A stretch of DNA of 64,000 bases from Candidatus Brocadia pituitae (GTDB lineage Bacteria; Planctomycetota; Brocadiia; Brocadiales; Brocadiaceae), in NCBI GenBank assembly GCA_017347445.1, contig AP021856.1, positions 1,372,613 through 1,436,612 on the forward strand, given 5' to 3'. The notes beneath the pieces were generated by a model, which saw only the letters and a program-made list of their open reading frames with translations, did no database searches and was not told the DNA's origin. A program made the position numbers and the translations under genes. Position 1 is the stretch's first letter. Each line of letters begins with the position of its first letter. Positions 1-64,000 of the stretch are shown piece after piece.

Positions 1-75
1 ACCTTGCAAAAAAGGTATTTACAAGAAGCCGACATGATAATTGATGCGTTTATAGACCTCGAAAAATTGTTGTAA
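1..75 (+). CDS. 3' end of an unidentified upstream gene (partial)
   Basis: An open frame enters from the left edge and ends at TAA 73-75. It encodes a helical tail ending in DAFIDLEKLL. Too little is visible to assign a family. It lies 21 bases upstream of the radical SAM gene start on the same strand, so it may be the preceding gene of the same glycan-related cluster. Confidence 0.45.
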   Translation, partial: TLQKRYLQEADMIIDAFIDLEKLL

Positions 76-96
76 TTTCAGAGAGGTGTGGCAGCG

Positions 97-1569
97 ATGC
101 GAAGAAAAACCGATGTGGTGTTAATAAATCCCGGAGATAAAAAACAGGTTTATCAGGAACTGGGCAAAGAACTCACGGCGATTGAGCCGCCTTATTGGAT
201 AACCGTCATTGCCTCTTATCTCAGAAACAAAGGTTTTGATGTGAACATTATTGATGCAAACGCTGAAAATTTATTGCCCGACGAGACTGCCTCAAAAGTC
301 AATGAAATAGACCCTTTGCTCGCAGCGGTTATTGTGTATGGTTCACAGCCTTCGGCTTCAACGCAAAACATGACCATTGCAGGGAAGATTTGTACTGCGA
401 TCAAAACAAAAACATCTGCAAAGGTTGCTATTGGGGGGCTTCATCCGTCTGCCTTACCTGGTAGAACCATCGAAGATGAAGATGTAGATTTTGTTATCAT
501 GGGGGAGGGACATCTTACCCTAAAGGGTCTACTCGATACCCTGAGACATGGCAAAAACGATTATTCCCTTGTACCTGGGCTTTGGTATTACGATCGTGAA
601 AAAACAAAAAGTAACCAAAGGGCTCCGCTGATTCAAAATATGGATGAAGGTTTACCCGCAGCAGCATGGGACTTATTACCGATGAGGAAATACAGGGCTC
701 ACAACTGGCACTGTTTTGATAACATAGAGCAGAGAATGCCTTATGGTGCAATATATACGAGCCTTGGTTGTCCATACTCCTGTATTTTTTGTTGTATCAA
801 TGCCCCTTTTGGAAAATCTGGTATACGTTACCGAAGTCCGGAGTTAGTGGTTGAGGAGATTGGATTATTAACAGACAAATACGGAATTAAAAACATCAAA
901 ATTGCTGATGAGTTATTTATTTTAAATGAGAAGCACTACATGACAATTGTCGATCTGGTTATACAAAAGGGATTCGATATAAACCTGTGGGCATATGCCA
1001 GGATTGATACCATCAAGTATGAAAACCTGAATAAAATGAAAAAGGCCGGTATCAATTGGCTTGGCCTGGGAATCGAATCTGCAAGCAATGCGGTGCGGGA
1101 CGGCGTGAATAAGCAGCTAAAGCGAAGGGACATCATTGACGTTGTCCGTCAGATTCAATCGGCAGGCATCAGGGTAGGAGCAAATTACCTGTTTGGATTG
1201 CCTGACGATACGCATGATACCATGCAAGAGACCCTTGATATGGCGCTGAAGTTAAATACGGAATGGGCAAACTTTTATTGCGCTATGGCGTATCCGGGCT
1301 CGAAACTATATGTGATTGCATTGCAAAATGATTGGAAACTTCCTGAATCGTGGGACGGCTTTTCACAACATTCTTTCGGAATGTTACCGTTGTCAACACG
1401 ATATGCAAGTGCAAGAGAAGTGCTAAAATTCAGAGACGATGCCTTCCATGTATACTTTGAGAACACGGATTACTTGAATATGATCGGGACAAAGTTTGGA
1501 AGTAAAATTAAATCCCACATTCATGAAATGACAAAGATAAGGCTCAAAAGAAGGTTGCTCGAAAATTAA
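97..1569 (+). CDS. B12-binding-domain radical SAM protein
   Basis: The first about 150 residues look like a cobalamin-binding Rossmann domain (VVLINPG near the N-terminus, IGGLHPSALP in the middle). They are followed by a radical SAM core with CxxxCxxC (GCPYSCIFC, Cys225, 229 and 232 from the ATG) and the downstream GLGIESAS motif. Members of this class do radical methylations or rearrangements; the substrate is not deducible here. I chose ATG at 97 over GTG at 88 because GAGAGG at 81-86 is ten bases from the ATG but only one from the GTG. The gene heads a plus-strand group with sugar-nucleotide genes, so a role in glycan or lipid modification is an inference. Confidence 0.85.
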   Translation: MRRKTDVVLINPGDKKQVYQELGKELTAIEPPYWITVIASYLRNKGFDVNIIDANAENLLPDETASKVNEIDPLLAAVIVYGSQPSASTQNMTIAGKICTAIKTKTSAKVAIGGLHPSALPGRTIEDEDVDFVIMGEGHLTLKGLLDTLRHGKNDYSLVPGLWYYDREKTKSNQRAPLIQNMDEGLPAAAWDLLPMRKYRAHNWHCFDNIEQRMPYGAIYTSLGCPYSCIFCCINAPFGKSGIRYRSPELVVEEIGLLTDKYGIKNIKIADELFILNEKHYMTIVDLVIQKGFDINLWAYARIDTIKYENLNKMKKAGINWLGLGIESASNAVRDGVNKQLKRRDIIDVVRQIQSAGIRVGANYLFGLPDDTHDTMQETLDMALKLNTEWANFYCAMAYPGSKLYVIALQNDWKLPESWDGFSQHSFGMLPLSTRYASAREVLKFRDDAFHVYFENTDYLNMIGTKFGSKIKSHIHEMTKIRLKRRLLEN

Positions 1570-1636
1570 AGCAGTCGTAGTATGAATATTTTCATGAAAG
1601 ACCAAAATGTAGTTACCAGACACAGGAAATCATTAT

Positions 1637-2743
1637 ATGATCATTAGCAGAACGCCATTCAGAATTTCTTTTTTTGGTGGTGGTACCGACTATCCCGTTT
1701 GGTATAAGGAATGCGATGGCGCCGTATTGGCGACAACGATCGACAAATACTGTTATATCACCTGCAGACATCTGCCTCCCTTTTTTGAACACAAGCACCG
1801 TGTGGTTTATTCCAAAATAGAGGCAGTAAAAGATATTGCTGAAATTCAGCATCCTGCTATACGGGCAACGTTACAATTTATGAATATTTGTGATGGATTA
1901 GAAATTCATCATGATGGGGATTTGCCTGCACGGACGGGACTTGGGTCGAGCTCTTCTTTTACGGTTGGTTTGTTGCACTGCCTCTATGCCATCAAAGGGA
2001 TTATGCCCACCAAAATACAATTAGCGCAGGACGCCATTCAGATTGAACAAAACATTCTGAACGAAAATGTGGGCTGCCAGGATCAGGTTTTAGCCTCTTT
2101 TGGCGGGTTTAATAAAATTATCTTCAGATCAGACAACTCATTCCAGGTAAATCCCGTTATTATCACTCATGATCGGTTACACCAGTTGCAGAGCCATCTG
2201 CTATTAGTTTTTACCGGATTTTCGCGATATGCCTCCGATATCGCGAAGAACCAGATTGAAAATACCGGCAACCGGCGACACGAATTGTGGCTTATGCGCC
2301 AAATGGTTGATGAGGCAATAGAAATACTGAGTAATGGGAGGAGAGACATCACGGAGTTTGGAAAGCTTTTGCATGAATCATGGAATCTCAAAAAAGGGCT
2401 TTCAGACAGAATAACAACCCATCAAATCGATATGATCTACGAATCTGCTCAAGAGGCAGGTGCAATCGGCGGCAAGCTGATAGGCGCAGGTGGAGGTGGT
2501 TTTGTCCTCCTTTTTGCAAAACCCGAAAACCAGTCCAAAATAAAAGAAATACTAAAAGGACACTTGTTTGTTCCTTTTCATTTTGAAAACAATGGGAGTC
2601 AGATTATTGTTTATCAACCAGAAAAGGAACGGATAGAAAGTAAGACATTCATTCCTATGCCTTATGTGATAAAAACGAGAGAAAGATTGGAGCACAAGGA
2701 ATCAGTTTTCCCAGCGCAAAACCTGGCAAATATTACATCATGA
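1637..2743 (+). CDS. hddA: GHMP-family sugar kinase, D-glycero-D-manno-heptose-7-phosphate kinase-like
   Basis: The protein (368 aa) opens with RTPFRISFFGGGTDYP, the N-terminal signature of the HddA/FKP kinase branch of GHMP kinases. It carries the ATP-binding glycine/serine loop GLGSSSSF near residue 103 and the C-terminal GGKLIGAGGGGF motif. HddA phosphorylates C1 of D-glycero-D-manno-heptose-7-phosphate on the way to GDP-heptose. The next gene is a nucleotidyltransferase overlapping by four bases (ATGA), as expected for consecutive steps. The exact sugar is inferred; a related hexose kinase is possible. Confidence 0.8.
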   Translation: MIISRTPFRISFFGGGTDYPVWYKECDGAVLATTIDKYCYITCRHLPPFFEHKHRVVYSKIEAVKDIAEIQHPAIRATLQFMNICDGLEIHHDGDLPARTGLGSSSSFTVGLLHCLYAIKGIMPTKIQLAQDAIQIEQNILNENVGCQDQVLASFGGFNKIIFRSDNSFQVNPVIITHDRLHQLQSHLLLVFTGFSRYASDIAKNQIENTGNRRHELWLMRQMVDEAIEILSNGRRDITEFGKLLHESWNLKKGLSDRITTHQIDMIYESAQEAGAIGGKLIGAGGGGFVLLFAKPENQSKIKEILKGHLFVPFHFENNGSQIIVYQPEKERIESKTFIPMPYVIKTRERLEHKESVFPAQNLANITS

Positions 2744-3474
2744 ATCCACTCTCTGAAAATATTGATGTGGTTATTCTTTGTGGTGGCTTAGGTACCAGGC
2801 TGAGAAATATCATACATGATCGTCCGAAACCCATGGCAAAAATAAATCACCGTCCGTTTCTTGATATACTGGTAGAGTATTTGAGCAGATATGGTTGTAA
2901 GCGGTTTATCCTTTGTACGGGTTATAAAAGAGACTTCGTAAGAAGATACTACGACGACAAGGTGTATCCCATATCTTTGCTCTTTTCCGAAGAAAAAGAA
3001 CCACTGGGAACAGCTGGGGCAATAAAAAATGCAGAATTACTGATTCAGAGTAATGTTTTTCTGGTAATGAATGGTGATTCATTTTGCAAGATAAACATCT
3101 ATAACTTTCTTGAATTTCATACATCCAAAGAATCGTTTGCAAGTATTGCATTGATCCCGACCGACACATCAAGCGAATGTGGCATCGTGAAAATAACTGA
3201 CACACATCGGATTGTCAGTTTTCATGAGAAAGTTGTTGACGCGGATGGTTTCGTTAACGCAGGGATATATGTTTTCGATAAAGAGGTCTTGTCTCTCATT
3301 CCGGCAGGGAAAAAGTATTCGTTTGAATATGACTTGTTTCCAACCCTGATTCAGCAAAGGAATATGTATGGGTTTGTTGAAAACCAGCAACTTATTGACA
3401 TTGGAATACCAGAAAGATATGAATTGGCTCAGAAGGTCTTTCGTAATTTTACCTATCAAACCATGAGGCGTTAA
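2740..3474 (+). CDS. hddC: Sugar-1-phosphate nucleotidyltransferase, HddC-like
   Basis: The N-terminus VVILCGGLGTRLR is the nucleotide-binding signature of NTP_transferase enzymes. It is followed by the RPKPMAKI lysine-containing motif and the metal-binding NGDSF segment near residue 108. At 244 aa it is a minimal catalytic domain without the left-handed beta-helix of GlmU. With the preceding kinase it would activate a sugar-1-phosphate as an NDP-sugar; GDP-heptose is the HddA/HddC precedent. Start and stop codons overlap both neighbours closely, so it sits in an operon. Confidence 0.8.
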   Translation: MNPLSENIDVVILCGGLGTRLRNIIHDRPKPMAKINHRPFLDILVEYLSRYGCKRFILCTGYKRDFVRRYYDDKVYPISLLFSEEKEPLGTAGAIKNAELLIQSNVFLVMNGDSFCKINIYNFLEFHTSKESFASIALIPTDTSSECGIVKITDTHRIVSFHEKVVDADGFVNAGIYVFDKEVLSLIPAGKKYSFEYDLFPTLIQQRNMYGFVENQQLIDIGIPERYELAQKVFRNFTYQTMRR

Positions 3475-4686
3475 ATGATTGAAAAATTGAAAATACCCTT
3501 TGGAACTATTTCCATAACGGAAAGGTCAAAAAACATTATTTCCGAGGTATTAGCTACCAAAAGAGTTTCAAATGGCAAGTATGTACGTGAACTTGAAAAA
3601 AGATTTGCCGCACTCCTTGGAGCAAAGGATGCCGTTGCCGTGAGTAGCGGAACTGATGCCGATATCCTGGCGTTATCTGTTCTTCATGACTTTGGTGCCA
3701 AAAGAGGTGATGAAGTTATTATCCCCGCCTTATCTTTTGTTGCCACGGGGAATGCGGTTTTACATGCGGGATTTACACCATCCTTTGTGGACGTTGACAG
3801 AAAAACATTAAATATCGATCCAAAGAAAATTGAAGAGGCCGTCACAGAAAAAACGGTGGCGATTATGCCCGTTCATCTTATGGGGAAACCCGCGGATATG
3901 GATGCAATTACCGCTATCGCAAAAAAACATGACCTTTATGTTATAGAGGATGCAGCAGAGGCACATGGAGCGCTTTATAAAGGAAAAGAAGCTGGTACGC
4001 TAGGTGATTTAGGGGCATTTAGTCTGTATCTTGCTCATATCATTACCACCATTGAAGGCGGTATTATTGTAACTAATAACGCCGAATATGCCGAAGTGCT
4101 TAGATCCATACGATCTCATGGCCGTGCATGTAAGTGTGAACAATGTGTGCTCAATGTCAACTCTGGATATTGTGCGAAAAGGTTTTCAGATGCGAATGGT
4201 GAGGATATACGATTCATTTTTGAAAGAATCGGGTATTCGTCAAAGATGAATGAGCTCGAAGCCGCGGTGGGTCTGGGAAATATGGATGAATATCATATGA
4301 TACTGGAAAAAAGAAGAGAGAATCTGCTGTATATGATGAACCAGTTCAGGCAATTTGAGCCCTATCTTGCCACAATTGAAGAGGAACCACATGAAAGGAT
4401 AGGTCCCCACGCCTTTCCCATTATTATTCAGGAAGGGGTAAAATTTAACAGAAATCAGCTGGTTAATTGTCTTGAACAACAGGGGATTGATACACGGAAT
4501 CTCTTTTCTTCTATGCCTACCCAATGCCCGGGTTTCGGTTTTTTAGGATACCAGTACGGTGAATTTCCAAACGCTGAGTATATCGGCAAAAATGGTATTC
4601 ATATTGGAGTCCATCAGGATCTGGGCAAAGAAGAATGCAATTATGTTATCAAGGAAATAGAATCTTTTTTATCAAAATATTCCTGA
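3475..4686 (+). CDS. DegT/DnrJ/EryC1/StrS-family PLP enzyme of the 3-dehydratase (RfbH/ColD-like) type
   Basis: The protein (403 aa) shows the family fold signatures SSGTDADILAL, EDAAEAHGA and TIEGGIIVT. The position of the PLP-linking lysine of normal aminotransferases is His188 (SLYLAHIITT). That substitution marks the deoxysugar 3-dehydratases RfbH (E1) and ColD. RfbH also binds an iron-sulfur cluster through C-x57-C-x-C-x7-C. Here Cys219 and Cys221 are present, with further Cys at 224 and 233, but the first ligand position (residue 161) is Ala. The gene starts directly at the stop of the nucleotidyltransferase gene. It could make a 3-deoxy sugar or have another function. Confidence 0.8.
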   Translation: MIEKLKIPFGTISITERSKNIISEVLATKRVSNGKYVRELEKRFAALLGAKDAVAVSSGTDADILALSVLHDFGAKRGDEVIIPALSFVATGNAVLHAGFTPSFVDVDRKTLNIDPKKIEEAVTEKTVAIMPVHLMGKPADMDAITAIAKKHDLYVIEDAAEAHGALYKGKEAGTLGDLGAFSLYLAHIITTIEGGIIVTNNAEYAEVLRSIRSHGRACKCEQCVLNVNSGYCAKRFSDANGEDIRFIFERIGYSSKMNELEAAVGLGNMDEYHMILEKRRENLLYMMNQFRQFEPYLATIEEEPHERIGPHAFPIIIQEGVKFNRNQLVNCLEQQGIDTRNLFSSMPTQCPGFGFLGYQYGEFPNAEYIGKNGIHIGVHQDLGKEECNYVIKEIESFLSKYS

Positions 4687-4695
4687 ATATCTAAG

Positions 4696-7600
4696 ATGGA
4701 TTTGGCCGGAGTGAAACGAGTGAATAATTACGATGCTGCTGGTAAGGTAAAAAAACATGCCAAATTGAATATATTATTCATCCCATTAGAGTTTCAAACA
4801 TGGGCAAATGCAAGCCATTGGGCATACCCATTAGGCATCGGATTGGAAGAAGCCCTGAATGCGCATGGCGTTCAATATGTCACCATTCCTGCATTGCACG
4901 AAGTGCCATCACAGGCAACAGGGTCCTGGCTGAATTATGCCCGTAAAATAGGTGAGTTTCAGCATTTCGATCAGGTCTGGTTCGAGATTTCTCACAGCAA
5001 TTTAGATGAAACATTCCTTGACTGGATTGCTGGGATAGCCCCCATTCGCGTTGGTTTTCTTTGTGAAAGTCTGGAAACCGACCCACGGGAATGGGCTGGT
5101 AATCCGGACGGCACAAAAAGAAGACTAAGGAAGGTAGAGAAAAGCCTCGCGTATGTAACTCATGTGATAGCTGCCGATGAAGTCGATGTGGATAAATTTA
5201 ACACTCATGGCCCTGTGCCGGCAATGTGGTGGGGTGGCGGTATAGTCCCGGCACGTCTCATCTGCAAACAAACTCCACCTGTGTCAAAGAATCATGCAGT
5301 ATTTTATGGTGCACTTTATGGTGACAGAAAAAAATGGCTGGACCTGAGTTCTTTAAAAGGCTTGCTTCTTCGGCCGGAGGCATCACCTGAATATAACACT
5401 GATTTACCGGAACGATTCGACCAATTGCATTACACTGCCGAGCAGTATCTGAAGAGCGGCAGACCATTTTCAATAACCTTGTTTGAAAATTATATCAACA
5501 ACCTTCGCGATATTCGCAGACAATGCTTTGCCCTTTGGTTGCAGGGGCTGCAGGGGGGGTGTGCGGTTGTCAACCTGCCTCAGTATAGCAAAATCCAGGC
5601 TGGCCGGATCGTTGAGGGTATAGCTGCCGGACGTCCGGTAATTTCATGGGAAATACCGGGGCGCCCCAGGACTAAAACGCTGTATGAAGACGGAAAAGAA
5701 ATTTTGCTGTATGACAGCAATAATCCCGATCAATTGGTTTCGCACATCCAACGAATCAGGCGTGAACCGGGTTACGGACAGAGCATAGCAGCGAATGCAC
5801 TAAAAAAACTCAGGAGTCTTCATACCTCTGAGAAATTCGTTGGGCAGATGCTCGATTGGATTGAAAGCGGGAATGTGAATAGTCCGGATGACTCAGGGAA
5901 AACTGCAAAATTAGACTCACAATCTGGCAGCATTTCCCATCTTGATAAAAATACGACTATAGGATCGACCGTAACCGCAGAGGAAGCACAGGACAAAGAC
6001 AATAAAGAGAAACCGTCGCTCTTAAACGAACCGCTTGTCAGTATACTTATGCCGGTATACAATTCTTTTTCTTACAGCCGGTCAAATGGACAGCGACTCC
6101 TGCCGCGTGCACTTGATTCCTTACTTTCCCAAACATTTCAGAATTTTGAGCTGCTGATTTTAGACAATCAGTCGACTGACGAAACATCCGCTGTCTGTAA
6201 GGAGTATGCAGCAAAAGACCCCCGCGTCTACTATATTTCTGACGATCGGAAAAGATTTCCTGAAGATGGAGTAAATCACCTGGCGCAATTCATGCGTGGC
6301 AAGTACTACATGGGCGCAAATGATGATGATCTGTGGGATCCACGGTATATTGAAAAAACGGTTCAGATTCTGGAACAACAACCTGATATTGCGATGGTGT
6401 ATTCGAACGGATATTATATCGATATTTATGGCAAACCAAACCGGCCGATTTTGGCTCAGAAGGACTATTATGACAATAATGTCTCACCATTTGCCAACTT
6501 CGTCACGTATATTCAGAAGCGCAATATTCTCCCAATCGCATTTGGAGTCTACAGGACGGACAGTTTCCGGCGTATGTTGCCATTTGAGGCCTTTGATCAA
6601 TTGCGGGCAAATGTCGACAATCTGTTCATAGCGAGATTTTTCCTGCATGGATACCAGTGCCATTGTCTCGATGAACATTTATTCTATTACCGTGATAAAC
6701 ATCGCTACGTCGCCCCTGACCCAAATATTGGCATGCCTGGATTAGATAAACCGCTATTAATCTGGATATATTATATCAGACATCAGCTCTTTTTTTTACA
6801 AAAAATCTTTGACGAAATTGATGTTTGTCATCTTTCCCAGTTTCAAAAATCCTACGCCCGGTGTGCTAGCTTGAGGGGATTTATTGTGCACTCTTGCAAT
6901 CTTTTCAATTGGGTACAAAATGGCATCGTCAAAACAGAGCAGGACAAACAAATATGCAACAAGATGTGTGAGTTATTTAACACGTCTATGCCTCATCTAA
7001 CTGCTGATGACGAAAGATATTGGAATATTGCTGAAAACACTGATAGCGAAACGCTGATTAATCGATTTCTTCCTCAATTATATGAACTTTTAAAGCAGAG
7101 AATAGAATTAATTCATAAATCGATCCTGTTTTATAATCGTATCGGTGAAACACAAACACCGGAACTTATCAGACATACCGGACAGTCGCTTAGCGAACTC
7201 GCGATGGCCATAGAAAAAGAAAAGAAGGAAAGCCTTACCACAGGTACAATACAACCTTTGTCTCAGACGACTGGGAATGAGAAAACTGATACGCCAATCC
7301 TGCCCATTCAGCGAGAACGCCCGGTTGATATTGTTCTGAAGAATCCTCCAGGTAACCTTGATACCCATTTATTGTATAAAGACAGCTTGGTTTACCTTCG
7401 CTATAATGCTATCTGGCAGGGTAATAAATCGCTTCGTCTCCACCTCGGCTGCGGAGAACAGTATCTGGCTGATTATGTCAATATCGATTACCCACCCTCG
7501 CAGCACAACGTAATGGAAGTGAAAGCTGATCTATATGCTGACATCACAAAACTGAATTTCCCGGCTGAAAGTGTCGATGAAATTCGCTTGCATCACGTGT

Positions 7601-9033
7601 TTGAACATTTCAACAGGGTAACTGCGCTTGCACTGCTGATCAAATGGCATCACTGGCTAAAGATCGGCGGGAAACTACACCTTGAGACGCCTGATCTCAT
7701 TGGCAGTGCCAAAACATTGTTAGGTGATTACCCCTGGAGAACGAAAATGGGGGTTGTTCGTCACATTGCCGGCGATCAGTCATCACCCTGGGCTTATCAT
7801 GTTGACCACTGGTATCCTGAAAGATATGAACACACTCTGAACAATCTGGGGTTTCGGGTGGTCCAAACCCAGTCAACATCCTGGCCACACGAGCCTTTTT
7901 TATCAAACGTTACTGCGATTGCGGTAAAATCACAAAACGTCTCGTTGGCAATACAGGTAAAGGCCGCTGATGAATTGTTGTGGGAAAGCACCGTTGCACC
8001 TGCCGAGCAGCCAACCTTTGAAGTATGGAAGCAGCAGCTTCGCTCCCTTTTATCTGAAAATATCGAAACGGCATCAATACGGCAGCCTCCGTATTGTGGT
8101 TTCCGGCTAGAACAGGTCGCCCATGTCTTTCAACAGTCCGGGCCAGAACAACCAATTCAGGAATTACATGACTTTAACCAGAGAGAGCGTGACAGATGGG
8201 TTCGTATGAAGGCATTGACCGTTCCCGCCGGTTCCCGTGTTTTGGATATCGGGGCGGGGACATGTCCCTACCGTGCGTTGTTTGCGCATTGTGATTATAA
8301 AACTCATGATTTTAAACGATACACGGGTGAGAAACTTGGTGGAACGACAGAATACGGCAAGATTGATTACGAATCGGATATCTGTGCTATACCAGTAATG
8401 GACAGCTCCTTTGACGTAATCGTCTGCACTGAAGTTCTGGAACATACTCCGGAACCAATTGAAGCGCTCCGGGAGATGTCGAGGATCTTGAAGGAGGGCG
8501 GCAGGCTATTCCTAACCGCTCCGCTGGGTTCCGGACTGCATCAATTGCCGTATCACTATTATGGTGGGTTTACACCGGAATGGTATAAACATTTTTGCAG
8601 TAAATTTGGTTTGTATGTTTCTGAAATCTCGTCAAACGGTGGGTTCTTCAAGCTACTTGCCCAGGAATGTGCACGTATGGTCTGGACATTGCCACAACAT
8701 CAACATCTGCATGGAAATCACGTGGATTTCATCAGAGACCTGTTTGGTGAATGGATACCACGCTATTTATTCGAGTTGGAGAAAAAACACTGTATTGACC
8801 AATTCACCGTTGGTTATCACGTAGAAGCAATAAAAGCCAGGGATATAGAAATCGTTCAAAAACTGATTGAAAACGACATGAAAAATGTGAGTCTCTATAT
8901 TGAAGCGGCACAATCTCTATTGAATCATGGAAATTTTTCACATGCAAGAAGGTATGTAGAAGACGCATTGGAGCTAAATCCGAAAAATTCCACGCTTACT
9001 GATATCTATCAGCAATTGACAAATAAATCATGA
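4696..9033 (+). CDS. Giant multidomain glycosyltransferase/methyltransferase with TPR tail (1445 aa)
   Basis: Four modules are readable. Residues about 20-400 resemble a GT-B glycosyltransferase of the CgeB/GT4 kind (GRIVEGIAAGRPVISWE). About 446-680 is a GT2 domain (VSILMPVYN, then NDDDLWDPRY). About 910-1075 is a SAM methyltransferase (LHLGCGEQYL, HHVFEHF), and about 1178-1330 is a second one (VLDIGAGTCPY, VCTEVLEHTPEP). The last about 50 residues look like TPR. Such fusions assemble and modify glycans in the cytoplasm, probably for surface or S-layer glycosylation; this is inferred. The start is uncertain: ATG 4696 has a poor ribosome-binding site. The stop overlaps the next gene by four bases. 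Confidence 0.85.
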   Translation: MDLAGVKRVNNYDAAGKVKKHAKLNILFIPLEFQTWANASHWAYPLGIGLEEALNAHGVQYVTIPALHEVPSQATGSWLNYARKIGEFQHFDQVWFEISHSNLDETFLDWIAGIAPIRVGFLCESLETDPREWAGNPDGTKRRLRKVEKSLAYVTHVIAADEVDVDKFNTHGPVPAMWWGGGIVPARLICKQTPPVSKNHAVFYGALYGDRKKWLDLSSLKGLLLRPEASPEYNTDLPERFDQLHYTAEQYLKSGRPFSITLFENYINNLRDIRRQCFALWLQGLQGGCAVVNLPQYSKIQAGRIVEGIAAGRPVISWEIPGRPRTKTLYEDGKEILLYDSNNPDQLVSHIQRIRREPGYGQSIAANALKKLRSLHTSEKFVGQMLDWIESGNVNSPDDSGKTAKLDSQSGSISHLDKNTTIGSTVTAEEAQDKDNKEKPSLLNEPLVSILMPVYNSFSYSRSNGQRLLPRALDSLLSQTFQNFELLILDNQSTDETSAVCKEYAAKDPRVYYISDDRKRFPEDGVNHLAQFMRGKYYMGANDDDLWDPRYIEKTVQILEQQPDIAMVYSNGYYIDIYGKPNRPILAQKDYYDNNVSPFANFVTYIQKRNILPIAFGVYRTDSFRRMLPFEAFDQLRANVDNLFIARFFLHGYQCHCLDEHLFYYRDKHRYVAPDPNIGMPGLDKPLLIWIYYIRHQLFFLQKIFDEIDVCHLSQFQKSYARCASLRGFIVHSCNLFNWVQNGIVKTEQDKQICNKMCELFNTSMPHLTADDERYWNIAENTDSETLINRFLPQLYELLKQRIELIHKSILFYNRIGETQTPELIRHTGQSLSELAMAIEKEKKESLTTGTIQPLSQTTGNEKTDTPILPIQRERPVDIVLKNPPGNLDTHLLYKDSLVYLRYNAIWQGNKSLRLHLGCGEQYLADYVNIDYPPSQHNVMEVKADLYADITKLNFPAESVDEIRLHHVFEHFNRVTALALLIKWHHWLKIGGKLHLETPDLIGSAKTLLGDYPWRTKMGVVRHIAGDQSSPWAYHVDHWYPERYEHTLNNLGFRVVQTQSTSWPHEPFLSNVTAIAVKSQNVSLAIQVKAADELLWESTVAPAEQPTFEVWKQQLRSLLSENIETASIRQPPYCGFRLEQVAHVFQQSGPEQPIQELHDFNQRERDRWVRMKALTVPAGSRVLDIGAGTCPYRALFAHCDYKTHDFKRYTGEKLGGTTEYGKIDYESDICAIPVMDSSFDVIVCTEVLEHTPEPIEALREMSRILKEGGRLFLTAPLGSGLHQLPYHYYGGFTPEWYKHFCSKFGLYVSEISSNGGFFKLLAQECARMVWTLPQHQHLHGNHVDFIRDLFGEWIPRYLFELEKKHCIDQFTVGYHVEAIKARDIEIVQKLIENDMKNVSLYIEAAQSLLNHGNFSHARRYVEDALELNPKNSTLTDIYQQLTNKS

Positions 9034-12000
9034 AAACAAAGCTATGCTATGTTGGAATGCAATACGATTACGGTGATAAAACGAGAGGCCTTTCGTATGA
9101 GCACCGGAATTTTTACCATCCACTCAAAAACTATTGCGAAAAGCATGATTGGGATTTTGTTCACTTCGATTTTATGGAGCGGGGACTAACTGATGGTCTG
9201 GACGTAATGACACAGGGGCTCTATGAATTAGCCAAAAAAGAAAGACCCGCTATTCTCTTTGCAGTATTATTTGATTTTCACCGTGACCCTCACTATGAGG
9301 TGTTTAAACAAATAGCATCATTAGGAACGACAACCGTTCAATGGTTTTGTGATGATCACTGGCGGTTTGAAAAGTATAGCTCCGTAGTTGCACCCCATTT
9401 TGATATTATCTGTACAACGGCAAATGACGCCCTTTCAAAATATAAAAATTTAGGAATATCTCATAAAGTCATAAAGACTCAGTGGGCGTGTAATCACGAA
9501 TTGTATGTTCCTTTCGACATCCCAAAAGATTTAACGATAAGCTTTGTAGGGCAACCTCATGGTAATCGTGTAGAAGTCTTATCGCAATTACTGCAAAATG
9601 GACTTACTCTGGAAATTTTCGGTTTTGGATGGGAAAGCCGGCCACGGATTCCTTTTCATCAGATGATCAGGGTATTTTCCAGAAGTAAAATTAATCTCAA
9701 TTTATCGAATTCGTCAACGTTAATTGGGCAGCAGATTAAAGGAAGAAATTTTGAGATCCCCGGAACAAGGGGCTTTCAATTATCCAGTAATGCAGATAAT
9801 CTAACCGAGTACTACGATGAGGGCAAAGAGATCGTAATATTCAATTCAGTGGATGAATTAATAGAAAAGGCTAAATATTACCTTAAAAATGAAAACGAAA
9901 GAAACGAAATTGCAACAAATGGATACATACGAACCATAGCTGAACATACCTGGCAACATCGTTTTGAAAAGATATTTAATTATATACATTTAAAGCAGAT
10001 GAATACAAACATGGCTGAAAAAAATATTTTAAATCAAAATAATGATGCGGAGCAGACACATGCAATGCACGCTTCCGAGCCATTGGTCTCGGTAATAATC
10101 CCCTGTTTTAACCAGGCGAATTTCTTGCCCGAAGCAGTTGAAAGTGTGGTTAATCAAAACTATAAGAACTGGGAGTGCATTATTGTGAATGATGGTAGCC
10201 CCGACAATACAACCTTCATTGCTGAATCGTTGATTCAGAAATACTCGGACAAGCAAATCCGGCTTATTCAGCAGGTTAACCAGGGATTGTCTTGTGCGAG
10301 GAACTCTGGAATCAAGGCAGCAATGGGAGAATATATTATTCCCCTTGATGCGGATGATCTCATTCATCCGGAGATGTTACAAAAGACCGTTTCTTTGCTA
10401 GAAGCTCATCCGGAGATCGCTATTGCCTATTCTGATGTAAGGCACTTTGGCGGTGCAGACCGAATTGATTTTACACAAGAATACGATTTTAAGCGACTAT
10501 GTGTGCATAATCATCTCAATTATTGCTCCTTGTACCGGCGTAAAACCTGGGAGGCTGCAGGGGGGTATAACAGCAACATGGTGTGGGGTTACGAGGACTG
10601 GGATTTCTGGATATCCTGCGGTGAAAAAGGACATTACGGAAAGAGGATTCCTGAACCGTTGTTTCTCTACCGAGTGAAAGAGAGTAGTATGTACACAAAG
10701 GCCATTGAGCATCATCGTGAGTTAATGTCTCAAATTGTTGTCAATCACCCATACCTTTATGGCCAAAAAGCCCTTTCAGAGGCAAAAAAAATATTAGCTC
10801 TAGATGGTGAGGAAACGGCAAAAACCACACCTCTCGTTTCCGTCATTGTGCCAACGCATAACAGGCATGATACCCTGATACATACTCTGGAAAGCATTGC
10901 TTCACAAACGTATAAAAATATCGAAGCCGTTGTGGTAAACGATGCAGGAGAAGATGTATCAGCGATTGTTGAGCTGTTTCAGGATCGATTAGGCGTTACA
11001 TATCTTGTTCATCCAGAGAATAAAGGGCTTTCAGCAGTGAGAAATACAGCCATCGGGCATGCGTCGGGTGAATATATTGCCTATCTCGATGATGATGACA
11101 TTTTTTATCAGAATCATATAGAAACCCTTGTAACGTATCTGGAAACGCACGATGATAAAATAGCCTATACCGATGCATACCGTGTATGTCTGGGAAAAGA
11201 AGATGGGATGTATGTCGTAAAGCAAAAAGACGTCCCTTATTCCTTTGATTTTGATGCGGAACTCATTTTGGCACAAAACCTTTTCCCTGTACTTTGCGTT
11301 ATGCATAAAAAATCATGTCTGGACGAAGTGGGGCTTTTTGATGAATCGCTCACCACCCATGAAGATTGGGATTTGTGGATCCGCATGTCCAGAAAATACC
11401 ATTTCGGTCATATAAAAAAGATTACCTGCGAGTTTGCATGGAGGAAAGACAGCGCAAGTATGTCTGGTGCAAGACAGGCTGATTTTCTGAGGACATTGGG
11501 CATCATTTATGAAAGATACAGCAAATATGCGCATGGCAATCAGCGTATTTTAGATTTGCAAACCGCATGGATTACGCATCTTCAAAAGGTTTCTATCATC
11601 ATACCTGTTTTTAACAAGGTTGAATTTACAAAGAAATGCTGCGATGCTTTAGCTAAAAACACACCACAAGCTTTATACGAACTTATTATTGTCGACAATG
11701 CATCAACAGATGGCACCAGAGATTATCTGAAGGGTTTAAGGGGTGATGTTAAAATAATTACGAATGAAAAAAATCTTGGATTTTCCAGGGCATGTAATCA
11801 GGGGGCGCAGTTGGCCTCCACCAATTACCTCCTTTTTTTAAACAATGATACTGAACCGATGAAAGGATGGTTGGAACCTCTCCTGAATATTCTTGCCCAG
11901 GACAGTTCGGTTGGCGCTGTGGGGAGTAAACTCTTGTTCCCGGATGGCACCATTCAGCATGCCGGGGTGGTTATTATCGATGATCAAAAATTGCCTGATC

Positions 12001-13658
12001 CTCTGGTTGCCAGACATAGTTATTATGGAGAATCTGGTGACACTGCTGAAGCGAACCAATTGCGCGAATATCAGGCATTAACCGCCGCCTGTTTATTAAT
12101 ACGGAAATCCGTATTTCATGAGGTAGGGGGGTTCGATGAAGATTATTGGAACGGGTACGAGGACGTCGACTTGTGCTTTAAACTTCAAACGAAGAATTGG
12201 AAACTCGTTTATCAACCTGAAAGTGTTCTCATCCATCATGAATCAAAGAGTGGTCCGGAGCGTTTCTCAAAGGTATCAGAAAATATTCAGCGATTGCATA
12301 GCAAGTGGATAGGTAAGATCAAACCGGATATTTTCATAAAAAAGGACGGCTTAACAATTATTACGGAAAACCATAAGATACGGCGTTACCACATGCCAAA
12401 TGCGGCGATTACCGGGCCGGTGGTTGTCAAGCAACAAAAGCTCGTCTCTATCATTATCCTTACTTACAACGCCATTGCCTACACCAAAATGTGTGTCAAC
12501 TCAATCCGGAATCATACAGGATGTCGGCACGAAATTATTTTTGTGGATAATGCCTCGTCGGACGGTACTGTTGAATACCTGCGTAATCTGACTAAAGAGC
12601 ATTCATGCTGTAAACTTATTGAAAATCATAAAAACATGGGGTTTGCAGCCGGAAATAATCAGGGCGTAGCCGTAGCTCGTGGTGAGTACGTTATGCTCCT
12701 GAATAATGACGTGCTGGTTTCTGACGGTTGGTTGGAATGTCTTGTGAAGAGTCTTGAAAGGGATGAAGAAATTGGTATGGTGGGACCCATAACAAACTCA
12801 ATCAGTGGGAGACAGATGGTCAGTGCGGTTCCCTATACCGATGAACATGGATTTCATGACTTTTCTCAACGGGTACGAAAAACGTATAAAGGACGACTGA
12901 CCCCCCGAAACCGTATTGCCGGTTTTGCGGTATTGATGAGAAAGACTCTTTATGATGAGGTAGGCGGGCTCGATGAATCCTTTGGTACAGGAAATTATGA
13001 AGATGATGACTTATGCCTGAAGGTGCGGGGAAAGGGTTATGCCATCATGGTGGACGAGAGTGTTTTTGTCCATCATTACGGAAGCAAAACCTTTGTTGAA
13101 AACAATATTGATTATCGGAATAGTATGTCGGTGAATGGGTCACGTTTTAAAGATAAATGGCCTGATGTAGATTATGAAGAGTTGCTTGAGTTGCATAAGA
13201 GTTTAGTTGATTCGAACACATCTTTGCTGATGCAGGGTCAAGAGGCATTGGATTCAGGATACATACCTGATGCCCTTGCATTATATGCGAAAATACTCGC
13301 CACAAATCCTATTGATGAACTTGCCTTATATGGAATGGGGCGTGCATTTCAAATGAATGGAAAAACAGTTGAGGCCGTTGATGCATATAAAAAGGCGTTA
13401 AAGGTTAATCCCACCTTCTTTCCTGCTTATTCCAGCCTTGCACTGGTATATGAAGACATACATCAAACAGATGATGCCATTTCTACGTTGAAAAAAGCAT
13501 CTGAATTGAATAACAAGGATGCCTCGGTATATAATAATTTAGGGGTATTATATTTTAAAAAAAATAAGCGCATCGATGCCAGAATGTGCTTTGAAAAGGC
13601 ATTATCATTAGATGTAAATTATCAGGAAGCTCAGCAAAACCTCAAAAAGGTATCATAG
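9030..13658 (+). CDS. Giant multidomain glycosyltransferase with four GT2 domains and TPR tail (1542 aa)
   Basis: Residues 1-325 resemble a CgeB-type glycosyltransferase (EIPGTRGFQLSS, then EYYDEGKEIV). Four GT2 domains follow, starting near residues 350 (VSVIIPCFN), 600 (VSVIVPTHN), 853 (VSIIIPVFN) and 1136 (VSIIILTYN). Each has a DxD-type segment such as LDADD, LDDDD or LNND. About four TPR units run from 1400 to the C-terminus. The start ATG overlaps the stop of the previous gene (ATGA), so the two giants are co-translated. The chain suggests sequential addition of several sugars by one polypeptide, perhaps for O-glycosylation of surface proteins. Confidence 0.88.
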   Translation: MKTKLCYVGMQYDYGDKTRGLSYEHRNFYHPLKNYCEKHDWDFVHFDFMERGLTDGLDVMTQGLYELAKKERPAILFAVLFDFHRDPHYEVFKQIASLGTTTVQWFCDDHWRFEKYSSVVAPHFDIICTTANDALSKYKNLGISHKVIKTQWACNHELYVPFDIPKDLTISFVGQPHGNRVEVLSQLLQNGLTLEIFGFGWESRPRIPFHQMIRVFSRSKINLNLSNSSTLIGQQIKGRNFEIPGTRGFQLSSNADNLTEYYDEGKEIVIFNSVDELIEKAKYYLKNENERNEIATNGYIRTIAEHTWQHRFEKIFNYIHLKQMNTNMAEKNILNQNNDAEQTHAMHASEPLVSVIIPCFNQANFLPEAVESVVNQNYKNWECIIVNDGSPDNTTFIAESLIQKYSDKQIRLIQQVNQGLSCARNSGIKAAMGEYIIPLDADDLIHPEMLQKTVSLLEAHPEIAIAYSDVRHFGGADRIDFTQEYDFKRLCVHNHLNYCSLYRRKTWEAAGGYNSNMVWGYEDWDFWISCGEKGHYGKRIPEPLFLYRVKESSMYTKAIEHHRELMSQIVVNHPYLYGQKALSEAKKILALDGEETAKTTPLVSVIVPTHNRHDTLIHTLESIASQTYKNIEAVVVNDAGEDVSAIVELFQDRLGVTYLVHPENKGLSAVRNTAIGHASGEYIAYLDDDDIFYQNHIETLVTYLETHDDKIAYTDAYRVCLGKEDGMYVVKQKDVPYSFDFDAELILAQNLFPVLCVMHKKSCLDEVGLFDESLTTHEDWDLWIRMSRKYHFGHIKKITCEFAWRKDSASMSGARQADFLRTLGIIYERYSKYAHGNQRILDLQTAWITHLQKVSIIIPVFNKVEFTKKCCDALAKNTPQALYELIIVDNASTDGTRDYLKGLRGDVKIITNEKNLGFSRACNQGAQLASTNYLLFLNNDTEPMKGWLEPLLNILAQDSSVGAVGSKLLFPDGTIQHAGVVIIDDQKLPDPLVARHSYYGESGDTAEANQLREYQALTAACLLIRKSVFHEVGGFDEDYWNGYEDVDLCFKLQTKNWKLVYQPESVLIHHESKSGPERFSKVSENIQRLHSKWIGKIKPDIFIKKDGLTIITENHKIRRYHMPNAAITGPVVVKQQKLVSIIILTYNAIAYTKMCVNSIRNHTGCRHEIIFVDNASSDGTVEYLRNLTKEHSCCKLIENHKNMGFAAGNNQGVAVARGEYVMLLNNDVLVSDGWLECLVKSLERDEEIGMVGPITNSISGRQMVSAVPYTDEHGFHDFSQRVRKTYKGRLTPRNRIAGFAVLMRKTLYDEVGGLDESFGTGNYEDDDLCLKVRGKGYAIMVDESVFVHHYGSKTFVENNIDYRNSMSVNGSRFKDKWPDVDYEELLELHKSLVDSNTSLLMQGQEALDSGYIPDALALYAKILATNPIDELALYGMGRAFQMNGKTVEAVDAYKKALKVNPTFFPAYSSLALVYEDIHQTDDAISTLKKASELNNKDASVYNNLGVLYFKKNKRIDARMCFEKALSLDVNYQEAQQNLKKVS

Positions 13659-13821
13659 CTACCGTCTGGCATTTCAGCTACAAAAATTATCTTACCTCTT
13701 CTCCTTCCTCTGCGCAGGCTTTATAACCCTGATTCAGACTGATAAATAAGGCACAATTACAAACAAATATGGTATGTCATGTAATGGTTTTTGTGGCCTT
13801 ATCAAAAAAATTTGAGAATGA

Positions 13822-13850
13822 TTGGTTATATTGCATGATTTCAGTATAAT
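13822..13850 (+). promoter_or_regulatory. Sigma-70-type promoter for the gene at 13901
   Basis: TTGGTT at 13822-13827 and TATAAT at 13845-13850 are separated by 17 bases. They lie about 50 bases before the strong ribosome-binding site AGGAGG (13888-13893) of the next gene. The rest of 13659-13900 holds no gene that I can see. Confidence 0.55.
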
Positions 13851-13900
13851 TTATAAACAGTTGGTACTTTTCAATAGGACTTTTTATAGGAGGGGATGAA

Positions 13901-14293
13901 ATGTATCGGAAAATTGTGGTAACTACCTACCTTTTCATAGTAATAAGTTGTTTCTCTTTGCATAACAGTACCAATGCCCAAACACCTACCCCCATATTGA
14001 AAGGTAGTGTTAATGGTATCGTAACAGTGAAAAAATCCGGCAAGCCAGTTAAACGTGCAAGCGTTTCCATAAAAAGCAAGGAACTGGATTTCAAGGACAA
14101 AACCACCACGGATAACGATGGCAAATATCTATTTTCAGATTTAAGTGCCGGCAATTATACCCTGAGGGTAAATAAGCAGGGTTTTAAGAATGCAAAAAAG
14201 AAAATTGAACTTGCAGAAGGGGAAAATGAGGTAGTTGATGTTCAATTGAAAAAAGAAACGAAAGATGACGGCGGTTATGGTGGTGGATACTAA
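13901..14293 (+). CDS. Secreted carboxypeptidase-regulatory-like (CarboxypepD_reg) domain protein
   Basis: The protein (130 aa) has a hydrophobic signal peptide ending near NSTNAQ. One beta-sandwich domain follows, with the CarboxypepD_reg pattern: GSVNGIVTV, GKPVKRASVSI, TTDNDGKYLFSDLSAGNYTL, then a lysine-rich strand. The tail is glycine/tyrosine-rich (GGYGGGY). Such domains are carbohydrate- or protein-binding modules in secreted and outer-surface proteins. It has its own promoter and AGGAGG site, so it is probably expressed apart from the glycosyltransferases. The specific role is unknown. Confidence 0.75.
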   Translation: MYRKIVVTTYLFIVISCFSLHNSTNAQTPTPILKGSVNGIVTVKKSGKPVKRASVSIKSKELDFKDKTTTDNDGKYLFSDLSAGNYTLRVNKQGFKNAKKKIELAEGENEVVDVQLKKETKDDGGYGGGY

Positions 14294-14344
14294 GAATACT
14301 TATGGTACAACGTATAAACACATAACTTATTTAAGGCATTTACT

Positions 14345-15652
14345 CTATTTCTCAATCAAATTTCCAATAAATGCATTGGTATGCTTGATTTTATGCCGTT
14401 TCATCTCGCGAACAAAGAGTTCCATTCTTTTCAACGCCGTTGGATTTGCCCTATAATCTGCCGTTTTATCAGCCGAAGTCCCGTCATAATACGTGAAGGG
14501 ATTTATTTGGGCAATTTGTGGTATAATATCCTTGCGTTGGATAATAAAATCAAGGGTATTCTGAAAATCCACGCCAGTTTCACCTGGATAACCAACGATG
14601 ATACTAACCCCGAAGAAAAGGTCAGCGGTGTGAAGATTGTCGAAAAAGCGGTGGGCTTCTTCAACGGTAAAACCCTTGTTCATGCTTTTCAGGGTGTTAT
14701 TTGATCCTGATTCCAAGCCAACAAATAGGCTCTAACAGCCACTTTGTTTCATCTTTTTAAAGAGTTTGTTAGCCATATTGTTTCTGATGGCTATTTGCGC
14801 CTGCCAGGGAATTGATCCAAAATGCTCAATGATGTGGTCGCATAATAATTCCAGTTTCTTCAGGTTGGCATTGATTAAGGAATCATAAAATACAAAATGT
14901 TGTGTCTTATTGTTGGTTTTGTGATAATGGATTTCGTCGATAAGGCTACAGACAGACCTTGTCCTGAAGTTTTTGTAAAGGCGCCTTTCAGAACAGAAGT
15001 TGCACCTTCGGATACATCCCCGGGAAAATTGAATGGGGATAGTATTTTTCCTAGGGTAGGCATTCAGGTTGATTCCGGTATAACGGGGGAAAGGGAGATC
15101 TGTTAAATCATCGAGTTGTTCGAACACTGCAACCTTTTTATGGGTATTGTTATCGGTAAGATATTGATACAAGGGTAGTTCACCTTCACCAACGATGAGG
15201 TGATCAGCTATCTCAAGGAGTTTATGAGAAAAATTGCCCTCACTTCGAAAGGATTGTCGGGTTATTTCAGGGCCGCCCAGGACAATCTTAATCGTAGGTT
15301 TCTTCGATTTCAAGATCTCTGCCATGCGCACGGTAGTTTCAAGGTTACTTTTAAAGCAGGAGAATCCTATGATCCTGTAGTTCAGCATCTTGTCGATTGC
15401 ATCGTGAAATTCTTTAAAATGGTGCTGTTGAATAAGAAAAAGAATATTTTGTTCTAAAAACGTGTTACAGCTCATCAGCCACTGCTTTTGCAACTGATGA
15501 TCCGACAAGGTATAGAAAAGGTGATTAAAGTCTGTAAGGTCGGCGTTAATGCCCCTTTGCCCAAGAAAAGCCTGCAGGTATCCCAGTCCAAGAGGAGGCA
15601 TATGAGGCCAGGTTGGTGGAAGGATAGAAAGAAGGATCGTTTGTCTTGGCAT
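14345..15652 (-). pseudogene. Radical SAM B12-binding protein interrupted by an in-frame TAG
   Basis: Two open segments in one frame (15652-14732 and 14716-14345) are separated only by a TAG. The first holds a B12-binding-like N-terminus (LPPLGLGYLQ-like PPLGLGYLQ) and the radical SAM cluster GCIRRCNFC. The second resumes at once with SLFVGLESGS, a motif of the same fold, and runs to a normal C-terminus. No base is lost, so a sense codon seems to have become amber. I prefer ATG 15652 over the GTG at 15676. A truncated product, suppression or sequencing error are alternatives. Confidence 0.75.
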
Positions 15653-15828
15653 AAAAATGTAACAAATATAGTTCACTACAAAGGCTCAAAGAGCACAAGG
15701 ATTTACACTGCCTAGTATACATGTAATCCAGCAATATTAAAAGTTGTATTATTTCTACAGTTGTTATAGTATTATTTGCAGGGCAACAGCAGTTTCCTAT
15801 TACGTATTATTATGCTTTCAGTGAACAA

Positions 15829-16704
15829 ATGAATGCACTCCTTATAGAAAACTTTATTGAGAAAATAACGGATGGCAATAAAGGACAATGTGAGCGTTTT
15901 TATGAGACCTTTGCAGCGAGAGGATTTATGTTGGAATGTGACAGGCATTCCGAGTATGTACGATTAGCTGAAGATTCTCACCGGGAGGATGGCGAATTCC
16001 TGGAGGCGTTGCAGCGTATTGATTATAAAAAAATATACGATAAACCGCATCAGGATGCTATCGACGAACACGATAACAGGGACTGTCCTCAGAACCGGCA
16101 TCACTATTTTAACGACATTGATATTCAATCATTTGATATACATAACAGGCACTATTTGGCAGAACTCTTTACCCATGAAATTCCGGTTGATCTTTTTCGT
16201 TTAAATTGGGAACGGGACCGGTACGGTAAATTTGAAGCATTTAAGGCATGTAATCGGCTCCCAGCGGTACGGGTATATGATCTGGAGCCTTTCATAGCCC
16301 GCCTGGTGAAGTCAATTTCTTCGCTGGGCATATCTACCTGGTCATCCTGTGAAGGCCATTGGGGAGAACCTGCTTATATCGTCTTTGACGGCAGGTATCA
16401 TTGGCTTTGGTTTCAGGCAATCTTTAACAAATATATTACAAAAAAGTTAAATCTGGTCTGCACATGGGATTGGCTTGGTTGGGACGAGCGCTGCATTATC
16501 AGGCACCCAAGGGGCAATCTTCTTGAATTATATCTGGAAATCCAGGAGGTTGCCCGGCTCTTATATGATAATAAGATCCTGTTAAGAAGCATAAAAAGGG
16601 AGGGATGTGACCTTCTTACCCATAAGCACAAAGACATGAATCAGAAAGAAGTCTTAAATACCTTCGAGGGTTATTTTGCAGGGTCAATAGCGAAAGGTAT
16701 GTGA
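15829..16704 (+). CDS. Uncharacterised protein (291 aa)
   Basis: I do not recognise the family. The protein is soluble, rich in His, Asp and Trp, and has no signal peptide or membrane segment. The middle has a conspicuous SSCEGHWGEP segment followed by aromatic residues (YHWLWFQ). The Cys, Glu and His there could form a metal or active site, but this is speculative. Codon use looks coding throughout and the gene stands alone between a minus-strand pseudogene and the repeat block at 16852. No clear Shine-Dalgarno sequence precedes ATG 15829. Confidence 0.65.
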   Translation: MNALLIENFIEKITDGNKGQCERFYETFAARGFMLECDRHSEYVRLAEDSHREDGEFLEALQRIDYKKIYDKPHQDAIDEHDNRDCPQNRHHYFNDIDIQSFDIHNRHYLAELFTHEIPVDLFRLNWERDRYGKFEAFKACNRLPAVRVYDLEPFIARLVKSISSLGISTWSSCEGHWGEPAYIVFDGRYHWLWFQAIFNKYITKKLNLVCTWDWLGWDERCIIRHPRGNLLELYLEIQEVARLLYDNKILLRSIKREGCDLLTHKHKDMNQKEVLNTFEGYFAGSIAKGM

Positions 16705-16851
16705 AGGTAAAAGAAAGAAAAGATTGTTACGATCGGTATTATCGGTTTCTGCCCTTGCTTAACATGCCGCATAACCGGCTGCAAAAAAAATATCCCCCGT
16801 AATTTACATTTCTTTGTAAAGAAACGTTTGTTAAGAAATATTTTTTCATTT

Positions 16852-16908
16852 CTAAAAAAAAAGCCTTACAGCAAAGATTATTTCCAAACATCTTCGGCAG
16901 TAAGGCTG
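16852..16908 (-). terminator. Intrinsic terminator of riboswitch module, left copy
   Basis: On the minus strand AGCCTTAC pairs with GTAAGGCT around an inner AAGAT/ATCTT stem. The hairpin is followed by a long U-tract (T-run opposite 16852-16861). Its 5' arm contains the TGCC that closes the upstream aptamer, so the two structures exclude each other. Confidence 0.7.
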
Positions 16909-17012
16909 TCTTTTCCCATAAGCCGTTAAAACTGTTTAAACGGTTCAAACAGTTTTAACGGCTCGCAAAGACCCTATTACTTTGCGCCCCCAGATCACTC
17001 AGGGTTTACCTT
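16896..17012 (-). ncRNA. c-di-GMP-I (GEMM)-like riboswitch aptamer, left copy
   Basis: On the minus strand the RNA starts GGTAAACC. Next comes a hairpin capped by GUGA (a GNRA tetraloop), then GGCGCAAAG and GGGUCU. A long stem in which GCCGTTAAAACTG is complementary to CAGTTTTAACGGC follows, and it ends in TGCCGAAG. GGUA at the 5' end pairs with UGCC at the 3' end. This order matches the GEMM consensus. No minus-strand gene follows: the convergent gene ends at 16704 and only a 36-codon ORF is open. The copy may be orphaned. Confidence 0.55.
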
Positions 17013-17176
17013 TATCAAAAATGTCTTCTGATATAGGCAATGAGCGAAATAGAAACCATATCACAGAAAAATAAAATATTAAAAAGATTATTTCTTTACT
17101 CTTTTATTTTAAGTTACTTATATATCATAAAGTACGGGCATGCATAACAACAGATTCAGGGAATCCCCACAAAATA

Positions 17177-17225
17177 GTGTGCCATGACACACAAGTGTGA
17201 CGTCGCATAAATGTGTAATGGCGCA
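17177..17225. promoter_or_regulatory. Three phased palindromic operators, left copy
   Basis: Three imperfect palindromes of the type TGTGnCnnGnCACA are centred at about 17184.5, 17201.5 and 17218.5, exactly 17 bases apart. The cores are GTGTGCCATGACACAC, TGTGACGTCGCA and TGTGTAATGGCGCA. They are more degenerate than the right-hand copy. Repeated half-sites of this kind are normally bound by a dimeric regulator; which one is unknown. Confidence 0.55.
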
Positions 17226-17495
17226 CTATTTTAGAAAAGTCGTTGGTTTTCTTTTCTTACCCGTGACTTGTCATATATCGAAAAGATCTAGATGAAACCG
17301 GAAGTAGCAAAAGATGGCAAGAAGAGATCTTTGACGGGTGTTTCAGAACTGACTGGAGATGAAGGTTTGGTATGGCCGTTAACTAAACTTGCCGAAGGGG
17401 CAAGAGGTCATATCATGGGATTACCTGCCAGGAAAGAGCGTATGCAGATAGGGCTTTCCGAAAAGAGCATCAATATTTCGTGCAAAATTAAGGTA

Positions 17496-20400
17496 TCAAT
17501 CCTTCAAAAACTGAGACAGTTGCTGAATCAGTGAAATTGATCCTATTCCTCCTAATGGGGTTAAAATGGCCATTATGATTGGATTATTGAAAGAAATAAG
17601 GGGAGAATAAGCCCCACTTTTCATATTCTGAATTTCATTCATAACATACCCTTTGGACCTTATCTGCTGTTCTATAAGTTTTGATTTCTTATCATTAAAT
17701 TGATCGACATCTGCGGGCAACTGAATATTTATCAATACCATCTGTTCTTCACGTAACCGGGTTATTGTTTGCAGACGGGCCATTTTTGCTTCATAAAAGA
17801 GGATAATCGTACAGAACAGCGCAACCAGTGTCGTCAATCCGATAACGATCGCTAAAGGAATGGTCCACGTCCAATTGTCAAAATATTTATGGCGAGAAAC
17901 CAGGAGCAAAAATAAAATCAGAAATGGATATTTTATCATCTCCCCAACAACTTTAGTTTTTTCTTCAATAATTTTAATGGTAAACCAGTAGCCTGATGTA
18001 TCATGAGTCATTTGTTTGGCATATTTATTCAGGCATTCACCGTATTTCTCCTGACACCTTTTACCATCTTTCCCGCAGGTATTATCTTCTAAAGAGCACC
18101 GGGCACTTAATAGCCTTGGTGTATTTATAGTATTTTTTAGACCTGTTACGACAAATTCCTTGATAAACTTTCTGCAAAGCCAGGTGATATTAATCACAAA
18201 CATTATGAGTACCAACATGAAGAGAAGGCTCGATATAAGTACGCATTTATCAACGTAAAAACTGGTTCCGCCACGGAAAGGGATAAGTGGTTTACCACAT
18301 TTCTGAATAAAGAAATAGCCTGCGACTAAATAACCTACGGTAAAAATCCCGATTAAGCACCAGTTGTTTCTGGATTTTCTACTGGATTTATATTCATTCC
18401 AGATATTAGCCACAACAAGAATCAAGTCGGTTTTTACATCTGACGGACCTGTATTAGTTTTTGATTCCGGGCAAAGCTGATTTATTTTCTTATCGGCAAG
18501 CACAATGCTTTGAATAGAAAAAAGCAGGAAATACAGGGCAAGTAATCCGCTAAAAAGACGAAGCAGTTCCGTTGGCCAAATACTAATACCGTCAAAAAAA
18601 GTAATCGGCTCACCAGTTCCATTCCATGATGATTTGAAGATGTAAAATGTTAGGGCTCCAAAAGACAATATACAGGCAATTAAAAAGCCCACCCAATACT
18701 TCATCCATGCGTGATATATTTCAGCTTTTTTGATTTCTTGTATATTGTAACAAAACAGTCCAACGAAGACGATTATTGGAAGAAAAAGCATGAAGACCAG
18801 ATAAAACCAAAAATCCTTCTTTGGGATGCTTTTCCAACAGTCGTGGCGATCCGGATGTAACGATTTTGCTTCTGACGAGTCTGATTTGCCTGCAGAAACA
18901 GGAGTTAAATCGTATGCCCCCCGATGTCCTATTTCGAAAATCCGGGGTGTATTAACATGGTTGTCAAAATCGATTTCCTCTTTCGGTATGATTTTCAATG
19001 CCTGCAGTGTAGCGGTAAACAGAGAGGTTTGATAGGTAGAACGGAATGGCGGGATTGCCCTTTGATACTCAGGATGCAACTGAAGCCCATAACTGGATGC
19101 CACAATCAGATTCCGAGTCCAGGGAAGTTCTGTATGATGAAATAGTCGGGCATCCAAATCTGTGGTAAAAAAGATGGCACTGGGGAATTGGTCGCGCAGC
19201 GCCCTTAATACAAGTAGCTTGTCATATATGTCGTTACCAAGAACACCAATGGCACATACTTTGTCTTTGGAACACTCTCGCTTTATCCGCTCGGTCAGAC
19301 GGCGTATGTAATCAAACTGATCTTGCCCCGAAGGTTGTTCAAATGACGAAGTGAAGTAGCCGGTACCGGCATCATTCTTGTTTTTCTGTGCAGTGCCAAT
19401 TGACTTCTTTGTGGGTGAATGGGCGCTATCGTCTGCATTAGATGTCATACCATCAATGCCCCGCATGTAACTGAATGTGTGTATCTTTTCTGCGAGCCTG
19501 GAAATAGTGTCATCTGAGTGGGAACTTTGCCTGTTTTTTTCGCTATCTTCCTGGTCTTTTAGTAAAGATATGGCAAAAGATAGGGGTAATGCCCGTCCGT
19601 AAAAAGTATCCCAATCGCTGATAAGGATGATATCACCGGAACTTTTGCTTCTCATATTTATGCCACGGCGTCTCAACTCCTGTACCAATTCATCAGCTAA
19701 TTGATGGTCATTATGAATTGATCTTTGTAAATAAACTCCCTTATGTTTCAAAATGTGTTTCAAAATATCATCTTCTTTAAAAATATCAGCAGACTGTACT
19801 TCCTTATACATTTTGACAAGCATAGGAATAGCTATCGGCTTTTTTGACATCATCAAAAGTGGATCAGCCGTTGCCCAAGATGAGTACATCTCAAATTTCT
19901 TTTCACGGTCGGGCACTGGTTCAATGAGTTTCTTTTTTAAATTTATTTTAGCACTTTCGAATTCCATTTTTGCCCGGACTATCTGTTTTTCCTCAGAGCT
20001 ATCCTTTTTCATTCCACCGGAATTTTCTTGTGCTCTAAGATAGTCATGCATCTTTTTCAGTAATTCTTTTGTAGCACAATCATTTGTAAGAACTTCTGAA
20101 ATAATTTCTTGAAGGGCGGTAGAATTGGTAGGGCCAAGAACTTTAAAATTAGTTTTGTCCTCAAAGCATTCTTTAATATCTCCAAACAAATTCTGTAAGC
20201 CTGTAATTCGTTCACCTGAAAAATACTCGTCGCCCAACCAGAGAACAAGGATAGCGCCATATTTTTGTTTTAAATTATGTGACCAAAGAGAGGGATTTAA
20301 TGGAAATGGATCTAACAAAAACCATTCATAAGGTATGATACGGGTCTGGCCATGGATCGCTCTTTCAAAATATCCGATATGTTCAGCATCCTTTGGCTTG

Positions 20401-20801
20401 TAACCAGCGACGTGAAGCGCGGAAAGTACGGCATAACGGCTTCGCAACCGGTTTTCAAAGTTTTCTGCATAACGTTCTGCCGTTGTCATGATGGGCAAAA
20501 TTAATATATTCTCAATGTCATTGATATATTCTGGTGGATGGAACTTCTTAACGATTACGGGTTTATTTGTAGCGGCTTCAAAGTATTTTATATGTTTTTC
20601 AACTGCTTGAAAGGGATCCTGCCACATGCGTGCCAATACATCTTCTTCACCGAATGACCATTCAATCTCTTTTTCATTAAGAGGAGGGCGCATGGTTTCT
20701 AAAGGGGCATAGAACCTGAGAATTCCACCTGCAATGATGGCAACAATTAACAATAGGGCAGGAATTGGATACGAAGACTTATCGTCTTGTTGATCAACCA
20801 T
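17496..20801 (-). CDS. Large multi-spanning membrane protein of unknown function (1101 aa)
   Basis: An N-terminal membrane segment (ALLLIVAIIAGGILRFY) is followed by about 640 residues without membrane helices. That part includes a region like a periplasmic receptor fold (DIILISDWDTFYG, VCAIGVLGNDIYDK, SAIFFTTDLDARLFHH, NLIVASSYGLQL). About seven hydrophobic helices follow between residues 690 and 1050, then a short hydrophilic tail. I do not recognise the family. I chose ATG 20801 with an AGGAAG site; an upstream TTG at 20840 lies in the terminator U-tract. The gene sits just downstream of the riboswitch-like leader at 20837-20990, so c-di-GMP may control it. A surface sensor or transporter is possible, but unproven. 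Confidence 0.75.
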   Translation of the reverse strand: MVDQQDDKSSYPIPALLLIVAIIAGGILRFYAPLETMRPPLNEKEIEWSFGEEDVLARMWQDPFQAVEKHIKYFEAATNKPVIVKKFHPPEYINDIENILILPIMTTAERYAENFENRLRSRYAVLSALHVAGYKPKDAEHIGYFERAIHGQTRIIPYEWFLLDPFPLNPSLWSHNLKQKYGAILVLWLGDEYFSGERITGLQNLFGDIKECFEDKTNFKVLGPTNSTALQEIISEVLTNDCATKELLKKMHDYLRAQENSGGMKKDSSEEKQIVRAKMEFESAKINLKKKLIEPVPDREKKFEMYSSWATADPLLMMSKKPIAIPMLVKMYKEVQSADIFKEDDILKHILKHKGVYLQRSIHNDHQLADELVQELRRRGINMRSKSSGDIILISDWDTFYGRALPLSFAISLLKDQEDSEKNRQSSHSDDTISRLAEKIHTFSYMRGIDGMTSNADDSAHSPTKKSIGTAQKNKNDAGTGYFTSSFEQPSGQDQFDYIRRLTERIKRECSKDKVCAIGVLGNDIYDKLLVLRALRDQFPSAIFFTTDLDARLFHHTELPWTRNLIVASSYGLQLHPEYQRAIPPFRSTYQTSLFTATLQALKIIPKEEIDFDNHVNTPRIFEIGHRGAYDLTPVSAGKSDSSEAKSLHPDRHDCWKSIPKKDFWFYLVFMLFLPIIVFVGLFCYNIQEIKKAEIYHAWMKYWVGFLIACILSFGALTFYIFKSSWNGTGEPITFFDGISIWPTELLRLFSGLLALYFLLFSIQSIVLADKKINQLCPESKTNTGPSDVKTDLILVVANIWNEYKSSRKSRNNWCLIGIFTVGYLVAGYFFIQKCGKPLIPFRGGTSFYVDKCVLISSLLFMLVLIMFVINITWLCRKFIKEFVVTGLKNTINTPRLLSARCSLEDNTCGKDGKRCQEKYGECLNKYAKQMTHDTSGYWFTIKIIEEKTKVVGEMIKYPFLILFLLLVSRHKYFDNWTWTIPLAIVIGLTTLVALFCTIILFYEAKMARLQTITRLREEQMVLINIQLPADVDQFNDKKSKLIEQQIRSKGYVMNEIQNMKSGAYSPLISFNNPIIMAILTPLGGIGSISLIQQLSQFLKD

Positions 20802-20836
20802 ACTGATATATCTTCCTAACTTTTTAACAAAATAAA

Positions 20837-20888
20837 GCAAAAAAGCCTTACCGCAAAGATTTTGTCAAAACATCTTCGGCAGTAAGGC
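20837..20888 (-). terminator. Intrinsic terminator in the leader of the 1101-aa gene
   Basis: AGCCTTAC and GTAAGGCT form a strong minus-strand hairpin with an inner AAGAT/ATCTT stem, followed by TTTTTTGC. It lies 36 bases before the ATG. Its ascending arm contains the TGCC needed for the aptamer's closing helix, which predicts ligand-dependent antitermination. Confidence 0.75.
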
Positions 20889-20990
20889 TGTCTTTTTCAA
20901 AGCCGTTTGGACGGTTCAAGCGATTTAAACTGTTTAATCGGCTCGCAAGATCCTTTACTTTGCGCCCCCTGATTACTCAGGGTTTGCCTT
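20878..20990 (-). ncRNA. c-di-GMP-I (GEMM)-like riboswitch aptamer, right copy
   Basis: The minus strand reads GGCAAACC, then the perfect hairpin CCCTGA-GTAA-TCAGGG with a GNRA (GUAA) loop, then GGCGCAAAG, GGATCT, a variable stem and TGCCGAAG. GGCA pairs with UGCC to close the element. The GGCAAACC, GNRA hairpin, CGCAAAG order and terminal UGCCGAAG are hallmarks of class I c-di-GMP riboswitches. It lies directly upstream of the terminator and the 1101-aa gene. No covariance search was run. Confidence 0.6.
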
Positions 20991-21083
20991 TATCAAATGT
21001 TTTCTGATATACACCGCAAGCGAAAGAAAAGCCATATCACAGAAAAAAACAAATATTCTGATTGATTATTTCATTAGTTAAGT

Positions 21084-21089
21084 ATTATA
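21084..21089 (-). promoter_or_regulatory. Probable -10 box upstream of the riboswitch
   Basis: The minus strand carries TATAAT at this position, about 95 bases before the aptamer. No good -35 element is seen at normal spacing, which fits an activator-dependent promoter using the upstream palindromes. Confidence 0.35.
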
Positions 21090-21150
21090 AACCAGTTATA
21101 GAAAAAAAGCACAGACATACAGAACAACAGGTTCATGAAATTCCCACACA

Positions 21151-21202
21151 AAAGTGTGCCATGGCACACTTTTGTGGCGCCACACTTATGTGTCGTGACA
21201 CA
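21151..21202. promoter_or_regulatory. Three phased palindromic operators, right copy
   Basis: Site 1 (21151-21172) is a perfect 22-base palindrome with core TGTGCCATGGCACA. Site 2 (21173-21184) is the perfect palindrome TGTGGCGCCACA. Site 3 (21189-21202) is TGTGTC-GT-GACACA. The centres are spaced exactly 17 bases apart. They lie 60-120 bases upstream of the -10 box of the riboswitch transcript, suitable for activator binding. Confidence 0.65.
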
Positions 21203-21480
21203 CTTTCGTTTAGAAAAATCCGTTGGATTTCATTCAACTCAATCTACATGGTTGAAAATGTCGAATTTTTAAGTTTTTCCCCCCTTCGGAATTCAATATT
21301 CCTTGTTCTGAATTCGACATTTTACTTTAAAAGCCAACTGGCAAACCCTGGCGGCCCTTCAGGTCTCGATATCTGTGTCTATTGTCAGATTTTTTGCTAT
21401 GGAAGGTAGTGTTTGAGCATACGCTGAATAATTACCTATGGGAAACTGGTTACACATTGATCACAGGGAGGACAACAGAG

Positions 21481-21645
21481 ATGTGTCAAATGCCTGAAGC
21501 AATTAAAATAGTAATTGGATTGGCGGGACAGGAATATTTCCGGGAGCACGTTATTCATGTATCATGGGGAACAGTTGCTGGAGGAGCCCAGTTACATACT
21601 GAAGTCCTGACTGATGTAAACAACCCTCACGCCCTGAAAATTTAG
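21481..21645 (+). CDS. Possible small protein (54 aa), unknown
   Basis: An ORF starting at ATG 21481 is preceded by GGGAGG about ten bases upstream. It encodes a soluble peptide with the segments IVIGLAGQEYF and HVSWGTVAGG, ending HALKI. A longer in-frame start at 21382 has no support. No family is recognised. The good ribosome-binding site and balanced codon use are the only arguments that it is real. Confidence 0.35.
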   Translation: MCQMPEAIKIVIGLAGQEYFREHVIHVSWGTVAGGAQLHTEVLTDVNNPHALKI

Positions 21646-21778
21646 CTTGAAAGCATTGAGGTCGTTGCTTAACTAAAGAATAATTGCCTTTCAATCAGGA
21701 AGTGGTGACCGAAGGTGCATGTCCCACGTATACCGGCAAATGCTTCATCTCTACAAAAAATCAATCTGTATCACATGC

Positions 21779-22597
21779 TTATACTTTTGGATTATATGAC
21801 ATGAGGTATTCCGTTCGCATGTATTGGAGCAGTTTTGCAATAATCTCAAATCCTTCTGACAGGGAATACAGGGTTTCGTCCAACTCGTGCTGTCTTGCCA
21901 TCTCATGTTCTGAAGCCAGACCAAAATATGTCTTTCCAAAGTCTATATAATACCGACTGTCAATAAGGGTCTTTTTATATTTAAACTGGTGTTCAAGATA
22001 TTCCGGAAACATGCCTGTGAAGAACAAGGTATAGTTGCCAATATAACAATAAATATAAAATCTCCGGACATTATCGGCTCGCTGACTTTCTTTAATCATG
22101 TCGATAATATATCTGCATTGTTCCGCATCGTCCTTTTCTATCTTATCTAATCGGGCGGTCTGTGCAAACATGGAAAGCATGTTTGCAAGATAATTTGCCA
22201 CATTGGTGCTATTCAATAATTGCATCACTTTACCCCTGTTCCAGGGATATACCTGCTCTGTACAATTTAATTCTTCAACGACATCGTCAATAAAGTCCTT
22301 ATCGTCTTTTTTGAGTTTAAATACCCTTCTTAACAATAACGTAAATAAAAAGCAAGGTGATGTATGAAGCATTATGCCTCCTTCATGCATCACCTTTTCA
22401 AAAACGCGATCACTATCGACCATCTGTGCGATAATGTCAGTCTTGCCCTTGATGAGATTTGCTATGTGTTCGTGGTCTTGTTTTCCGATCACATAATTTT
22501 CGATAAGAAACAGCAAATCCTTATCTGAAAGATGATCGAGCCCATGCGAATGTAATTCATTATTTTGATTCCTCTGTCTTCTTTTTTCGTGACTCAT
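21779..22597 (-). CDS. Uncharacterised protein (272 aa)
   Basis: This soluble, mostly alpha-helical protein has no signal peptide and I do not recognise it. It starts with a polar His/Asn/Arg stretch (MSHEKRRQRNQNNELHSHG) and contains many acidic and basic helices. The start overlaps the 3' end of the upstream YqhA-type gene by 38 bases, so the two are probably co-transcribed and perhaps translationally coupled. The linked membrane protein hints at a membrane-associated role, which is inference. Confidence 0.65.
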   Translation of the reverse strand: MSHEKRRQRNQNNELHSHGLDHLSDKDLLFLIENYVIGKQDHEHIANLIKGKTDIIAQMVDSDRVFEKVMHEGGIMLHTSPCFLFTLLLRRVFKLKKDDKDFIDDVVEELNCTEQVYPWNRGKVMQLLNSTNVANYLANMLSMFAQTARLDKIEKDDAEQCRYIIDMIKESQRADNVRRFYIYCYIGNYTLFFTGMFPEYLEHQFKYKKTLIDSRYYIDFGKTYFGLASEHEMARQHELDETLYSLSEGFEIIAKLLQYMRTEYLMSYNPKV

Positions 22598-23096
22598 CGC
22601 CTACTACCAGTCTTGAGAAAAAGGTAATCGCCATAATAACGATGGCTATGGAACCGCCAAAATATAAGGTTTCCAAGGGATCTTTCCACATTACAATATG
22701 TTTTAAAAAGGTAATGACAATAACCACCACGGCTGCCGCAATCAGTTTTTCTTTCAAATCATTGAGATTGTGTATTTTTAGCCATTGAGGATAGTCAATG
22801 GCCTGATCCTTATCAACAAATAATTCGAAAAGACCAATTCCCATGACGAACATTACCACAGCAACCATAAACAGGTCTATGGCAGAGATAAAGTGAACTG
22901 CAAGTTCTACCCGATGTCCCTCATGCTTAAACAAAAAATCCAATATGTTTGGAATGCCGTTGATAAACTCCCAAATCCCCGCAAAGATCAAAAAACCAGA
23001 GGCTAAAATGGTGAGAATAGAGGCAATTGCTACAAAATACCGTCCTGCATTGATAAAACCTTCATTTATTATCGTCAAAAAATCCCGGTCTTTCAT
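22560..23096 (-). CDS. YqhA (UPF0114)-type inner-membrane protein
   Basis: The protein (178 aa) has four hydrophobic segments. The family pattern is FMVAVVMFVMGIGLFELF in the middle, then NLNDLKEKLIAAAVVVIVI and a C-terminal helix. UPF0114 proteins are small integral membrane proteins of unknown function. A ribosome-binding site (AAGGAA) precedes ATG 23096. The following gene overlaps its 3' end. Confidence 0.75.
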   Translation of the reverse strand: MKDRDFLTIINEGFINAGRYFVAIASILTILASGFLIFAGIWEFINGIPNILDFLFKHEGHRVELAVHFISAIDLFMVAVVMFVMGIGLFELFVDKDQAIDYPQWLKIHNLNDLKEKLIAAAVVVIVITFLKHIVMWKDPLETLYFGGSIAIVIMAITFFSRLVVGDESRKKKTEESK

Positions 23097-23177
23097 ATAA
23101 TTTCCTTAGTATAATCTTACTTCTGAATAAATGATTAAACAGTGATGTTTGCAGTAGATATAACGATTGAAAGGCGG

Positions 23178-24287
23178 CTATTTTCCCCTTTCGATCGTTT
23201 GAAATTCTTCGAGTAATTCCTTTTGTCTTTTTGTTAGATTTTTAGGAATATGCACAATGATGCGCACATATTGGTCACCGTATCCATGGCCTTTTAAATG
23301 GGGCATACCGCTACCCCTCAACCGGAAGAGGGTGTCTGTCTGCGTGCCTGGCGGAATCTTCATCAAGGCATTTCCGTCCAACGTGGGCACCTCAACCTTT
23401 GAACCCAAAGCCGCTTCGGTTAGCGTAACCGCCTTCTCCAGGTAAAGATCGCTTCCCTCCCGATGAAAAAGTGGGTGAGGTTGTACGGAAACAATCACAT
23501 AAACATCCTCTTTCAGTTTCCCACCAATCTTATCGGCGGTTACCCGTAAGGTTGTCCCGTTATCAACCCCCGGCGGTATCTTTACCTTGATTTTATCTAA
23601 TTTTTGTATTTCACCACTTCCATGACAACTCACGCAGGGATACTCAACGATTTTGCCGCGACCTCTGCAGGCCGGGCAGGCGCCAATCCTGATTATCCTG
23701 CCAAATCCTTGTAATTGTTCCTGCTGTACTTCACCTTTTCCGCTACAATTCTTGCAAGTAATAGGAACCGAACCTCTTGCTGCACCTGATCCGTTGCACT
23801 CTGTGCACGCCTCCATATGAGGAATAGCCACCTCCGTGCTGACACCCCGGTATGCCTGCTCAAAGGTAATATCAACCTGCAACCGCTTTCCATATGCTTC
23901 TGTCTGCCCGAAGCCCCATTTGCGTGTACCATAAAAATCACGAAAGATACTCCCCCGTCCAAAGAAGTCTGAAAAGATATCGTGCCCAAAAATATCTTCC
24001 AGATCGCTGACATGGCTAAAATCACGCCAGGTGAATCCCTCCTTGCTAAAATCGGATGCGACACCCGCATGACCGTATTGATCATATCTGGCCCGCTTAT
24101 TATCGTCAATCAGCACCTCGTATGCCTCAGATATCTCCTTAAATTTTTCTTCGGCCAGTTTTGGATTATCCTTATTAAGATCGGGGTGAAATTTTTTTGC
24201 CAAGATACGATAGGCAGTTTTTATTTCATCTTTCGGAGCAGTCCTACCTACTCCTAATAGCTCATAATAATCTTTTTTATCAGCCAT
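23178..24287 (-). CDS. dnaJ: Chaperone protein DnaJ
   Basis: All type I DnaJ parts are present. The J domain has the HPD loop ([11 protein letters not shown]). A short Gly/Phe region follows. The zinc domain has four CxxCxGxG repeats ([32 protein letters not shown]), and the C-terminal substrate-binding domains follow. It stimulates DnaK ATPase and delivers unfolded clients. At 369 aa the length is normal. dnaK and grpE are not adjacent here. Confidence 0.97.
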
Positions 24288-24308
24288 AGGGTAATAGTTT
24301 TATTTTTA

Positions 24309-24360
24309 GAAAAAGCAGAGGCGAAGCATGTGCTAAAATTTGACATAGATGCACTCATAC
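24309..24360 (+). repeat. Interspersed about 50-bp repeat, copy A
   Basis: The stretch GAAAAAGCAGAGGCGAAGCA followed by a variable half ending in CTCATAC matches the reverse complement of 26525-26576 and part of 58204-58247. It lies in the gap between dnaJ and the cysteine desulfurase gene. It resembles an intergenic REP-type element. Confidence 0.5.
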
Positions 24361-24449
24361 CTAAACAAGCAAATGCCAGGCCATTACTAAGGTACAGAAC
24401 GTATCGTCTTTTTAGATTTATTAAAACACGAAAAGGGAAAATGAAACCG

Positions 24450-25598
24450 TTATATCTTTTCATCAGCAATTTTCGTGAGTGCTGTTATGAGTTGGTCTAT
24501 GTCATCTTCTGTGTTGAAGCATCCTGGGCTTATCCGTATAGTACCATCGGGAAAGGTGCCAATCATTTGGTGGGCAAAGGGGGCACAATGAAGGCCCGGA
24601 CGTACTGCAATATTAAAGGTTTGATCGAGAATTCCTCCAACCTCCTGAGGTTTAAATCCTTTTACATTCATCGATAAAATGCCTACCTTTTTCGTTATAT
24701 CTGTCGTTCCATACAAGGTAAAACGCTGATCATGCTGAAAGGCTTGCATAAGTTTGCTGGTCAAATGCTGTTCATGTGCCCTGATTGTGCTTATCCTCTT
24801 TGATAAAACGAATTCGATGCCCGCCCTAAGACCCGCAATCCCTACCGTGTTGGGCGTGCCGCTCTCCAGTTTAAAAGGTAATTCTTCAGGCTGAGTTAGT
24901 GATGCGGCCTCAAAACCCGTTCCTCCTTCCCTCCATGGATCCAAAGTCAATCGCTCTCCTACATATAGTCCTCCCGTTCCGGTCGGTCCCAACGGACCCT
25001 TGTGTCCGGTAAAGGCAATCATGTCAATAAAGCATTCATTAACGTCAATTTCACACACCCCTGCCGTTTGGGCGGCATCGACCATGAATATACAGTTATC
25101 TTCCCGCGCAATCCTGCCGACATCCCTGATCGGTTGAATGGTGCCAAGCACATTAGGGGCGTGAGCCATAACGATTAATCGGGTTTTGGAGGTAATGGCC
25201 TTTTTGATATCCACCGGGTTAATAAAACCATCCGGAGAATTTCTCACCTTGGTTATGGTAATGATACCTCTCTTTTCAAGCCCATGAAGGGAGCGAGATA
25301 CGGCATTGTGTTCGAGAAAGGTAGTAATCGCATGATCGCCTGGTTTCAGTAATCCTTTTATCCCCATGTTAATTGCATCGGTGGCGTTAAACGTAAGAAT
25401 AAGCCTCATAGAATCCTTGATACCAAATAACCGCGCAACAACTATGCGGGTGTCTTCAATCTCCTTCTCTGCCGCAACTGCCATTCTGTGTCCTGAACGA
25501 CCGGGGTTTGCACCAAGCGTCCGATAAAAGGTATCCATTGTTTTGTATACAATCTCCGGTTTCGGAAACGTTGTTGCTGCATTGTCAAGATAAATCAT
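24450..25598 (-). CDS. Cysteine desulfurase family protein (class V aminotransferase)
   Basis: The protein starts MIYLDNAATTFPKP and has the PLP lysine in FTGHKGPLGPTG. A Cys in GLHCAPFAHQ matches the catalytic cysteine loop position of the TIGR01977-type branch. Such enzymes release sulfur from cysteine as a persulfide for Fe-S or other sulfur transfer. I prefer ATG 25598 to 25604 because GAGGG is then seven bases away. It is not in a suf or isc operon, so the sulfur acceptor is unclear. Confidence 0.88.
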   Translation of the reverse strand: MIYLDNAATTFPKPEIVYKTMDTFYRTLGANPGRSGHRMAVAAEKEIEDTRIVVARLFGIKDSMRLILTFNATDAINMGIKGLLKPGDHAITTFLEHNAVSRSLHGLEKRGIITITKVRNSPDGFINPVDIKKAITSKTRLIVMAHAPNVLGTIQPIRDVGRIAREDNCIFMVDAAQTAGVCEIDVNECFIDMIAFTGHKGPLGPTGTGGLYVGERLTLDPWREGGTGFEAASLTQPEELPFKLESGTPNTVGIAGLRAGIEFVLSKRISTIRAHEQHLTSKLMQAFQHDQRFTLYGTTDITKKVGILSMNVKGFKPQEVGGILDQTFNIAVRPGLHCAPFAHQMIGTFPDGTIRISPGCFNTEDDIDQLITALTKIADEKI

Positions 25599-25732
25599 GG
25601 GCATCCCTCAATAGTTTCGTTTTTTTATCTGTTTTTCTGTTTTCCAATTTCTCTTGATTTTATCAGCATTTCCGGGTCATTCAAGAGAATTTATTTCTTG
25701 TCTCTTTCGACCAATTCTGATATGTTTTGACG

Positions 25733-26393
25733 TATAGAGCAGACGCAGAAACAAAAAGCTTCCTTACAGAAAGTGGTCTGTGGGATAAAATAAAAGTGGA
25801 AGAGGTAAGAGAGAATATAAAGAGCGGTGTCATTAAGAAAGGAAAAAGAATTGATGGGCGATACCACCCATTATCACGCGTATTCAGTTTTTGAGACGGT
25901 AGTAGAGAAAGACGAGGGTAGCAAAGAGCAGAAGAAATCGCAATCATGGGTAACGAAGGGGTGACGTTGTGACGATAGGCAGGGGTGTAATCATCCGTGG
26001 AAAATGAGTGATGAAGGGGCGGGAACAACTGTGAAATCAGGAGAAAAGAGGTATCGGGGTCATAAGGCAAGTATGCTTGGTTTTCTCCGGCAAGGGTACC
26101 GCTGGATGCACAGGTGGTAAAAGATGCAGCGACCCATGATGGAGAGACCTTTTGTCCGCATGTGGAGAAACTCTTTGATACCTAACCGGAAATTCGCCCT
26201 TTGATGAAAAGAGTACTCTATGATGGCTCCTGCGATAGAAGTAAGATCAAGGAAAAATTTGAAAAGAATCTGGGGCTAGAGTTAAAAGCGTCTTTCAATC
26301 CGAGGCGGAAACAGGAGATCCCGGAGAATTTACCTCGATGCATAGAAAAAAGGCTTATCTGGATAAAACGATGGTTGCGTTTCATATCTTATT
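25733..26393 (+). pseudogene. Degenerate transposase remnant
   Basis: Translated pieces in the plus frames read like a transposase with stops. One is the ETKSFLTESGLWDKIKVEEV region. Another, VVKDAATHDGETFCPHVEKL, is followed after a TAA by PLMKRVLYDGSCDRSKIKEK and NPRRKQEIPENLPR. The last pieces have the look of an IS4/IS1634-type catalytic region, but the IS family is uncertain. No terminal inverted repeats were found. Confidence 0.5.
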
Positions 26394-27134
26394 AAGAAAT
26401 TGAATCATGTCTTTTCGGTATACAATAGTGATGGTCTAGGGAGGGCGGTATGTCCGGAATCGGGGCTTATTTTCTTTGTTTTCATCTGACTACTCGTCCA
26501 GATTGTGAAAGAATGAAAAGAATAGTATGAACGCGTTCGTGTCAATTATAGCAAAATGCTTCGCCCCTACTTTTTCAAAAAAATCGTTGTTTTCAGCATG
26601 TACGTTATTACGATGTGACACGACCCTTTATTAACCGGGGATAATTAATGTTCTATTAAAATCAAGATATGATCCATGTCCCTGGGTAAAACAAGAGGCA
26701 AAGTAACAAAAAATATATTTTAGTATTTTGTTTTATTAACAGGAATTTTCTGTATAATAAGCAAGGAATTTGATTGTTAAGCGGCATTGTTGTAAGTAAC
26801 ACAGGCTTCAGATAACCTGCTACGTATAGGAAATAACATCGTAACCTTTCACATCTTATACTCATCAGATATTGTGTTTGATAGGTAGTACTGCGTAATG
26901 GTCGTTAACTAAAGTAGCTGGTTGGCTATTCGTAGTTGCCTAATACTATCAGGATTGATAAGAGTTTCTGACCCGAGCACAGGTTCACTGCTCACATTCA
27001 ATAGTTTCCCTCCCAACTTTTGAATAATCCTGGACAGTTAGTTCTGGACACTACAAAAAGCAATTGAATTATCATTTATCAGATGGCCATTAACTGACGT
27101 GACCTGGCCTATATTTTAACCACAAGGAGTTTCA
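26394..27134. other. Long non-coding gap upstream of rhlE
   Basis: Apart from one copy of the interspersed repeat (26525-26576) I see no gene here; the open frames are short and lack coding character. The distal part presumably holds the rhlE promoter and 5' leader. The 5' untranslated region may be long, as is common for RNA helicase genes, but I cannot place a start site. Confidence 0.5.
26525..26576 (-). repeat. Interspersed about 50-bp repeat, copy B
   Basis: On the minus strand it reads GAAAAAGTAGGGGCGAAGCA then TTTTGCTATAATTGACACG and a GAACGCGTTC palindrome. It is the best-preserved copy of the element also found at 24309 and 58204. Confidence 0.55.
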
Positions 27135-28472
27135 GTGAATTTTAAAACGTTTAATTTCCATCCGCAGATTGCGGCTGGTGTGCAGGCGCTCGGGTACATG
27201 ACCCCTACACCGGTACAACTTCAATCGATCCCATCAATTCTTCAGGGTCGCGATATTATGTCCCTTGCCCAGACAGGAACCGGCAAAACAGCAGCATTTG
27301 TGCTGCCGATATTGCAACGTCTGATGCAGGGGGCGCGCGGACACCTTCGCGCCCTTATAATCGCACCTACCCGTGAGCTGGCAGAGCAGATAAACGAGAC
27401 GGTTTACGGCTTGGGCAGTCAAACAGGGTTACGCAGTGTTACCCTTTATGGGGGTGTGGCTATAAACCCACAAATTCAGAAACTGCGTCAAGGAGCAGAA
27501 ATTGCAGTGGCGTGCCCTGGTCGTCTTCTCGATCATATACGACAGGGCACGATCAAGGTGTCGGCGTTGGAAGTGCTTGTGCTGGATGAGGCAGACCGTA
27601 TGTTCGACATGGGTTTTCTGCCTGACGTCCGGAAGATATTAAGGCACCTGCCATCGCAGCGTCAGACACTGTTTTTTTCGGCCACGATGCCTTCTGACAT
27701 TCGCCGTCTGGCACATGACATCTTGCGAGACCCGGTTACGGTACAAATCGATCACACGGTACCATTAACCACCGTCTCACACGCACTGTATCCGGTTGAT
27801 AAGCATCTGAAAACTGCGTTGCTGATGGAGATTTTGCGCCACACAGACACAGAATCCGTACTCGTTTTTACGCGTACCAAGCATCGGGCAAAGCAGATAG
27901 CACGGCAACTGGGAAAAGCGGGATACTGTGCAACATCGCTGCAGGGTAACCTATCACAAAACCAGAGACAAGCTGCACTCAATGGTTTCCGTGATGGTTC
28001 TTTCAAGATACTGGTAGCAACCGATATCGCCGCTCGCGGTATTGATGTTTCAAGGATTTCTCACGTAATTAACTACGACATACCTGATACCGCAGAAGCT
28101 TACACCCATCGCATCGGTCGTACCGGCCGTGCAGCAAAAACCGGAGATGCGTTTACCCTTATTACCCGGGAAGATGCATCCATGGTGCGCACCATAGAGA
28201 GCTCCCTTGGCGTAAAGCTGGAACGGCGAACATTGAAAGACTTCAATTACACAGCACCTGCACAGAAGATGGAATCTTTACTCCACCACCAACCACTGCA
28301 GCGCCATAAACAGGCTACAGCACGGCGGACCAAGTCAAAAAAGGCAGCGGCTTTCGGCTCTCCCGCAAGAACAACTTCGTTTTCACGGACAACGAAACAA
28401 CGACACGCTCGCGTTTCATCTGGAACCAATCCTTCGGCACACAGATCTCGCCAATCACGGGGGACACGTTGA
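27135..28472 (+). CDS. rhlE: DEAD-box ATP-dependent RNA helicase, RhlE-like
   Basis: All helicase motifs are visible: Q motif (TPTPVQLQSIP), Walker A (AQTGTGKT), PTRELAEQ, DEAD (LVLDEADRMFDMGF), SAT, ATDIAARGID and HRIGRTGRA. A basic Ser/Arg/Lys-rich tail of about 70 residues follows, typical of RhlE-type helicases in ribosome assembly and RNA turnover. The start is GTG 27135, eight bases or so after AGGAG. It is monocistronic. Confidence 0.93.
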   Translation: MNFKTFNFHPQIAAGVQALGYMTPTPVQLQSIPSILQGRDIMSLAQTGTGKTAAFVLPILQRLMQGARGHLRALIIAPTRELAEQINETVYGLGSQTGLRSVTLYGGVAINPQIQKLRQGAEIAVACPGRLLDHIRQGTIKVSALEVLVLDEADRMFDMGFLPDVRKILRHLPSQRQTLFFSATMPSDIRRLAHDILRDPVTVQIDHTVPLTTVSHALYPVDKHLKTALLMEILRHTDTESVLVFTRTKHRAKQIARQLGKAGYCATSLQGNLSQNQRQAALNGFRDGSFKILVATDIAARGIDVSRISHVINYDIPDTAEAYTHRIGRTGRAAKTGDAFTLITREDASMVRTIESSLGVKLERRTLKDFNYTAPAQKMESLLHHQPLQRHKQATARRTKSKKAAAFGSPARTTSFSRTTKQRHARVSSGTNPSAHRSRQSRGTR

Positions 28473-28522
28473 TATGTGACAATCTTTATTAATAACCTAT
28501 TACGGGGAAAAGAATAAAGCAT

Positions 28523-28567
28523 TAAAAAAGGCCCTACTATCCTTTTGCCGATATTGGGGCCTTTAAA
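28523..28567 (+). terminator. Probable terminator after rhlE
   Basis: AAAAAGGCCC and GGGGCCTTT can form a hairpin about 50 bases after the rhlE stop. The T-run is short, so efficiency is uncertain. Confidence 0.45.
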
Positions 28568-28636
28568 GTGTAGCTCTACGATAAGTTTATGAAGATGCCG
28601 GGTCTCGTTCCTCAACCCAACGAAAACTGCGGATTG

Positions 28637-28948
28637 TTATTTCATAAGGGAGTGAATTCTCTTTGTGTCGAGCATGGCCTTTTCCATGGGAATCAGTGGT
28701 GTAATCTCTATATCAGTGAAAAAGGGAAAGAGGGGAAGTTTTGAAACGATTTCTTCCATTTCTTCGTTGGACTCGGCATTAATGATAGCAGCTGCCCCCC
28801 GCTTCCCAGCCAGTTTGCCGCCAGACAATATCTTTCCCCGTCGTTGAAAACGAGAAAAATATTCCCACTCCTTTATCACATAACCCAGAAAGTCCTTTAC
28901 CGGCATCTGGGGCATCTGTTTTATCTCAACCTTTAAGAGAAATAACAT
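28637..28948 (-). CDS. Muconolactone isomerase-like (dimeric alpha-beta barrel) protein
   Basis: The 103-residue protein has the ferredoxin-like pattern of muconolactone delta-isomerase relatives. MLFLLKVEIKQMP leads, a GKILSGGKLAG turn follows, and SNEEMEEIVSKLPLFPF with EITPLIPM ends it. True aromatic degradation is unlikely in this context, so the activity is unknown. It follows fabG by 40 bases and is probably co-transcribed. Confidence 0.6.
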   Translation of the reverse strand: MLFLLKVEIKQMPQMPVKDFLGYVIKEWEYFSRFQRRGKILSGGKLAGKRGAAAIINAESNEEMEEIVSKLPLFPFFTDIEITPLIPMEKAMLDTKRIHSLMK

Positions 28949-28988
28949 GCTCGTTCCCTTTCACCTATTTTGAGGAATTACCCTTTTT

Positions 28989-29732
28989 CTACATCGCTAA
29001 ACCGCCGTCTACGCTGATGACCTGTCCGGTAATATATTTCGCATCATCAGACAGGAGAAATGCGGCGACCCTTGCAATTTCCTCCGGTTTGCCAAATCGT
29101 CTTGCCGGAATCATTTCAACCATCTTGTCTTTATACTCCTGAGGCAGAACAGACGTCATGTCTGTTTCAATAAACCCGCAGGCAATCGCATTCACGGTAA
29201 TATTGACCTTTCCCACCTCTTTTGCCAGGGCCTTAGTAAAACCAACCATACCTGCCTTTGACGCAGAATAGTTTACCTGTCCTGCCATTCCCATCAAACC
29301 GCTCACCGAGGTTATATTAAGGATACTGCCGGCCTTTTGCTTGATCATCTGAGTAATGACCGCCTTGGAAAAATTATAAACGCTCTTGAGATTCGTGCTG
29401 ATGACCTCGTCCCAATCATTCTCCCCCATAAGGGCGAGGAGTTTGTCCCGGGTAATGCCCGCATTATTGACGAGAAAATCGATCTTTCCAAACGTATCCT
29501 TAACCTCCTTTACCATATTCTTGGCGCCTTCAAAACTGGCTGCATTTACCTGGAATGAAACCGCCTTCGGACCCAAAGACTCTATCTCCTTCACCAATGC
29601 ATTTGCAGCGTCTGTATTCTTATGATAATTGAAAGCCACATGACAACCGTTCTTTGCCAGTTCCAGCACGATTGCTTTTCCAATACCGCGCGTTCCTCCC
29701 GTTACTATTGCTACCTTCTCCTTGAATTGCAT
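28989..29732 (-). CDS. fabG: 3-oxoacyl-[acyl-carrier-protein] reductase
   Basis: A short-chain dehydrogenase of 247 aa. It has the NADP-binding TGGTRGIGKA, the NNAG motif (LVNNAGITRDK), catalytic Ser (ITSVSG) and the YSASK Tyr/Lys pair, and ends GQVISVDGGLAM. These features and the length match FabG, which reduces 3-oxoacyl-ACP in fatty-acid elongation. GGAGG precedes ATG 29732. No other fab genes are adjacent, so a paralogue with another substrate is possible. Confidence 0.88.
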   Translation of the reverse strand: MQFKEKVAIVTGGTRGIGKAIVLELAKNGCHVAFNYHKNTDAANALVKEIESLGPKAVSFQVNAASFEGAKNMVKEVKDTFGKIDFLVNNAGITRDKLLALMGENDWDEVISTNLKSVYNFSKAVITQMIKQKAGSILNITSVSGLMGMAGQVNYSASKAGMVGFTKALAKEVGKVNITVNAIACGFIETDMTSVLPQEYKDKMVEMIPARRFGKPEEIARVAAFLLSDDAKYITGQVISVDGGLAM

Positions 29733-29866
29733 CTCACTCTTCCTCCTTCCAGGGAGTTTTTTTGAAAATCAAATTCTGTAAATTTTTAGTTTATCCCATC
29801 GCAGGCGAATTTATAGTAAAGAAATAAATTTTGAAATGCAAGGCAAAAAATTTATTTGATTTGAGC

Positions 29867-29894
29867 TTGACATTGGATAAGCTGAATATATAAT
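29867..29894 (+). promoter_or_regulatory. Consensus sigma-70 promoter
   Basis: A perfect TTGACA (29867-29872) and perfect TATAAT (29889-29894) with 16-base spacing lie 69 bases before the small gene at 29963. It is one of the strongest promoter matches in the window. Confidence 0.7.
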
Positions 29895-29962
29895 TCTTTT
29901 TTATTTTAAAATTCGACTTTTTATAGAACATTCGCAGATAATTTGGTAAGGAGAACAGAGAA

Positions 29963-30130
29963 ATGATTTTTGATGTAACCTATTCGACAGACAATCAACG
30001 GAAAAAGACTGAGCGTCTGGCTTTCATTAAAGAAAGATATAAGAAACTGGTGCTTGAGCCAAGAAGAGAGATTGAATTTGAAATTGAAAAGGCGTTAGAC
30101 GACGAGGACAGCGATCTTGATAATCTGTAA
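29963..30130 (+). CDS. Small charged protein (55 aa), unknown
   Basis: ATG 29963 follows AAGGAG by nine bases and a consensus promoter. The peptide is highly charged and helical (KKTERLAFIKERYKKL), with an acidic tail (LDDEDSDLDNL). It has no Cys, signal or membrane segment. I do not recognise it. Strong expression signals make it likely to be translated; a small regulator or structural protein is possible. Confidence 0.6.
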   Translation: MIFDVTYSTDNQRKKTERLAFIKERYKKLVLEPRREIEFEIEKALDDEDSDLDNL

Positions 30131-30193
30131 TTACCGGTTACTTAGTCCTCCTTCTTCCCCGCCGACCACCTTCAGAAACTTACAGACGTAAAA

Positions 30194-31297
30194 TCAGTAC
30201 TCTGGAACACCTTCAATAGCAATGTCGTTCAAAAATCTTTTTATGTTAACATCATTCATCTTCACCGCATTGCATATCGTATCTGCCCCTTTACCCCTAA
30301 CGGGTGACATTGCGCTTACACCGCCGATAATGACGGGGGCAATAAATACGATAATTTTATCAGCAAAATGACCTTCGATCATTGAGGTAATAATGTTGCT
30401 CCCACCCTCTACCAGAATGTTGGTCAGTTTCATTTCTCCCAGGAGTCGGAAGAGTTCTTTTAAGTCTACACTGCCATCCGTGCCCTGTGTTTGAATGATT
30501 TTGCATCCCAGGTGTTTCAACTTTTCAATACGCCCCTGATCTGCATTGCTATTTACGGCAACCATAATTTCACTCTCACCGATGGTATTGAGAAGCCGGG
30601 AATCTAAGGGAAGGGTTGCATTGCTATCGACAATAATTCTCCGCGGGTTCTTTCCTCCTTCCAAACGGCAGGTTAATAGCGGGTCATCCCGCACTGCGGT
30701 ATTGATTCCAACTAAGATTCCGTCTACCTGCCCGCGGATCTTATGCACATACGCACGCGATTCATCTGACGTAATCCATCGGGAATCCCCGCTGCCGGTG
30801 GCAATCTTGCCATCAAGCGACATTGCCCATTTTACTATCACATACGGCAATCCTTTTTGCATCAATTTGAAAAAGGGGGCATTGAGCCTTTTGGCCTGCA
30901 ATTCCATAACGCCCAGTCTTACTTCAATCCCTGACTCTTTCAATTTTTGTATCCCTTTGCCGGAGGTGATGGGATTCGGATCTATAACCGGTATTACTAC
31001 CTTTGCAATCTCTGCCTTAATAATGGCATCAGCGCATGGCGCCGTTTTGCCATAGTGTGCACATGGTTCTATGGATACATAGAGAGTCGCACCTTTACAG
31101 CCCTTTCCTCCCTCATGAATTGCATGGATTTCGGCGTGCGCTCCGCCAAAGGCCTGGTGATACCCCTTTCCGATCATCTCGCCATCTTTTACCAGCACCG
31201 CGCCCACCATCGGATTGGGCTCTACGTTTCCGCGCCCTTTTTCTGCCAATTCCAGGGCAAGCGCCATATATTTTTCATCAATGTCCGGTGTTATCAT
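30194..31297 (-). CDS. ribD: Bifunctional riboflavin deaminase/reductase RibD
   Basis: The N-terminal deaminase domain has the zinc ligands HAE (GGAHAEIHAIHEGG) and PCAHYGKTAPC. The C-terminal reductase domain starts near VIVKWAMSLDGKIATGSGDSRW and ends with the EGGSNI motif. The two domains carry out consecutive steps of riboflavin synthesis on the pyrimidine intermediate. At 367 aa the length is typical. No other rib gene is adjacent; aroA precedes it in the same orientation. Confidence 0.95.
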   Translation of the reverse strand: MITPDIDEKYMALALELAEKGRGNVEPNPMVGAVLVKDGEMIGKGYHQAFGGAHAEIHAIHEGGKGCKGATLYVSIEPCAHYGKTAPCADAIIKAEIAKVVIPVIDPNPITSGKGIQKLKESGIEVRLGVMELQAKRLNAPFFKLMQKGLPYVIVKWAMSLDGKIATGSGDSRWITSDESRAYVHKIRGQVDGILVGINTAVRDDPLLTCRLEGGKNPRRIIVDSNATLPLDSRLLNTIGESEIMVAVNSNADQGRIEKLKHLGCKIIQTQGTDGSVDLKELFRLLGEMKLTNILVEGGSNIITSMIEGHFADKIIVFIAPVIIGGVSAMSPVRGKGADTICNAVKMNDVNIKRFLNDIAIEGVPEY

Positions 31298-31443
31298 TGT
31301 ATTTTAAAAATATCTCTGCTTCGTCATCGTCCATCAAAGCGTTTAAAAGCATCGTTCTGAGCGGAGTGAAGGGCTTCTTCGTTCTCCATTGAAAAGCAGT
31401 ACGCCGAATATCGAATATCGAACAAGGAATGTTGAATGATGAA

Positions 31444-31471
31444 GTAGGGACACGGAGCACCGTGTCCCTAC
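31444..31471. repeat. Perfect 28-bp palindromic repeat
   Basis: GTAGGGACACGG-AGCA-CCGTGTCCCTAC is a perfect inverted repeat between aroA and ribD. A close relative occurs at 51933-51960. It has no T-run and so looks like an interspersed palindromic element rather than a terminator. Confidence 0.75.
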
Positions 31472-31527
31472 TAAGTTCCTTGTTCTGCGGTTCGATCTTC
31501 TCTTTAAATAAGTCGCCGAAGGCCTGA

Positions 31528-32811
31528 TTAAATGGTATTTTTTCCACCCCGCAAGGCTTCTAAACGCTGAAAATAATCGGGGAACGTCTTTGCTACGCAT
31601 TCGGGATTTTTTATTGCAATTCCGTCTGAACGCAGACCAATCAAAGCAAAACTCATAGCCATACGGTGATCGTCATAGGTCTCTATCTCAGCCGCTTGTG
31701 GCGGAGACGGTGCAATTTCAAAACCATCTTCATATTCCACCGCCGTAATCCCCATCCTCCGCAATTCATTGACTACGGCAGCAATCCGGTCTGTTTCCTT
31801 AATGCGCATATTTTTTACGTTGCGAACCCGGGTTTTTCCCTGTGCAAATACCGATACCGCGGCGAGGGTCTGTACCACATCGGGCATATCTCCCATGTCG
31901 ATATCAACGCCGCGTAACTCCCCTCCCTGCACCTCAATCCAGTTGCTGCCGACGGTAACCTGGCATCCCATGTCCTTCAAAACGGCGACAAAATGGATGT
32001 CTCCCTGCAAGGAGTTACTTCCCATACCCACGACTCTTACCTTTCCGCCGGTAATAGCGGCAGCGGCAAAAAAATAAGAAGCAGCCGATGCGTCTCCCTC
32101 TACTTCGTAATTTGTTGCCTGGTAACGCTGCCCGGATTTTACTATGAACCTTTTATAGTCATGATTCTCTACCTGCACCCCAAACGCATGCATTAACGCC
32201 ATCGTCATGTCCACATACCGTTTTGAAACCAGATTGCCCTTTACTTCAATGATAACGTCTTCTTTTGCATACGGGGATGTCATCAAGAGTGCGCTGAAAT
32301 ACTGGCTGCTCAAGTCACCTTTTACCACGGTTAATCCGCCCTGTAATCCTTTTCCCCGGACTATCACCGGGGGGCAACTGTCATTGTTCTTCGACACGAC
32401 ATCCGCACCAAGCTGCCGTAAGCCGTCAAGCAAATCCTGGATGGGCCTTTGCCTCATGCGCGGTACACCATCTACTTCATAAACCCCGTTGCCCAGAGTC
32501 AGCATCGCCGTTAAAAACCTCATGGCAGTCCCTGCATTACCGACGAACAAATTTGCTTGTTTTGCGGGAATAGTTCCACCTTTTCCGTGTACGATGAACT
32601 TATTGGCATCTTGCTGGCCTTCGACAGATATTCCCAGGACATTCAGGCTGGCTGCCATATATTTAGTGTCATCGCTAAAAAGGGCATTGGTAATCGTGGA
32701 TGCCCCACCGGCCAGTGCCGCCGTGATAAGCGCACGGTTTGTATAACTCTTTGAGCCGGGCACCTTAATCAAGGCATCAATTGTTTCCGTCACTGGTTTT
32801 ATCGTAATCAT
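31528..32811 (-). CDS. aroA: 3-phosphoshikimate 1-carboxyvinyltransferase (EPSP synthase)
   Basis: The protein (427 aa) has the family signatures PGSKSYTNRALI, LFVGNAGTAMRFL and a late KETDRI segment (MRIKETDRIAAV). The closing DDHRMAMSFAL is also present. It joins shikimate-3-phosphate and PEP in chorismate synthesis. No pathway neighbours are nearby. It is followed by ribD after a 230-base gap holding a palindromic repeat. Confidence 0.97.
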   Translation of the reverse strand: MITIKPVTETIDALIKVPGSKSYTNRALITAALAGGASTITNALFSDDTKYMAASLNVLGISVEGQQDANKFIVHGKGGTIPAKQANLFVGNAGTAMRFLTAMLTLGNGVYEVDGVPRMRQRPIQDLLDGLRQLGADVVSKNNDSCPPVIVRGKGLQGGLTVVKGDLSSQYFSALLMTSPYAKEDVIIEVKGNLVSKRYVDMTMALMHAFGVQVENHDYKRFIVKSGQRYQATNYEVEGDASAASYFFAAAAITGGKVRVVGMGSNSLQGDIHFVAVLKDMGCQVTVGSNWIEVQGGELRGVDIDMGDMPDVVQTLAAVSVFAQGKTRVRNVKNMRIKETDRIAAVVNELRRMGITAVEYEDGFEIAPSPPQAAEIETYDDHRMAMSFALIGLRSDGIAIKNPECVAKTFPDYFQRLEALRGGKNTI

Positions 32812-32875
32812 GGTAAATTTTTCACGAAACGTGGCTTATTAAAACTTAAAACCTCCTGATAATCTTTTTGTTCGA

Positions 32876-33805
32876 TCATATCCAGTTCTTTTTCCAAAAA
32901 ACGACTACAACAATCGAAGATATCATCAGAGATACTAACAACGTCAATGAAAATGCATACGGGAGATGTTGTCCGGGGAGACGGACGTTCATGCCGTACA
33001 AACTGGCGATGAGGGTGGGCAGGCTGATGACGATGGTTATGGAAGTCAGGATTTTCATGACGACGTTTAAATTATTAGAAATGATTGATGCAAACGCATC
33101 CATCATTTGGCTGAGGATGTTCTCAGAGATGTACGTCATTTCGATGGCCTGGCGAATTTCGATAAGCACGTCATCCAGCAGTTCCACATCCTCCGGATGG
33201 GGCTGGAATAACTGGCCTTTTTGCAACCGTTCCAGCATGAGTTCATTGGACTTCAGCGCTGTGGTGAAATATACCAGACCTTTCTGGTATTTCAACAAAT
33301 CCATGACTTCCTTGTTTTGCAATGAACGGTACAGCTTATCTTCAAGTATATCAACAGCCGTATCTATGTCCCTTAAATAATGAAGGTATTGACTGGCTGT
33401 GCGGAGGAGCAGTTGCAGGACAAACCGGTTCTTTTTGATAGTAGGCAAACCGTTTCCCTGACTTGCGGTAAACTCCCGTATAACAGCCGTTTCTGCCCTG
33501 CAAATAGTCACAATGAGTGAACCGGTCAGGATAATGCTGAGTGGCACGGTGCAATAGGGTATTTGTGCCGTCTTTTCCTGTTCTTGAGGCAAACGGAGCA
33601 CGATAAGGACAACGCCGTCATTTCGCTCTGTATGGGCACGTTCATCGATATCAAGGGCATGAGTTACAAAATCAGCAGGAATACCAAAATCCTTTACCTG
33701 TGCAATCTCCCTATCGTCAGGATCTATAACACTTACCCAGCACCCCTCAGACAATGAGTCAACCGTTTCCAACCTGTCATTTATGCTTTTGTAAATCGTA
33801 AGCAT
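32876..33805 (-). CDS. corA: CorA-type divalent cation transporter
   Basis: The protein (309 aa) ends with two membrane helices. The first is followed by the diagnostic YGMN motif (SLYGMNVRLPG). The long helical cytoplasmic N-terminal part is typical of the pentameric CorA channel for Mg2+ (or Co2+/Ni2+). It begins six bases after the DUF4139 gene stop, so the two form an operon. Confidence 0.92.
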   Translation of the reverse strand: MLTIYKSINDRLETVDSLSEGCWVSVIDPDDREIAQVKDFGIPADFVTHALDIDERAHTERNDGVVLIVLRLPQEQEKTAQIPYCTVPLSIILTGSLIVTICRAETAVIREFTASQGNGLPTIKKNRFVLQLLLRTASQYLHYLRDIDTAVDILEDKLYRSLQNKEVMDLLKYQKGLVYFTTALKSNELMLERLQKGQLFQPHPEDVELLDDVLIEIRQAIEMTYISENILSQMMDAFASIISNNLNVVMKILTSITIVISLPTLIASLYGMNVRLPGQHLPYAFSLTLLVSLMISSIVVVVFWKKNWI

Positions 33806-33811
33806 GGCATA

Positions 33812-35182
33812 CTACCAGCGATATAAGACGGTATATTTTACGATAGCCTCTGCATCCTTCTTCACCGGAATTACAAACTCGATGGTACCGGCGTCTTTTT
33901 TATTATAGGTATGAGAAGATTCACGAATTTCCCAGTCACCCCAGAGGTGCTCTGTTACTAAGACTTCGATATCCTCTTTTTTATGATTGCGCAACTTGAT
34001 CTCCCAGGTTTCTTCCCGTGCCCGGTCACCCAGTTGTTTGTAGTTAATTTGTTTCCGTTCTCCTACTACATCAAAGGCATCTCCGACATACAAACGGATT
34101 TTTTCATCCTTCGGGGTGTGGTCGATCTGATCCTCTCCGATAAATATCTGCGACTGATCCTCATCTGACTTATAGACCCGCACCTTTCCGGCAGGGACGG
34201 GGATTCCCAACCCATTTTTTTCAGAATTGATAAATTCTAATTTTACATTAATTTTTTTTTCATTTTTCGATCCGTCATACTCATAAATCTTCTTCACGAG
34301 TGTTGTTGCCGTGGGAAAAAGCGAGAGCTGTTTTATTTGATTATTCTTAATCGTAGCTGGACGCTGGAGGGTGTAAAGATGATACTCGAAAAATGCCTTT
34401 TCCTCAAATTGTCTGGCCGGTGCTGCCTTAGCCATTGACTGTATCTCATAGTCCATGTGGCGTGGTGGCGGTGGAGCTGCCCGATGAACGTCACCCGCTA
34501 TCAGTTTCAGTTTGGCGTTCTCGTAATCGGTACCCGATTGGTTATCAACGGAGACCCAAGCCGACAAATCCAATGCTGTATCGTCTTTATTTACCAGCGC
34601 AACGTATTCTGCATGCCAGCCAATTCCCTCCGTTAAATAGCTTGTTTCCATACGATGTTTTCCGTCTTTTTCATTCGAAAGATACCATACCAGGGTTGGA
34701 CGGGTAATAAGACCCGCAGGCAGTTTGGGAAAGTCTACATTCTGAACGTTTGCCAGGGAGATTGACTGAATTCCGCCGTCCTTTTTTTCAAGGACGACGT
34801 TCCCGCCGGCGCTCAGCAATTTTCCCTCAAAAATCTTGCCCTCTTTGGTAAAAAGCTGAACGGACTGATCAATATATTTTTGCAATATTTTTTCTGCACT
34901 TACCAGGTCATATTCATAATTCTGCTCAAGAATGGCGGTCTGATCTGGCGCGGTCAGTGATTTAAAATGAACCGAGGTGGGGTCAATCCGCGACGCAACG
35001 TCCATGAAACGGATCTCCTGCACGCCAGCCTTTAACTCCATCTCACGGACGTCGCGAACAAGGCCGTAATTATTCTGATAAATGGTAATAGATACTTGTT
35101 TTCCCTGCGCCCCGGCATCCGGACTAAGAAACGGGAAAAGAACCAAACCAAATACTATAATACCAGGAATCCTTTGTTTCAT
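33812..35182 (-). CDS. Secreted DUF4139/DUF4140-type protein
   Basis: A signal peptide (IIVFGLVLFPFLSPDAGAQ) precedes an N-terminal segment about the NNYGLVRDVREMELKAG motif. The DUF4139 core follows, with YLSNEKDGKHRMETSYL and DLSAWVSVDNQSGTDYENAK. The ribosome-binding site AAGGAGG is strong. The family is of unknown function; it usually serves in the cell envelope. Here it leads the operon with corA. Confidence 0.8.
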   Translation of the reverse strand: MKQRIPGIIVFGLVLFPFLSPDAGAQGKQVSITIYQNNYGLVRDVREMELKAGVQEIRFMDVASRIDPTSVHFKSLTAPDQTAILEQNYEYDLVSAEKILQKYIDQSVQLFTKEGKIFEGKLLSAGGNVVLEKKDGGIQSISLANVQNVDFPKLPAGLITRPTLVWYLSNEKDGKHRMETSYLTEGIGWHAEYVALVNKDDTALDLSAWVSVDNQSGTDYENAKLKLIAGDVHRAAPPPPRHMDYEIQSMAKAAPARQFEEKAFFEYHLYTLQRPATIKNNQIKQLSLFPTATTLVKKIYEYDGSKNEKKINVKLEFINSEKNGLGIPVPAGKVRVYKSDEDQSQIFIGEDQIDHTPKDEKIRLYVGDAFDVVGERKQINYKQLGDRAREETWEIKLRNHKKEDIEVLVTEHLWGDWEIRESSHTYNKKDAGTIEFVIPVKKDAEAIVKYTVLYRW

Positions 35183-35452
35183 ATTACCGTCCTCCTTGTT
35201 AAGTTAAATACGGTCAAATTAGATTGCATTGTCACATGCACTCCTCGTAAGAACTGATAGAACAGTGTGACATTGCGAACGAAGCGAATCAATCCTCAAA
35301 TTTATCCCGTACATGAATTAGATTCTTTGCTCCGCTCAGAATGACATTTTCGTGTTTGTCTGTTATTCTCATGGCCTATCCTGAGTAAAGTGAAGTATAC
35401 GAAACAGCCGAAGAATCTTAACATTGTAATGTCAATGCCTGATGATAGCAAG

Positions 35453-36733
35453 TCAAGAATCGGCAGAAAATTCATTGCCTTCCTCAGAAATGTTTTTCTC
35501 ATGAAAAACACTCAGCCCCTCTTGCCATACCCGGTAACGAAAAAGGAAGATGAGTCCGGGGATTGCCGCTAAAGTGCAATAGATAAAAAATGCAACCCAA
35601 CCTACCCGTTCCGCCAAAAAACCGGTAGGGGCAGAAATAATCACCCGCGGCATACCCATGAGGCTGCTCAACAGTGCATATTGTGTGGCAGTAAATCTTT
35701 TATTGCAGAGGCCTGCCATAAAAGCCGTAAATGCGGAGGCGCCCATACCGCTCGTTAAATTTTCAAAGGCAACCGTAGCCGCTAATACGGAACTATAGGC
35801 ACCCAGAGATGCAAGCGTAGAAAAAGAAAGGGTTGAAAGTGCCTGAAGGATTCCAAAGATCCAAAGACCTTTATAAAGCCCGAGTTTTATTAAGAGAATC
35901 CCGCCGACAAGACCTCCGGCAATCGTGGCAAATATCCCAAAAGTCTTTACCACGGCCGCCAATTCTGTTTTGCTGAATCCCATCTTTAAAATGAAAGGGG
36001 TTGTCATACTGCCCGCCATGACGTCGCCTATTTTATAGAGGAGGATAAATGCCAGGATTTCAAATGCCCCAAGCCGTTTGAAATAATCGGCAAAGGGCTC
36101 TATAACCGCCTCCTGAAGGGATTTTGGGGAAACTACCTCTTCTGCGGGGTGCGGCGCCAGGCACGTGGTAATAATGCCTGCAAAGAGAGAAGCCGCTAAA
36201 AGCAGATAAACGATATTCCAGGAAATATGGTCGGCTAAGATGAGGGCAAACGCCCCGGAGATGAGCATGCCGATGCGGTAGCCATTGACAGCCAGAGCAG
36301 AACCTAATCCTAATTCCTCATCATGTAAAAGCTCTCTCCGGTAGGCATCGACTACGATGTCCTGGCTTGCACTGAAAAAGGACACGAGCACGGCGAGAAA
36401 AGCTACTGTCCAGGGAGATTCCGCTGGTCTTACCAAAGAAAATGAGCCAATGGCCAGCATAAGAAGCATCTGGGAAATCAGGATCCAGCCACGTCTCCGG
36501 CCAAACAATGGCGGCACATAGCGGTCCATAACAGGAGCCCAGAAGAACTTCACGGTATAAGGAAGACCCACAAGGGAAAATAATCCAATTACAGCAAGAT
36601 CAACCTTTTCATCGGTCATCCATGCCTGGAGTGTGGAACCTGTGACGAGGAGAGGAATGCCGGAGCTCATTCCCAGAAAGAACGTAACCAGCATCCGCCA
36701 GCTGAAAATAATCTGTAAGATAGAGACTTGCAT
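35453..36733 (-). CDS. ampG: AmpG-type MFS permease
   Basis: The protein (426 aa) has about twelve hydrophobic helices. Its N-terminal region is characteristic of AmpG: FLGMSSGIPLLVTGSTLQAW, then KFFWAPVMDRYVPP and GRRRGWILISQ. AmpG imports cell-wall muropeptides into the cytoplasm for recycling. In a planctomycete with little or unusual peptidoglycan the substrate deserves care. It is monocistronic. Confidence 0.85.
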   Translation of the reverse strand: MQVSILQIIFSWRMLVTFFLGMSSGIPLLVTGSTLQAWMTDEKVDLAVIGLFSLVGLPYTVKFFWAPVMDRYVPPLFGRRRGWILISQMLLMLAIGSFSLVRPAESPWTVAFLAVLVSFFSASQDIVVDAYRRELLHDEELGLGSALAVNGYRIGMLISGAFALILADHISWNIVYLLLAASLFAGIITTCLAPHPAEEVVSPKSLQEAVIEPFADYFKRLGAFEILAFILLYKIGDVMAGSMTTPFILKMGFSKTELAAVVKTFGIFATIAGGLVGGILLIKLGLYKGLWIFGILQALSTLSFSTLASLGAYSSVLAATVAFENLTSGMGASAFTAFMAGLCNKRFTATQYALLSSLMGMPRVIISAPTGFLAERVGWVAFFIYCTLAAIPGLIFLFRYRVWQEGLSVFHEKNISEEGNEFSADS

Positions 36734-36940
36734 GATTGAATATTAGGTCACTTTCTTACACCACCAGGACACCCTTTTCAATGGTTCAATCGTCCTCGAT
36801 TGAACCGAAACACATGGGATGATTATATTTTTCAACACAGGTTAAAACCCTTGGGTACTGATAAAATATCTGGCCCAATCTTGAACCATCATTGTGAACT
36901 TTCTGTTAGCGACTTTGTGGCTATTTTGAAATCCCTGCAT

Positions 36941-37136
36941 TCAAGCAGGATGGGTCAAATGAAGCGTCCCTATTCTTTTATCCCTAACAATTTTGTCAAT
37001 TTTTTCCCGTGCCTCTTTTTCTGGAAGGCCTTCATATTCAGAGGCGCTCTTTCCGAGAATATATGCCTTGCAAACCTTTTCTAAACCTTGAGCGTAAAAG
37101 GGTGCCAGGGATATCGTAAGATACGACATACAGCAT
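36941..37136 (-). pseudogene. cas2: Decayed cas2
   Basis: From ATG 37136 the minus strand encodes MLYVVSYDIP, the typical Cas2 N-terminus with its active-site Asp. The frame breaks soon after. A second frame continues with ASEYEGLPEKEAREKIDKIV, similar to the helix and strand following the Cas2 core. At least one frameshift is needed. It follows directly on the decayed cas1, the usual gene order. Confidence 0.65.
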
Positions 37137-37137
37137 A

Positions 37138-38137
37138 TCATACCTCCCGCCGAAAAGGAATATATTGTTCATTATTTTGAATACTGGCAGCTAGTTTTTC
37201 TGTCTGGTAACGAGAGCACTTTCGAAATGTGGTATTTTCCCCGGTTTCCTGCCGGACAAACTCACGGTTGAGCATCTCCTCGTATTTCACAAAATAGCGT
37301 TTCAATGCCTCACGCCTGAGATACATCCTCTCTTTGGGATTTGAGTAAAAGTCTTCTTTGCCAAAAACCTGGTTGTTCACAAGGTTGAGGGTAAGCCGGC
37401 CGGCTACCGGGGACCGGAATTCCGCCATGAGATCAGAGGCAAGGGATGCCCCGCCCGTAGTCGATACTATGATAGTAAGCAAGGTAGGGATCAAAACCCA
37501 GTCCGTCGAGGAGCGATGATATTTCATTGAAAACCATGGTGTAGCTGAGGGAAAGGCGGGCATTGACGGGATCAGTGGGCGGATGCTTTTTTCTTCCCGG
37601 AAATGCGAATCCACCCGGGAGCATTTTGCCGAAGGCATCAAAATAAACCTTTGCCGCACTCCCCTCCATACCAAACAACAGATCGATCCGGGTAGCCGTT
37701 TCCACATCCCGAAGCTTTGTTTTTAGCGCGGAAATCTCCGCCTCAAGGTCAAGCTCCGGATGATTATACGAAAACAGGCGAACCACATTATAGCCATTCA
37801 TAATCTTTCCCGCCACAAATTGCCTTTGAGAGCATCAGCCGGAAGTCATTATCCCAGTATTTTTTGAACTGCTGGAGACGCAGGGTAAGTTTTTGGGTGT
37901 CGGAGAGGTTATCTGTCCGATAAGTTTTCCCGTCCTGGTAAGTATGGCCATTTCTCTCCCGTGCTGAAAGAGTTCATGTCCGGTCTGTGTGGTAAATTGA
38001 ATGTTCCCAAAGATAAGCACGGCATCGATCTTATGGCACCGCACATCGAGGAGGGTCTCATCGTCCTTCTGGACGATAAACCGGTCTCCGCTCTTTTGTA
38101 AGATGGAATTTTGTTTGGTCAGATAAAGGTTAGCCAT
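37138..38137 (-). pseudogene. cas1: Decayed cas1 (at least three frameshifts)
   Basis: Segments in different frames tile a full Cas1. The N-terminus is MANLYLTKQNSILQKSG with HKIDAVLIFGNIQFTT. A middle piece, LTLRLQQFKKYW, is followed by GKIMNGYNVVRLF. The core is FGMEGSAAKVYFDAFGKMLP, DPVNARLSLSYT and YYHSIDYGR. A last piece has SLASDLMAEFRSPV. Breaks fall near 37890, 37820 and 37440. The gene is inactive, and no CRISPR array or effector genes are in the window. Confidence 0.8.
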
Positions 38138-38265
38138 GACCGCAAGTCCTTTCTTTTTGCAGTGACAATATTTTGTTGATTAAGTCAAACTGAAATAAGA
38201 TAAAATTTTGCGGCAACGAAAATGTCATGAAGGGTGTTTGGGGGATAGTCTTGGGACGGTATTTT

Positions 38266-38300
38266 TTGCAGGTCAAAAACGCTAAGTCTTTGACCTGCAA
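38266..38300. other. Perfect 12-bp inverted repeat between tRNA-His and cas1
   Basis: TTGCAGGTCAAA and TTTGACCTGCAA frame an 11-base loop, ten bases after the tRNA-His 3' end. It is followed by A residues in the tRNA direction, so it is not a standard U-tract terminator. It may still end or process the tRNA transcript. Confidence 0.4.
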
Positions 38301-38309
38301 GTAGTTATT

Positions 38310-38387
38310 TGGGGTGAGCGACGGGATTCGAACCCGCGACCCTTAGAGCCACAGTCTAATGCTCTATCCAGCTGAGCTACGCCCACC
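38310..38387 (-). tRNA. tRNA-His (GTG)
   Basis: The minus strand folds as a cloverleaf with D-stem GCTC/GAGC, anticodon stem TTAGA/TCTAA and loop CTGTGGC (anticodon GTG). The T-loop is TTCGAAT. The extra G at -1 and discriminator C73 identify His. CCA is encoded. Confidence 0.95.
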
Positions 38388-38416
38388 ACATCGTGTCTAC
38401 AGGGAAGATTTCTATA

Positions 38417-38493
<77 letters not shown>

Positions 38494-38535
38494 AAATAAT
38501 AAAGCTATCAAATAAATTGATCCAATCATAATATT

Positions 38536-38826
38536 TTATAATATTACTGTACCTCTTTGCAAGAGAAAAAAACCATTATCATTATCATAAAATACTTCAA
38601 TGTTTATCACGGGTTTATTTGGCGTACGGTTATAAAGGCTTAGGTTCCAGTTGATTGCATTTCCATAACATAACGTAAGTACACCCGTGTTATGACCGGT
38701 CTGATTGGCAGAAAAGTCTATGTAACTCCTGTTGAAAAAAGTTTCTGCTACCACGTTTTTTGCTGTCCCAGGGTGTTCCTTGATGCTGGGTGACAAGATG
38801 CACCGATGTAACTTTATTAATAGCAT
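38536..38826 (-). CDS. Possible small protein (96 aa), unknown
   Basis: An ORF starts 20 bases after the NtrC-type regulator gene in the same direction. It contains alternating hydrophobic/polar strands (TGVLTLCYGNAINWNLSLYN, INIEVFYDNDNGF), suggesting a beta-rich fold. The ribosome-binding site is poor and no family is recognised. It may belong to the end of the regulator operon or be chance. Confidence 0.35.
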   Translation of the reverse strand: MLLIKLHRCILSPSIKEHPGTAKNVVAETFFNRSYIDFSANQTGHNTGVLTLCYGNAINWNLSLYNRTPNKPVINIEVFYDNDNGFFLLQRGTVIL

Positions 38827-38846
38827 TACCTATTCATCACATAAAG

Positions 38847-40259
38847 CTATCTTCTCCTGAAATAATCGTTATCGTTAGGAACATCCCGTGCTGATGAGAG
38901 ATTGCTTTTATAATTTTCCGGGTCGATATGGTATTTTTTGATCAATTTGTAGATATCCGCCCGATAGCGATTCGCCATTTTCGCTGCAGTTGAAACGTTC
39001 CCTTTGTTTATTTTCAGGAGATTTTCAAGGTATTCCCGCTCAAACCGTTCCTTGGCATCTTTATAAGAATTAAAGGTATTTTTCAGCGTACTGGCACCGG
39101 CAAAGACATCCTCCGTTGCGATAACATTTTTGTTAGCTATAATTACAGCATGTTCAATCTTATTTTGCAATTCGCCGACATTGCCGGGCCAATCATAAAG
39201 GATCATTCTTTGAATGGCTGCTGGTGTAAATCCTGTAATATCCTTTTTGAGTACAGCACTGAATCTTTTCAGAAAGTACGTGGCCAACAAAGGAATATCG
39301 TCCCTCCGTTCACGCAAAGGAGGCACATACATGGGCGCAACATGAACTTTATAAAATAAATCCCTTCGAAACGTTCCCTGATTCACTGCCTTTTCCAGGT
39401 TGATCGTTGAAGCAAGAACAACCCGAACATCGACCTTAACACTTTTTGCACTGCCAACCGGCCTTATCACTCCTTCTTGCAACACCCTGAGAAGTTTTAT
39501 CTGCAGAGACGGTGAGATATTTCCAATCTCATCCAAAAAAATGGTCCCTTGATCTGCCTGCAAAAAAAGTCCTTCCGTCCTTCCTTTCGCACCGGCACGG
39601 ATGCCCCGTACGCAGCCAAAGAGTTCCTCTTCCTGCAGATCGGGCGGAATCACACTGAAATTTGCAACAAGAAAAGGTCCTTTCGACCGATTACTATTGA
39701 AATGGATAACCCGTGCAATGAGTTCCTTGCCGGTGCCGCTCTCACCGTAAATAGCAACGTTACACCCAGTTTTAGCAACCCCGGAGACCTGTTCGAGAAC
39801 TTTTTGCATCTCCCTATCCTTGGCAATGATTTGCTGAAAACCATTTTTCTCATCAAGCTGTCTCCTGAGATGCTGGATTTCTCTGGTCACATACTGCTTT
39901 TCCAGGGCATTTTCTATATGGAATGCAAGGTCTTCATTATTGAATGGCTTGGTAATGTAGCTGTAAGCCCCTTTTCTCATGGCTTCAACAGCGCTCCCGA
40001 TACTCCCGTGAGCGGTCAAAATGATTATGGGAAGATCGGGATGACAGCGGATAATTTCCTCCATCAGCTCTATACCATCTTCATCAGACAACCGTAAATC
40101 AATAATAGCAAGATGGAAGGAAGCCGTTGATAACTCCGCCATAGCTTCCCGGCCATCCTTTGCAACCGTGACATAATATCCCCACGATTGTAACCGCATC
40201 TGGATAACTTCCAGGATGTTGGTATCGTCGTCTATAACGAGGATCTTCTCACCTGACAT
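38847..40259 (-). CDS. NtrC-type response regulator lacking GAFTGA
   Basis: Receiver domain with phospho-acceptor Asp54 (IIDLRLSDEDG), then an AAA+ domain with intact Walker A (GESGTGKE, 172-179) and Walker B (GTIFLDEIGN). A Fis-like helix-turn-helix ends it. At the loop that normally reads GAFTGA and contacts sigma-54, residues 219-224 are GIRAGA (FGCVRGIRAGAKGR). Regulators without GAFTGA usually do not activate sigma-54 polymerase and can act on sigma-70 promoters or as repressors. It is the last gene of a kinase-lipoprotein-regulator operon. Confidence 0.9.
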   Translation of the reverse strand: MSGEKILVIDDDTNILEVIQMRLQSWGYYVTVAKDGREAMAELSTASFHLAIIDLRLSDEDGIELMEEIIRCHPDLPIIILTAHGSIGSAVEAMRKGAYSYITKPFNNEDLAFHIENALEKQYVTREIQHLRRQLDEKNGFQQIIAKDREMQKVLEQVSGVAKTGCNVAIYGESGTGKELIARVIHFNSNRSKGPFLVANFSVIPPDLQEEELFGCVRGIRAGAKGRTEGLFLQADQGTIFLDEIGNISPSLQIKLLRVLQEGVIRPVGSAKSVKVDVRVVLASTINLEKAVNQGTFRRDLFYKVHVAPMYVPPLRERRDDIPLLATYFLKRFSAVLKKDITGFTPAAIQRMILYDWPGNVGELQNKIEHAVIIANKNVIATEDVFAGASTLKNTFNSYKDAKERFEREYLENLLKINKGNVSTAAKMANRYRADIYKLIKKYHIDPENYKSNLSSARDVPNDNDYFRRR

Positions 40260-40282
40260 GACTTAAAGCGCCCCACGATCAG

Positions 40283-40690
40283 TCACCGTTGCTCCCCCCC
40301 GGGAGTTGTCGGTTCAGTTTTAGGAGTTCCCTCCTGTGTATTCACGGAAATTGTTTCTGCCATGCTACTATCAACTTCTTTTTTCTTCTCTTCTACCTGC
40401 ACATCAATTTCCCTGAGTTTCTCTATGTCACTTTTCAGATCCTTAATAATCACCCTGGCGCTATGCAGTTCATCAGTAAGCCTGCCAATTTCCTGATCCT
40501 TCAGAGAAAGACGATCTAAAAGCACAGAAATCGTTTTTTCCTTAAGATAAAGGTCTGGATGGATGTTTTTCATTTCTGCACTTTTTGTATTTAACTCTTT
40601 ATGAGCAGAACAAACACAACCCGTATGATACATAAGCAGGGAAGCACACAAGCAGGGAAAAAAAAAGTGTTTTATCGGCAACATATTCAT
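40283..40690 (-). CDS. Small coiled-coil lipoprotein, QseG-like by position
   Basis: The protein (135 aa) has a hydrophobic N-terminus with a lipobox-like Cys (LLMYHTGCVC). A helical coiled coil follows (KEKTISVLLDRLSLKDQEIG, LKSDIEKLREIDVQVEEKKK) and a low-complexity Pro/Thr tail. It lies between a sensor kinase and a response regulator, as QseG (YfhG) does between GlrK and GlrR. Sequence similarity to QseG is not established; the parallel is organisational. Confidence 0.6.
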   Translation of the reverse strand: MNMLPIKHFFFPCLCASLLMYHTGCVCSAHKELNTKSAEMKNIHPDLYLKEKTISVLLDRLSLKDQEIGRLTDELHSARVIIKDLKSDIEKLREIDVQVEEKKKEVDSSMAETISVNTQEGTPKTEPTTPGGEQR

Positions 40691-40743
40691 TATTTTATTC
40701 TCTTTTCAATTATTTTCTTCATGATAACCGAGAGCATATTCTC

Positions 40744-42273
40744 TTAAGAAAATAAAGCGTAATCATATCTGAAAGGAAGGGTAAAATGGAAGGTGCTCCC
40801 TTCCCCTCTCGCGCTTTCTACCCAAATATCACCGCCATGATCAAGGATAATGTGTTTTACGATAGAAAGCCCCAACCCCGTTCCTTTCATACCACCTTTT
40901 CCCTTATTACTCACCTGCTGAAATTTGTCGAAGATCGTTTTATGGCATTCGACCGGTATTCCAATTCCCGTGTCTGATATACTCACCCGAACGAAAGAAC
41001 GGACAGTATTCAGCCGGTTGTGTTCCGCAAAAAATTGGGGGACGGTTTTGGAGTCAACTTCATTCACCGTTATGGCGATTCTTCCCCCCGATGAAGTAAA
41101 TTTAATGGCATTGCTTAACAGGTTGTCCAAAACCTGTGCAATCTTTTCACGATCAAGTAAGACTTTCGGTATATCTCCTCTTTTACTCCATTGGATATGA
41201 ATATGTTTACTCTCTGCCAAAAACCGTATCTCGTCAGCACTCTTCCGAATAATTTCCTGAATGGAAGAATATTGAAAATTGTATCGCATTAATCCCGCTT
41301 CTATCCGCGAGATGTCCAGCAGGTCATTAATCATCATCGTAAGCCTGAGGGTCTCTTCTTTGGTAATATTCAGAAGCTTTCTTTGCGCTTCAGATATCGG
41401 GCCAGCGACTTTTTTTAGCAGGAGATCGTTCGCTTCGCGGATGACGGTTAAAGGAGTTTTCAGGTTATGGGAAACATGAGAAACAAAATCAGTCTTCATC
41501 TGATCCATTTCTTTCAGCTTAGTGCACATGAGATTAAATGCCATTCCCAGCGTACCAATTTCATCGCCGGATGTTACTTCAATCCGGTGATCCAAATCCC
41601 CTTGCGCAATATGCTCCGTCGCATCCTTGAGAATCTTTATAGGAAGGCATATGCTCCGGGTGAAAAAATAGGCGAAAAGCAATCCAAACAGGACTGCAAA
41701 CAGGATAATGACAAGGGATATCCGGGTAGATTTGTATCCAATCTGTTGAAACAGGCCGATTTTTTTAATTAATTCCGTCTGGGTAACAAGGATAAGTGTA
41801 TTGATCGATCCTGTAAGCTGGTCGAGTGTTTTTTTCTTTTCTTCTTCATACCGTGCATCAGGCGAAACAATCCCCTCTCTGCCTGCCAGGATGATTTCTT
41901 TTGAAACCAGAGAAAGATATTTTTTATACAGATCATTTGTTTGCTGTATTTTCTCACCCTTTTCCCGGTCTGCTAACGATTCCTCCAGATATTTCAGCCG
42001 CTCCAGAAATTCCCTCTTTTTCTGATCAAAGAGATCCATAAAGGCATTGTCGTTTGTAACGAGGTATTTTTTTTCGTTTCGAACCTGTTCAAGAAGACAA
42101 TCCACCAGTTTTTCTCCATTTTCAATAAAAGGAATATCTGCCCTCATAATGGAGTCGGTAACTTTATTAAGATAGTTGAGACGGAAGATCAGATAAACAC
42201 TCATTGCCATCATAAATACTACAATAGCAAGATAACCGAAAAGGATACGCTTCCAAAGACTGTTTCTTGCCAT
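40744..42273 (-). CDS. Membrane sensor histidine kinase (HAMP, HisKA, HATPase)
   Basis: Helices at about 10-30 and 185-205 flank a 150-residue, mostly helical periplasmic domain. A HAMP linker follows (GDLDHRIEVTSGDEIG). The HisKA motif is SHVSHNLKTPL with His269, and the ATPase domain has DNLLSNAIKFTS, SDTGIGIP and GTGLGLSIVKHI. The four-helix sensor resembles those of GlrK/PhoR-like kinases. It starts the operon with the lipoprotein and the GAFTGA-lacking regulator. Confidence 0.93.
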   Translation of the reverse strand: MARNSLWKRILFGYLAIVVFMMAMSVYLIFRLNYLNKVTDSIMRADIPFIENGEKLVDCLLEQVRNEKKYLVTNDNAFMDLFDQKKREFLERLKYLEESLADREKGEKIQQTNDLYKKYLSLVSKEIILAGREGIVSPDARYEEEKKKTLDQLTGSINTLILVTQTELIKKIGLFQQIGYKSTRISLVIILFAVLFGLLFAYFFTRSICLPIKILKDATEHIAQGDLDHRIEVTSGDEIGTLGMAFNLMCTKLKEMDQMKTDFVSHVSHNLKTPLTVIREANDLLLKKVAGPISEAQRKLLNITKEETLRLTMMINDLLDISRIEAGLMRYNFQYSSIQEIIRKSADEIRFLAESKHIHIQWSKRGDIPKVLLDREKIAQVLDNLLSNAIKFTSSGGRIAITVNEVDSKTVPQFFAEHNRLNTVRSFVRVSISDTGIGIPVECHKTIFDKFQQVSNKGKGGMKGTGLGLSIVKHIILDHGGDIWVESARGEGSTFHFTLPFRYDYALFS

Positions 42274-42523
42274 AACGATTGATTAATGAAATGCTTTGCT
42301 CTAACCAAACCCCTCTTTTCCGAGGTCGCCAACATGATGATTTGAATATTGTGGAGGATTCAAAGGTTTTGATTAAAAGGTTACCGAATCTACGGATCAA
42401 TGGCAAGGGAAAAAAAACGGTAATAAATTATATATTGCGGTAATATTGAGACTTATGCTATATTGATGTTTTAATAGTTTCTGCTTGCATAACAGGATAA
42501 ATCTTATCTTCCGAGGAAATATC

Positions 42524-43672
42524 ATGGAGGTATCAGAACGATTTCTTCAAACAGCCCTGGATGGCATCCATGACTGTATTAACATTGTGGACAGGAACTT
42601 TCGAATTGTCTTTGTCAATGAAGCTGCAAGTAAGAGGGCCGGAAAAAATTGGCGATCGCTGCTGGGGAATACGTGTTACGCACAGCTCTGGGGGAAAAGC
42701 GCCCCCTGTGAAAATTGTGTGACACGCAAGGCCTTTGAGACGGGCAAACCACAGCAAATAATTAAATGGGAAATCAGCAACGATGGGAAAAAACACTTCA
42801 TGGAACATTTTGTATTCCCTATCATGGAAAAAGAAGGGATGGTTGAATATACGGTTGAAATTTTTCGGGATATTACCGAGAGAAAATTACTCGAAGATGA
42901 GCGGGAACAACAGCGTCTTGAATTAGGCAAGCGGATACGCGAACTCCGGCACGCCTACGAAGAACTAAAGTCGGTGCAAAACCAACTCCTGCAGGCGGAA
43001 AAAATGGCTTCCATCGGACTTCTTGCCTCGAGCCTTGCCCATGAGCTGGATACCCCCCTCGCCACGATTTCCGGTTATTGTGAATTGCTTGCAGAGGAAA
43101 TCGGTGATGATCACTTGTTAGAGCGTGTGAAAACCATTTCTGAACAGGTAATAAAGTGTCAAAAAGCAACGCGCAGTTTATTGGATTTTTCAAGGAAATC
43201 CAACGGTGAGAGAAAAGTATGCAATATCCACCATCTGATTAATAGTATTCTTTCTCTTGTTGAGCATCGCCTCATTATTCACAAAATAAAAGTCAATACA
43301 CTCTTTGATAACCATCTGCCACTTTTATTTATTGACGGAAATCAAATTCAGCAGGTAATCTTAAACCTTGTAAATAATGCAGTCGATGCCATGCCTCAGG
43401 GCGGGGATATCTGTATTGAAACCAGGATGAATCGTGAGACAAAATCCGTTGAGCTTATCTTCGAAGACAATGGAGCCGGCATACCATACGAAAATCGGAA
43501 GTACATTTTTTCGCCGTTCTTTACTACCAAAGATCCGGGCAAGGGAACAGGGCTGGGGCTATCGATCTGTAAAAATATTATTACTGCCCATGGTGGTAAA
43601 ATAACCTTTGAAAACCGAAACGGCAGCGGCACGAAATTCGTAATATCTTTACCGGCATCAGAAGCATCCTGA
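42524..43672 (+). CDS. Soluble PAS-domain histidine kinase
   Basis: A PAS domain (about 1-120) contains a CxxC pair (APCENCVTRKAF), which could bind metal or sense redox. It is followed by a coiled coil, HisKA (SLAHELDTPLATISGY) and HATPase (NLVNNAVDAMPQGG, EDNGAGIP, GKGTGLGLSI). There is no membrane segment. I prefer ATG 42524, which follows CGAGGA, to the upstream TTG. The gene is followed 16 bases later by an NtrC-type regulator, its likely partner. Confidence 0.92.
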   Translation: MEVSERFLQTALDGIHDCINIVDRNFRIVFVNEAASKRAGKNWRSLLGNTCYAQLWGKSAPCENCVTRKAFETGKPQQIIKWEISNDGKKHFMEHFVFPIMEKEGMVEYTVEIFRDITERKLLEDEREQQRLELGKRIRELRHAYEELKSVQNQLLQAEKMASIGLLASSLAHELDTPLATISGYCELLAEEIGDDHLLERVKTISEQVIKCQKATRSLLDFSRKSNGERKVCNIHHLINSILSLVEHRLIIHKIKVNTLFDNHLPLLFIDGNQIQQVILNLVNNAVDAMPQGGDICIETRMNRETKSVELIFEDNGAGIPYENRKYIFSPFFTTKDPGKGTGLGLSICKNIITAHGGKITFENRNGSGTKFVISLPASEAS

Positions 43673-43688
43673 GCAGGGAATCGGAATA

Positions 43689-45068
43689 TTGAAGAAAATA
43701 CTGATTGTAGACGATGATATGGCGATGGCTGAGATGTGCAGGGAGCTTTTAAAAAGCAAGGGATACACCGCTGACGTTGTCACAAACGGGAAAGAGGCTA
43801 TTGAAAGAATAACCATACAGGGTACGTACACCATTATCCTTACCGATCTGGTTATGCCGGACATAGACGGAATAGAAGTCTTGAAAAAGGCCAAACAGCA
43901 AAATCCAAAGATAGACGTCATTGTCATGACCAGTTATGGTACGGTCACCAATGCCGTGGAGGCTATGAAACTGGGAGCCGCTGATTACCTCACGAAGCCG
44001 TTCAAGCGTGACGAGCTTATCATTGTGATTGAAAAAATTCTGCAACTCCAGCGTCTGGAAGGAGAGGTTGACCGGTTGCGTTCGGAACTCAGCGAAAAAT
44101 ATACCTTTGGCAATATTATTGGTGAGAGCCAAAAGATGAAAAAGATATATGAAATTATATCCAATGTATCGAACACGGAGGCTACGATCCTGATTCAGGG
44201 AGAAACGGGCACCGGCAAGGAACTGGTGGCAAGGGCAATCCATTATAACAGCAGGCGCAAAGACTATCCTTTTGTAAAGGTAGACTGTGCATCGCTCGCT
44301 GAAGCGCTTCTGGAAAGCGAACTGTTTGGTCATGAAAAGGGGGCATTTACCGGCGCCACAAAAGACAGAACAGGCCGGTTCAGAACTGCCGACCGTGGCA
44401 CCATCTTTCTCGACGAAATCGGCAATATTTCTCTGTCCGTTCAGGCGAAGTTGCTTCGTGTACTGCAGGACAATGAATTTGAAGCTGTGGGAAGCGATGA
44501 CCCAATAAAAATAAATGTGCGCACCATTGCAGCAACCAACGCAGACCTTGAGGATCGTGTTGAAAAAGGTCTGTTTCGCAGAGATCTCTTTTACCGACTG
44601 AATGTTATCCGGATTTTGTTACCACCGTTGAGGGAGCGGATAGACGATATCCCAATGCTTGTATCGCATTTCCTTTCCCTCCATAACAAAAAAAACCGGA
44701 AAAGGGTGGAAGGGATATCACGTGAGGCGTTAAACAAGCTTATGTCGTATACCTGGCCGGGGAACATCCGTGAACTTGAGAATGTCATCGAGCGTGCCGT
44801 CATTCTTTGTAAGGGAAATATGATTGAACCGGTAGATGCTCCTTTATATCAGGAAAAAATTGGATCCATTCAGGATTTGTCCGGAAAATCGCTCCAGACG
44901 TTAATGGACCAGGTTGAACGCCAGATCATTATCAATACACTGGAATTGACCCATGCAGATAAGGAAAAAGCCATGAAGATACTCAAGATTTCCCGTGCCA
45001 GTCTCTATAATAAACTTAATAAACATAAGATTGCCGAGCTCTTATCAACCCAACCCGAACGAGTATGA
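43689..45068 (+). CDS. Sigma-54-dependent NtrC-type response regulator
   Basis: Receiver domain with Asp53 (LTDLVMPDIDG), AAA+ domain with GETGTGKE and an intact GAFTGA (218-223, HEKGAFTGATKDR), Walker B GTIFLDEIGN, and a C-terminal Fis-type helix-turn-helix (MKILKISRASLYNKL). The start is a TTG at 43689 because MKKILIVDDD is the receiver N-terminus. It should activate sigma-54 promoters in response to the upstream PAS kinase. Confidence 0.93.
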   Translation: MKKILIVDDDMAMAEMCRELLKSKGYTADVVTNGKEAIERITIQGTYTIILTDLVMPDIDGIEVLKKAKQQNPKIDVIVMTSYGTVTNAVEAMKLGAADYLTKPFKRDELIIVIEKILQLQRLEGEVDRLRSELSEKYTFGNIIGESQKMKKIYEIISNVSNTEATILIQGETGTGKELVARAIHYNSRRKDYPFVKVDCASLAEALLESELFGHEKGAFTGATKDRTGRFRTADRGTIFLDEIGNISLSVQAKLLRVLQDNEFEAVGSDDPIKINVRTIAATNADLEDRVEKGLFRRDLFYRLNVIRILLPPLRERIDDIPMLVSHFLSLHNKKNRKRVEGISREALNKLMSYTWPGNIRELENVIERAVILCKGNMIEPVDAPLYQEKIGSIQDLSGKSLQTLMDQVERQIIINTLELTHADKEKAMKILKISRASLYNKLNKHKIAELLSTQPERV

Positions 45069-45691
45069 AAGAATTATCATTTCTTCGCATTGAACATTGG
45101 CACAACTTTCTCCTCGCCTTTATCCCCCTTTTTATTGCAATTGACGTTGTCGGAATACTCCCGATTTTCATGTCGCTGATTGAAGGTATCGACAGACCAC
45201 AGAAGAGAAAGATCGTTCAGCAGTCTGTAATTACCGCCCTTTCGGTTAGCATTGGCTTCCTTGTTATCGGCAAGTTTGTTTTTTCCGTATTGGGGATTGA
45301 AATATACGATTTTAAACTGGCCGGGGGACTCTTGTTGCTGGTATTCGCTATCAAAGATCTGCTTTTCGCAGAAAAAGACAAGAGATCAATCACGGCAACC
45401 ATGGGGGTTGTTCCCCTGGGTATTCCCCTTCTGGTAGGTCCCGCAGTTTTGACTACAATTATTATGACGGTGGATACCTATGGTTATATTCCTACGATAA
45501 CCGCTCTCGTTGCGAATCTTGTCTTCGTGTGGCTTGTGCTTCTGAAATCGGATTTTATCTACCGTCTTATGGGTGAAGGCGGATCCAAGGCATTTGCCAA
45601 GATTGCATCCCTGTTACTTGCAGCTATTGCGGTAATGATGATCAGGCGGGGATTTATGGATATCCTTCTCTATCTTAAAAAAACCTCCTGA
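45065..45691 (+). CDS. marC: MarC-family membrane protein
   Basis: Six hydrophobic segments and the family motifs FIPLFIAIDVVGILPIF and VPLGIPLLVGPAVLTTII are present; the length is 208 aa. MarC proteins (also UPF0056) are integral membrane proteins of unknown function. The start overlaps the regulator stop by four bases (ATGA), so it shares the kinase/regulator operon. A role in the same response is inferred. Confidence 0.85.
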   Translation: MKELSFLRIEHWHNFLLAFIPLFIAIDVVGILPIFMSLIEGIDRPQKRKIVQQSVITALSVSIGFLVIGKFVFSVLGIEIYDFKLAGGLLLLVFAIKDLLFAEKDKRSITATMGVVPLGIPLLVGPAVLTTIIMTVDTYGYIPTITALVANLVFVWLVLLKSDFIYRLMGEGGSKAFAKIASLLLAAIAVMMIRRGFMDILLYLKKTS

Positions 45692-45746
45692 CAATGCAGC
45701 TCATTCTCATGACCTTCAGGCTTTCAACGATAAAAAAAGAAGTAAT

Positions 45747-45776
45747 TTGACATTATGAGTTAGAATAAATTATAAT
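45747..45776 (+). promoter_or_regulatory. Consensus sigma-70 promoter for the PpiC-type gene
   Basis: Perfect TTGACA (45747-45752) and TATAAT (45771-45776), spacing 18, lie 45 bases before the ATG at 45821. Confidence 0.65.
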
Positions 45777-45820
45777 GAAGCGTTATTATTTTCTAATTTT
45801 TTTACGTATAGGAGATGTCA

Positions 45821-46891
45821 ATGTTGAAAGGATGTATTAAACCGTTAGGAATTGTATTGGGTGGAATACTATGCATTCAGGTAAGTGCCTTTACGGCGGA
45901 AACGGATGCAAAAAAAACATCAGCGCCAGCGAAAGAAGTGAATCCGGCGCCAAAGGCCGAGACACCAAAGGGAGAAGCAAAGGCCGAGGTTAAGGAATCT
46001 AAACCAAAAGAAGCAGCTCCTGTCAAAAAAGAACAAGATCCCAATAAGGTTTTGGCAACGGTTAATGGTGAGAACATTATTCAAAAGGATGTTGCTCAAA
46101 TCATCAGCAGATTTGGAAGTCAGATACCGGAAGAACAGATTTCAGCAGTTACCAAACAGATACTGGATGGTTTAATTACCCAAAAACTGCTTACGCAATT
46201 TATCCGGGAAAACAAGATCGAGCCCAGTAAGACTGATATAGAAACAGAGATAAACAAGGTGCGGGAAGATATTAAATCAAACCCGGGTCTGGCAGGCAAA
46301 ACCCTGGAGCAGGTACTAGAATCACATGGAAGCTCTCTTGACGATCTGAAGAGGGACATCACCATCTCGCTTTGCCTGGAAAAATATCTTGGCAAAGACC
46401 TTGATGACAAAAAACTCAAGGCATACTATGAACAGAATAAGGCTGCTTACGATGGCACCGAGGTAAGGGCAAGCCATATCCTGATAGATACCCGGAAGAT
46501 GACGACCGATGCTGAGTTGAATAATGCCTTGGATAAAACCAAAAAGATAAAAGCAGAGGCTACTGCCGGGAAAGATTTTTCTGAACTCGCAAAACAATAT
46601 TCTGATTGTCCCTCGAAAGAAAAGGGTGGTGACCTTGGTTTCTTTCCGAGAAAAGGGCAAATGGTTGAGCCTTTTGCGGCTGCAGCGTTTGCGCTAAAGG
46701 TAGGACAGCTAAGCGAACCCGTTAAGACAAACTTTGGCTACCATATCATTAAGGTGACAGAAATAAAGCCAGGAACTGCTGTTAAATTCGACGACATAAA
46801 ACAAACCGTGAAACAGGATCTTTTGCAGGAAAAGGCGCAGGTACTGATATCACAGATCAGACAGAAGGCAAAAATAGATATTAAAGCCTGA
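45821..46891 (+). CDS. Periplasmic PpiC/SurA-type peptidyl-prolyl isomerase
   Basis: A signal peptide ([18 protein letters not shown]) is followed by a low-complexity Ala/Pro/Lys/Glu stretch (30-75). A SurA-like N-terminal helical domain comes next, then one parvulin domain ([41 protein letters not shown]). It should fold exported proteins. I prefer ATG 45821, six bases from AGGAG, to ATG 45815, which abuts it. It has its own promoter and terminator. Confidence 0.9.
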
Positions 46892-46946
46892 TTATCTTTC
46901 ATAATTAATTCCCGCTTCGCCGACGGGAATTTATGTTTTGTAAATG

Positions 46947-46988
46947 AAAAGCTTCCCATTCATCACAAAAGGATGGGAAGCTTTTTTT
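46947..46988 (+). terminator. Strong intrinsic terminator
   Basis: AAGCTTCCCAT and ATGGGAAGCTT form an 11-bp stem followed by seven T residues, 55 bases after the PpiC-type gene. Confidence 0.9.
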
Positions 46989-47113
46989 CTTAAAACTTAC
47001 CATGACATTTCAGTTGATTTTTTATCCTTAGTATATTATCTTTAAGGCATATTAATTATTTTTAAGGTCTTTTAATGCAAGCAGATGGAATAAATCCGCA
47101 GAAAATAATAATT

Positions 47114-47142
47114 TTGACTATCTCAATCGTATGTGATATATT
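47114..47142 (+). promoter_or_regulatory. Probable sigma-70 promoter
   Basis: TTGACT (47114-47119) and TATATT (47137-47142) are 17 bases apart. They precede the gene at 47220; a further TTGACA at about 47154 has no good -10. Confidence 0.5.
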
Positions 47143-47219
47143 TCCCCTGACACTTGACAAAAATAAGTAATTTATTCAATTGTGTCCCCAGGGATTGAGA
47201 AAGGAGATATACGAAATCA

Positions 47220-47579
47220 ATGGCACCGAAGAAGCAGATGACTAATAAGCTTGTATTAAGTTCCTTTTTCAAGACAATTATCATTGATGGAAAGGCGGAA
47301 CAAGTAACGACAAAGGTGCGCAGGACGCTTTTTTTTGATGATGAGGACAGTTTCCCTTTTTCAAAGATAAAAAGCGTAGAAGTTGCAAAGGCCATCAAAG
47401 AATCGATACCAAACGATTATGTACGATATCTCGTGTTATTGCATTTAGCAAACGGAGGTAAGCTGTTAGTTGATGAAATTGGAGAATCTTCTCATCGCGG
47501 TGGTATCAGGGAAATGAAAAATCTCGGAAAAAAAATCAGCCTCATAACAGGGAAAACCCTGAAAATGTTTGAAGATTAA
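47220..47579 (+). CDS. Uncharacterised protein (119 aa)
   Basis: The protein is basic, soluble and without a signal or membrane segment. A strand-rich first half (LVLSSFFKTIIIDGK, TKVRRTLFFDDEDSFPFSKI) is followed by helices (VEVAKAIKESIPNDYVRYLV). AAGGAG lies some 13 bases before the ATG. I do not recognise the family. It is 60 bases before the next gene and probably shares its transcript. Confidence 0.6.
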   Translation: MAPKKQMTNKLVLSSFFKTIIIDGKAEQVTTKVRRTLFFDDEDSFPFSKIKSVEVAKAIKESIPNDYVRYLVLLHLANGGKLLVDEIGESSHRGGIREMKNLGKKISLITGKTLKMFED

Positions 47580-47640
47580 ACGCCTCATTCTCACACATCT
47601 GTAGCAGTGAAACGAATCAATTTATGAGCCGGAGGTATTT

Positions 47641-48207
47641 ATGCAATTTATGAAATGGTGTCTGCCCGCGCTTGGTTTTGCCGTTTTGGGTATACCGGCA
47701 ATGTGTGGCGCATTTGATATACAACTAACACAAGAACAAATAAAAGAGGCACATGAGTATGGTGCGAAATACAGAGGGAAGGAGATTTTTGTGAGCCCTG
47801 TAGGAAAATCTGCCTGCTTTGGTGAATATCCCGGCGGAGACGGCGGTTTGATCATGAGTACCTATATGAGAATTGCCGTGAGCGCGGCCATGAGAGCCCT
47901 GAAAAATGAGACCCTCACACCACAGGATTTAAAAGAGCTTGCAGCGTCAAAGACGTTCAATGTGGTTGTGAGTGTCCCCGAAGATAGCGCTCAAACGCCT
48001 GAGGATGTCCATGTCTTGCTCGTACAAGGGACGAATACGATTCTGCCACAAAAGATTGAGCTTGGTATGAAGTACAAAGATAAAAGGCAAGGGATTGTGG
48101 GTGTCTTTTCCTATGATAAAATCAATCCAAAGGCAAACACAACGATCGTGGTCAAGGCGAGAAATGACGAGAGAAAATTTAAAATTGATTTTTCTGATGT
48201 AAAATGA
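47641..48207 (+). CDS. Secreted protein of unknown function (188 aa)
   Basis: A signal peptide (PALGFAVLGIPAMCGA) is followed by a mature domain with SPVGKSACFGEYPGGDGGLI and strand-rich segments (TFNVVVSVPEDS, DVHVLLVQGTN, TTIVVKARNDERKF). The ribosome-binding site GGAGG is good. The stop overlaps the radical SAM gene by four bases (ATGA), so the two are coupled. No family is recognised. Confidence 0.65.
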   Translation: MQFMKWCLPALGFAVLGIPAMCGAFDIQLTQEQIKEAHEYGAKYRGKEIFVSPVGKSACFGEYPGGDGGLIMSTYMRIAVSAAMRALKNETLTPQDLKELAASKTFNVVVSVPEDSAQTPEDVHVLLVQGTNTILPQKIELGMKYKDKRQGIVGVFSYDKINPKANTTIVVKARNDERKFKIDFSDVK

Positions 48208-49265
48208 TTAAGACCCTGAAAAATAACCAAACAGGTCCAAAACGGACGTTCAGAGATAAAGTATTTGATTATTCCTCCCAAAGAATCGGCAAACAAAGGA
48301 CAAAACTTCTCTTTAAGTTGTACGATCTGGCGATCTTTGATCTCTTTGGGAAGCCGAAAGGAGCAATCGGTTCGATTGATATTACCAACCGTTGTAACCT
48401 GCGTTGTAAACATTGCTACTTCTATGCGCATGACTATGAAGAAAAACCTGAGCTTACCGATGACGAATGGATAGAAAAACTTGAGGGTTTAAAAGAAACG
48501 GATTTTCCATTCTATCAATGCTCTTGGGTTGGAGGCGAACCGCTCCTGAGAAAGGATCTTATCGAACGGGGGATGAAATATTTCAAGTCAAATCTGGTAG
48601 CTACCAATGGCACCATTGAGCTACCCAACTGGCCTGATGTGAATTTTTATATATCGGTCGACGGCAGGAAAGAAACACACGATGCCATACGGGGGCGGGG
48701 TTGTTATGATAAGATACTAAAACATGTAAGCAGGCCGGAATTAAAGATTCATGTGTCGATGGTAATTAACAAGATGAATTACCAGGACATCGAGTACTTT
48801 CTTGAAGAATGGAAAGACCGTGGCATCCGTGGATGTTTATTTCAAATACATACCCCTATAAAGGGATTGAAGAACGATGATCTTTGGCTAGGATGGAAAT
48901 TGCGTGACGAAATATTAGATACCCTGATAAGACTCAAAGAGGAAAAATACGGTGATTTTATCGGCGTGCCTGCCCTCGTCCTGAAACTCATGAAGTCCGA
49001 TAAGTGTAAAGAGATTACCAGGAATTGTATTTTTAAAAAGGTATCCTTCTGTTTTGATCCACAGGGTCAGATTAAAAAGCCATGCATGATGGGGCCGCAG
49101 GCAGACTGCCTCCGATGCGGGTGTGTGCTCCCTTTTCATCTGTGGGCGCTTGAGGATAAATGGCTTATGACAAGAGAACTTTTTCTGTCCCTCCGCCGGA
49201 AGATGGTGAAAAAATCCCGTAACAACTCCCTAAACCGGACAAGTCAGAAAAAGCAAAAGGCCTAA
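48204..49265 (+). CDS. Radical SAM protein
   Basis: The N-terminal CNLRCKHC (Cys64, 68, 71) is a radical SAM cluster motif, followed by WVGGEPLLRKD and FYISVDGRKETHDAIRG. A C-terminal Cys group (CFDPQGQIKKPC, CLRCGC) suggests an auxiliary iron-sulfur site, as in SPASM or HpnH-like enzymes. The substrate is unknown. It is translationally coupled to the secreted protein upstream, which might be the substrate of a modification; this is inference. Confidence 0.85.
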   Translation: MIKTLKNNQTGPKRTFRDKVFDYSSQRIGKQRTKLLFKLYDLAIFDLFGKPKGAIGSIDITNRCNLRCKHCYFYAHDYEEKPELTDDEWIEKLEGLKETDFPFYQCSWVGGEPLLRKDLIERGMKYFKSNLVATNGTIELPNWPDVNFYISVDGRKETHDAIRGRGCYDKILKHVSRPELKIHVSMVINKMNYQDIEYFLEEWKDRGIRGCLFQIHTPIKGLKNDDLWLGWKLRDEILDTLIRLKEEKYGDFIGVPALVLKLMKSDKCKEITRNCIFKKVSFCFDPQGQIKKPCMMGPQADCLRCGCVLPFHLWALEDKWLMTRELFLSLRRKMVKKSRNNSLNRTSQKKQKA

Positions 49266-49332
49266 TTAACGTTAAGGAATTTCAAACTTTTCGATTCCTC
49301 CCTAAAAAGAGAGGACTTCGTCGTAAGCTCAG

Positions 49333-49366
49333 TTGAACGATAAAGAGGTGTGTAAGTTTTCCTTAA
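49333..49366. repeat. Short interspersed repeat, copy 1
   Basis: AACGATAAAGAGGTGTGTAA followed by GTTTTCCTTAACAC recurs with few changes at 60419-60452. It belongs to the 260-base gap between the radical SAM gene and the antiporter, which holds no gene. Confidence 0.5.
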
Positions 49367-49387
49367 CACATTCCCGGCCCATAGAGC

Positions 49388-49447
49388 AGGACAGGCGTCC
49401 TCGCCTGACACTATGATGACAAAAAAGAGTGCTTGTCCTACCAATAA
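49388..49447. repeat. Interspersed double-hairpin repeat, copy 1
   Basis: A palindromic AGGACAGGCGTCC...CCTGACA half is followed by ATGATGACAA and a second half ending GCTTGTCCTACCAATAA. The same arrangement is found at 61145-61207. Confidence 0.6.
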
Positions 49448-49527
49448 GATGGGCTTAAAGTTGCTGCCTATGTCAGCCTAATCAGGGTGATTACCGTAAT
49501 AACGTAGTATTATCGAACTCCTTCACC

Positions 49528-50685
49528 TTACGGTCTCTTTTCAATAAATCTCCTAATAAACCAGTCTGCTTCCTTCATCAGGATACTGCCAAACACTGCA
49601 CTCAATAATACATAGACGCCGGTAAGTGATTTTAGCGGATAAGGCAAGGAGGGGTTTATTGCTATCGCCCCGGCTATGATGATGGAAAACTCACCCCGGG
49701 GAATAAGACTAAACCCAAGTCTTAAACTAGCCCTTTTGCTTAGCGCATATTTTTTCCCGATAAAATACCCGCCAAAAACCTTACTGAAAGCAGAAACGAT
49801 AAAGATAAATATTCCAATGGGAATCATGTTTCCAAAATGTTTATAATCAATGGACATTCCAAACGCGACAAAAAAAATCGCTGTGGAGAATTGCTGGAAG
49901 GGCTTTATCGCTTCCGAAATTCGATGCCTTTGCTTTGTCTCCGATAACAACAATCCTGCAAGAAATGCCCCAATTGCTTCAGAAAGCCCTATGTGGGATG
50001 CAGCTCCTGCAGAAAGCACAATAATCGAAAGGATGAGGATGACAAATAATTCCGTATGTTCAATATCAACAATCTTGTCGATAAATTTTTTTCCCGTTCT
50101 GGAAAGCATGACAAAGAACAAAAAAAATGCGGAGGTCTTGAGTAGCACCAGGAACGTTCCCCTTGTGTCTATGTGTCCGTAATTAACGACACCAACAATA
50201 CAGGCAAGAAACGCTGCGATGAACATATCTTCAAAAATCAGGACATTGAGAACATATTCGGTTTCCGGATTTGCCGAACGTTTCAAGTCAATGATCGATT
50301 TGGCGACAATCACAGAACTGGTCACATAAATAATCCCGGCAAATAAAAGGGTATGGATAAGGTCATACCCTAATATCCAGCCAAGAAGCAAGCCAGGCGG
50401 AAAGTTAAAAAGGAGGTCATAGATTCCATTCGAAAATATTTTTCGTTGGTTATTCACCAGGCTGCCAACGGAAAACTCGAGTCCAAACATAAAGAGCATA
50501 AAAATGATGCCCAGGGTAGCAATAAATTCGGTAATAATTGTGACGGGGAAAAAATTTTGAAGGATCATGCCTACCACAATGAATACCGCGGTAAGCGATT
50601 GGTTGACCTTGGTGGCTAAAAAGCCGGCGAAAAATAAGGCGATGAGGGATATGCCGAGTGTCAGTACGCTTTCATTGACGATCAT
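49528..50685 (-). CDS. khtU: CPA2-family cation/proton antiporter, KhtU-like
   Basis: The protein (385 aa) has about twelve membrane helices and Na_H_Exchanger motifs. These include LFMFGLEFSVG, SVIVAKSIIDLK, GAFLAGLLLSET and SLIPRGEFSIIIAG. It lacks a cytosolic RCK domain. The upstream gene encodes a separate TrkA-C protein and overlaps by 14 bases, the arrangement of the KhtT/KhtU K+/H+ antiporter. It probably exports K+ in exchange for protons. Confidence 0.83.
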   Translation of the reverse strand: MIVNESVLTLGISLIALFFAGFLATKVNQSLTAVFIVVGMILQNFFPVTIITEFIATLGIIFMLFMFGLEFSVGSLVNNQRKIFSNGIYDLLFNFPPGLLLGWILGYDLIHTLLFAGIIYVTSSVIVAKSIIDLKRSANPETEYVLNVLIFEDMFIAAFLACIVGVVNYGHIDTRGTFLVLLKTSAFFLFFVMLSRTGKKFIDKIVDIEHTELFVILILSIIVLSAGAASHIGLSEAIGAFLAGLLLSETKQRHRISEAIKPFQQFSTAIFFVAFGMSIDYKHFGNMIPIGIFIFIVSAFSKVFGGYFIGKKYALSKRASLRLGFSLIPRGEFSIIIAGAIAINPSLPYPLKSLTGVYVLLSAVFGSILMKEADWFIRRFIEKRP

Positions 50686-51187
50686 TTTTTAAGCGATGTT
50701 TAATTTCAAAGGTGGATATAAAATTATTTACCTGTTCATTGTTTCCTATGATAATAAGTGTATCCTGAGGAGTAATAATTTCACTCGAAGGGGGGTTTGG
50801 TATCACGGTTTCACCCCTGATAATCGTGGTAATGGACACCCCTGTCTTTTTTCTGATATCTAACGCATCGATCTTTTTATTTGCTAATATTGAATCGGGT
50901 GCAATCTTTATCCATTCCATCTTCGCATTCTTCATTGCCAATTTATGCTCTTCCTCCACAACCGGCTGAAAAAAAGTTCCGGAGAGAATGGCGCCAAGCT
51001 GACGTGCCTCTTCATCGGCAAGGGTGGTAACAGATGTCGGCTCATCGTTGTCTCGTGTAAATTTAAATACCTCTCTCTCACCTGTAGAATGAATGACAAC
51101 CACCAATTTAACACCTGAGTCTAATTCCAGGGTAAATTTTTTCCCGATTCCGGGCAGATCGCTTTCCTTGATCTCCGACATAAACAA
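50672..51187 (-). CDS. khtT: TrkA-C regulatory subunit of the antiporter, KhtT-like
   Basis: The protein (171 aa) has an N-terminal beta domain and a C-terminal TrkA-C (RCK_C) domain. The latter shows IAPDSILANKKIDALDIRKK, then TPQDTLIIIGNNEQV. KhtT gates its partner antiporter by binding a nucleotide second messenger such as c-di-AMP in Bacillus; whether the ligand is the same here is unknown. It is coupled to the antiporter gene by an overlap. Confidence 0.8.
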   Translation of the reverse strand: MFMSEIKESDLPGIGKKFTLELDSGVKLVVVIHSTGEREVFKFTRDNDEPTSVTTLADEEARQLGAILSGTFFQPVVEEEHKLAMKNAKMEWIKIAPDSILANKKIDALDIRKKTGVSITTIIRGETVIPNPPSSEIITPQDTLIIIGNNEQVNNFISTFEIKHRLKNDRQ

Positions 51188-51401
51188 CCCCTTTCGTTAA
51201 AACACGTTCTCCCTCTTCAGAACAAAAAAATCTTTCATCGTTTCCAGAGAATACTGTCATATTACGTACTCCACTATGAATTGTCAATCAATTTTAGACA
51301 CTGCAACACATCATCGCTGACCAATATCCTTGACTTTCATCCCTGCTTCATATAATCTTTTATTAAAATTACATGCGATTCAATTCATCAAGGAAAACGC
51401 T

Positions 51402-51929
51402 ATGAGTGACGGACTTATTCTGGTAAACACAGGTGAAGGAAAAGGCAAGACCACCGCTGCCCTCGGACTTGGCCTTCGGGCCGCCGGACATGGTATGAAG
51501 GTGCTTATGCTCCAGTTTTTCAAGGGGCCATGGCCTACCGGAGAATGCGCTGCAGTAAAACGACTTGAGCCTGATTTTAAGATCATTCCTTTGGGACAGG
51601 GATTTATCAGGACACGGAAAGAAGAACATACCGAATCAACCAGGGAAAATGCCAGAATATCCTGGCATTATGCAAAACAGGAAATCTTTTCTGATCTCTA
51701 TAATATCATCATCCTTGATGAAATAAACAATATGATCTACCACGGACTTGTGTCGGTTGAGGAAGTAGTTACCGTTTTAAGAGAACGGCCCAAAAGGCTT
51801 ACTGTAATCCTTACCGGACGCAATGCCCATGAAATGATCATGGAAATGGCTGACATGGTCACTGAAATGCGGGAGATCAAACATCATTATCAAGGGGGAA
51901 TAAAGGCCCAAAAGGGTGTTGAATTTTAG
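51402..51929 (+). CDS. cobO: Cob(I)alamin adenosyltransferase (CobO/BtuR type)
   Basis: The P-loop-like GEGKGKTTAALG is near the N-terminus, followed by AAGHGMKVLMLQFFKGPW and the IIILDEINN segment; the family length (175 aa) fits. It transfers adenosyl from ATP to cobalamin. The start is ATG 51402, preceded by AAGGAAA, not the upstream in-frame ATG at 51330. cobS is in the same window at 58278 and two B12-binding radical SAM genes lie at 97 and 14345, fitting active B12 use. Confidence 0.93.
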   Translation: MSDGLILVNTGEGKGKTTAALGLGLRAAGHGMKVLMLQFFKGPWPTGECAAVKRLEPDFKIIPLGQGFIRTRKEEHTESTRENARISWHYAKQEIFSDLYNIIILDEINNMIYHGLVSVEEVVTVLRERPKRLTVILTGRNAHEMIMEMADMVTEMREIKHHYQGGIKAQKGVEF

Positions 51930-51932
51930 CCC

Positions 51933-51960
51933 GTAGGGGCACGGTGCTCCGTGCCTCTAC
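51933..51960. repeat. 28-bp palindromic repeat
   Basis: GTAGGGGCACGG-TGCT-CCGTGCCTCTAC is nearly identical to the perfect palindrome at 31444. It lies just after the cobO stop and before thyX. Confidence 0.75.
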
Positions 51961-51986
51961 GTTGAGATTCCCGAAAAGGACATCGT

Positions 51987-52718
51987 ATGCCAGAATCTAA
52001 ATTACACGTTGTATTACTGCGATCGACACCAGATCCGGAGGAAGTAATAGCCCAGGCAGCCAAACTCTGCTACAGTCCTGCATCTATTGATGATTTGAAA
52101 AAGCAAATCGAAAGCAAAAATCAGGCGAATTTCATCGGTAAGTTAACGGACATGCGACATCACTCACCGCTTGAACATGCCACCTTTACCTTTGGCGTAG
52201 AAGGTATCTCCCGTTCCTGTTCTCATCAAATCGTACGGCATCGTTTAGCCTCTTATTCCCAGCAGAGTCAGCGATACGTCGGGCAGCAGAGCGGGAAAAC
52301 CGGCGGGTTTCATTTTGTTGTGCCCCCCGGTATAGATAAGATAGGCAAAAAAACGTGGTTTATTGAAAAAATGAATATTATTCAGCAATGGTATGATGAA
52401 CTGACAGAGGCACTCGGGAATGAGGGAGAGCGTGCTTTTGAGGACGCCCGTTTTCTCTTGCCCAATGCTGCCGAAACAAAAATTATCATCACCATGAATG
52501 CCCGTGAACTTCTGCACTTCATTCAGGTACGGTGCTGTAACCGTGCACAATGGGAGGTACGGGAACTGGCAACTGAAATGCTCCGCCAGGCAAAACAAGT
52601 TTCTCCGCACATCTTCAAAGATGCAGGACCTGGCTGTGTTAACGGTGCATGCCCTGAAGGTAAGATGACTTGTGGGGAAATGAATGAAGTCCGAACCAGG
52701 TTTAAAAATCTCTCGTAA
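51987..52718 (+). CDS. thyX: FAD-dependent thymidylate synthase
   Basis: The ThyX signature RHRLASYSQQSQR (RHRxxSxxxxSxR) is present, with HHSPLEHATFTF before it and a late LLHFIQVRCCNRAQWEVREL segment. ThyX makes dTMP using FAD and NADPH without producing dihydrofolate. At 243 aa the length is normal. A hairpin at 52723-52743 follows the stop; it has no T-run. Confidence 0.97.
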   Translation: MPESKLHVVLLRSTPDPEEVIAQAAKLCYSPASIDDLKKQIESKNQANFIGKLTDMRHHSPLEHATFTFGVEGISRSCSHQIVRHRLASYSQQSQRYVGQQSGKTGGFHFVVPPGIDKIGKKTWFIEKMNIIQQWYDELTEALGNEGERAFEDARFLLPNAAETKIIITMNARELLHFIQVRCCNRAQWEVRELATEMLRQAKQVSPHIFKDAGPGCVNGACPEGKMTCGEMNEVRTRFKNLS

Positions 52719-52934
52719 ATTGTCCGGTTGTCACAACCGGACGACCAATGAGACCGCAGGAAAAAATGTTGCGCAGGCAAGGAAAGCGGGCAGTTAAAAA
52801 AGACCGCCTTGCGTTTTCTCAACCGTCCTGAAATCAAAAACCTTTATCACCGTATCGGAGGCATACACCTGCTGGCACGTCTTCCACGGCAACAAGTTCT
52901 TCTCACATCCAGATCTTGTTTGATATAAAACTGC

Positions 52935-53399
52935 CTATTCATAATTCCCAAAAAAGGTGATTGTAATGTACTTGATGTTTGCAGGAAGGGATTTCAGTTG
53001 TTTTGTCCAGTTTCCTGATTTGCTGTCACCAAAGGTAAATCCGTTAAGGGCCCGGGAATAAACGAGGGCATCAGAATAATCATAACCACGGATTTCGATA
53101 AGGAATACCAGCAGGGCAAAGGTGATTTCTCCCTGGCTAACTTTCCGCCATACTCTTAGGAAAAGGGCGCCTGCATCGTCTCGTATTTTAAAGGTGATGG
53201 ATGCCTGTGCTGTGCCGTTTCCAAAATGCTTGTCAGACAGTCTTGCAGAAAAGCCGGGGAGCGTTGTCTCTGATGTTCCGCCATGGCTGACTGAGTACTC
53301 CTCAAGAGTGGCTTCCTCTGAGAAAAGCGAATGTGGCGTCCCGATTTCATATACCATCATGATGATAATAAAAGCAGACAGAAATACGGTCTGTTGCAT
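52935..53399 (-). CDS. Small periplasmic partner of the octaheme cytochrome
   Basis: The protein (154 aa) starts with a signal peptide (VFLSAFIIIMMVYEIGTPH) and has no CxxCH motif. The mature part is beta-rich (ASITFKIRDDAGALFLRVWR, YITITFFGNYE). ATG 53399 lies four bases after the stop of the octaheme gene, with GGGGGA in that gene's end as ribosome-binding site, so the two are co-translated. It may be a structural or targeting subunit of the cytochrome. I do not recognise the family. Confidence 0.7.
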   Translation of the reverse strand: MQQTVFLSAFIIIMMVYEIGTPHSLFSEEATLEEYSVSHGGTSETTLPGFSARLSDKHFGNGTAQASITFKIRDDAGALFLRVWRKVSQGEITFALLVFLIEIRGYDYSDALVYSRALNGFTFGDSKSGNWTKQLKSLPANIKYITITFFGNYE

Positions 53400-53403
53400 G
53401 GTA

Positions 53404-55107
53404 TCATTTCCCCCATTCTTTCCTCTTCCACCCCAGCAGCATATCCGTGTACTCTCCATGTCTCCAGAATGGATAGGCGGTGTGTTTGATGCCCAATTTC
53501 TCCTCGATCTCAGCAAAGCGTTTCAATTTGCTTGCCTCATCCTTAATCTGCACCAACCAACGATCCTGTGCCCATTCCCAGTACCCGTAGACCGGGCTGT
53601 AATAGGCATTATGCGCCTTTGCCTTGTAAATAGCGCCAACAATGTCTACAAGCATCTCATAGGTCAATCGTTCGATATTTGAGACATTGTATTTTCGCAT
53701 CTCGCCCTTACCCGGCATCAGGCTAAAGACATGATGTCCTCTTGAATCGGGGGACAAATCGCTGGGCATGGGATCGATGAGATTGTCCGTAGATAAAGCG
53801 GTTATAATCACCATCGCCTCGCGGTATTTGGTAAAACTCAGTTTTACCGCCTCATCCATGGCCTCTAAATGATCTCTGGCAAACCGCGGTGAATGACAGC
53901 CCTTGCACGTGTTAATCCAGGCATCCCGTGTTGCTTTATACCGGTATGCCCCCCGATCTACCAGGGAAGTGCCCATGTACGTATAAACGGTAGATGCCCG
54001 TGTAACATTATGTTCTCCTTCTGGCATGTGGCAGTATGAACAGGTAGGAATAACGTAATTTTTGGCATTCGTTGGCTTTGTCCAGTCCCAGGACTGGCTC
54101 TCCCCCTGGTATATCATCCCATGGTACGACTGCATGTACATTTCATACTCGTATTGCTCAGGACCAGAATGGCATACCCCGCAACTGGTAGGCTTTCGTG
54201 CCTCAGCCGCAGAAAAGCGGTGGCGTGTATGACAGCCATCGCACCGGTTTTCTGCAATGGCATGGCAGGCAAGACAAGCAGCCGTTTCTTCCGCAGGCTT
54301 TTCCATCTGACATCCCTGATCTATCAGGTCCAGATGATAAGCATGCGCATGAGAACCCCGGCCACCATTACGATGACCTTTGAGCTGCTTTTCGTGACAT
54401 TCACCACAAAGGGTATACGTGGGCATGATGAGCTTTTCATGGTTTTTTCCGTGACACCGGTCACAGCCAACTACCGCCTTCCCTTCAGGTGGTGTTCCAT
54501 GTTTGCTTTGTTTCCATTGGTTCACAATGCCCGGATTTTCAATGTTGTGGCAGGCGACGCATTGCTCGTTGGTAAACTCACCGTTTACGGTACTTCCCGG
54601 ATGAAAGCTTCCGGCATTATAATAATACGCGGGATCATACCACCGTACCATCGGTAAAAACCGGTAAAGTTCTCCGAATTTTCCCTTTCCCGGGAAGAGT
54701 TCCTTCGGGCCGGTGTAATAGCTTGAAAGACCGCCCGCATGGTAAACATCCCCTGAATCATCCGGTCCGACCTTTTCCCCCAAAAGGTCGGCCATTTCAT
54801 GGCGAAATCTCATGTTACCAAAAATCCGCCGTGGTGTAGCAGTAGTCTTTGCTATGGACGTTTCCGTACTTCGCGGTAATTGCTCAGGATCGGCAAGATC
54901 CTTCGGAAATGGCACAGTAACACTCCCTTCATATGGCGGGGATGATAGGTGGTTTTCCAAAGGGTACTGAATAAATTCGTTTTGGGGATTGTAATCTCTG
55001 AATTCCTGAGCATAGGAATATTGAAAAAGTGAAGGAATAAAAAGTACCTTGATACAATAGATGACGGTAATGAAGGGCTTCTTTCTCTGCTTACAGGTTT
55101 TGATCAT
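53404..55107 (-). CDS. Octaheme hydroxylamine-oxidoreductase-like cytochrome c
   Basis: A signal peptide (ending near SYAQ) is followed by eight CxxCH motifs. Their histidines are at residues 187, 219, 238, 282, 293, 313, 360 and 405. The spacing and the post-heme segment (KYNVSNIERLTYEM, then AHNAYYSPVYGYWEW) are those of the HAO family. These periplasmic or anammoxosome enzymes oxidise hydroxylamine or hydrazine, or reduce nitrite. Which branch this is depends on whether the heme-4 cross-linking Tyr is kept; the region after residue 470 has several Tyr and I cannot assign it without an alignment. Anammox genomes carry several such paralogues. Confidence 0.93.
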   Translation of the reverse strand: MIKTCKQRKKPFITVIYCIKVLFIPSLFQYSYAQEFRDYNPQNEFIQYPLENHLSSPPYEGSVTVPFPKDLADPEQLPRSTETSIAKTTATPRRIFGNMRFRHEMADLLGEKVGPDDSGDVYHAGGLSSYYTGPKELFPGKGKFGELYRFLPMVRWYDPAYYYNAGSFHPGSTVNGEFTNEQCVACHNIENPGIVNQWKQSKHGTPPEGKAVVGCDRCHGKNHEKLIMPTYTLCGECHEKQLKGHRNGGRGSHAHAYHLDLIDQGCQMEKPAEETAACLACHAIAENRCDGCHTRHRFSAAEARKPTSCGVCHSGPEQYEYEMYMQSYHGMIYQGESQSWDWTKPTNAKNYVIPTCSYCHMPEGEHNVTRASTVYTYMGTSLVDRGAYRYKATRDAWINTCKGCHSPRFARDHLEAMDEAVKLSFTKYREAMVIITALSTDNLIDPMPSDLSPDSRGHHVFSLMPGKGEMRKYNVSNIERLTYEMLVDIVGAIYKAKAHNAYYSPVYGYWEWAQDRWLVQIKDEASKLKRFAEIEEKLGIKHTAYPFWRHGEYTDMLLGWKRKEWGK

Positions 55108-55151
55108 GTTTTGATTCCTTCCCTTGCATAAGTAGTATATCTATAATAGCG

Positions 55152-56498
55152 TCATTGGAGAACCGTATTCATTTTCGAGATAATGATCTTTGCCTCTTTG
55201 ATGGCTGCCTCCTTTGTTGCAATGTTGCCATCGAGTTGTTCATCCTCAATCTTCGTTAAAATATCCTTAAACAAAGGACTCGGTTTTAATCCCAGGGCAA
55301 TGAGGTCGTGACCTGTGATCAACGGTTTTGGCTTGACCTCTTCATGGCTCAACTTACTGAACATATCTTGGCAGAAGTGATAATCAGACAGATCGCCGCT
55401 GCTTGCAAGGGCGTCGATCCTGCATAACTCTGCCAATTCCGGATACCCTTCGTTTGCAAACAGCCGTTTAAGTTTGTTCAGTCGCATCTTTTGGGCATCC
55501 TTAAAATAAAGGTGCTTCAGGACAAGCCAGACAATCCGTTCTTTTTCAGCGCCGGATGTCTTCAGCCGGTCACAAATCTTCGCAGCCATGTCAGCCCCGA
55601 CTTTTTCATGCAAATTAAACCGAATCCGATCCAATTCCACGAAGGTACTGGTCTTACCGATATCGTGTAAGAGTACTCCCATGGCCAGGGTAAATGACGG
55701 TTTTCCCTTCTCCTGTTCAATAACAGGAACAAGCTTAGACAGGCATAAGAGGGTGTGCACAAAGACGTCTCCCTCAGGGTGAAAGTTTTCAGGTTGTCGC
55801 ACGCCCTTCATATCAGATACCTCCGGCAGTATCTCTTGCAAGAGATGGAGTTCATCCAGTAGTTGAATGCCGATATGGGGATTGGGGCCGGTGAGTATCT
55901 TTTCCAGTTCTTCCCGTATGCGTTCGGCGCTTACCACATGAATTTGTGGCGCAAGCTGAATAATAGCCTGTCTTGTATCGGTATGGATGGGGAAATGAAA
56001 GCGACATGCAAAACGGACAGCCCGTATCAAGCGCAACTTATCTTCGGTGAATCGTTCGATGGGATTTCCGATCGTCCGGATAATTCCCTGAGAAATGTCT
56101 TCCCGTCCTCCGACATAATCGAGTATCTCATTTTTAATAGGGTCATAGAGCAGACCATTAATGGTGAAGTCTCTTCGTTTTACATCGGCTTCAGGGGTAC
56201 AAAAGGTTACAGAATCAGGATGACGTCCATCGTTGTAAGAGCTTTCTGTGCGGAAGGTGGCCACCTCGAAGGTATGATTATTTTGGACAACAATGACCAC
56301 GCCGAACTGTACACCAACCGGAATGGTTTTTTCAAAGAGCTTTAAGATGTCCTGCGGTAAGGCGTTGGTAGCAATGTCGTAGTCGGCAGATTCCTTTCCC
56401 ATAATCATATCGCGTACGCAGCCTCCTGCAAAATAGGCTTCAAAGCCGTGCCCTTGCAGGGTTTTAACGATCTGTATGGCATTGTGTTTAATGATCAT
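55152..56498 (-). CDS. tRNA nucleotidyltransferase/poly(A) polymerase-type enzyme with HD domain
   Basis: The class II nucleotidyltransferase motifs are present: FAGGCVRDMIMG, the metal-binding DYDIAT, and RRDFTINGLLYDP. An HD domain (LLHDIGKTSTF) lies in the middle. Such enzymes add or repair the CCA end of tRNA. ATG 56498 is the likely start because homology begins there; upstream frame overlaps intergenic sequence. It follows guaB by 43 bases. Confidence 0.88.
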   Translation of the reverse strand: MIIKHNAIQIVKTLQGHGFEAYFAGGCVRDMIMGKESADYDIATNALPQDILKLFEKTIPVGVQFGVVIVVQNNHTFEVATFRTESSYNDGRHPDSVTFCTPEADVKRRDFTINGLLYDPIKNEILDYVGGREDISQGIIRTIGNPIERFTEDKLRLIRAVRFACRFHFPIHTDTRQAIIQLAPQIHVVSAERIREELEKILTGPNPHIGIQLLDELHLLQEILPEVSDMKGVRQPENFHPEGDVFVHTLLCLSKLVPVIEQEKGKPSFTLAMGVLLHDIGKTSTFVELDRIRFNLHEKVGADMAAKICDRLKTSGAEKERIVWLVLKHLYFKDAQKMRLNKLKRLFANEGYPELAELCRIDALASSGDLSDYHFCQDMFSKLSHEEVKPKPLITGHDLIALGLKPSPLFKDILTKIEDEQLDGNIATKEAAIKEAKIIISKMNTVLQ

Positions 56499-56541
56499 GG
56501 ATGAAGGACAACTGAAAATACGATTGTTGGCCGCTTGAAAT

Positions 56542-58056
56542 TTATCTCCCCATTCGTAATATACCCAGATGTGGTTCCTTGAATGAGTAGAGGTTATGGA
56601 CACTTCCCTCCACCTGGGCAGATTGAGATCGTTTTTCGAGCCGAAGGGTGCCGTCGTAGATGCCGTTACGAAGCCCCTGGATGCTCCTGTATCCAAGTTC
56701 CTGCAATGAATGCAGCAAGCTTTGCATCAGATAGGGAACAAGATTAATCACAGAGCCCTTATCTACAACGGTGCCGGTAACTCCCTGTGCTACTTTGATG
56801 CGATCTTCCGATGAAAGATACCGTTTCCCGCCTCCCTTTTCCATTGCCTCATGAGATGCCATACCCCGGTACTTTTTCACACGCACACCACCCTCATAAA
56901 AATATTCACCCGGGGACTCGCTGGTACCGGCAAGCAAACCGCCCATCATGACGGTGCTTGCACCCAGCGATAGCGCCTTTACAATATGTCCAATGTGGGC
57001 TATGCCGCCATCGGCGATGACGGGAATATTGGCGTATTCTCTGGAAAATTTTGCCGTGTGATAAACTGCCGAACCCTGCGCCCTTCCAACCGCAAGGGTG
57101 TCCTGGGTTATGCAGATCGAGCCACTGCCCATACCAATGCGAAGGGCATCAGCGCCAGCGTCAATCAACGATTTGCACTGCCCGGCAGTGACGACATTTC
57201 CACCCACCACATCAAGGTGAGGGTATTTCTTTTTAATGTGACGGATCGTATTGATCTGAAAAATGGAATTACCCTGGGACGAGTCAATGACAATGACATC
57301 GACACCAGCCTTCACCAGTTCGTCCAGTCGTTCCTTATCTTCTTCACGAGTAGAAAGGGCTGCCCCGACGATAAGTTGTTTGTCCTTGCTTTTCGAAGCA
57401 AAGGGGAAGTCGGCATTTTTCAGTAGGTCGGTGCGGCTCATCAGGGACACCAGGCGACCCTGTTTGTCTACAAGGGGAAGTTTCCCTTTCTTGCTTTCTT
57501 TCAGGATTCTGTTCCCTTCGGCAAGGGAGATACCGGCAGGTGCAGTAACCATCTGCGTGGTCATTACGTCCTTTACCTTTCTGGTTCGATCTGTCTCAAA
57601 ATCGGTATCTCGCTTTGTGACAATACCAATGAGTCTCGAGTTTAGGGTGCCGTCCTCGGTAATGGGGATACCAGAGAAACCATACGTTTCTTTGAGGACA
57701 TCGACATCGTGTATCGTATTATTTGGGCCAAGAACAACAGGTTCTGTAATAAATCCATTTTCATATCTCTTCACCCGGCGCACTTCCTTTGCCTGTTCCT
57801 CGATACTATTATTATAGTGAATGATGCCAACCCCTCCCAACATGGCCATGCTGATTGCCATCCTGGATTCGGTTACCGTGTCCATGGGCGAGCTGACAAG
57901 GGGTCTTTTGATCTTGATATTGCGGGTGAGGTAAGTCTCCAGACTGATCTCCTCCAGCGAAAAATCGATATACCCCGGAAGCAGGATAAAATCGTTATAC
58001 GTAATACCGCCTTCACGTTCAAAAAAAGTTTTTGCATCCAGTCCGTTGGTTGGCAT
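56542..58056 (-). CDS. guaB: Inosine-5'-monophosphate dehydrogenase
   Basis: The TIM-barrel enzyme (504 aa) has the catalytic loop GSGSICITQ with Cys, the IMP-binding GGVAHIG-like GGIAHIGHI segment and [16 protein letters not shown] between CBS modules. It oxidises IMP to XMP, the committed step of GMP synthesis. The start is ATG 58056. It is followed by the CCA-adding-type gene in the same direction. Confidence 0.96.
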
Positions 58057-58203
58057 AGAAGCTATTTTATTACCTCCCCGAATGAATTAATGCGTTCGTT
58101 TTTAAAAGCATCAGGACATTAAAATTGAATATATCGTATTATAAGATCTTTTGTAATAATGTAGTTTATAGAAAAAGTAGGGGAGAAGCACGTACTGGCT
58201 TGT

Positions 58204-58247
58204 GTATGAACGCACGTATATCAACGATAGCAAATGCTTCGCACCGA
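58204..58247 (-). repeat. Interspersed repeat, copy C
   Basis: GTATGAACGCACG...GATAGCAAATGCTTCGC on the plus strand matches copy B (26525-26576) over the distal half. A second inverted half lies immediately to its left (58170-58200). It sits in the 220-base gap between cobS and guaB. Confidence 0.5.
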
Positions 58248-58277
58248 CACGACATCTCTTTTTTTTAACAGAAGAAA

Positions 58278-59093
58278 CTAATCATTTATGAAAAATAAAA
58301 GATTTAGCAAGAACACCAGTTCTGCGATCTCATTGGTAGCGCCCAGGGTATCTCCCGTCATCCCGCCAATCTTCTTTTTAATATACCAAATCCAGCCCAA
58401 GGTGAAAATAGTTATTATTGCAAATATTACAAATCCATACAGATGATAAAAAAACCAAAATGCGAATACAGGGAACAGTGCTGCAGAGAACACTTGTTTG
58501 GGCGTCGTGCCTCCCGCAATAATACTTCCAGTCCCCGATTCGCTCCGGGCATACGTTGATAACCCTGCGGCACAGGTCTGCGCCCACCTTCCTGCAACAG
58601 GCATCAAGAGTAATGCAACACCTTTGTTTACCACGTCCGGTGGGACAAAACTGGGAATATAATCTCTGCCGATACCGTAAGGTGCACAATGTACCGGAAC
58701 GATTTCACCCACACTGAGCAAACTAACATATTTAAGTCCAAGCAAACAAATGAGTCCCATAGCTCCAAAACTCCCGATACGGCTATCCTTCATGATTTCG
58801 AGTCGTTTTTCCCTATTCCATCCACCCCAAATGCCATCACAGGTATCGGCAAGTCCGTCGAGATGCATTGCTCCGGTAATCGCAATTGATAAAAAGATAA
58901 TCAGGGCGGTGTCAACCAACGGGGGGAAAAAGACAGAGAGTGGCAGGTACATAAGAGACAGGAAAATCCCTATGCAAAAACCCACCACGGGAAACCAGCA
59001 TGCCACAGGAATTTTCCCTTGCGGTTTTAACCGATTCTCCCTGTCAATCGGAATAATCGTTAAAAACCCGATCGCCCATAAGAAATTATTCAT
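58278..59093 (-). CDS. cobS: Adenosylcobinamide-GDP ribazoletransferase (cobalamin synthase)
   Basis: The integral membrane protein (271 aa) has the family signature GAMHLDGLADTCDG, DSRIGSFGAMGL, and several hydrophobic helices. It joins adenosylcobinamide-GDP and alpha-ribazole in the last part of the B12 pathway. With cobO at 51402 it indicates cobalamin synthesis or salvage. It stands alone here. Confidence 0.94.
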   Translation of the reverse strand: MNNFLWAIGFLTIIPIDRENRLKPQGKIPVACWFPVVGFCIGIFLSLMYLPLSVFFPPLVDTALIIFLSIAITGAMHLDGLADTCDGIWGGWNREKRLEIMKDSRIGSFGAMGLICLLGLKYVSLLSVGEIVPVHCAPYGIGRDYIPSFVPPDVVNKGVALLLMPVAGRWAQTCAAGLSTYARSESGTGSIIAGGTTPKQVFSAALFPVFAFWFFYHLYGFVIFAIITIFTLGWIWYIKKKIGGMTGDTLGATNEIAELVFLLNLLFFIND

Positions 59094-59237
59094 ACTATTG
59101 AATCAAAAACGCAGAGCGGTCTTGAGAAGTTTAAACCTATACTATGCAGAAAATGTTCTCTACCCATTTCTCCCTCTCCCGGTTTTTTGATTGACATCCA
59201 GCAGCGCCACGCAACATAATCACCAATACCTGCCCTG

Positions 59238-59657
59238 CTACCTGTTGTTAACAAACCAGACGGAATAATCATCCAGCAACTGATAGTTCTTCGACCCCTC
59301 CGCGGTTGCTTCCATATCCGATAATGGCAATGTGAACTTCTTTTTATCTGAAACTCGCTTTACCTGGACTAAAATACCCATCCAATCATCTACTTCATCT
59401 GCTAACGATATCAGTTGGTACTTGTCCGAATAGGAGGGCATGGTCTTTTTTAGCCCCTCATACTCCTTCCGATCTCCAGGACCAAGCACATAATACTCTT
59501 CCCACCCAAAATCTTCAATGCCGGTTAGCTCACAGGGCAGTTCAAGGTGTTCCTTCAAGTAAGCCAGATAGAGCAATAAAGATTCTTCGCCGACTCCTGG
59601 AATCTTACCACCAAAGATTAAGCTAATCCTTTCATCTTGCTCATCAGATTCTGTCAT
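59238..59657 (-). CDS. Small acidic protein, possible calcium-binding family (139 aa)
   Basis: The protein is acidic with two sub-domains. It carries LYLAYLKEHLELPCELTGIE and GWEEYYVLGPGDRKEYEGLK, similar in pattern to PF11535-type proteins (Ca_bind). Later segments (LADEVDDWMGILVQVKR) are acidic. The function is unknown and the family assignment is tentative. It is the minus-strand gene nearest to the integron-like block. Confidence 0.5.
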   Translation of the reverse strand: MTESDEQDERISLIFGGKIPGVGEESLLLYLAYLKEHLELPCELTGIEDFGWEEYYVLGPGDRKEYEGLKKTMPSYSDKYQLISLADEVDDWMGILVQVKRVSDKKKFTLPLSDMEATAEGSKNYQLLDDYSVWFVNNR

Positions 59658-60043
59658 TCTTCGCCTCCAAAATGTTCGGTGAACTGGTAACGCATTACAG
59701 AGATGACATTGCCTAGTTATTGTCCATGCACGATTTTTTTCAAGGAGAAGTGCTGTTGGTTGAAATGCCTGAATTTACCGATAAAAATGGGATTTGCATA
59801 AAAACCAATATCCAGAGAGAGGGGCATTTCAAATGAAAGTAATCATGGCAAGAGTATAGCAAAATACTTAAGAGAAGGAAACAGAAAACAGAGAGATGGC
59901 TAACGAAGAAGCAGTGGAAAGTTTAAAAGAGTCCTTAAAAGTTAAATAATCGTACAACCTAAATGATTTAATTTATACGATGTGATAATCACCCGCACCT
60001 TCCCGCTACTCAGCGGCGGCATTCCCGAAGCACGCAGCACTCC
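59658..60043. other. Non-coding gap before the cassette-like block
   Basis: No convincing gene is present; open frames are short. It separates the gene ending at 59657 from the attC-like site at 60044. Confidence 0.5.
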
Positions 60044-60135
60044 GTGAACGCCCCAGATCAGCGAGACGTTGCCATCGTTCCCGATTGTCAACCTGAGCGT
60101 CATCCGCAGGGTTCGCTGCATCTGGTTTGTTTGGC
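60044..60135 (-). repeat. attC-like site after the osmC fragment
   Basis: CCAGAT-CAGCGA on the left and TCGCTGCATCTGG on the right are inverted repeats differing by one extra base. The right core is GTTTGGC (60129-60135), which ends five bases from the osmC stop. The core sequence is only a partial match to the attC consensus, so it is degenerate or diverged. Confidence 0.45.
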
Positions 60136-60139
60136 AGGG

Positions 60140-60403
60140 CTATTTCTTAGGTTCGACTTGGATATCTACTTTCGTGCCATTGATGAGCGTGTTATAAACA
60201 GGAGAAAGCGAGGCGAGTGCTCTCAGCTTCTCGATGTTCTGGGGGTCGGTCTTCACTATGAACTTCACCCGAATAGCGGTGTATCCTTTCGGCACGCCGG
60301 CCAATCCGAAAAATCCGCGAAGGTCTATATCACCCTCTAATTCTGACTCCAATTCCTGTATCTCAATGCCGCGAACCGCAGCGTGAGCGTTCGACCGAAC
60401 TTA
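60140..60403 (-). pseudogene. 5'-truncated osmC-like fragment
   Basis: The frame RSNAHAAVRGIEIQELE, then DIDLRGFFGLAGVP and KLRALASLSPVYNTLING, matches the C-terminal half of OsmC-type peroxidase proteins. The N-terminal half is missing and there is no start codon at the breakpoint (about 60404). It ends in TAG at 60140 beside the attC-like site. It looks like a truncated cassette or an insertion-disrupted gene. Confidence 0.55.
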
Positions 60404-60418
60404 CGCTAAGGTCTCAGA

Positions 60419-60452
60419 CGAACGATAAAGGGGTGAATAAGTTTTCCACAAC
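60419..60452. repeat. Short interspersed repeat, copy 2
   Basis: AACGATAAAGGGGTGAATAA followed by GTTTTCCACAACAC matches 49333-49366. It starts just beyond the break of the osmC fragment. The rest of 60453-60675 holds no gene and has short self-similar stretches (TTGCTTCG-type) common between bacterial genes. Confidence 0.5.
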
Positions 60453-60675
60453 ACCCCTCTGCCCGTCCGGCAGGCTGGCGCAGCTTCTCTTGATAATTAA
60501 ATAATTAAGGAATTTCAAGGTTGAAGATTGCTTCGCGAAGTTTACACTGGCACATTCGCTTTGCTCAGTGTGAACTCCATGAATGTGCTCGCAATGACGG
60601 ATAGAACAGTATATTATTGTGAGGAACGCATGTGACGAAGCAATCTATTTAAGACTAACCAATCTCTATGCCTAA

Positions 60676-61041
60676 CTAGGTTACGGCGTCATTTATTGAG
60701 TAAAATACGTGGTGTTCAAAAGCGACCTCACATCTCAGAGGAATTTCCCACATCCTTCCCAAACCATAACCCAATGCCTCTGACATAACAGCAGCGATTC
60801 GCGCGGGTCCTATAATATCTGAATTCTCTACGATAAAATTTCGATACGTGTCCACATCGGATTTTGATATCCCATTAAAATCCACATCCCGGTGATCGAC
60901 GAGGATAGTCATCCCCTTTACCCATTGTGTATCGTTAAGAAGGTCTATAACAAAGATTTTAAATCCCTCTAATGTGGCATGCCCATGGGTGCGAATTATT
61001 ACAAAATTTTTCTTCGGATAAAATATAAATTCGTGCTCCAT
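60676..61041 (-). CDS. Possible STAS/SpoIIAA-like protein (121 aa)
   Basis: Alternating strands and helices (FVIIRTHGHATLEGFKIFVI, MTILVDHRDVDFNGIS) resemble a SpoIIAA-like (PF11964) fold; that is tentative. No signal peptide. It could be a former cassette gene: just after its stop (60676) the minus strand reads CCTAGTTAGGC. Function unknown. Confidence 0.5.
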   Translation of the reverse strand: MEHEFIFYPKKNFVIIRTHGHATLEGFKIFVIDLLNDTQWVKGMTILVDHRDVDFNGISKSDVDTYRNFIVENSDIIGPARIAAVMSEALGYGLGRMWEIPLRCEVAFEHHVFYSINDAVT

Positions 61042-61543
61042 ACAGACACCTTTTATTTACCCAGAGCCTTTCTTTAGCGATATAGTATTACTGTGTAAAA
61101 ACTTCTTTTTTTGTAAGTTTTTTAATACACCATAAAATCCTTGAGGTAGGTCAACCGTCCCCGGTTGACATCATAATGACAAGCGGAGACGCTTGTCCTA
61201 CCAATAAAGGGGTTTGTTTGCGACTTTGCTGCGCAATGAATATCCTGAATAATGAAGACAGAGGAAAATTGGCCAGGAGAAATACACGACTTAATAGTCT
61301 TTCTCCAGGGCAATGCTGAGGTCTCTTTCATGTCCTGATCTAACGGCACAGAAAACATTATTTGGAAAGTATTCTATAGCAACATATGCAAAACCTTACC
61401 GTTTGCGGGAATTTTAAGACTTAATGCCGGATCTGAGCCGTTTACGGAGGTCATCTGTCTTAATGGGAATGATTCCCAAAGCGCAGATTTGCATGAGAGG
61501 GAATCTTTTCTTTTGCCTCTGCTCAGCGAAGCGTGCAGCATCT
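61042..61543. other. Gene-free stretch within the cassette block
   Basis: The only features I see are a double-hairpin repeat at 61145-61207 and a T-rich stretch near 61110. Translated frames have many stops. It could be decayed cassette DNA. Confidence 0.5.
61145..61207. repeat. Interspersed double-hairpin repeat, copy 2
   Basis: GGTCAACCGTCCCCGGTTGACA followed by AATGACAAGC and GCTTGTCCTACCAATAA matches 49388-49447 in order and shares the final 17 bases exactly. Confidence 0.6.
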
Positions 61544-61614
61544 CGGGAACGGCGAAGCTCACCTGCCGCTATGGAGCGTCAGCGGAATAGCGGCAGGTAG
61601 AGCGTATTGTTAGG
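61544..61614 (-). repeat. attC-like site downstream of the toxin gene
   Basis: On the minus strand CCTAAC (61614-61609) begins the site. The arms GCTCTACCTGCCGCTAT and ATAGCGGCAGGTGAGC pair with one extra T, as in the extrahelical base of attC. The other core is GTTCCCG instead of GTTRRRY. The site overlaps the toxin stop codon, the usual place for a cassette recombination site. It is degenerate. Confidence 0.5.
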
Positions 61615-61890
61615 GACGCTTTTTCGTATCTTGTCTATTATCAAAAACAGAATGAATCACAATTTCTTCACTTTCGATTGTGTAAAATATTGAAAATGGG
61701 AATCTTCTGATAAAGCCCTTCTGAAATTTGAGTAACACAAATTATACATTTCTGGAAAGGTTAGGATATTCTTTAATGACATTTCAACGCAATCAAGGAA
61801 CTCAAAACCAAGTCCTCTTCTTTGTTTTTCATACCATGCAAAAGCCAGTTCAATATCATCTTTGGATCTATCCGTATAAGGAAGAATCAT
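61610..61890 (-). pseudogene. ParE/RelE-type toxin, frameshifted
   Basis: From ATG 61890 the frame gives RSKDDIELAFAWYEKQRRGL and FLDCVEMSLKNILTFPE, the ParE/RelE fold, up to residues FRRA. One base appears missing near 61706. In the shifted frame FIRRFPFSIFYTIESEEIVI continues to a stop at 61610. The broken frame ends early at 61657 with an unrelated tail. The missing base or a sequencing error explains it; programmed shifting is possible. Confidence 0.7.
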
Positions 61891-62114
61891 TTATATTTAT
61901 TCCTTAGTTCCTCATGAATACCTTCCCAATCATGAAGCTTTAATTTTCCGCTTTTATAATCACGGTATCTCTTATCTAATTCTGATTTTTGCCATTCTGG
62001 CATTGGTAGCTCAGTATTATTTCTAGCAATAGAATCCCAAATGTCCTCAACCAGTATCAATTTCTCCGACAGACCTAAGTTATCTATTTCTTTTATAATT
62101 TCATTCGGTCTCAT
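61887..62114 (-). CDS. Antitoxin of a ParE/RelE-type module (addiction module component)
   Basis: The protein (75 aa) resembles the TIGR02574 addiction-module component: MRPNEIIKEIDNLGLSEKLI, then EDIWDSIARN and ELPMPEWQKSELDKR. The stop overlaps the toxin start by four bases. GAGGAGG precedes its start. Such pairs are common in integron cassettes. Confidence 0.75.
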   Translation of the reverse strand: MRPNEIIKEIDNLGLSEKLILVEDIWDSIARNNTELPMPEWQKSELDKRYRDYKSGKLKLHDWEGIHEELRNKYK

Positions 62115-62188
62115 GCAAACACCTCCTCTTTAAATTTTCCTTCTATTAAAAATAGGTTCTCATGCTGAGATTGGGCGTTGATCCAAAA

Positions 62189-62396
62189 CTAGACAGATTT
62201 AGGATATTGGTAGTTAGGATTAACAACTTTTCCATGCTCCTGACAGACATTACATATCCCAGCCCCATCATCCTTGCTCCCATTCCACGTGCGCGCGTTG
62301 TTATTTCTATTCCACATGTCGCGCAATTGCAAGTTGTCTCTCCATTGCAGTGTGGGGACATAACTTGAAGCCAGTATCAGATTGCCTCAACGCCAT
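62189..62396 (-). pseudogene. Zinc-ribbon small protein, frameshifted
   Basis: ATG 62396 follows AAGGAGG. Three frames together give a Cys-rich chain: MALRQSDTGFKLCPH, then CNGETTCNCATCGIEI, then GAGICNVCQEHGKVV to a stop at 62189. Two frameshifts are needed, the first at a CACAC run near 62355. The CxxC pairs suggest a zinc ribbon. The intact frames do not show a full protein, so the call is tentative. Confidence 0.4.
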
Positions 62397-62415
62397 ATAT
62401 TCTCCCTCCTTTTTC

Positions 62416-62508
62416 ACCTAACGACCCAAGCTCAGCGACCCGGCCCACAGGACGCCTCGATTGCAACCGCAGCGCGATGGCCGGGTTCGCTGCAGCGCAT
62501 GGTTAGGC
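62416..62508 (-). repeat. attC-like cassette recombination site
   Basis: On the minus strand it begins GCCTAAC (62508) and ends GTTAGGTG (62415). Left and right arms are inverted repeats (GCTGCAGCGAACCCGGCC against GGCCGGGT-CGCTGAGC) with one extra base each, the unpaired-base signature of attC. It starts eight bases after the nuclease-like gene stop. About 93 bases is within the attC range. Confidence 0.75.
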
Positions 62509-62515
62509 AGCAGCT

Positions 62516-62992
62516 TCATATCAACCACTTCTTCATGTCTGCTCGCAACTCGAACATCGCAACCTTCGGGTCGCTCGAATACTGTGCCAAGTAAGCGTCA
62601 GACATCTTCCAGCCAGACCCGCCACCGGATGTAAGCGGAAACAACTCTAGGAAATGCTCCATCGTGGTGATGAAAACTCGAATAATGCTGTCAGCATCAA
62701 CAACGATGGCAAAGTATGGCGCGCAACCAAACGCCTCACACGCAGCCTTAACCTTGTCAAAATCGCCACTCCTGACAATCACATACTCGCTCTCTGTGCC
62801 TGGCGTCCGAGTGCGACTCTTGACTGAAATGCCCATAACTTCCGATTTGCGTGGATGTCGAGCGATGAGGTCAATGCCGGTGTGGTCAACGCTGGCGCAC
62901 TCGAAACCAGACTTCGACAACCAATAAAGCACTAACGTCTCGCCGAAATCTCCGACTATTTTGGAATGTCGTGAACTCTTGGTGATGTCCAT
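62516..62992 (-). CDS. PD-(D/E)XK nuclease-like cassette protein (158 aa)
   Basis: The segment GDFGETLVLYWLSK followed by DHTGIDLIARHPRK and VMGISVKSRT has the order Glu, Ile-Asp, and xVK typical of PD-(D/E)XK folds. It matches Holliday-junction-resolvase-like or restriction-type endonucleases. The protein is soluble and lies between an attC-like site and a GTTAGGC core (63003-63009), as in a gene cassette. Activity and substrate are unknown. Confidence 0.65.
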   Translation of the reverse strand: MDITKSSRHSKIVGDFGETLVLYWLSKSGFECASVDHTGIDLIARHPRKSEVMGISVKSRTRTPGTESEYVIVRSGDFDKVKAACEAFGCAPYFAIVVDADSIIRVFITTMEHFLELFPLTSGGGSGWKMSDAYLAQYSSDPKVAMFELRADMKKWLI

Positions 62993-63002
62993 GCGCTCTG
63001 CT

Positions 63003-63009
63003 GCCTAAC
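63003..63009 (-). promoter_or_regulatory. Cassette insertion core site (attI side)
   Basis: GTTAGGC on the minus strand lies ten bases before the cassette gene's ATG. It faces the integrase gene across 160 bases that hold no gene. This is where the first cassette would join attI. Confidence 0.6.
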
Positions 63010-63171
63010 ATTCATTTTTATCTTTCTTCTACAAACGCCAGCATTTTATGTTATGCCTTATGAGTTGTCAAACAAAAACAGGGAAAATTGTGTTGAAATA
63101 TCGGATGTACTTCTATAATATGAGTCTAATTTTATTAATATGTAGAATCTTAATAATTATTTGTTTTTATT

Positions 63172-64000
63172 ATGCATGCGGCTTTCAAAGATTACCTTAC
63201 TCAAAAAGCGCTGGTTAAAGATAAATACATACCTTTTTACCTGAAGTGGGTCTCTGATTGTTGTGCGTTCCTTAACGCAGTCGATTCAGCGATTATAAAC
63301 TCCGATCAAACGAACAAATTCCTGAAGTATTTGGCGAAAACTCATGAAGACTGGCAGGTCAGGCAGGCTGGCAATGCGCTAAGGCTCTATAGCTATTACC
63401 TCAGTTCTTTAGAAAAAAAGGCATCGATTAAATCTGCAGAAAGTGAAAACGAATGGAACCTGCTTGAAACGCAGACACGGGAAGCCCTCAGGCTCAGACA
63501 CCGGTCATACAGCACGGAAAAGACCTATATCGCCTGGTTGCGCTCGTTTCGGGGATATGTCTATGATATAAAACCATCACAACTAACCAGCGGGAATATA
63601 CAGGATTTTCTGAGTTATCTCGCCGTCGAACGAAAGGTGTCTGCTTCCACACAGAATCAGGCCTTGAATGCGCTTATTTTTGTTTACCGGCATGTGCTTG
63701 AAAAGGAGTTGGGTGAAAAGGAACTGAATGCTGTGCGGGCAATATATAAACGGCGCCTTCCCGTGGTGCTCACGCTCAAGGAGGTGCATGCAATATTTGA
63801 CCATCTGTCAGGAGTCCAACGTATTATGGCAATGCTCACGTACGGATGCGGACTCAGGTTGCAGGAATGCCTGAGTCTGCGGATAAAAGACATTGATCTC
63901 GAACAGAGCATTGTCATGGTGAGATCGGGTAAGGGAGATAAGGATCGGAGAACGATCCTCCCTGAGTCTCTGAAAGATGACCTCATTGCGCACATTTCGG
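63172..64000 (+). CDS. intI: Integron-type tyrosine recombinase (partial, runs off the window)
   Basis: The open frame from ATG 63172 continues to the right edge with no stop (276 residues visible). An N-terminal part with two SAM-like core-binding regions leads (the second at YSTEKTYIAWLRSF). The catalytic domain follows, with LPVVLTLKEVHAIF, YGCGLRLQECLSLRIKDID (catalytic Arg) and GKGDKDRRTILPESL (catalytic Lys). This resembles IntI. The Tyr, HxxR and IntI-specific insert lie beyond the window, so a XerC/D-like recombinase is not fully excluded. The gene is divergent from the cassettes, as in an integron. Confidence 0.8.
   Translation, partial: MHAAFKDYLTQKALVKDKYIPFYLKWVSDCCAFLNAVDSAIINSDQTNKFLKYLAKTHEDWQVRQAGNALRLYSYYLSSLEKKASIKSAESENEWNLLETQTREALRLRHRSYSTEKTYIAWLRSFRGYVYDIKPSQLTSGNIQDFLSYLAVERKVSASTQNQALNALIFVYRHVLEKELGEKELNAVRAIYKRRLPVVLTLKEVHAIFDHLSGVQRIMAMLTYGCGLRLQECLSLRIKDIDLEQSIVMVRSGKGDKDRRTILPESLKDDLIAHIS

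Follow-up and report, generated by a model that had tools for sequence, protein, structure and literature searches.

The stretch of DNA analysed here, the window (64,000 nucleotides; positions 1372613-1436612 of contig C1 of genome G000, which is a single 4.08-Mb contig of 4,075,302 bases), ends in a genuine chromosomal integron with a single cassette, which is bisected by the window edge. In the reading that we prefer, and to which we assign a probability of roughly 0.72, this locus is the platform that carries the integrase within a distributed chromosomal integron. Hereby we mean that attI-Pc platforms of decayed integrons, which have lost intI and are here called orphans, would be retained at other loci as expression docks and would be served by the integron integrase IntI in trans. 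The putative extra domain at the N-terminus of the integrase and the dispersed integrase-less attI copies, neither of which the original prediction could see, are the more surprising part of the result.

At the window locus all four parts of an integron, namely intI, attI, the promoter Pc and a cassette with its attC site, are present in the usual divergent order (Table 1). The outward-facing Pc beside attI is a predicted promoter, which matches 11 of 12 consensus bases with a spacer of 17 nt. The original prediction had placed a cassette with an attC-like site and GTTAGGC cores on the strand opposite to intI, and this was borne out. The cores are found at 62502-62508 (+) and 63009-63003 (-), and the R'' box GCCTAAC of the attC is predicted exactly by TTAGGC, the leading core of its cassette. 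Folded as DNA, the site at 62416-62508 shows the anatomy of an attC, with ends ACCTAAC/GTTAGGC, R and L boxes, an R stem of 6 bp, unpaired spacers and an L stem in which two single bases are extrahelical (-22.3 kcal/mol; z = -2.06; 5 of 200 shuffles fold equally well). The two extrahelical bases share one arm of the + strand, which is the bottom strand in cassette orientation, and are not divided between the arms as had been claimed. Beyond 62416-62508 no further attC was seen at the window locus, and the array consists of one attC-bounded cassette. Only the 158-aa ORF, which begins 17 nt from the core, sits inside this cassette; the antitoxin and zinc-ribbon ORFs are located in the variable region behind it, and homology with the orthologous locus of genome G006 resumes about 3,081 bp (~3.1 kb) from the window attI. 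Of the ORFs on this strand that had been taken as typical cassette cargo, the toxin-antitoxin and zinc-ribbon ORFs are without recognisable attC bounds. Regarding the functions that had been assigned to these ORFs, the antitoxin was supported (Unstab_antitox, 4e-16), while the toxin, PD-(D/E)XK-like and zinc-ribbon labels found no family match. The zinc-ribbon-like ORF behind the attC (62146-62420) appears frameshifted by eye; other frames contain an AGGAGG-ATG start and a further stretch with CxxC. Elsewhere in the window there are two matches to the c-di-GMP-I riboswitch, at 16893-17020 and 20874-20997 (-), the second of which is just at the gathering score.

Table 1. Coordinates of the integron features at the end of the window.
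Feature	Position in window	Strand	Basis and remarks
intI, first 276 codons	63172..64000	+	TIGR02249, 2a3v alignment, full ORF; gene end at G000:C1:1437022, outside the window
IntI N-terminal extension, residues 1-100	63172..63471	+	weakly SAM-like, probably a duplicated core-binding domain
Pc promoter (predicted)	63043..63071	-	TTGACA 63071-63066, 17 nt, TAAAAT 63048-63043; points into the cassette
Pc-attI element (family-wide dispersed 73-nt element)	63007..63078	-	match to profile R1, 68.9 bits, E = 2.4e-20
attI	63003..63034	-	near-invariant block of ~25 nt ending at the crossover G63009|T63008, followed by the cassette core TTAGGC
Gene cassette 1	62422..63008	-	from attI crossover to attC crossover; bounds set by G|TT cores and core/R'' match
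Cassette ORF, 158 aa	62516..62992	-	without family match; likeness to PD-(D/E)XK seen by eye only
attC of cassette 1, 93 nt	62416..62508	-	the + strand is the folded bottom strand
Rest of variable region behind cassette	59928..62421	-	up to resumption of homology with the orthologous G006 locus
Antitoxin-like ORF in variable region	61887..62114	-	Unstab_antitox / TIGR02574
ORF overlapping the antitoxin ORF	61657..61890	-	toxin by position only; no Pfam/NCBIfam match

The tyrosine recombinase crossing the window edge, which had been described as IntI-like, was completed from the genome (L004:5784-7022, reaching C1:1437022). The complete protein comprises 412 aa without stops and scores 405 bits against the NCBIfam model TIGR02249 'integron integrase' (cut-off 265). 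Its residues 102-411 align to IntI4 of PDB entry 2a3v (E = 8e-77), and this alignment takes in the integron-specific insert KYPNAGKEWAWFWLFPS...VRRHHM as well as the Arg of GLRLQE and the motifs HTLRH, GHTN and IYTH, which provide the catalytic residues R, HxxR, H and Y. The IntI insert in the part beyond the window edge and the attC nature of the site at 62416-62508 were the tests that had been set beforehand; the presence of the insert, together with the catalytic residues and the attC anatomy, supports the reading as a chromosomal integron. The assumption of an anammox genome likewise finds support, as the genus-mates of G000 include Candidatus Brocadia MAGs. Before the normal IntI start stand the extra residues 1-100, whose sequence is suggestive of a second SAM-like core-binding domain, probably a duplicated one. 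In line with this, Phage_int_SAM_4 matches the extension with E-values of 1.1e-5 in the relative L214, 0.002 in L170 and 0.021 in the window IntI, and a comparison of the extension to the true SAM domain by hhalign gives a probability of 60.6%. For the window part of IntI, a single-sequence AlphaFold model reached a pLDDT of 38 and was set aside. In a quick midpoint-rooted tree the extended IntIs of Brocadiaceae and Nitrospirota cluster together. Genome G000 also carries a second IntI (L187:3214-6690, from G000:C1:1773500 onwards), a 295-aa ORF that is missing its N-terminal portion. About 1.8 kb from it there is a weak attI-like match, and the cargo is a cold-shock/DUF1294 ORF.

When the DNA of the window locus was used as a query, two matches 57-66 kb away were returned, both without intI. 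The Pc-attI element was subsequently found in 29 of the 33 genomes of the family by BLAST and in 32 with the profile R1, which was built from the BLAST-found copies. At E <= 0.01, R1 yields about 250 copies (summed from the table) in these 33 genomes, with up to 19 per genome and 9 in G000, counts that vary with the E-value cut; many or most of the relatives are MAGs. Three strong G000 copies are 79-87% identical to the window copy, and the layout of Pc is retained in the dispersed copies. Among 392 Planctomycetota genomes (E <= 1e-4) the element is confined to Brocadiaceae, apart from three genomes that belong to a different family of this order. A few copies are present in Nitrospirota, and viral contigs gave no match to the element pattern. 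Exact 22-mer matches in Alteromonadaceae, Patescibacteria and Xanthomonadales MAGs, which are without the GTT core, were taken as chance; an exact 22-mer match was also obtained in a Clostridia MAG. A cognate full-length IntI (at least 80% identity) was found only in G000, G005 and G018 among the 33 genomes, and IntI at E <= 1e-40 is absent from 17 of the 33, including G017, a single-contig genome with 5 copies of the element. This lack of a detectable IntI today in many orphan-bearing genomes, G017 among them, was counted against the preferred reading. At L090:4800-7540 and L089, three Pc-attI platforms of equal orientation are packed into 3 kb, and N-terminal remnants of IntI lie between them.

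Over 71 copies of the element, the information content at G, T and T amounts to 1.61, 1.90 and 1.73 bits, and beyond these positions it falls to 0.68, 0.34, 0.21 and ~0.1 bits. Since conservation breaks exactly at G|TT, the orphan elements are read as attI and the break as the integron crossover. The orphan copies are homologous to the attI adjoining an intact cognate intI, and the joining of cassettes at G|TT is indicated by the conservation break, by the comparison of orthologs described below and by the occurrence of the same unit at three sites. The core after the crossover differs between loci, and in 12 of 65 copies its reverse complement equals the R'' box of a downstream attC-like hairpin (permutation mean 1.4, maximum 6 in 10,000). 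This permutation test, along with a looser scanner, replaced a strict attC scanner that expects R'' and R' to be nearly complementary and that found almost nothing at orphans. By the strict and looser scanners and the core/R'' test, most orphan copies have no recognisable attC, a result which we counted against our best explanation. One own-genome orphan site considered as an attC, L002:835-923, was dropped because its fold is not better than that of shuffled sequences (z = -0.19). It has to be considered whether the element is rather a dispersed promoter with its leader, i.e. a regulatory repeat or mobile promoter which the integron co-opted and which does not serve as a recombination site at orphans. 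The presence of a consensus promoter with a conserved, A-rich leader in front of many unlike genes would fit such a repeat, but it explains neither the sharp drop of conservation at G|TT nor the core/R'' matches, nor the IntI remnants on the expected side of the element. Moreover, while sharing no common sequence, the attI regions of the extended-IntI relatives have a common layout (TTGACA-like box, ~17 nt, -10-like box, ~40 nt, GTT), which stands before every extended intI looked at. We therefore consider a mere promoter repeat very improbable.

The start of the chosen ORF lies no more than 60 nt from the core in 48 of 90 copies, compared to 92 of 327 control positions. The cargo classes behind the crossover are diverse (toxin-antitoxins, restriction-modification, TIR/SEFIR, unknowns), and among the cargo are DNA methyltransferases, an XhoI-type endonuclease, PIN, Phd/YefM, RelB-like, TIR/SEFIR and DUF1294 proteins and many unknowns. 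One toxin-antitoxin unit of 513 bp is found at three unrelated attI sites, with the same TTATAA end each time. These sites (L089/L090, L146 and L109) belong to different genera; the unit carries GTTATAA or a variant at both ends, and no attC hairpin is visible. At L095, L096, L099, L120 and L133, the attI core is touched by a short hairpin that is perfect or nearly so (such as GTTCCTGAAGCG..CGCTTCAGGAAC). Directly after this hairpin, L096 and L120 have an attC-like stretch (80% alike over 102 nt), as if a gene-less mini-cassette were sitting at attI.

On the expected side of the element, IntI sequence is present in 18 of 92 copies: three have the intact cognate intI, one has a distant intI of another type (L187) and 14 have remnants of the cognate type. 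In these, for example, IntI residues 1-19 are joined to 299-412, or residues 1-76 and 324-412, 313-411 or 388-412 are left. Homology toward the intI side ends at varied points, mostly from -58 to -512. The remnants and the varied deletion ends identify the remnant-bearing orphans as decayed integron platforms, and the remaining orphans are probably decayed platforms as well. The search for a common end gave none, and there was no shared sequence behind the intI stop that would point to the terminus of a transposon. Outside the family, a Thermodesulfovibrionales MAG has an 82-aa ORF (L170:4809-5057) that represents the IntI N-terminal domain only and adjoins an orphan attI with an XhoI-type restriction-modification pair, and in a Nitrospiraceae MAG (L168) IntI residues 5-79 are fused to 349-409; a stand-alone DNA-binding remnant is a possibility here. 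The remnants and progressive deletions would also be left if the orphans were fossils, whose cassettes were captured while intI was present, with intI lost afterwards and nothing acting in trans. Pc would then be kept because it drives the captured gene. The retention of attC at few orphans fits such a history, as does the conservation of Pc and attI, which is equal whether or not a genome has IntI (p = 0.48). A role as promoter only, however, does not predict the observed stronger conservation of the attI block compared to the promoter.

Orthologous orphan sites bear directly on this question. About ten groups of such sites have flanks of 0.4-2.1 kb that agree at 70-92% as far as G|TT. Beyond this point the sequences are unrelated, and the shared flanks stop between -3 and +7 of the G. 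Averaged identity amounts to 0.79 for the flank and 0.90 for attI; downstream it is 0.475, equal to the unrelated background of 0.466 ± 0.048. Homology often resumes downstream at varied distances, and hence the difference is an inserted or replaced segment. L098, L134 and L135 have a common scar (IntI 388-412, 84-158 bp from the core) and different cargo, and so do L129 and L136, in which the start of IntI is joined to approximately residue 313. L089 and L193, from the near-finished assemblies of G017 (one contig) and G015 (four contigs), are 92% identical over 1,993 bp up to +7 and then differ. Likewise, the G000 copy at C1:1492957 has cargo unlike that of G006 and G003. Some pairs, such as L195/L192, retain the same cargo, showing that the break is not automatic. 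To explain such differences by assembly errors at a multi-copy repeat, or by homologous recombination between attI copies, one could point to the multi-copy nature of the element and to several MAG contigs that end nearby. Yet the copies within a genome are far from identical (79-87% in G000), the differences in the G017/G015 pair and in the G000 copy would have to be accounted for, as would the pairs with retained cargo, and homologous recombination would not halt at G|TT every time. We regard this explanation as highly implausible. Different cargo exactly from G|TT at sites with a common intI-less junction, in two groups with the same scar, implies that exchange came after the loss of intI, and this calls for an integrase in trans. 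The same observation argues against the fossil history, which we judge to be unlikely. IntI acting in trans on orphan attI is the simplest reading. The sites, the scars and the exact position of the break are observed; that IntI did act, and when, we infer from the sequence comparisons.

Taken together, the distributed integron that we favor might have arisen and might work as follows. By the textbook mechanism, to which the anatomy of the locus points, IntI would join the attC of a circular cassette to attI at G|TT and thereby place the cassette gene under Pc. Platforms of the window IntI type would have settled at many chromosomal loci in anammox Brocadiaceae, and at many of these intI was then deleted piecemeal with Pc-attI retained, as the remnants and varied deletion ends show. 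Orphan Pc-attI sites would have stayed usable, so that cassettes could be inserted, removed or replaced after intI loss. Judging from the orthologous sites, the integrase in trans could be an IntI that is intact at another place in the genome, or one that was there only temporarily. We lean slightly towards the more general notion that in an anammox genome several chromosomal Pc-attI docks share the service of a single, sometimes transient, integrase, with toxin-antitoxin and defence genes expressed from many sites and not from one array with an expression gradient. An attI-Pc that is multi-copy, outlasts intI and seems still to receive cassettes would make the integron a set of many independently expressed docks per chromosome. 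Orphans with a common intI scar make a natural action of integrase in trans directly testable, in bacteria that are central to the nitrogen cycle and are used in wastewater treatment.

The usual description of an integron is that of a single platform, in which one attI adjoins intI. The window locus shares with sedentary chromosomal integrons the same four parts in divergent order, but differs from them in the suggested second SAM-like N-terminal domain of its IntI, in having one attC-bounded cassette and in the recurrence of its attI-Pc elsewhere without intI. It does not resemble mobile (class 1-type) integrons, as it lies on a chromosomal contig and common ends are lacking; no plasmid record covering 80% of the IntI protein was among the matches listed. 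Clade-15 IntIs, described in 2008 mainly from Deltaproteobacteria, are ~120 aa longer by gene fusion (PMC2426708). The long extra part is, by description, a likeness to the window-type IntI, whereas the extended IntIs reported here are from Brocadiaceae and Nitrospirota. CALINs are integrase-less integron parts that can be mobilised in trans by a functional IntI (PMC12444791). They are attC sites without intI (at least two), while the orphans are the converse, i.e. attI and Pc without intI, and most orphan loci show none or one attC-like hairpin. Cassette insertion at non-classical genomic targets, termed attG, is reported by Loot et al. 2024, as cited in PMC11023631, and delta-attI gene cassettes contain attI parts within class 1/2 cassettes, away from intI (PMC12901181). 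The former resemble the orphans in cassette recombination outside an intI-adjacent attI and the latter in attI sequence away from intI; in contrast to both, the Brocadiaceae copies are a full attI with promoter at many chromosomal loci. Existing software seeks attI only for class 1 (PMC9024848), so that surveys by intI and attC would miss orphan sites. In the literature searched, from which subscription papers were mostly outside, we found no description of orphan attI sites or of integrons in anammox genomes. The window locus itself is thus of a known type, a chromosomal integron, with an extended IntI, and the dispersed integrase-less attI-Pc sites are new as far as that literature goes. Decaying integrons with intI pseudogenes are known (PMC2426708; for Xanthomonas, PMC12444791), and in these, as here, intI is lost and the rest of the locus stays. 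However, such integrons lose the platform at their own locus, whereas here Pc-attI is retained at many loci per genome and, after the loss, species differ in the cargo at these loci.
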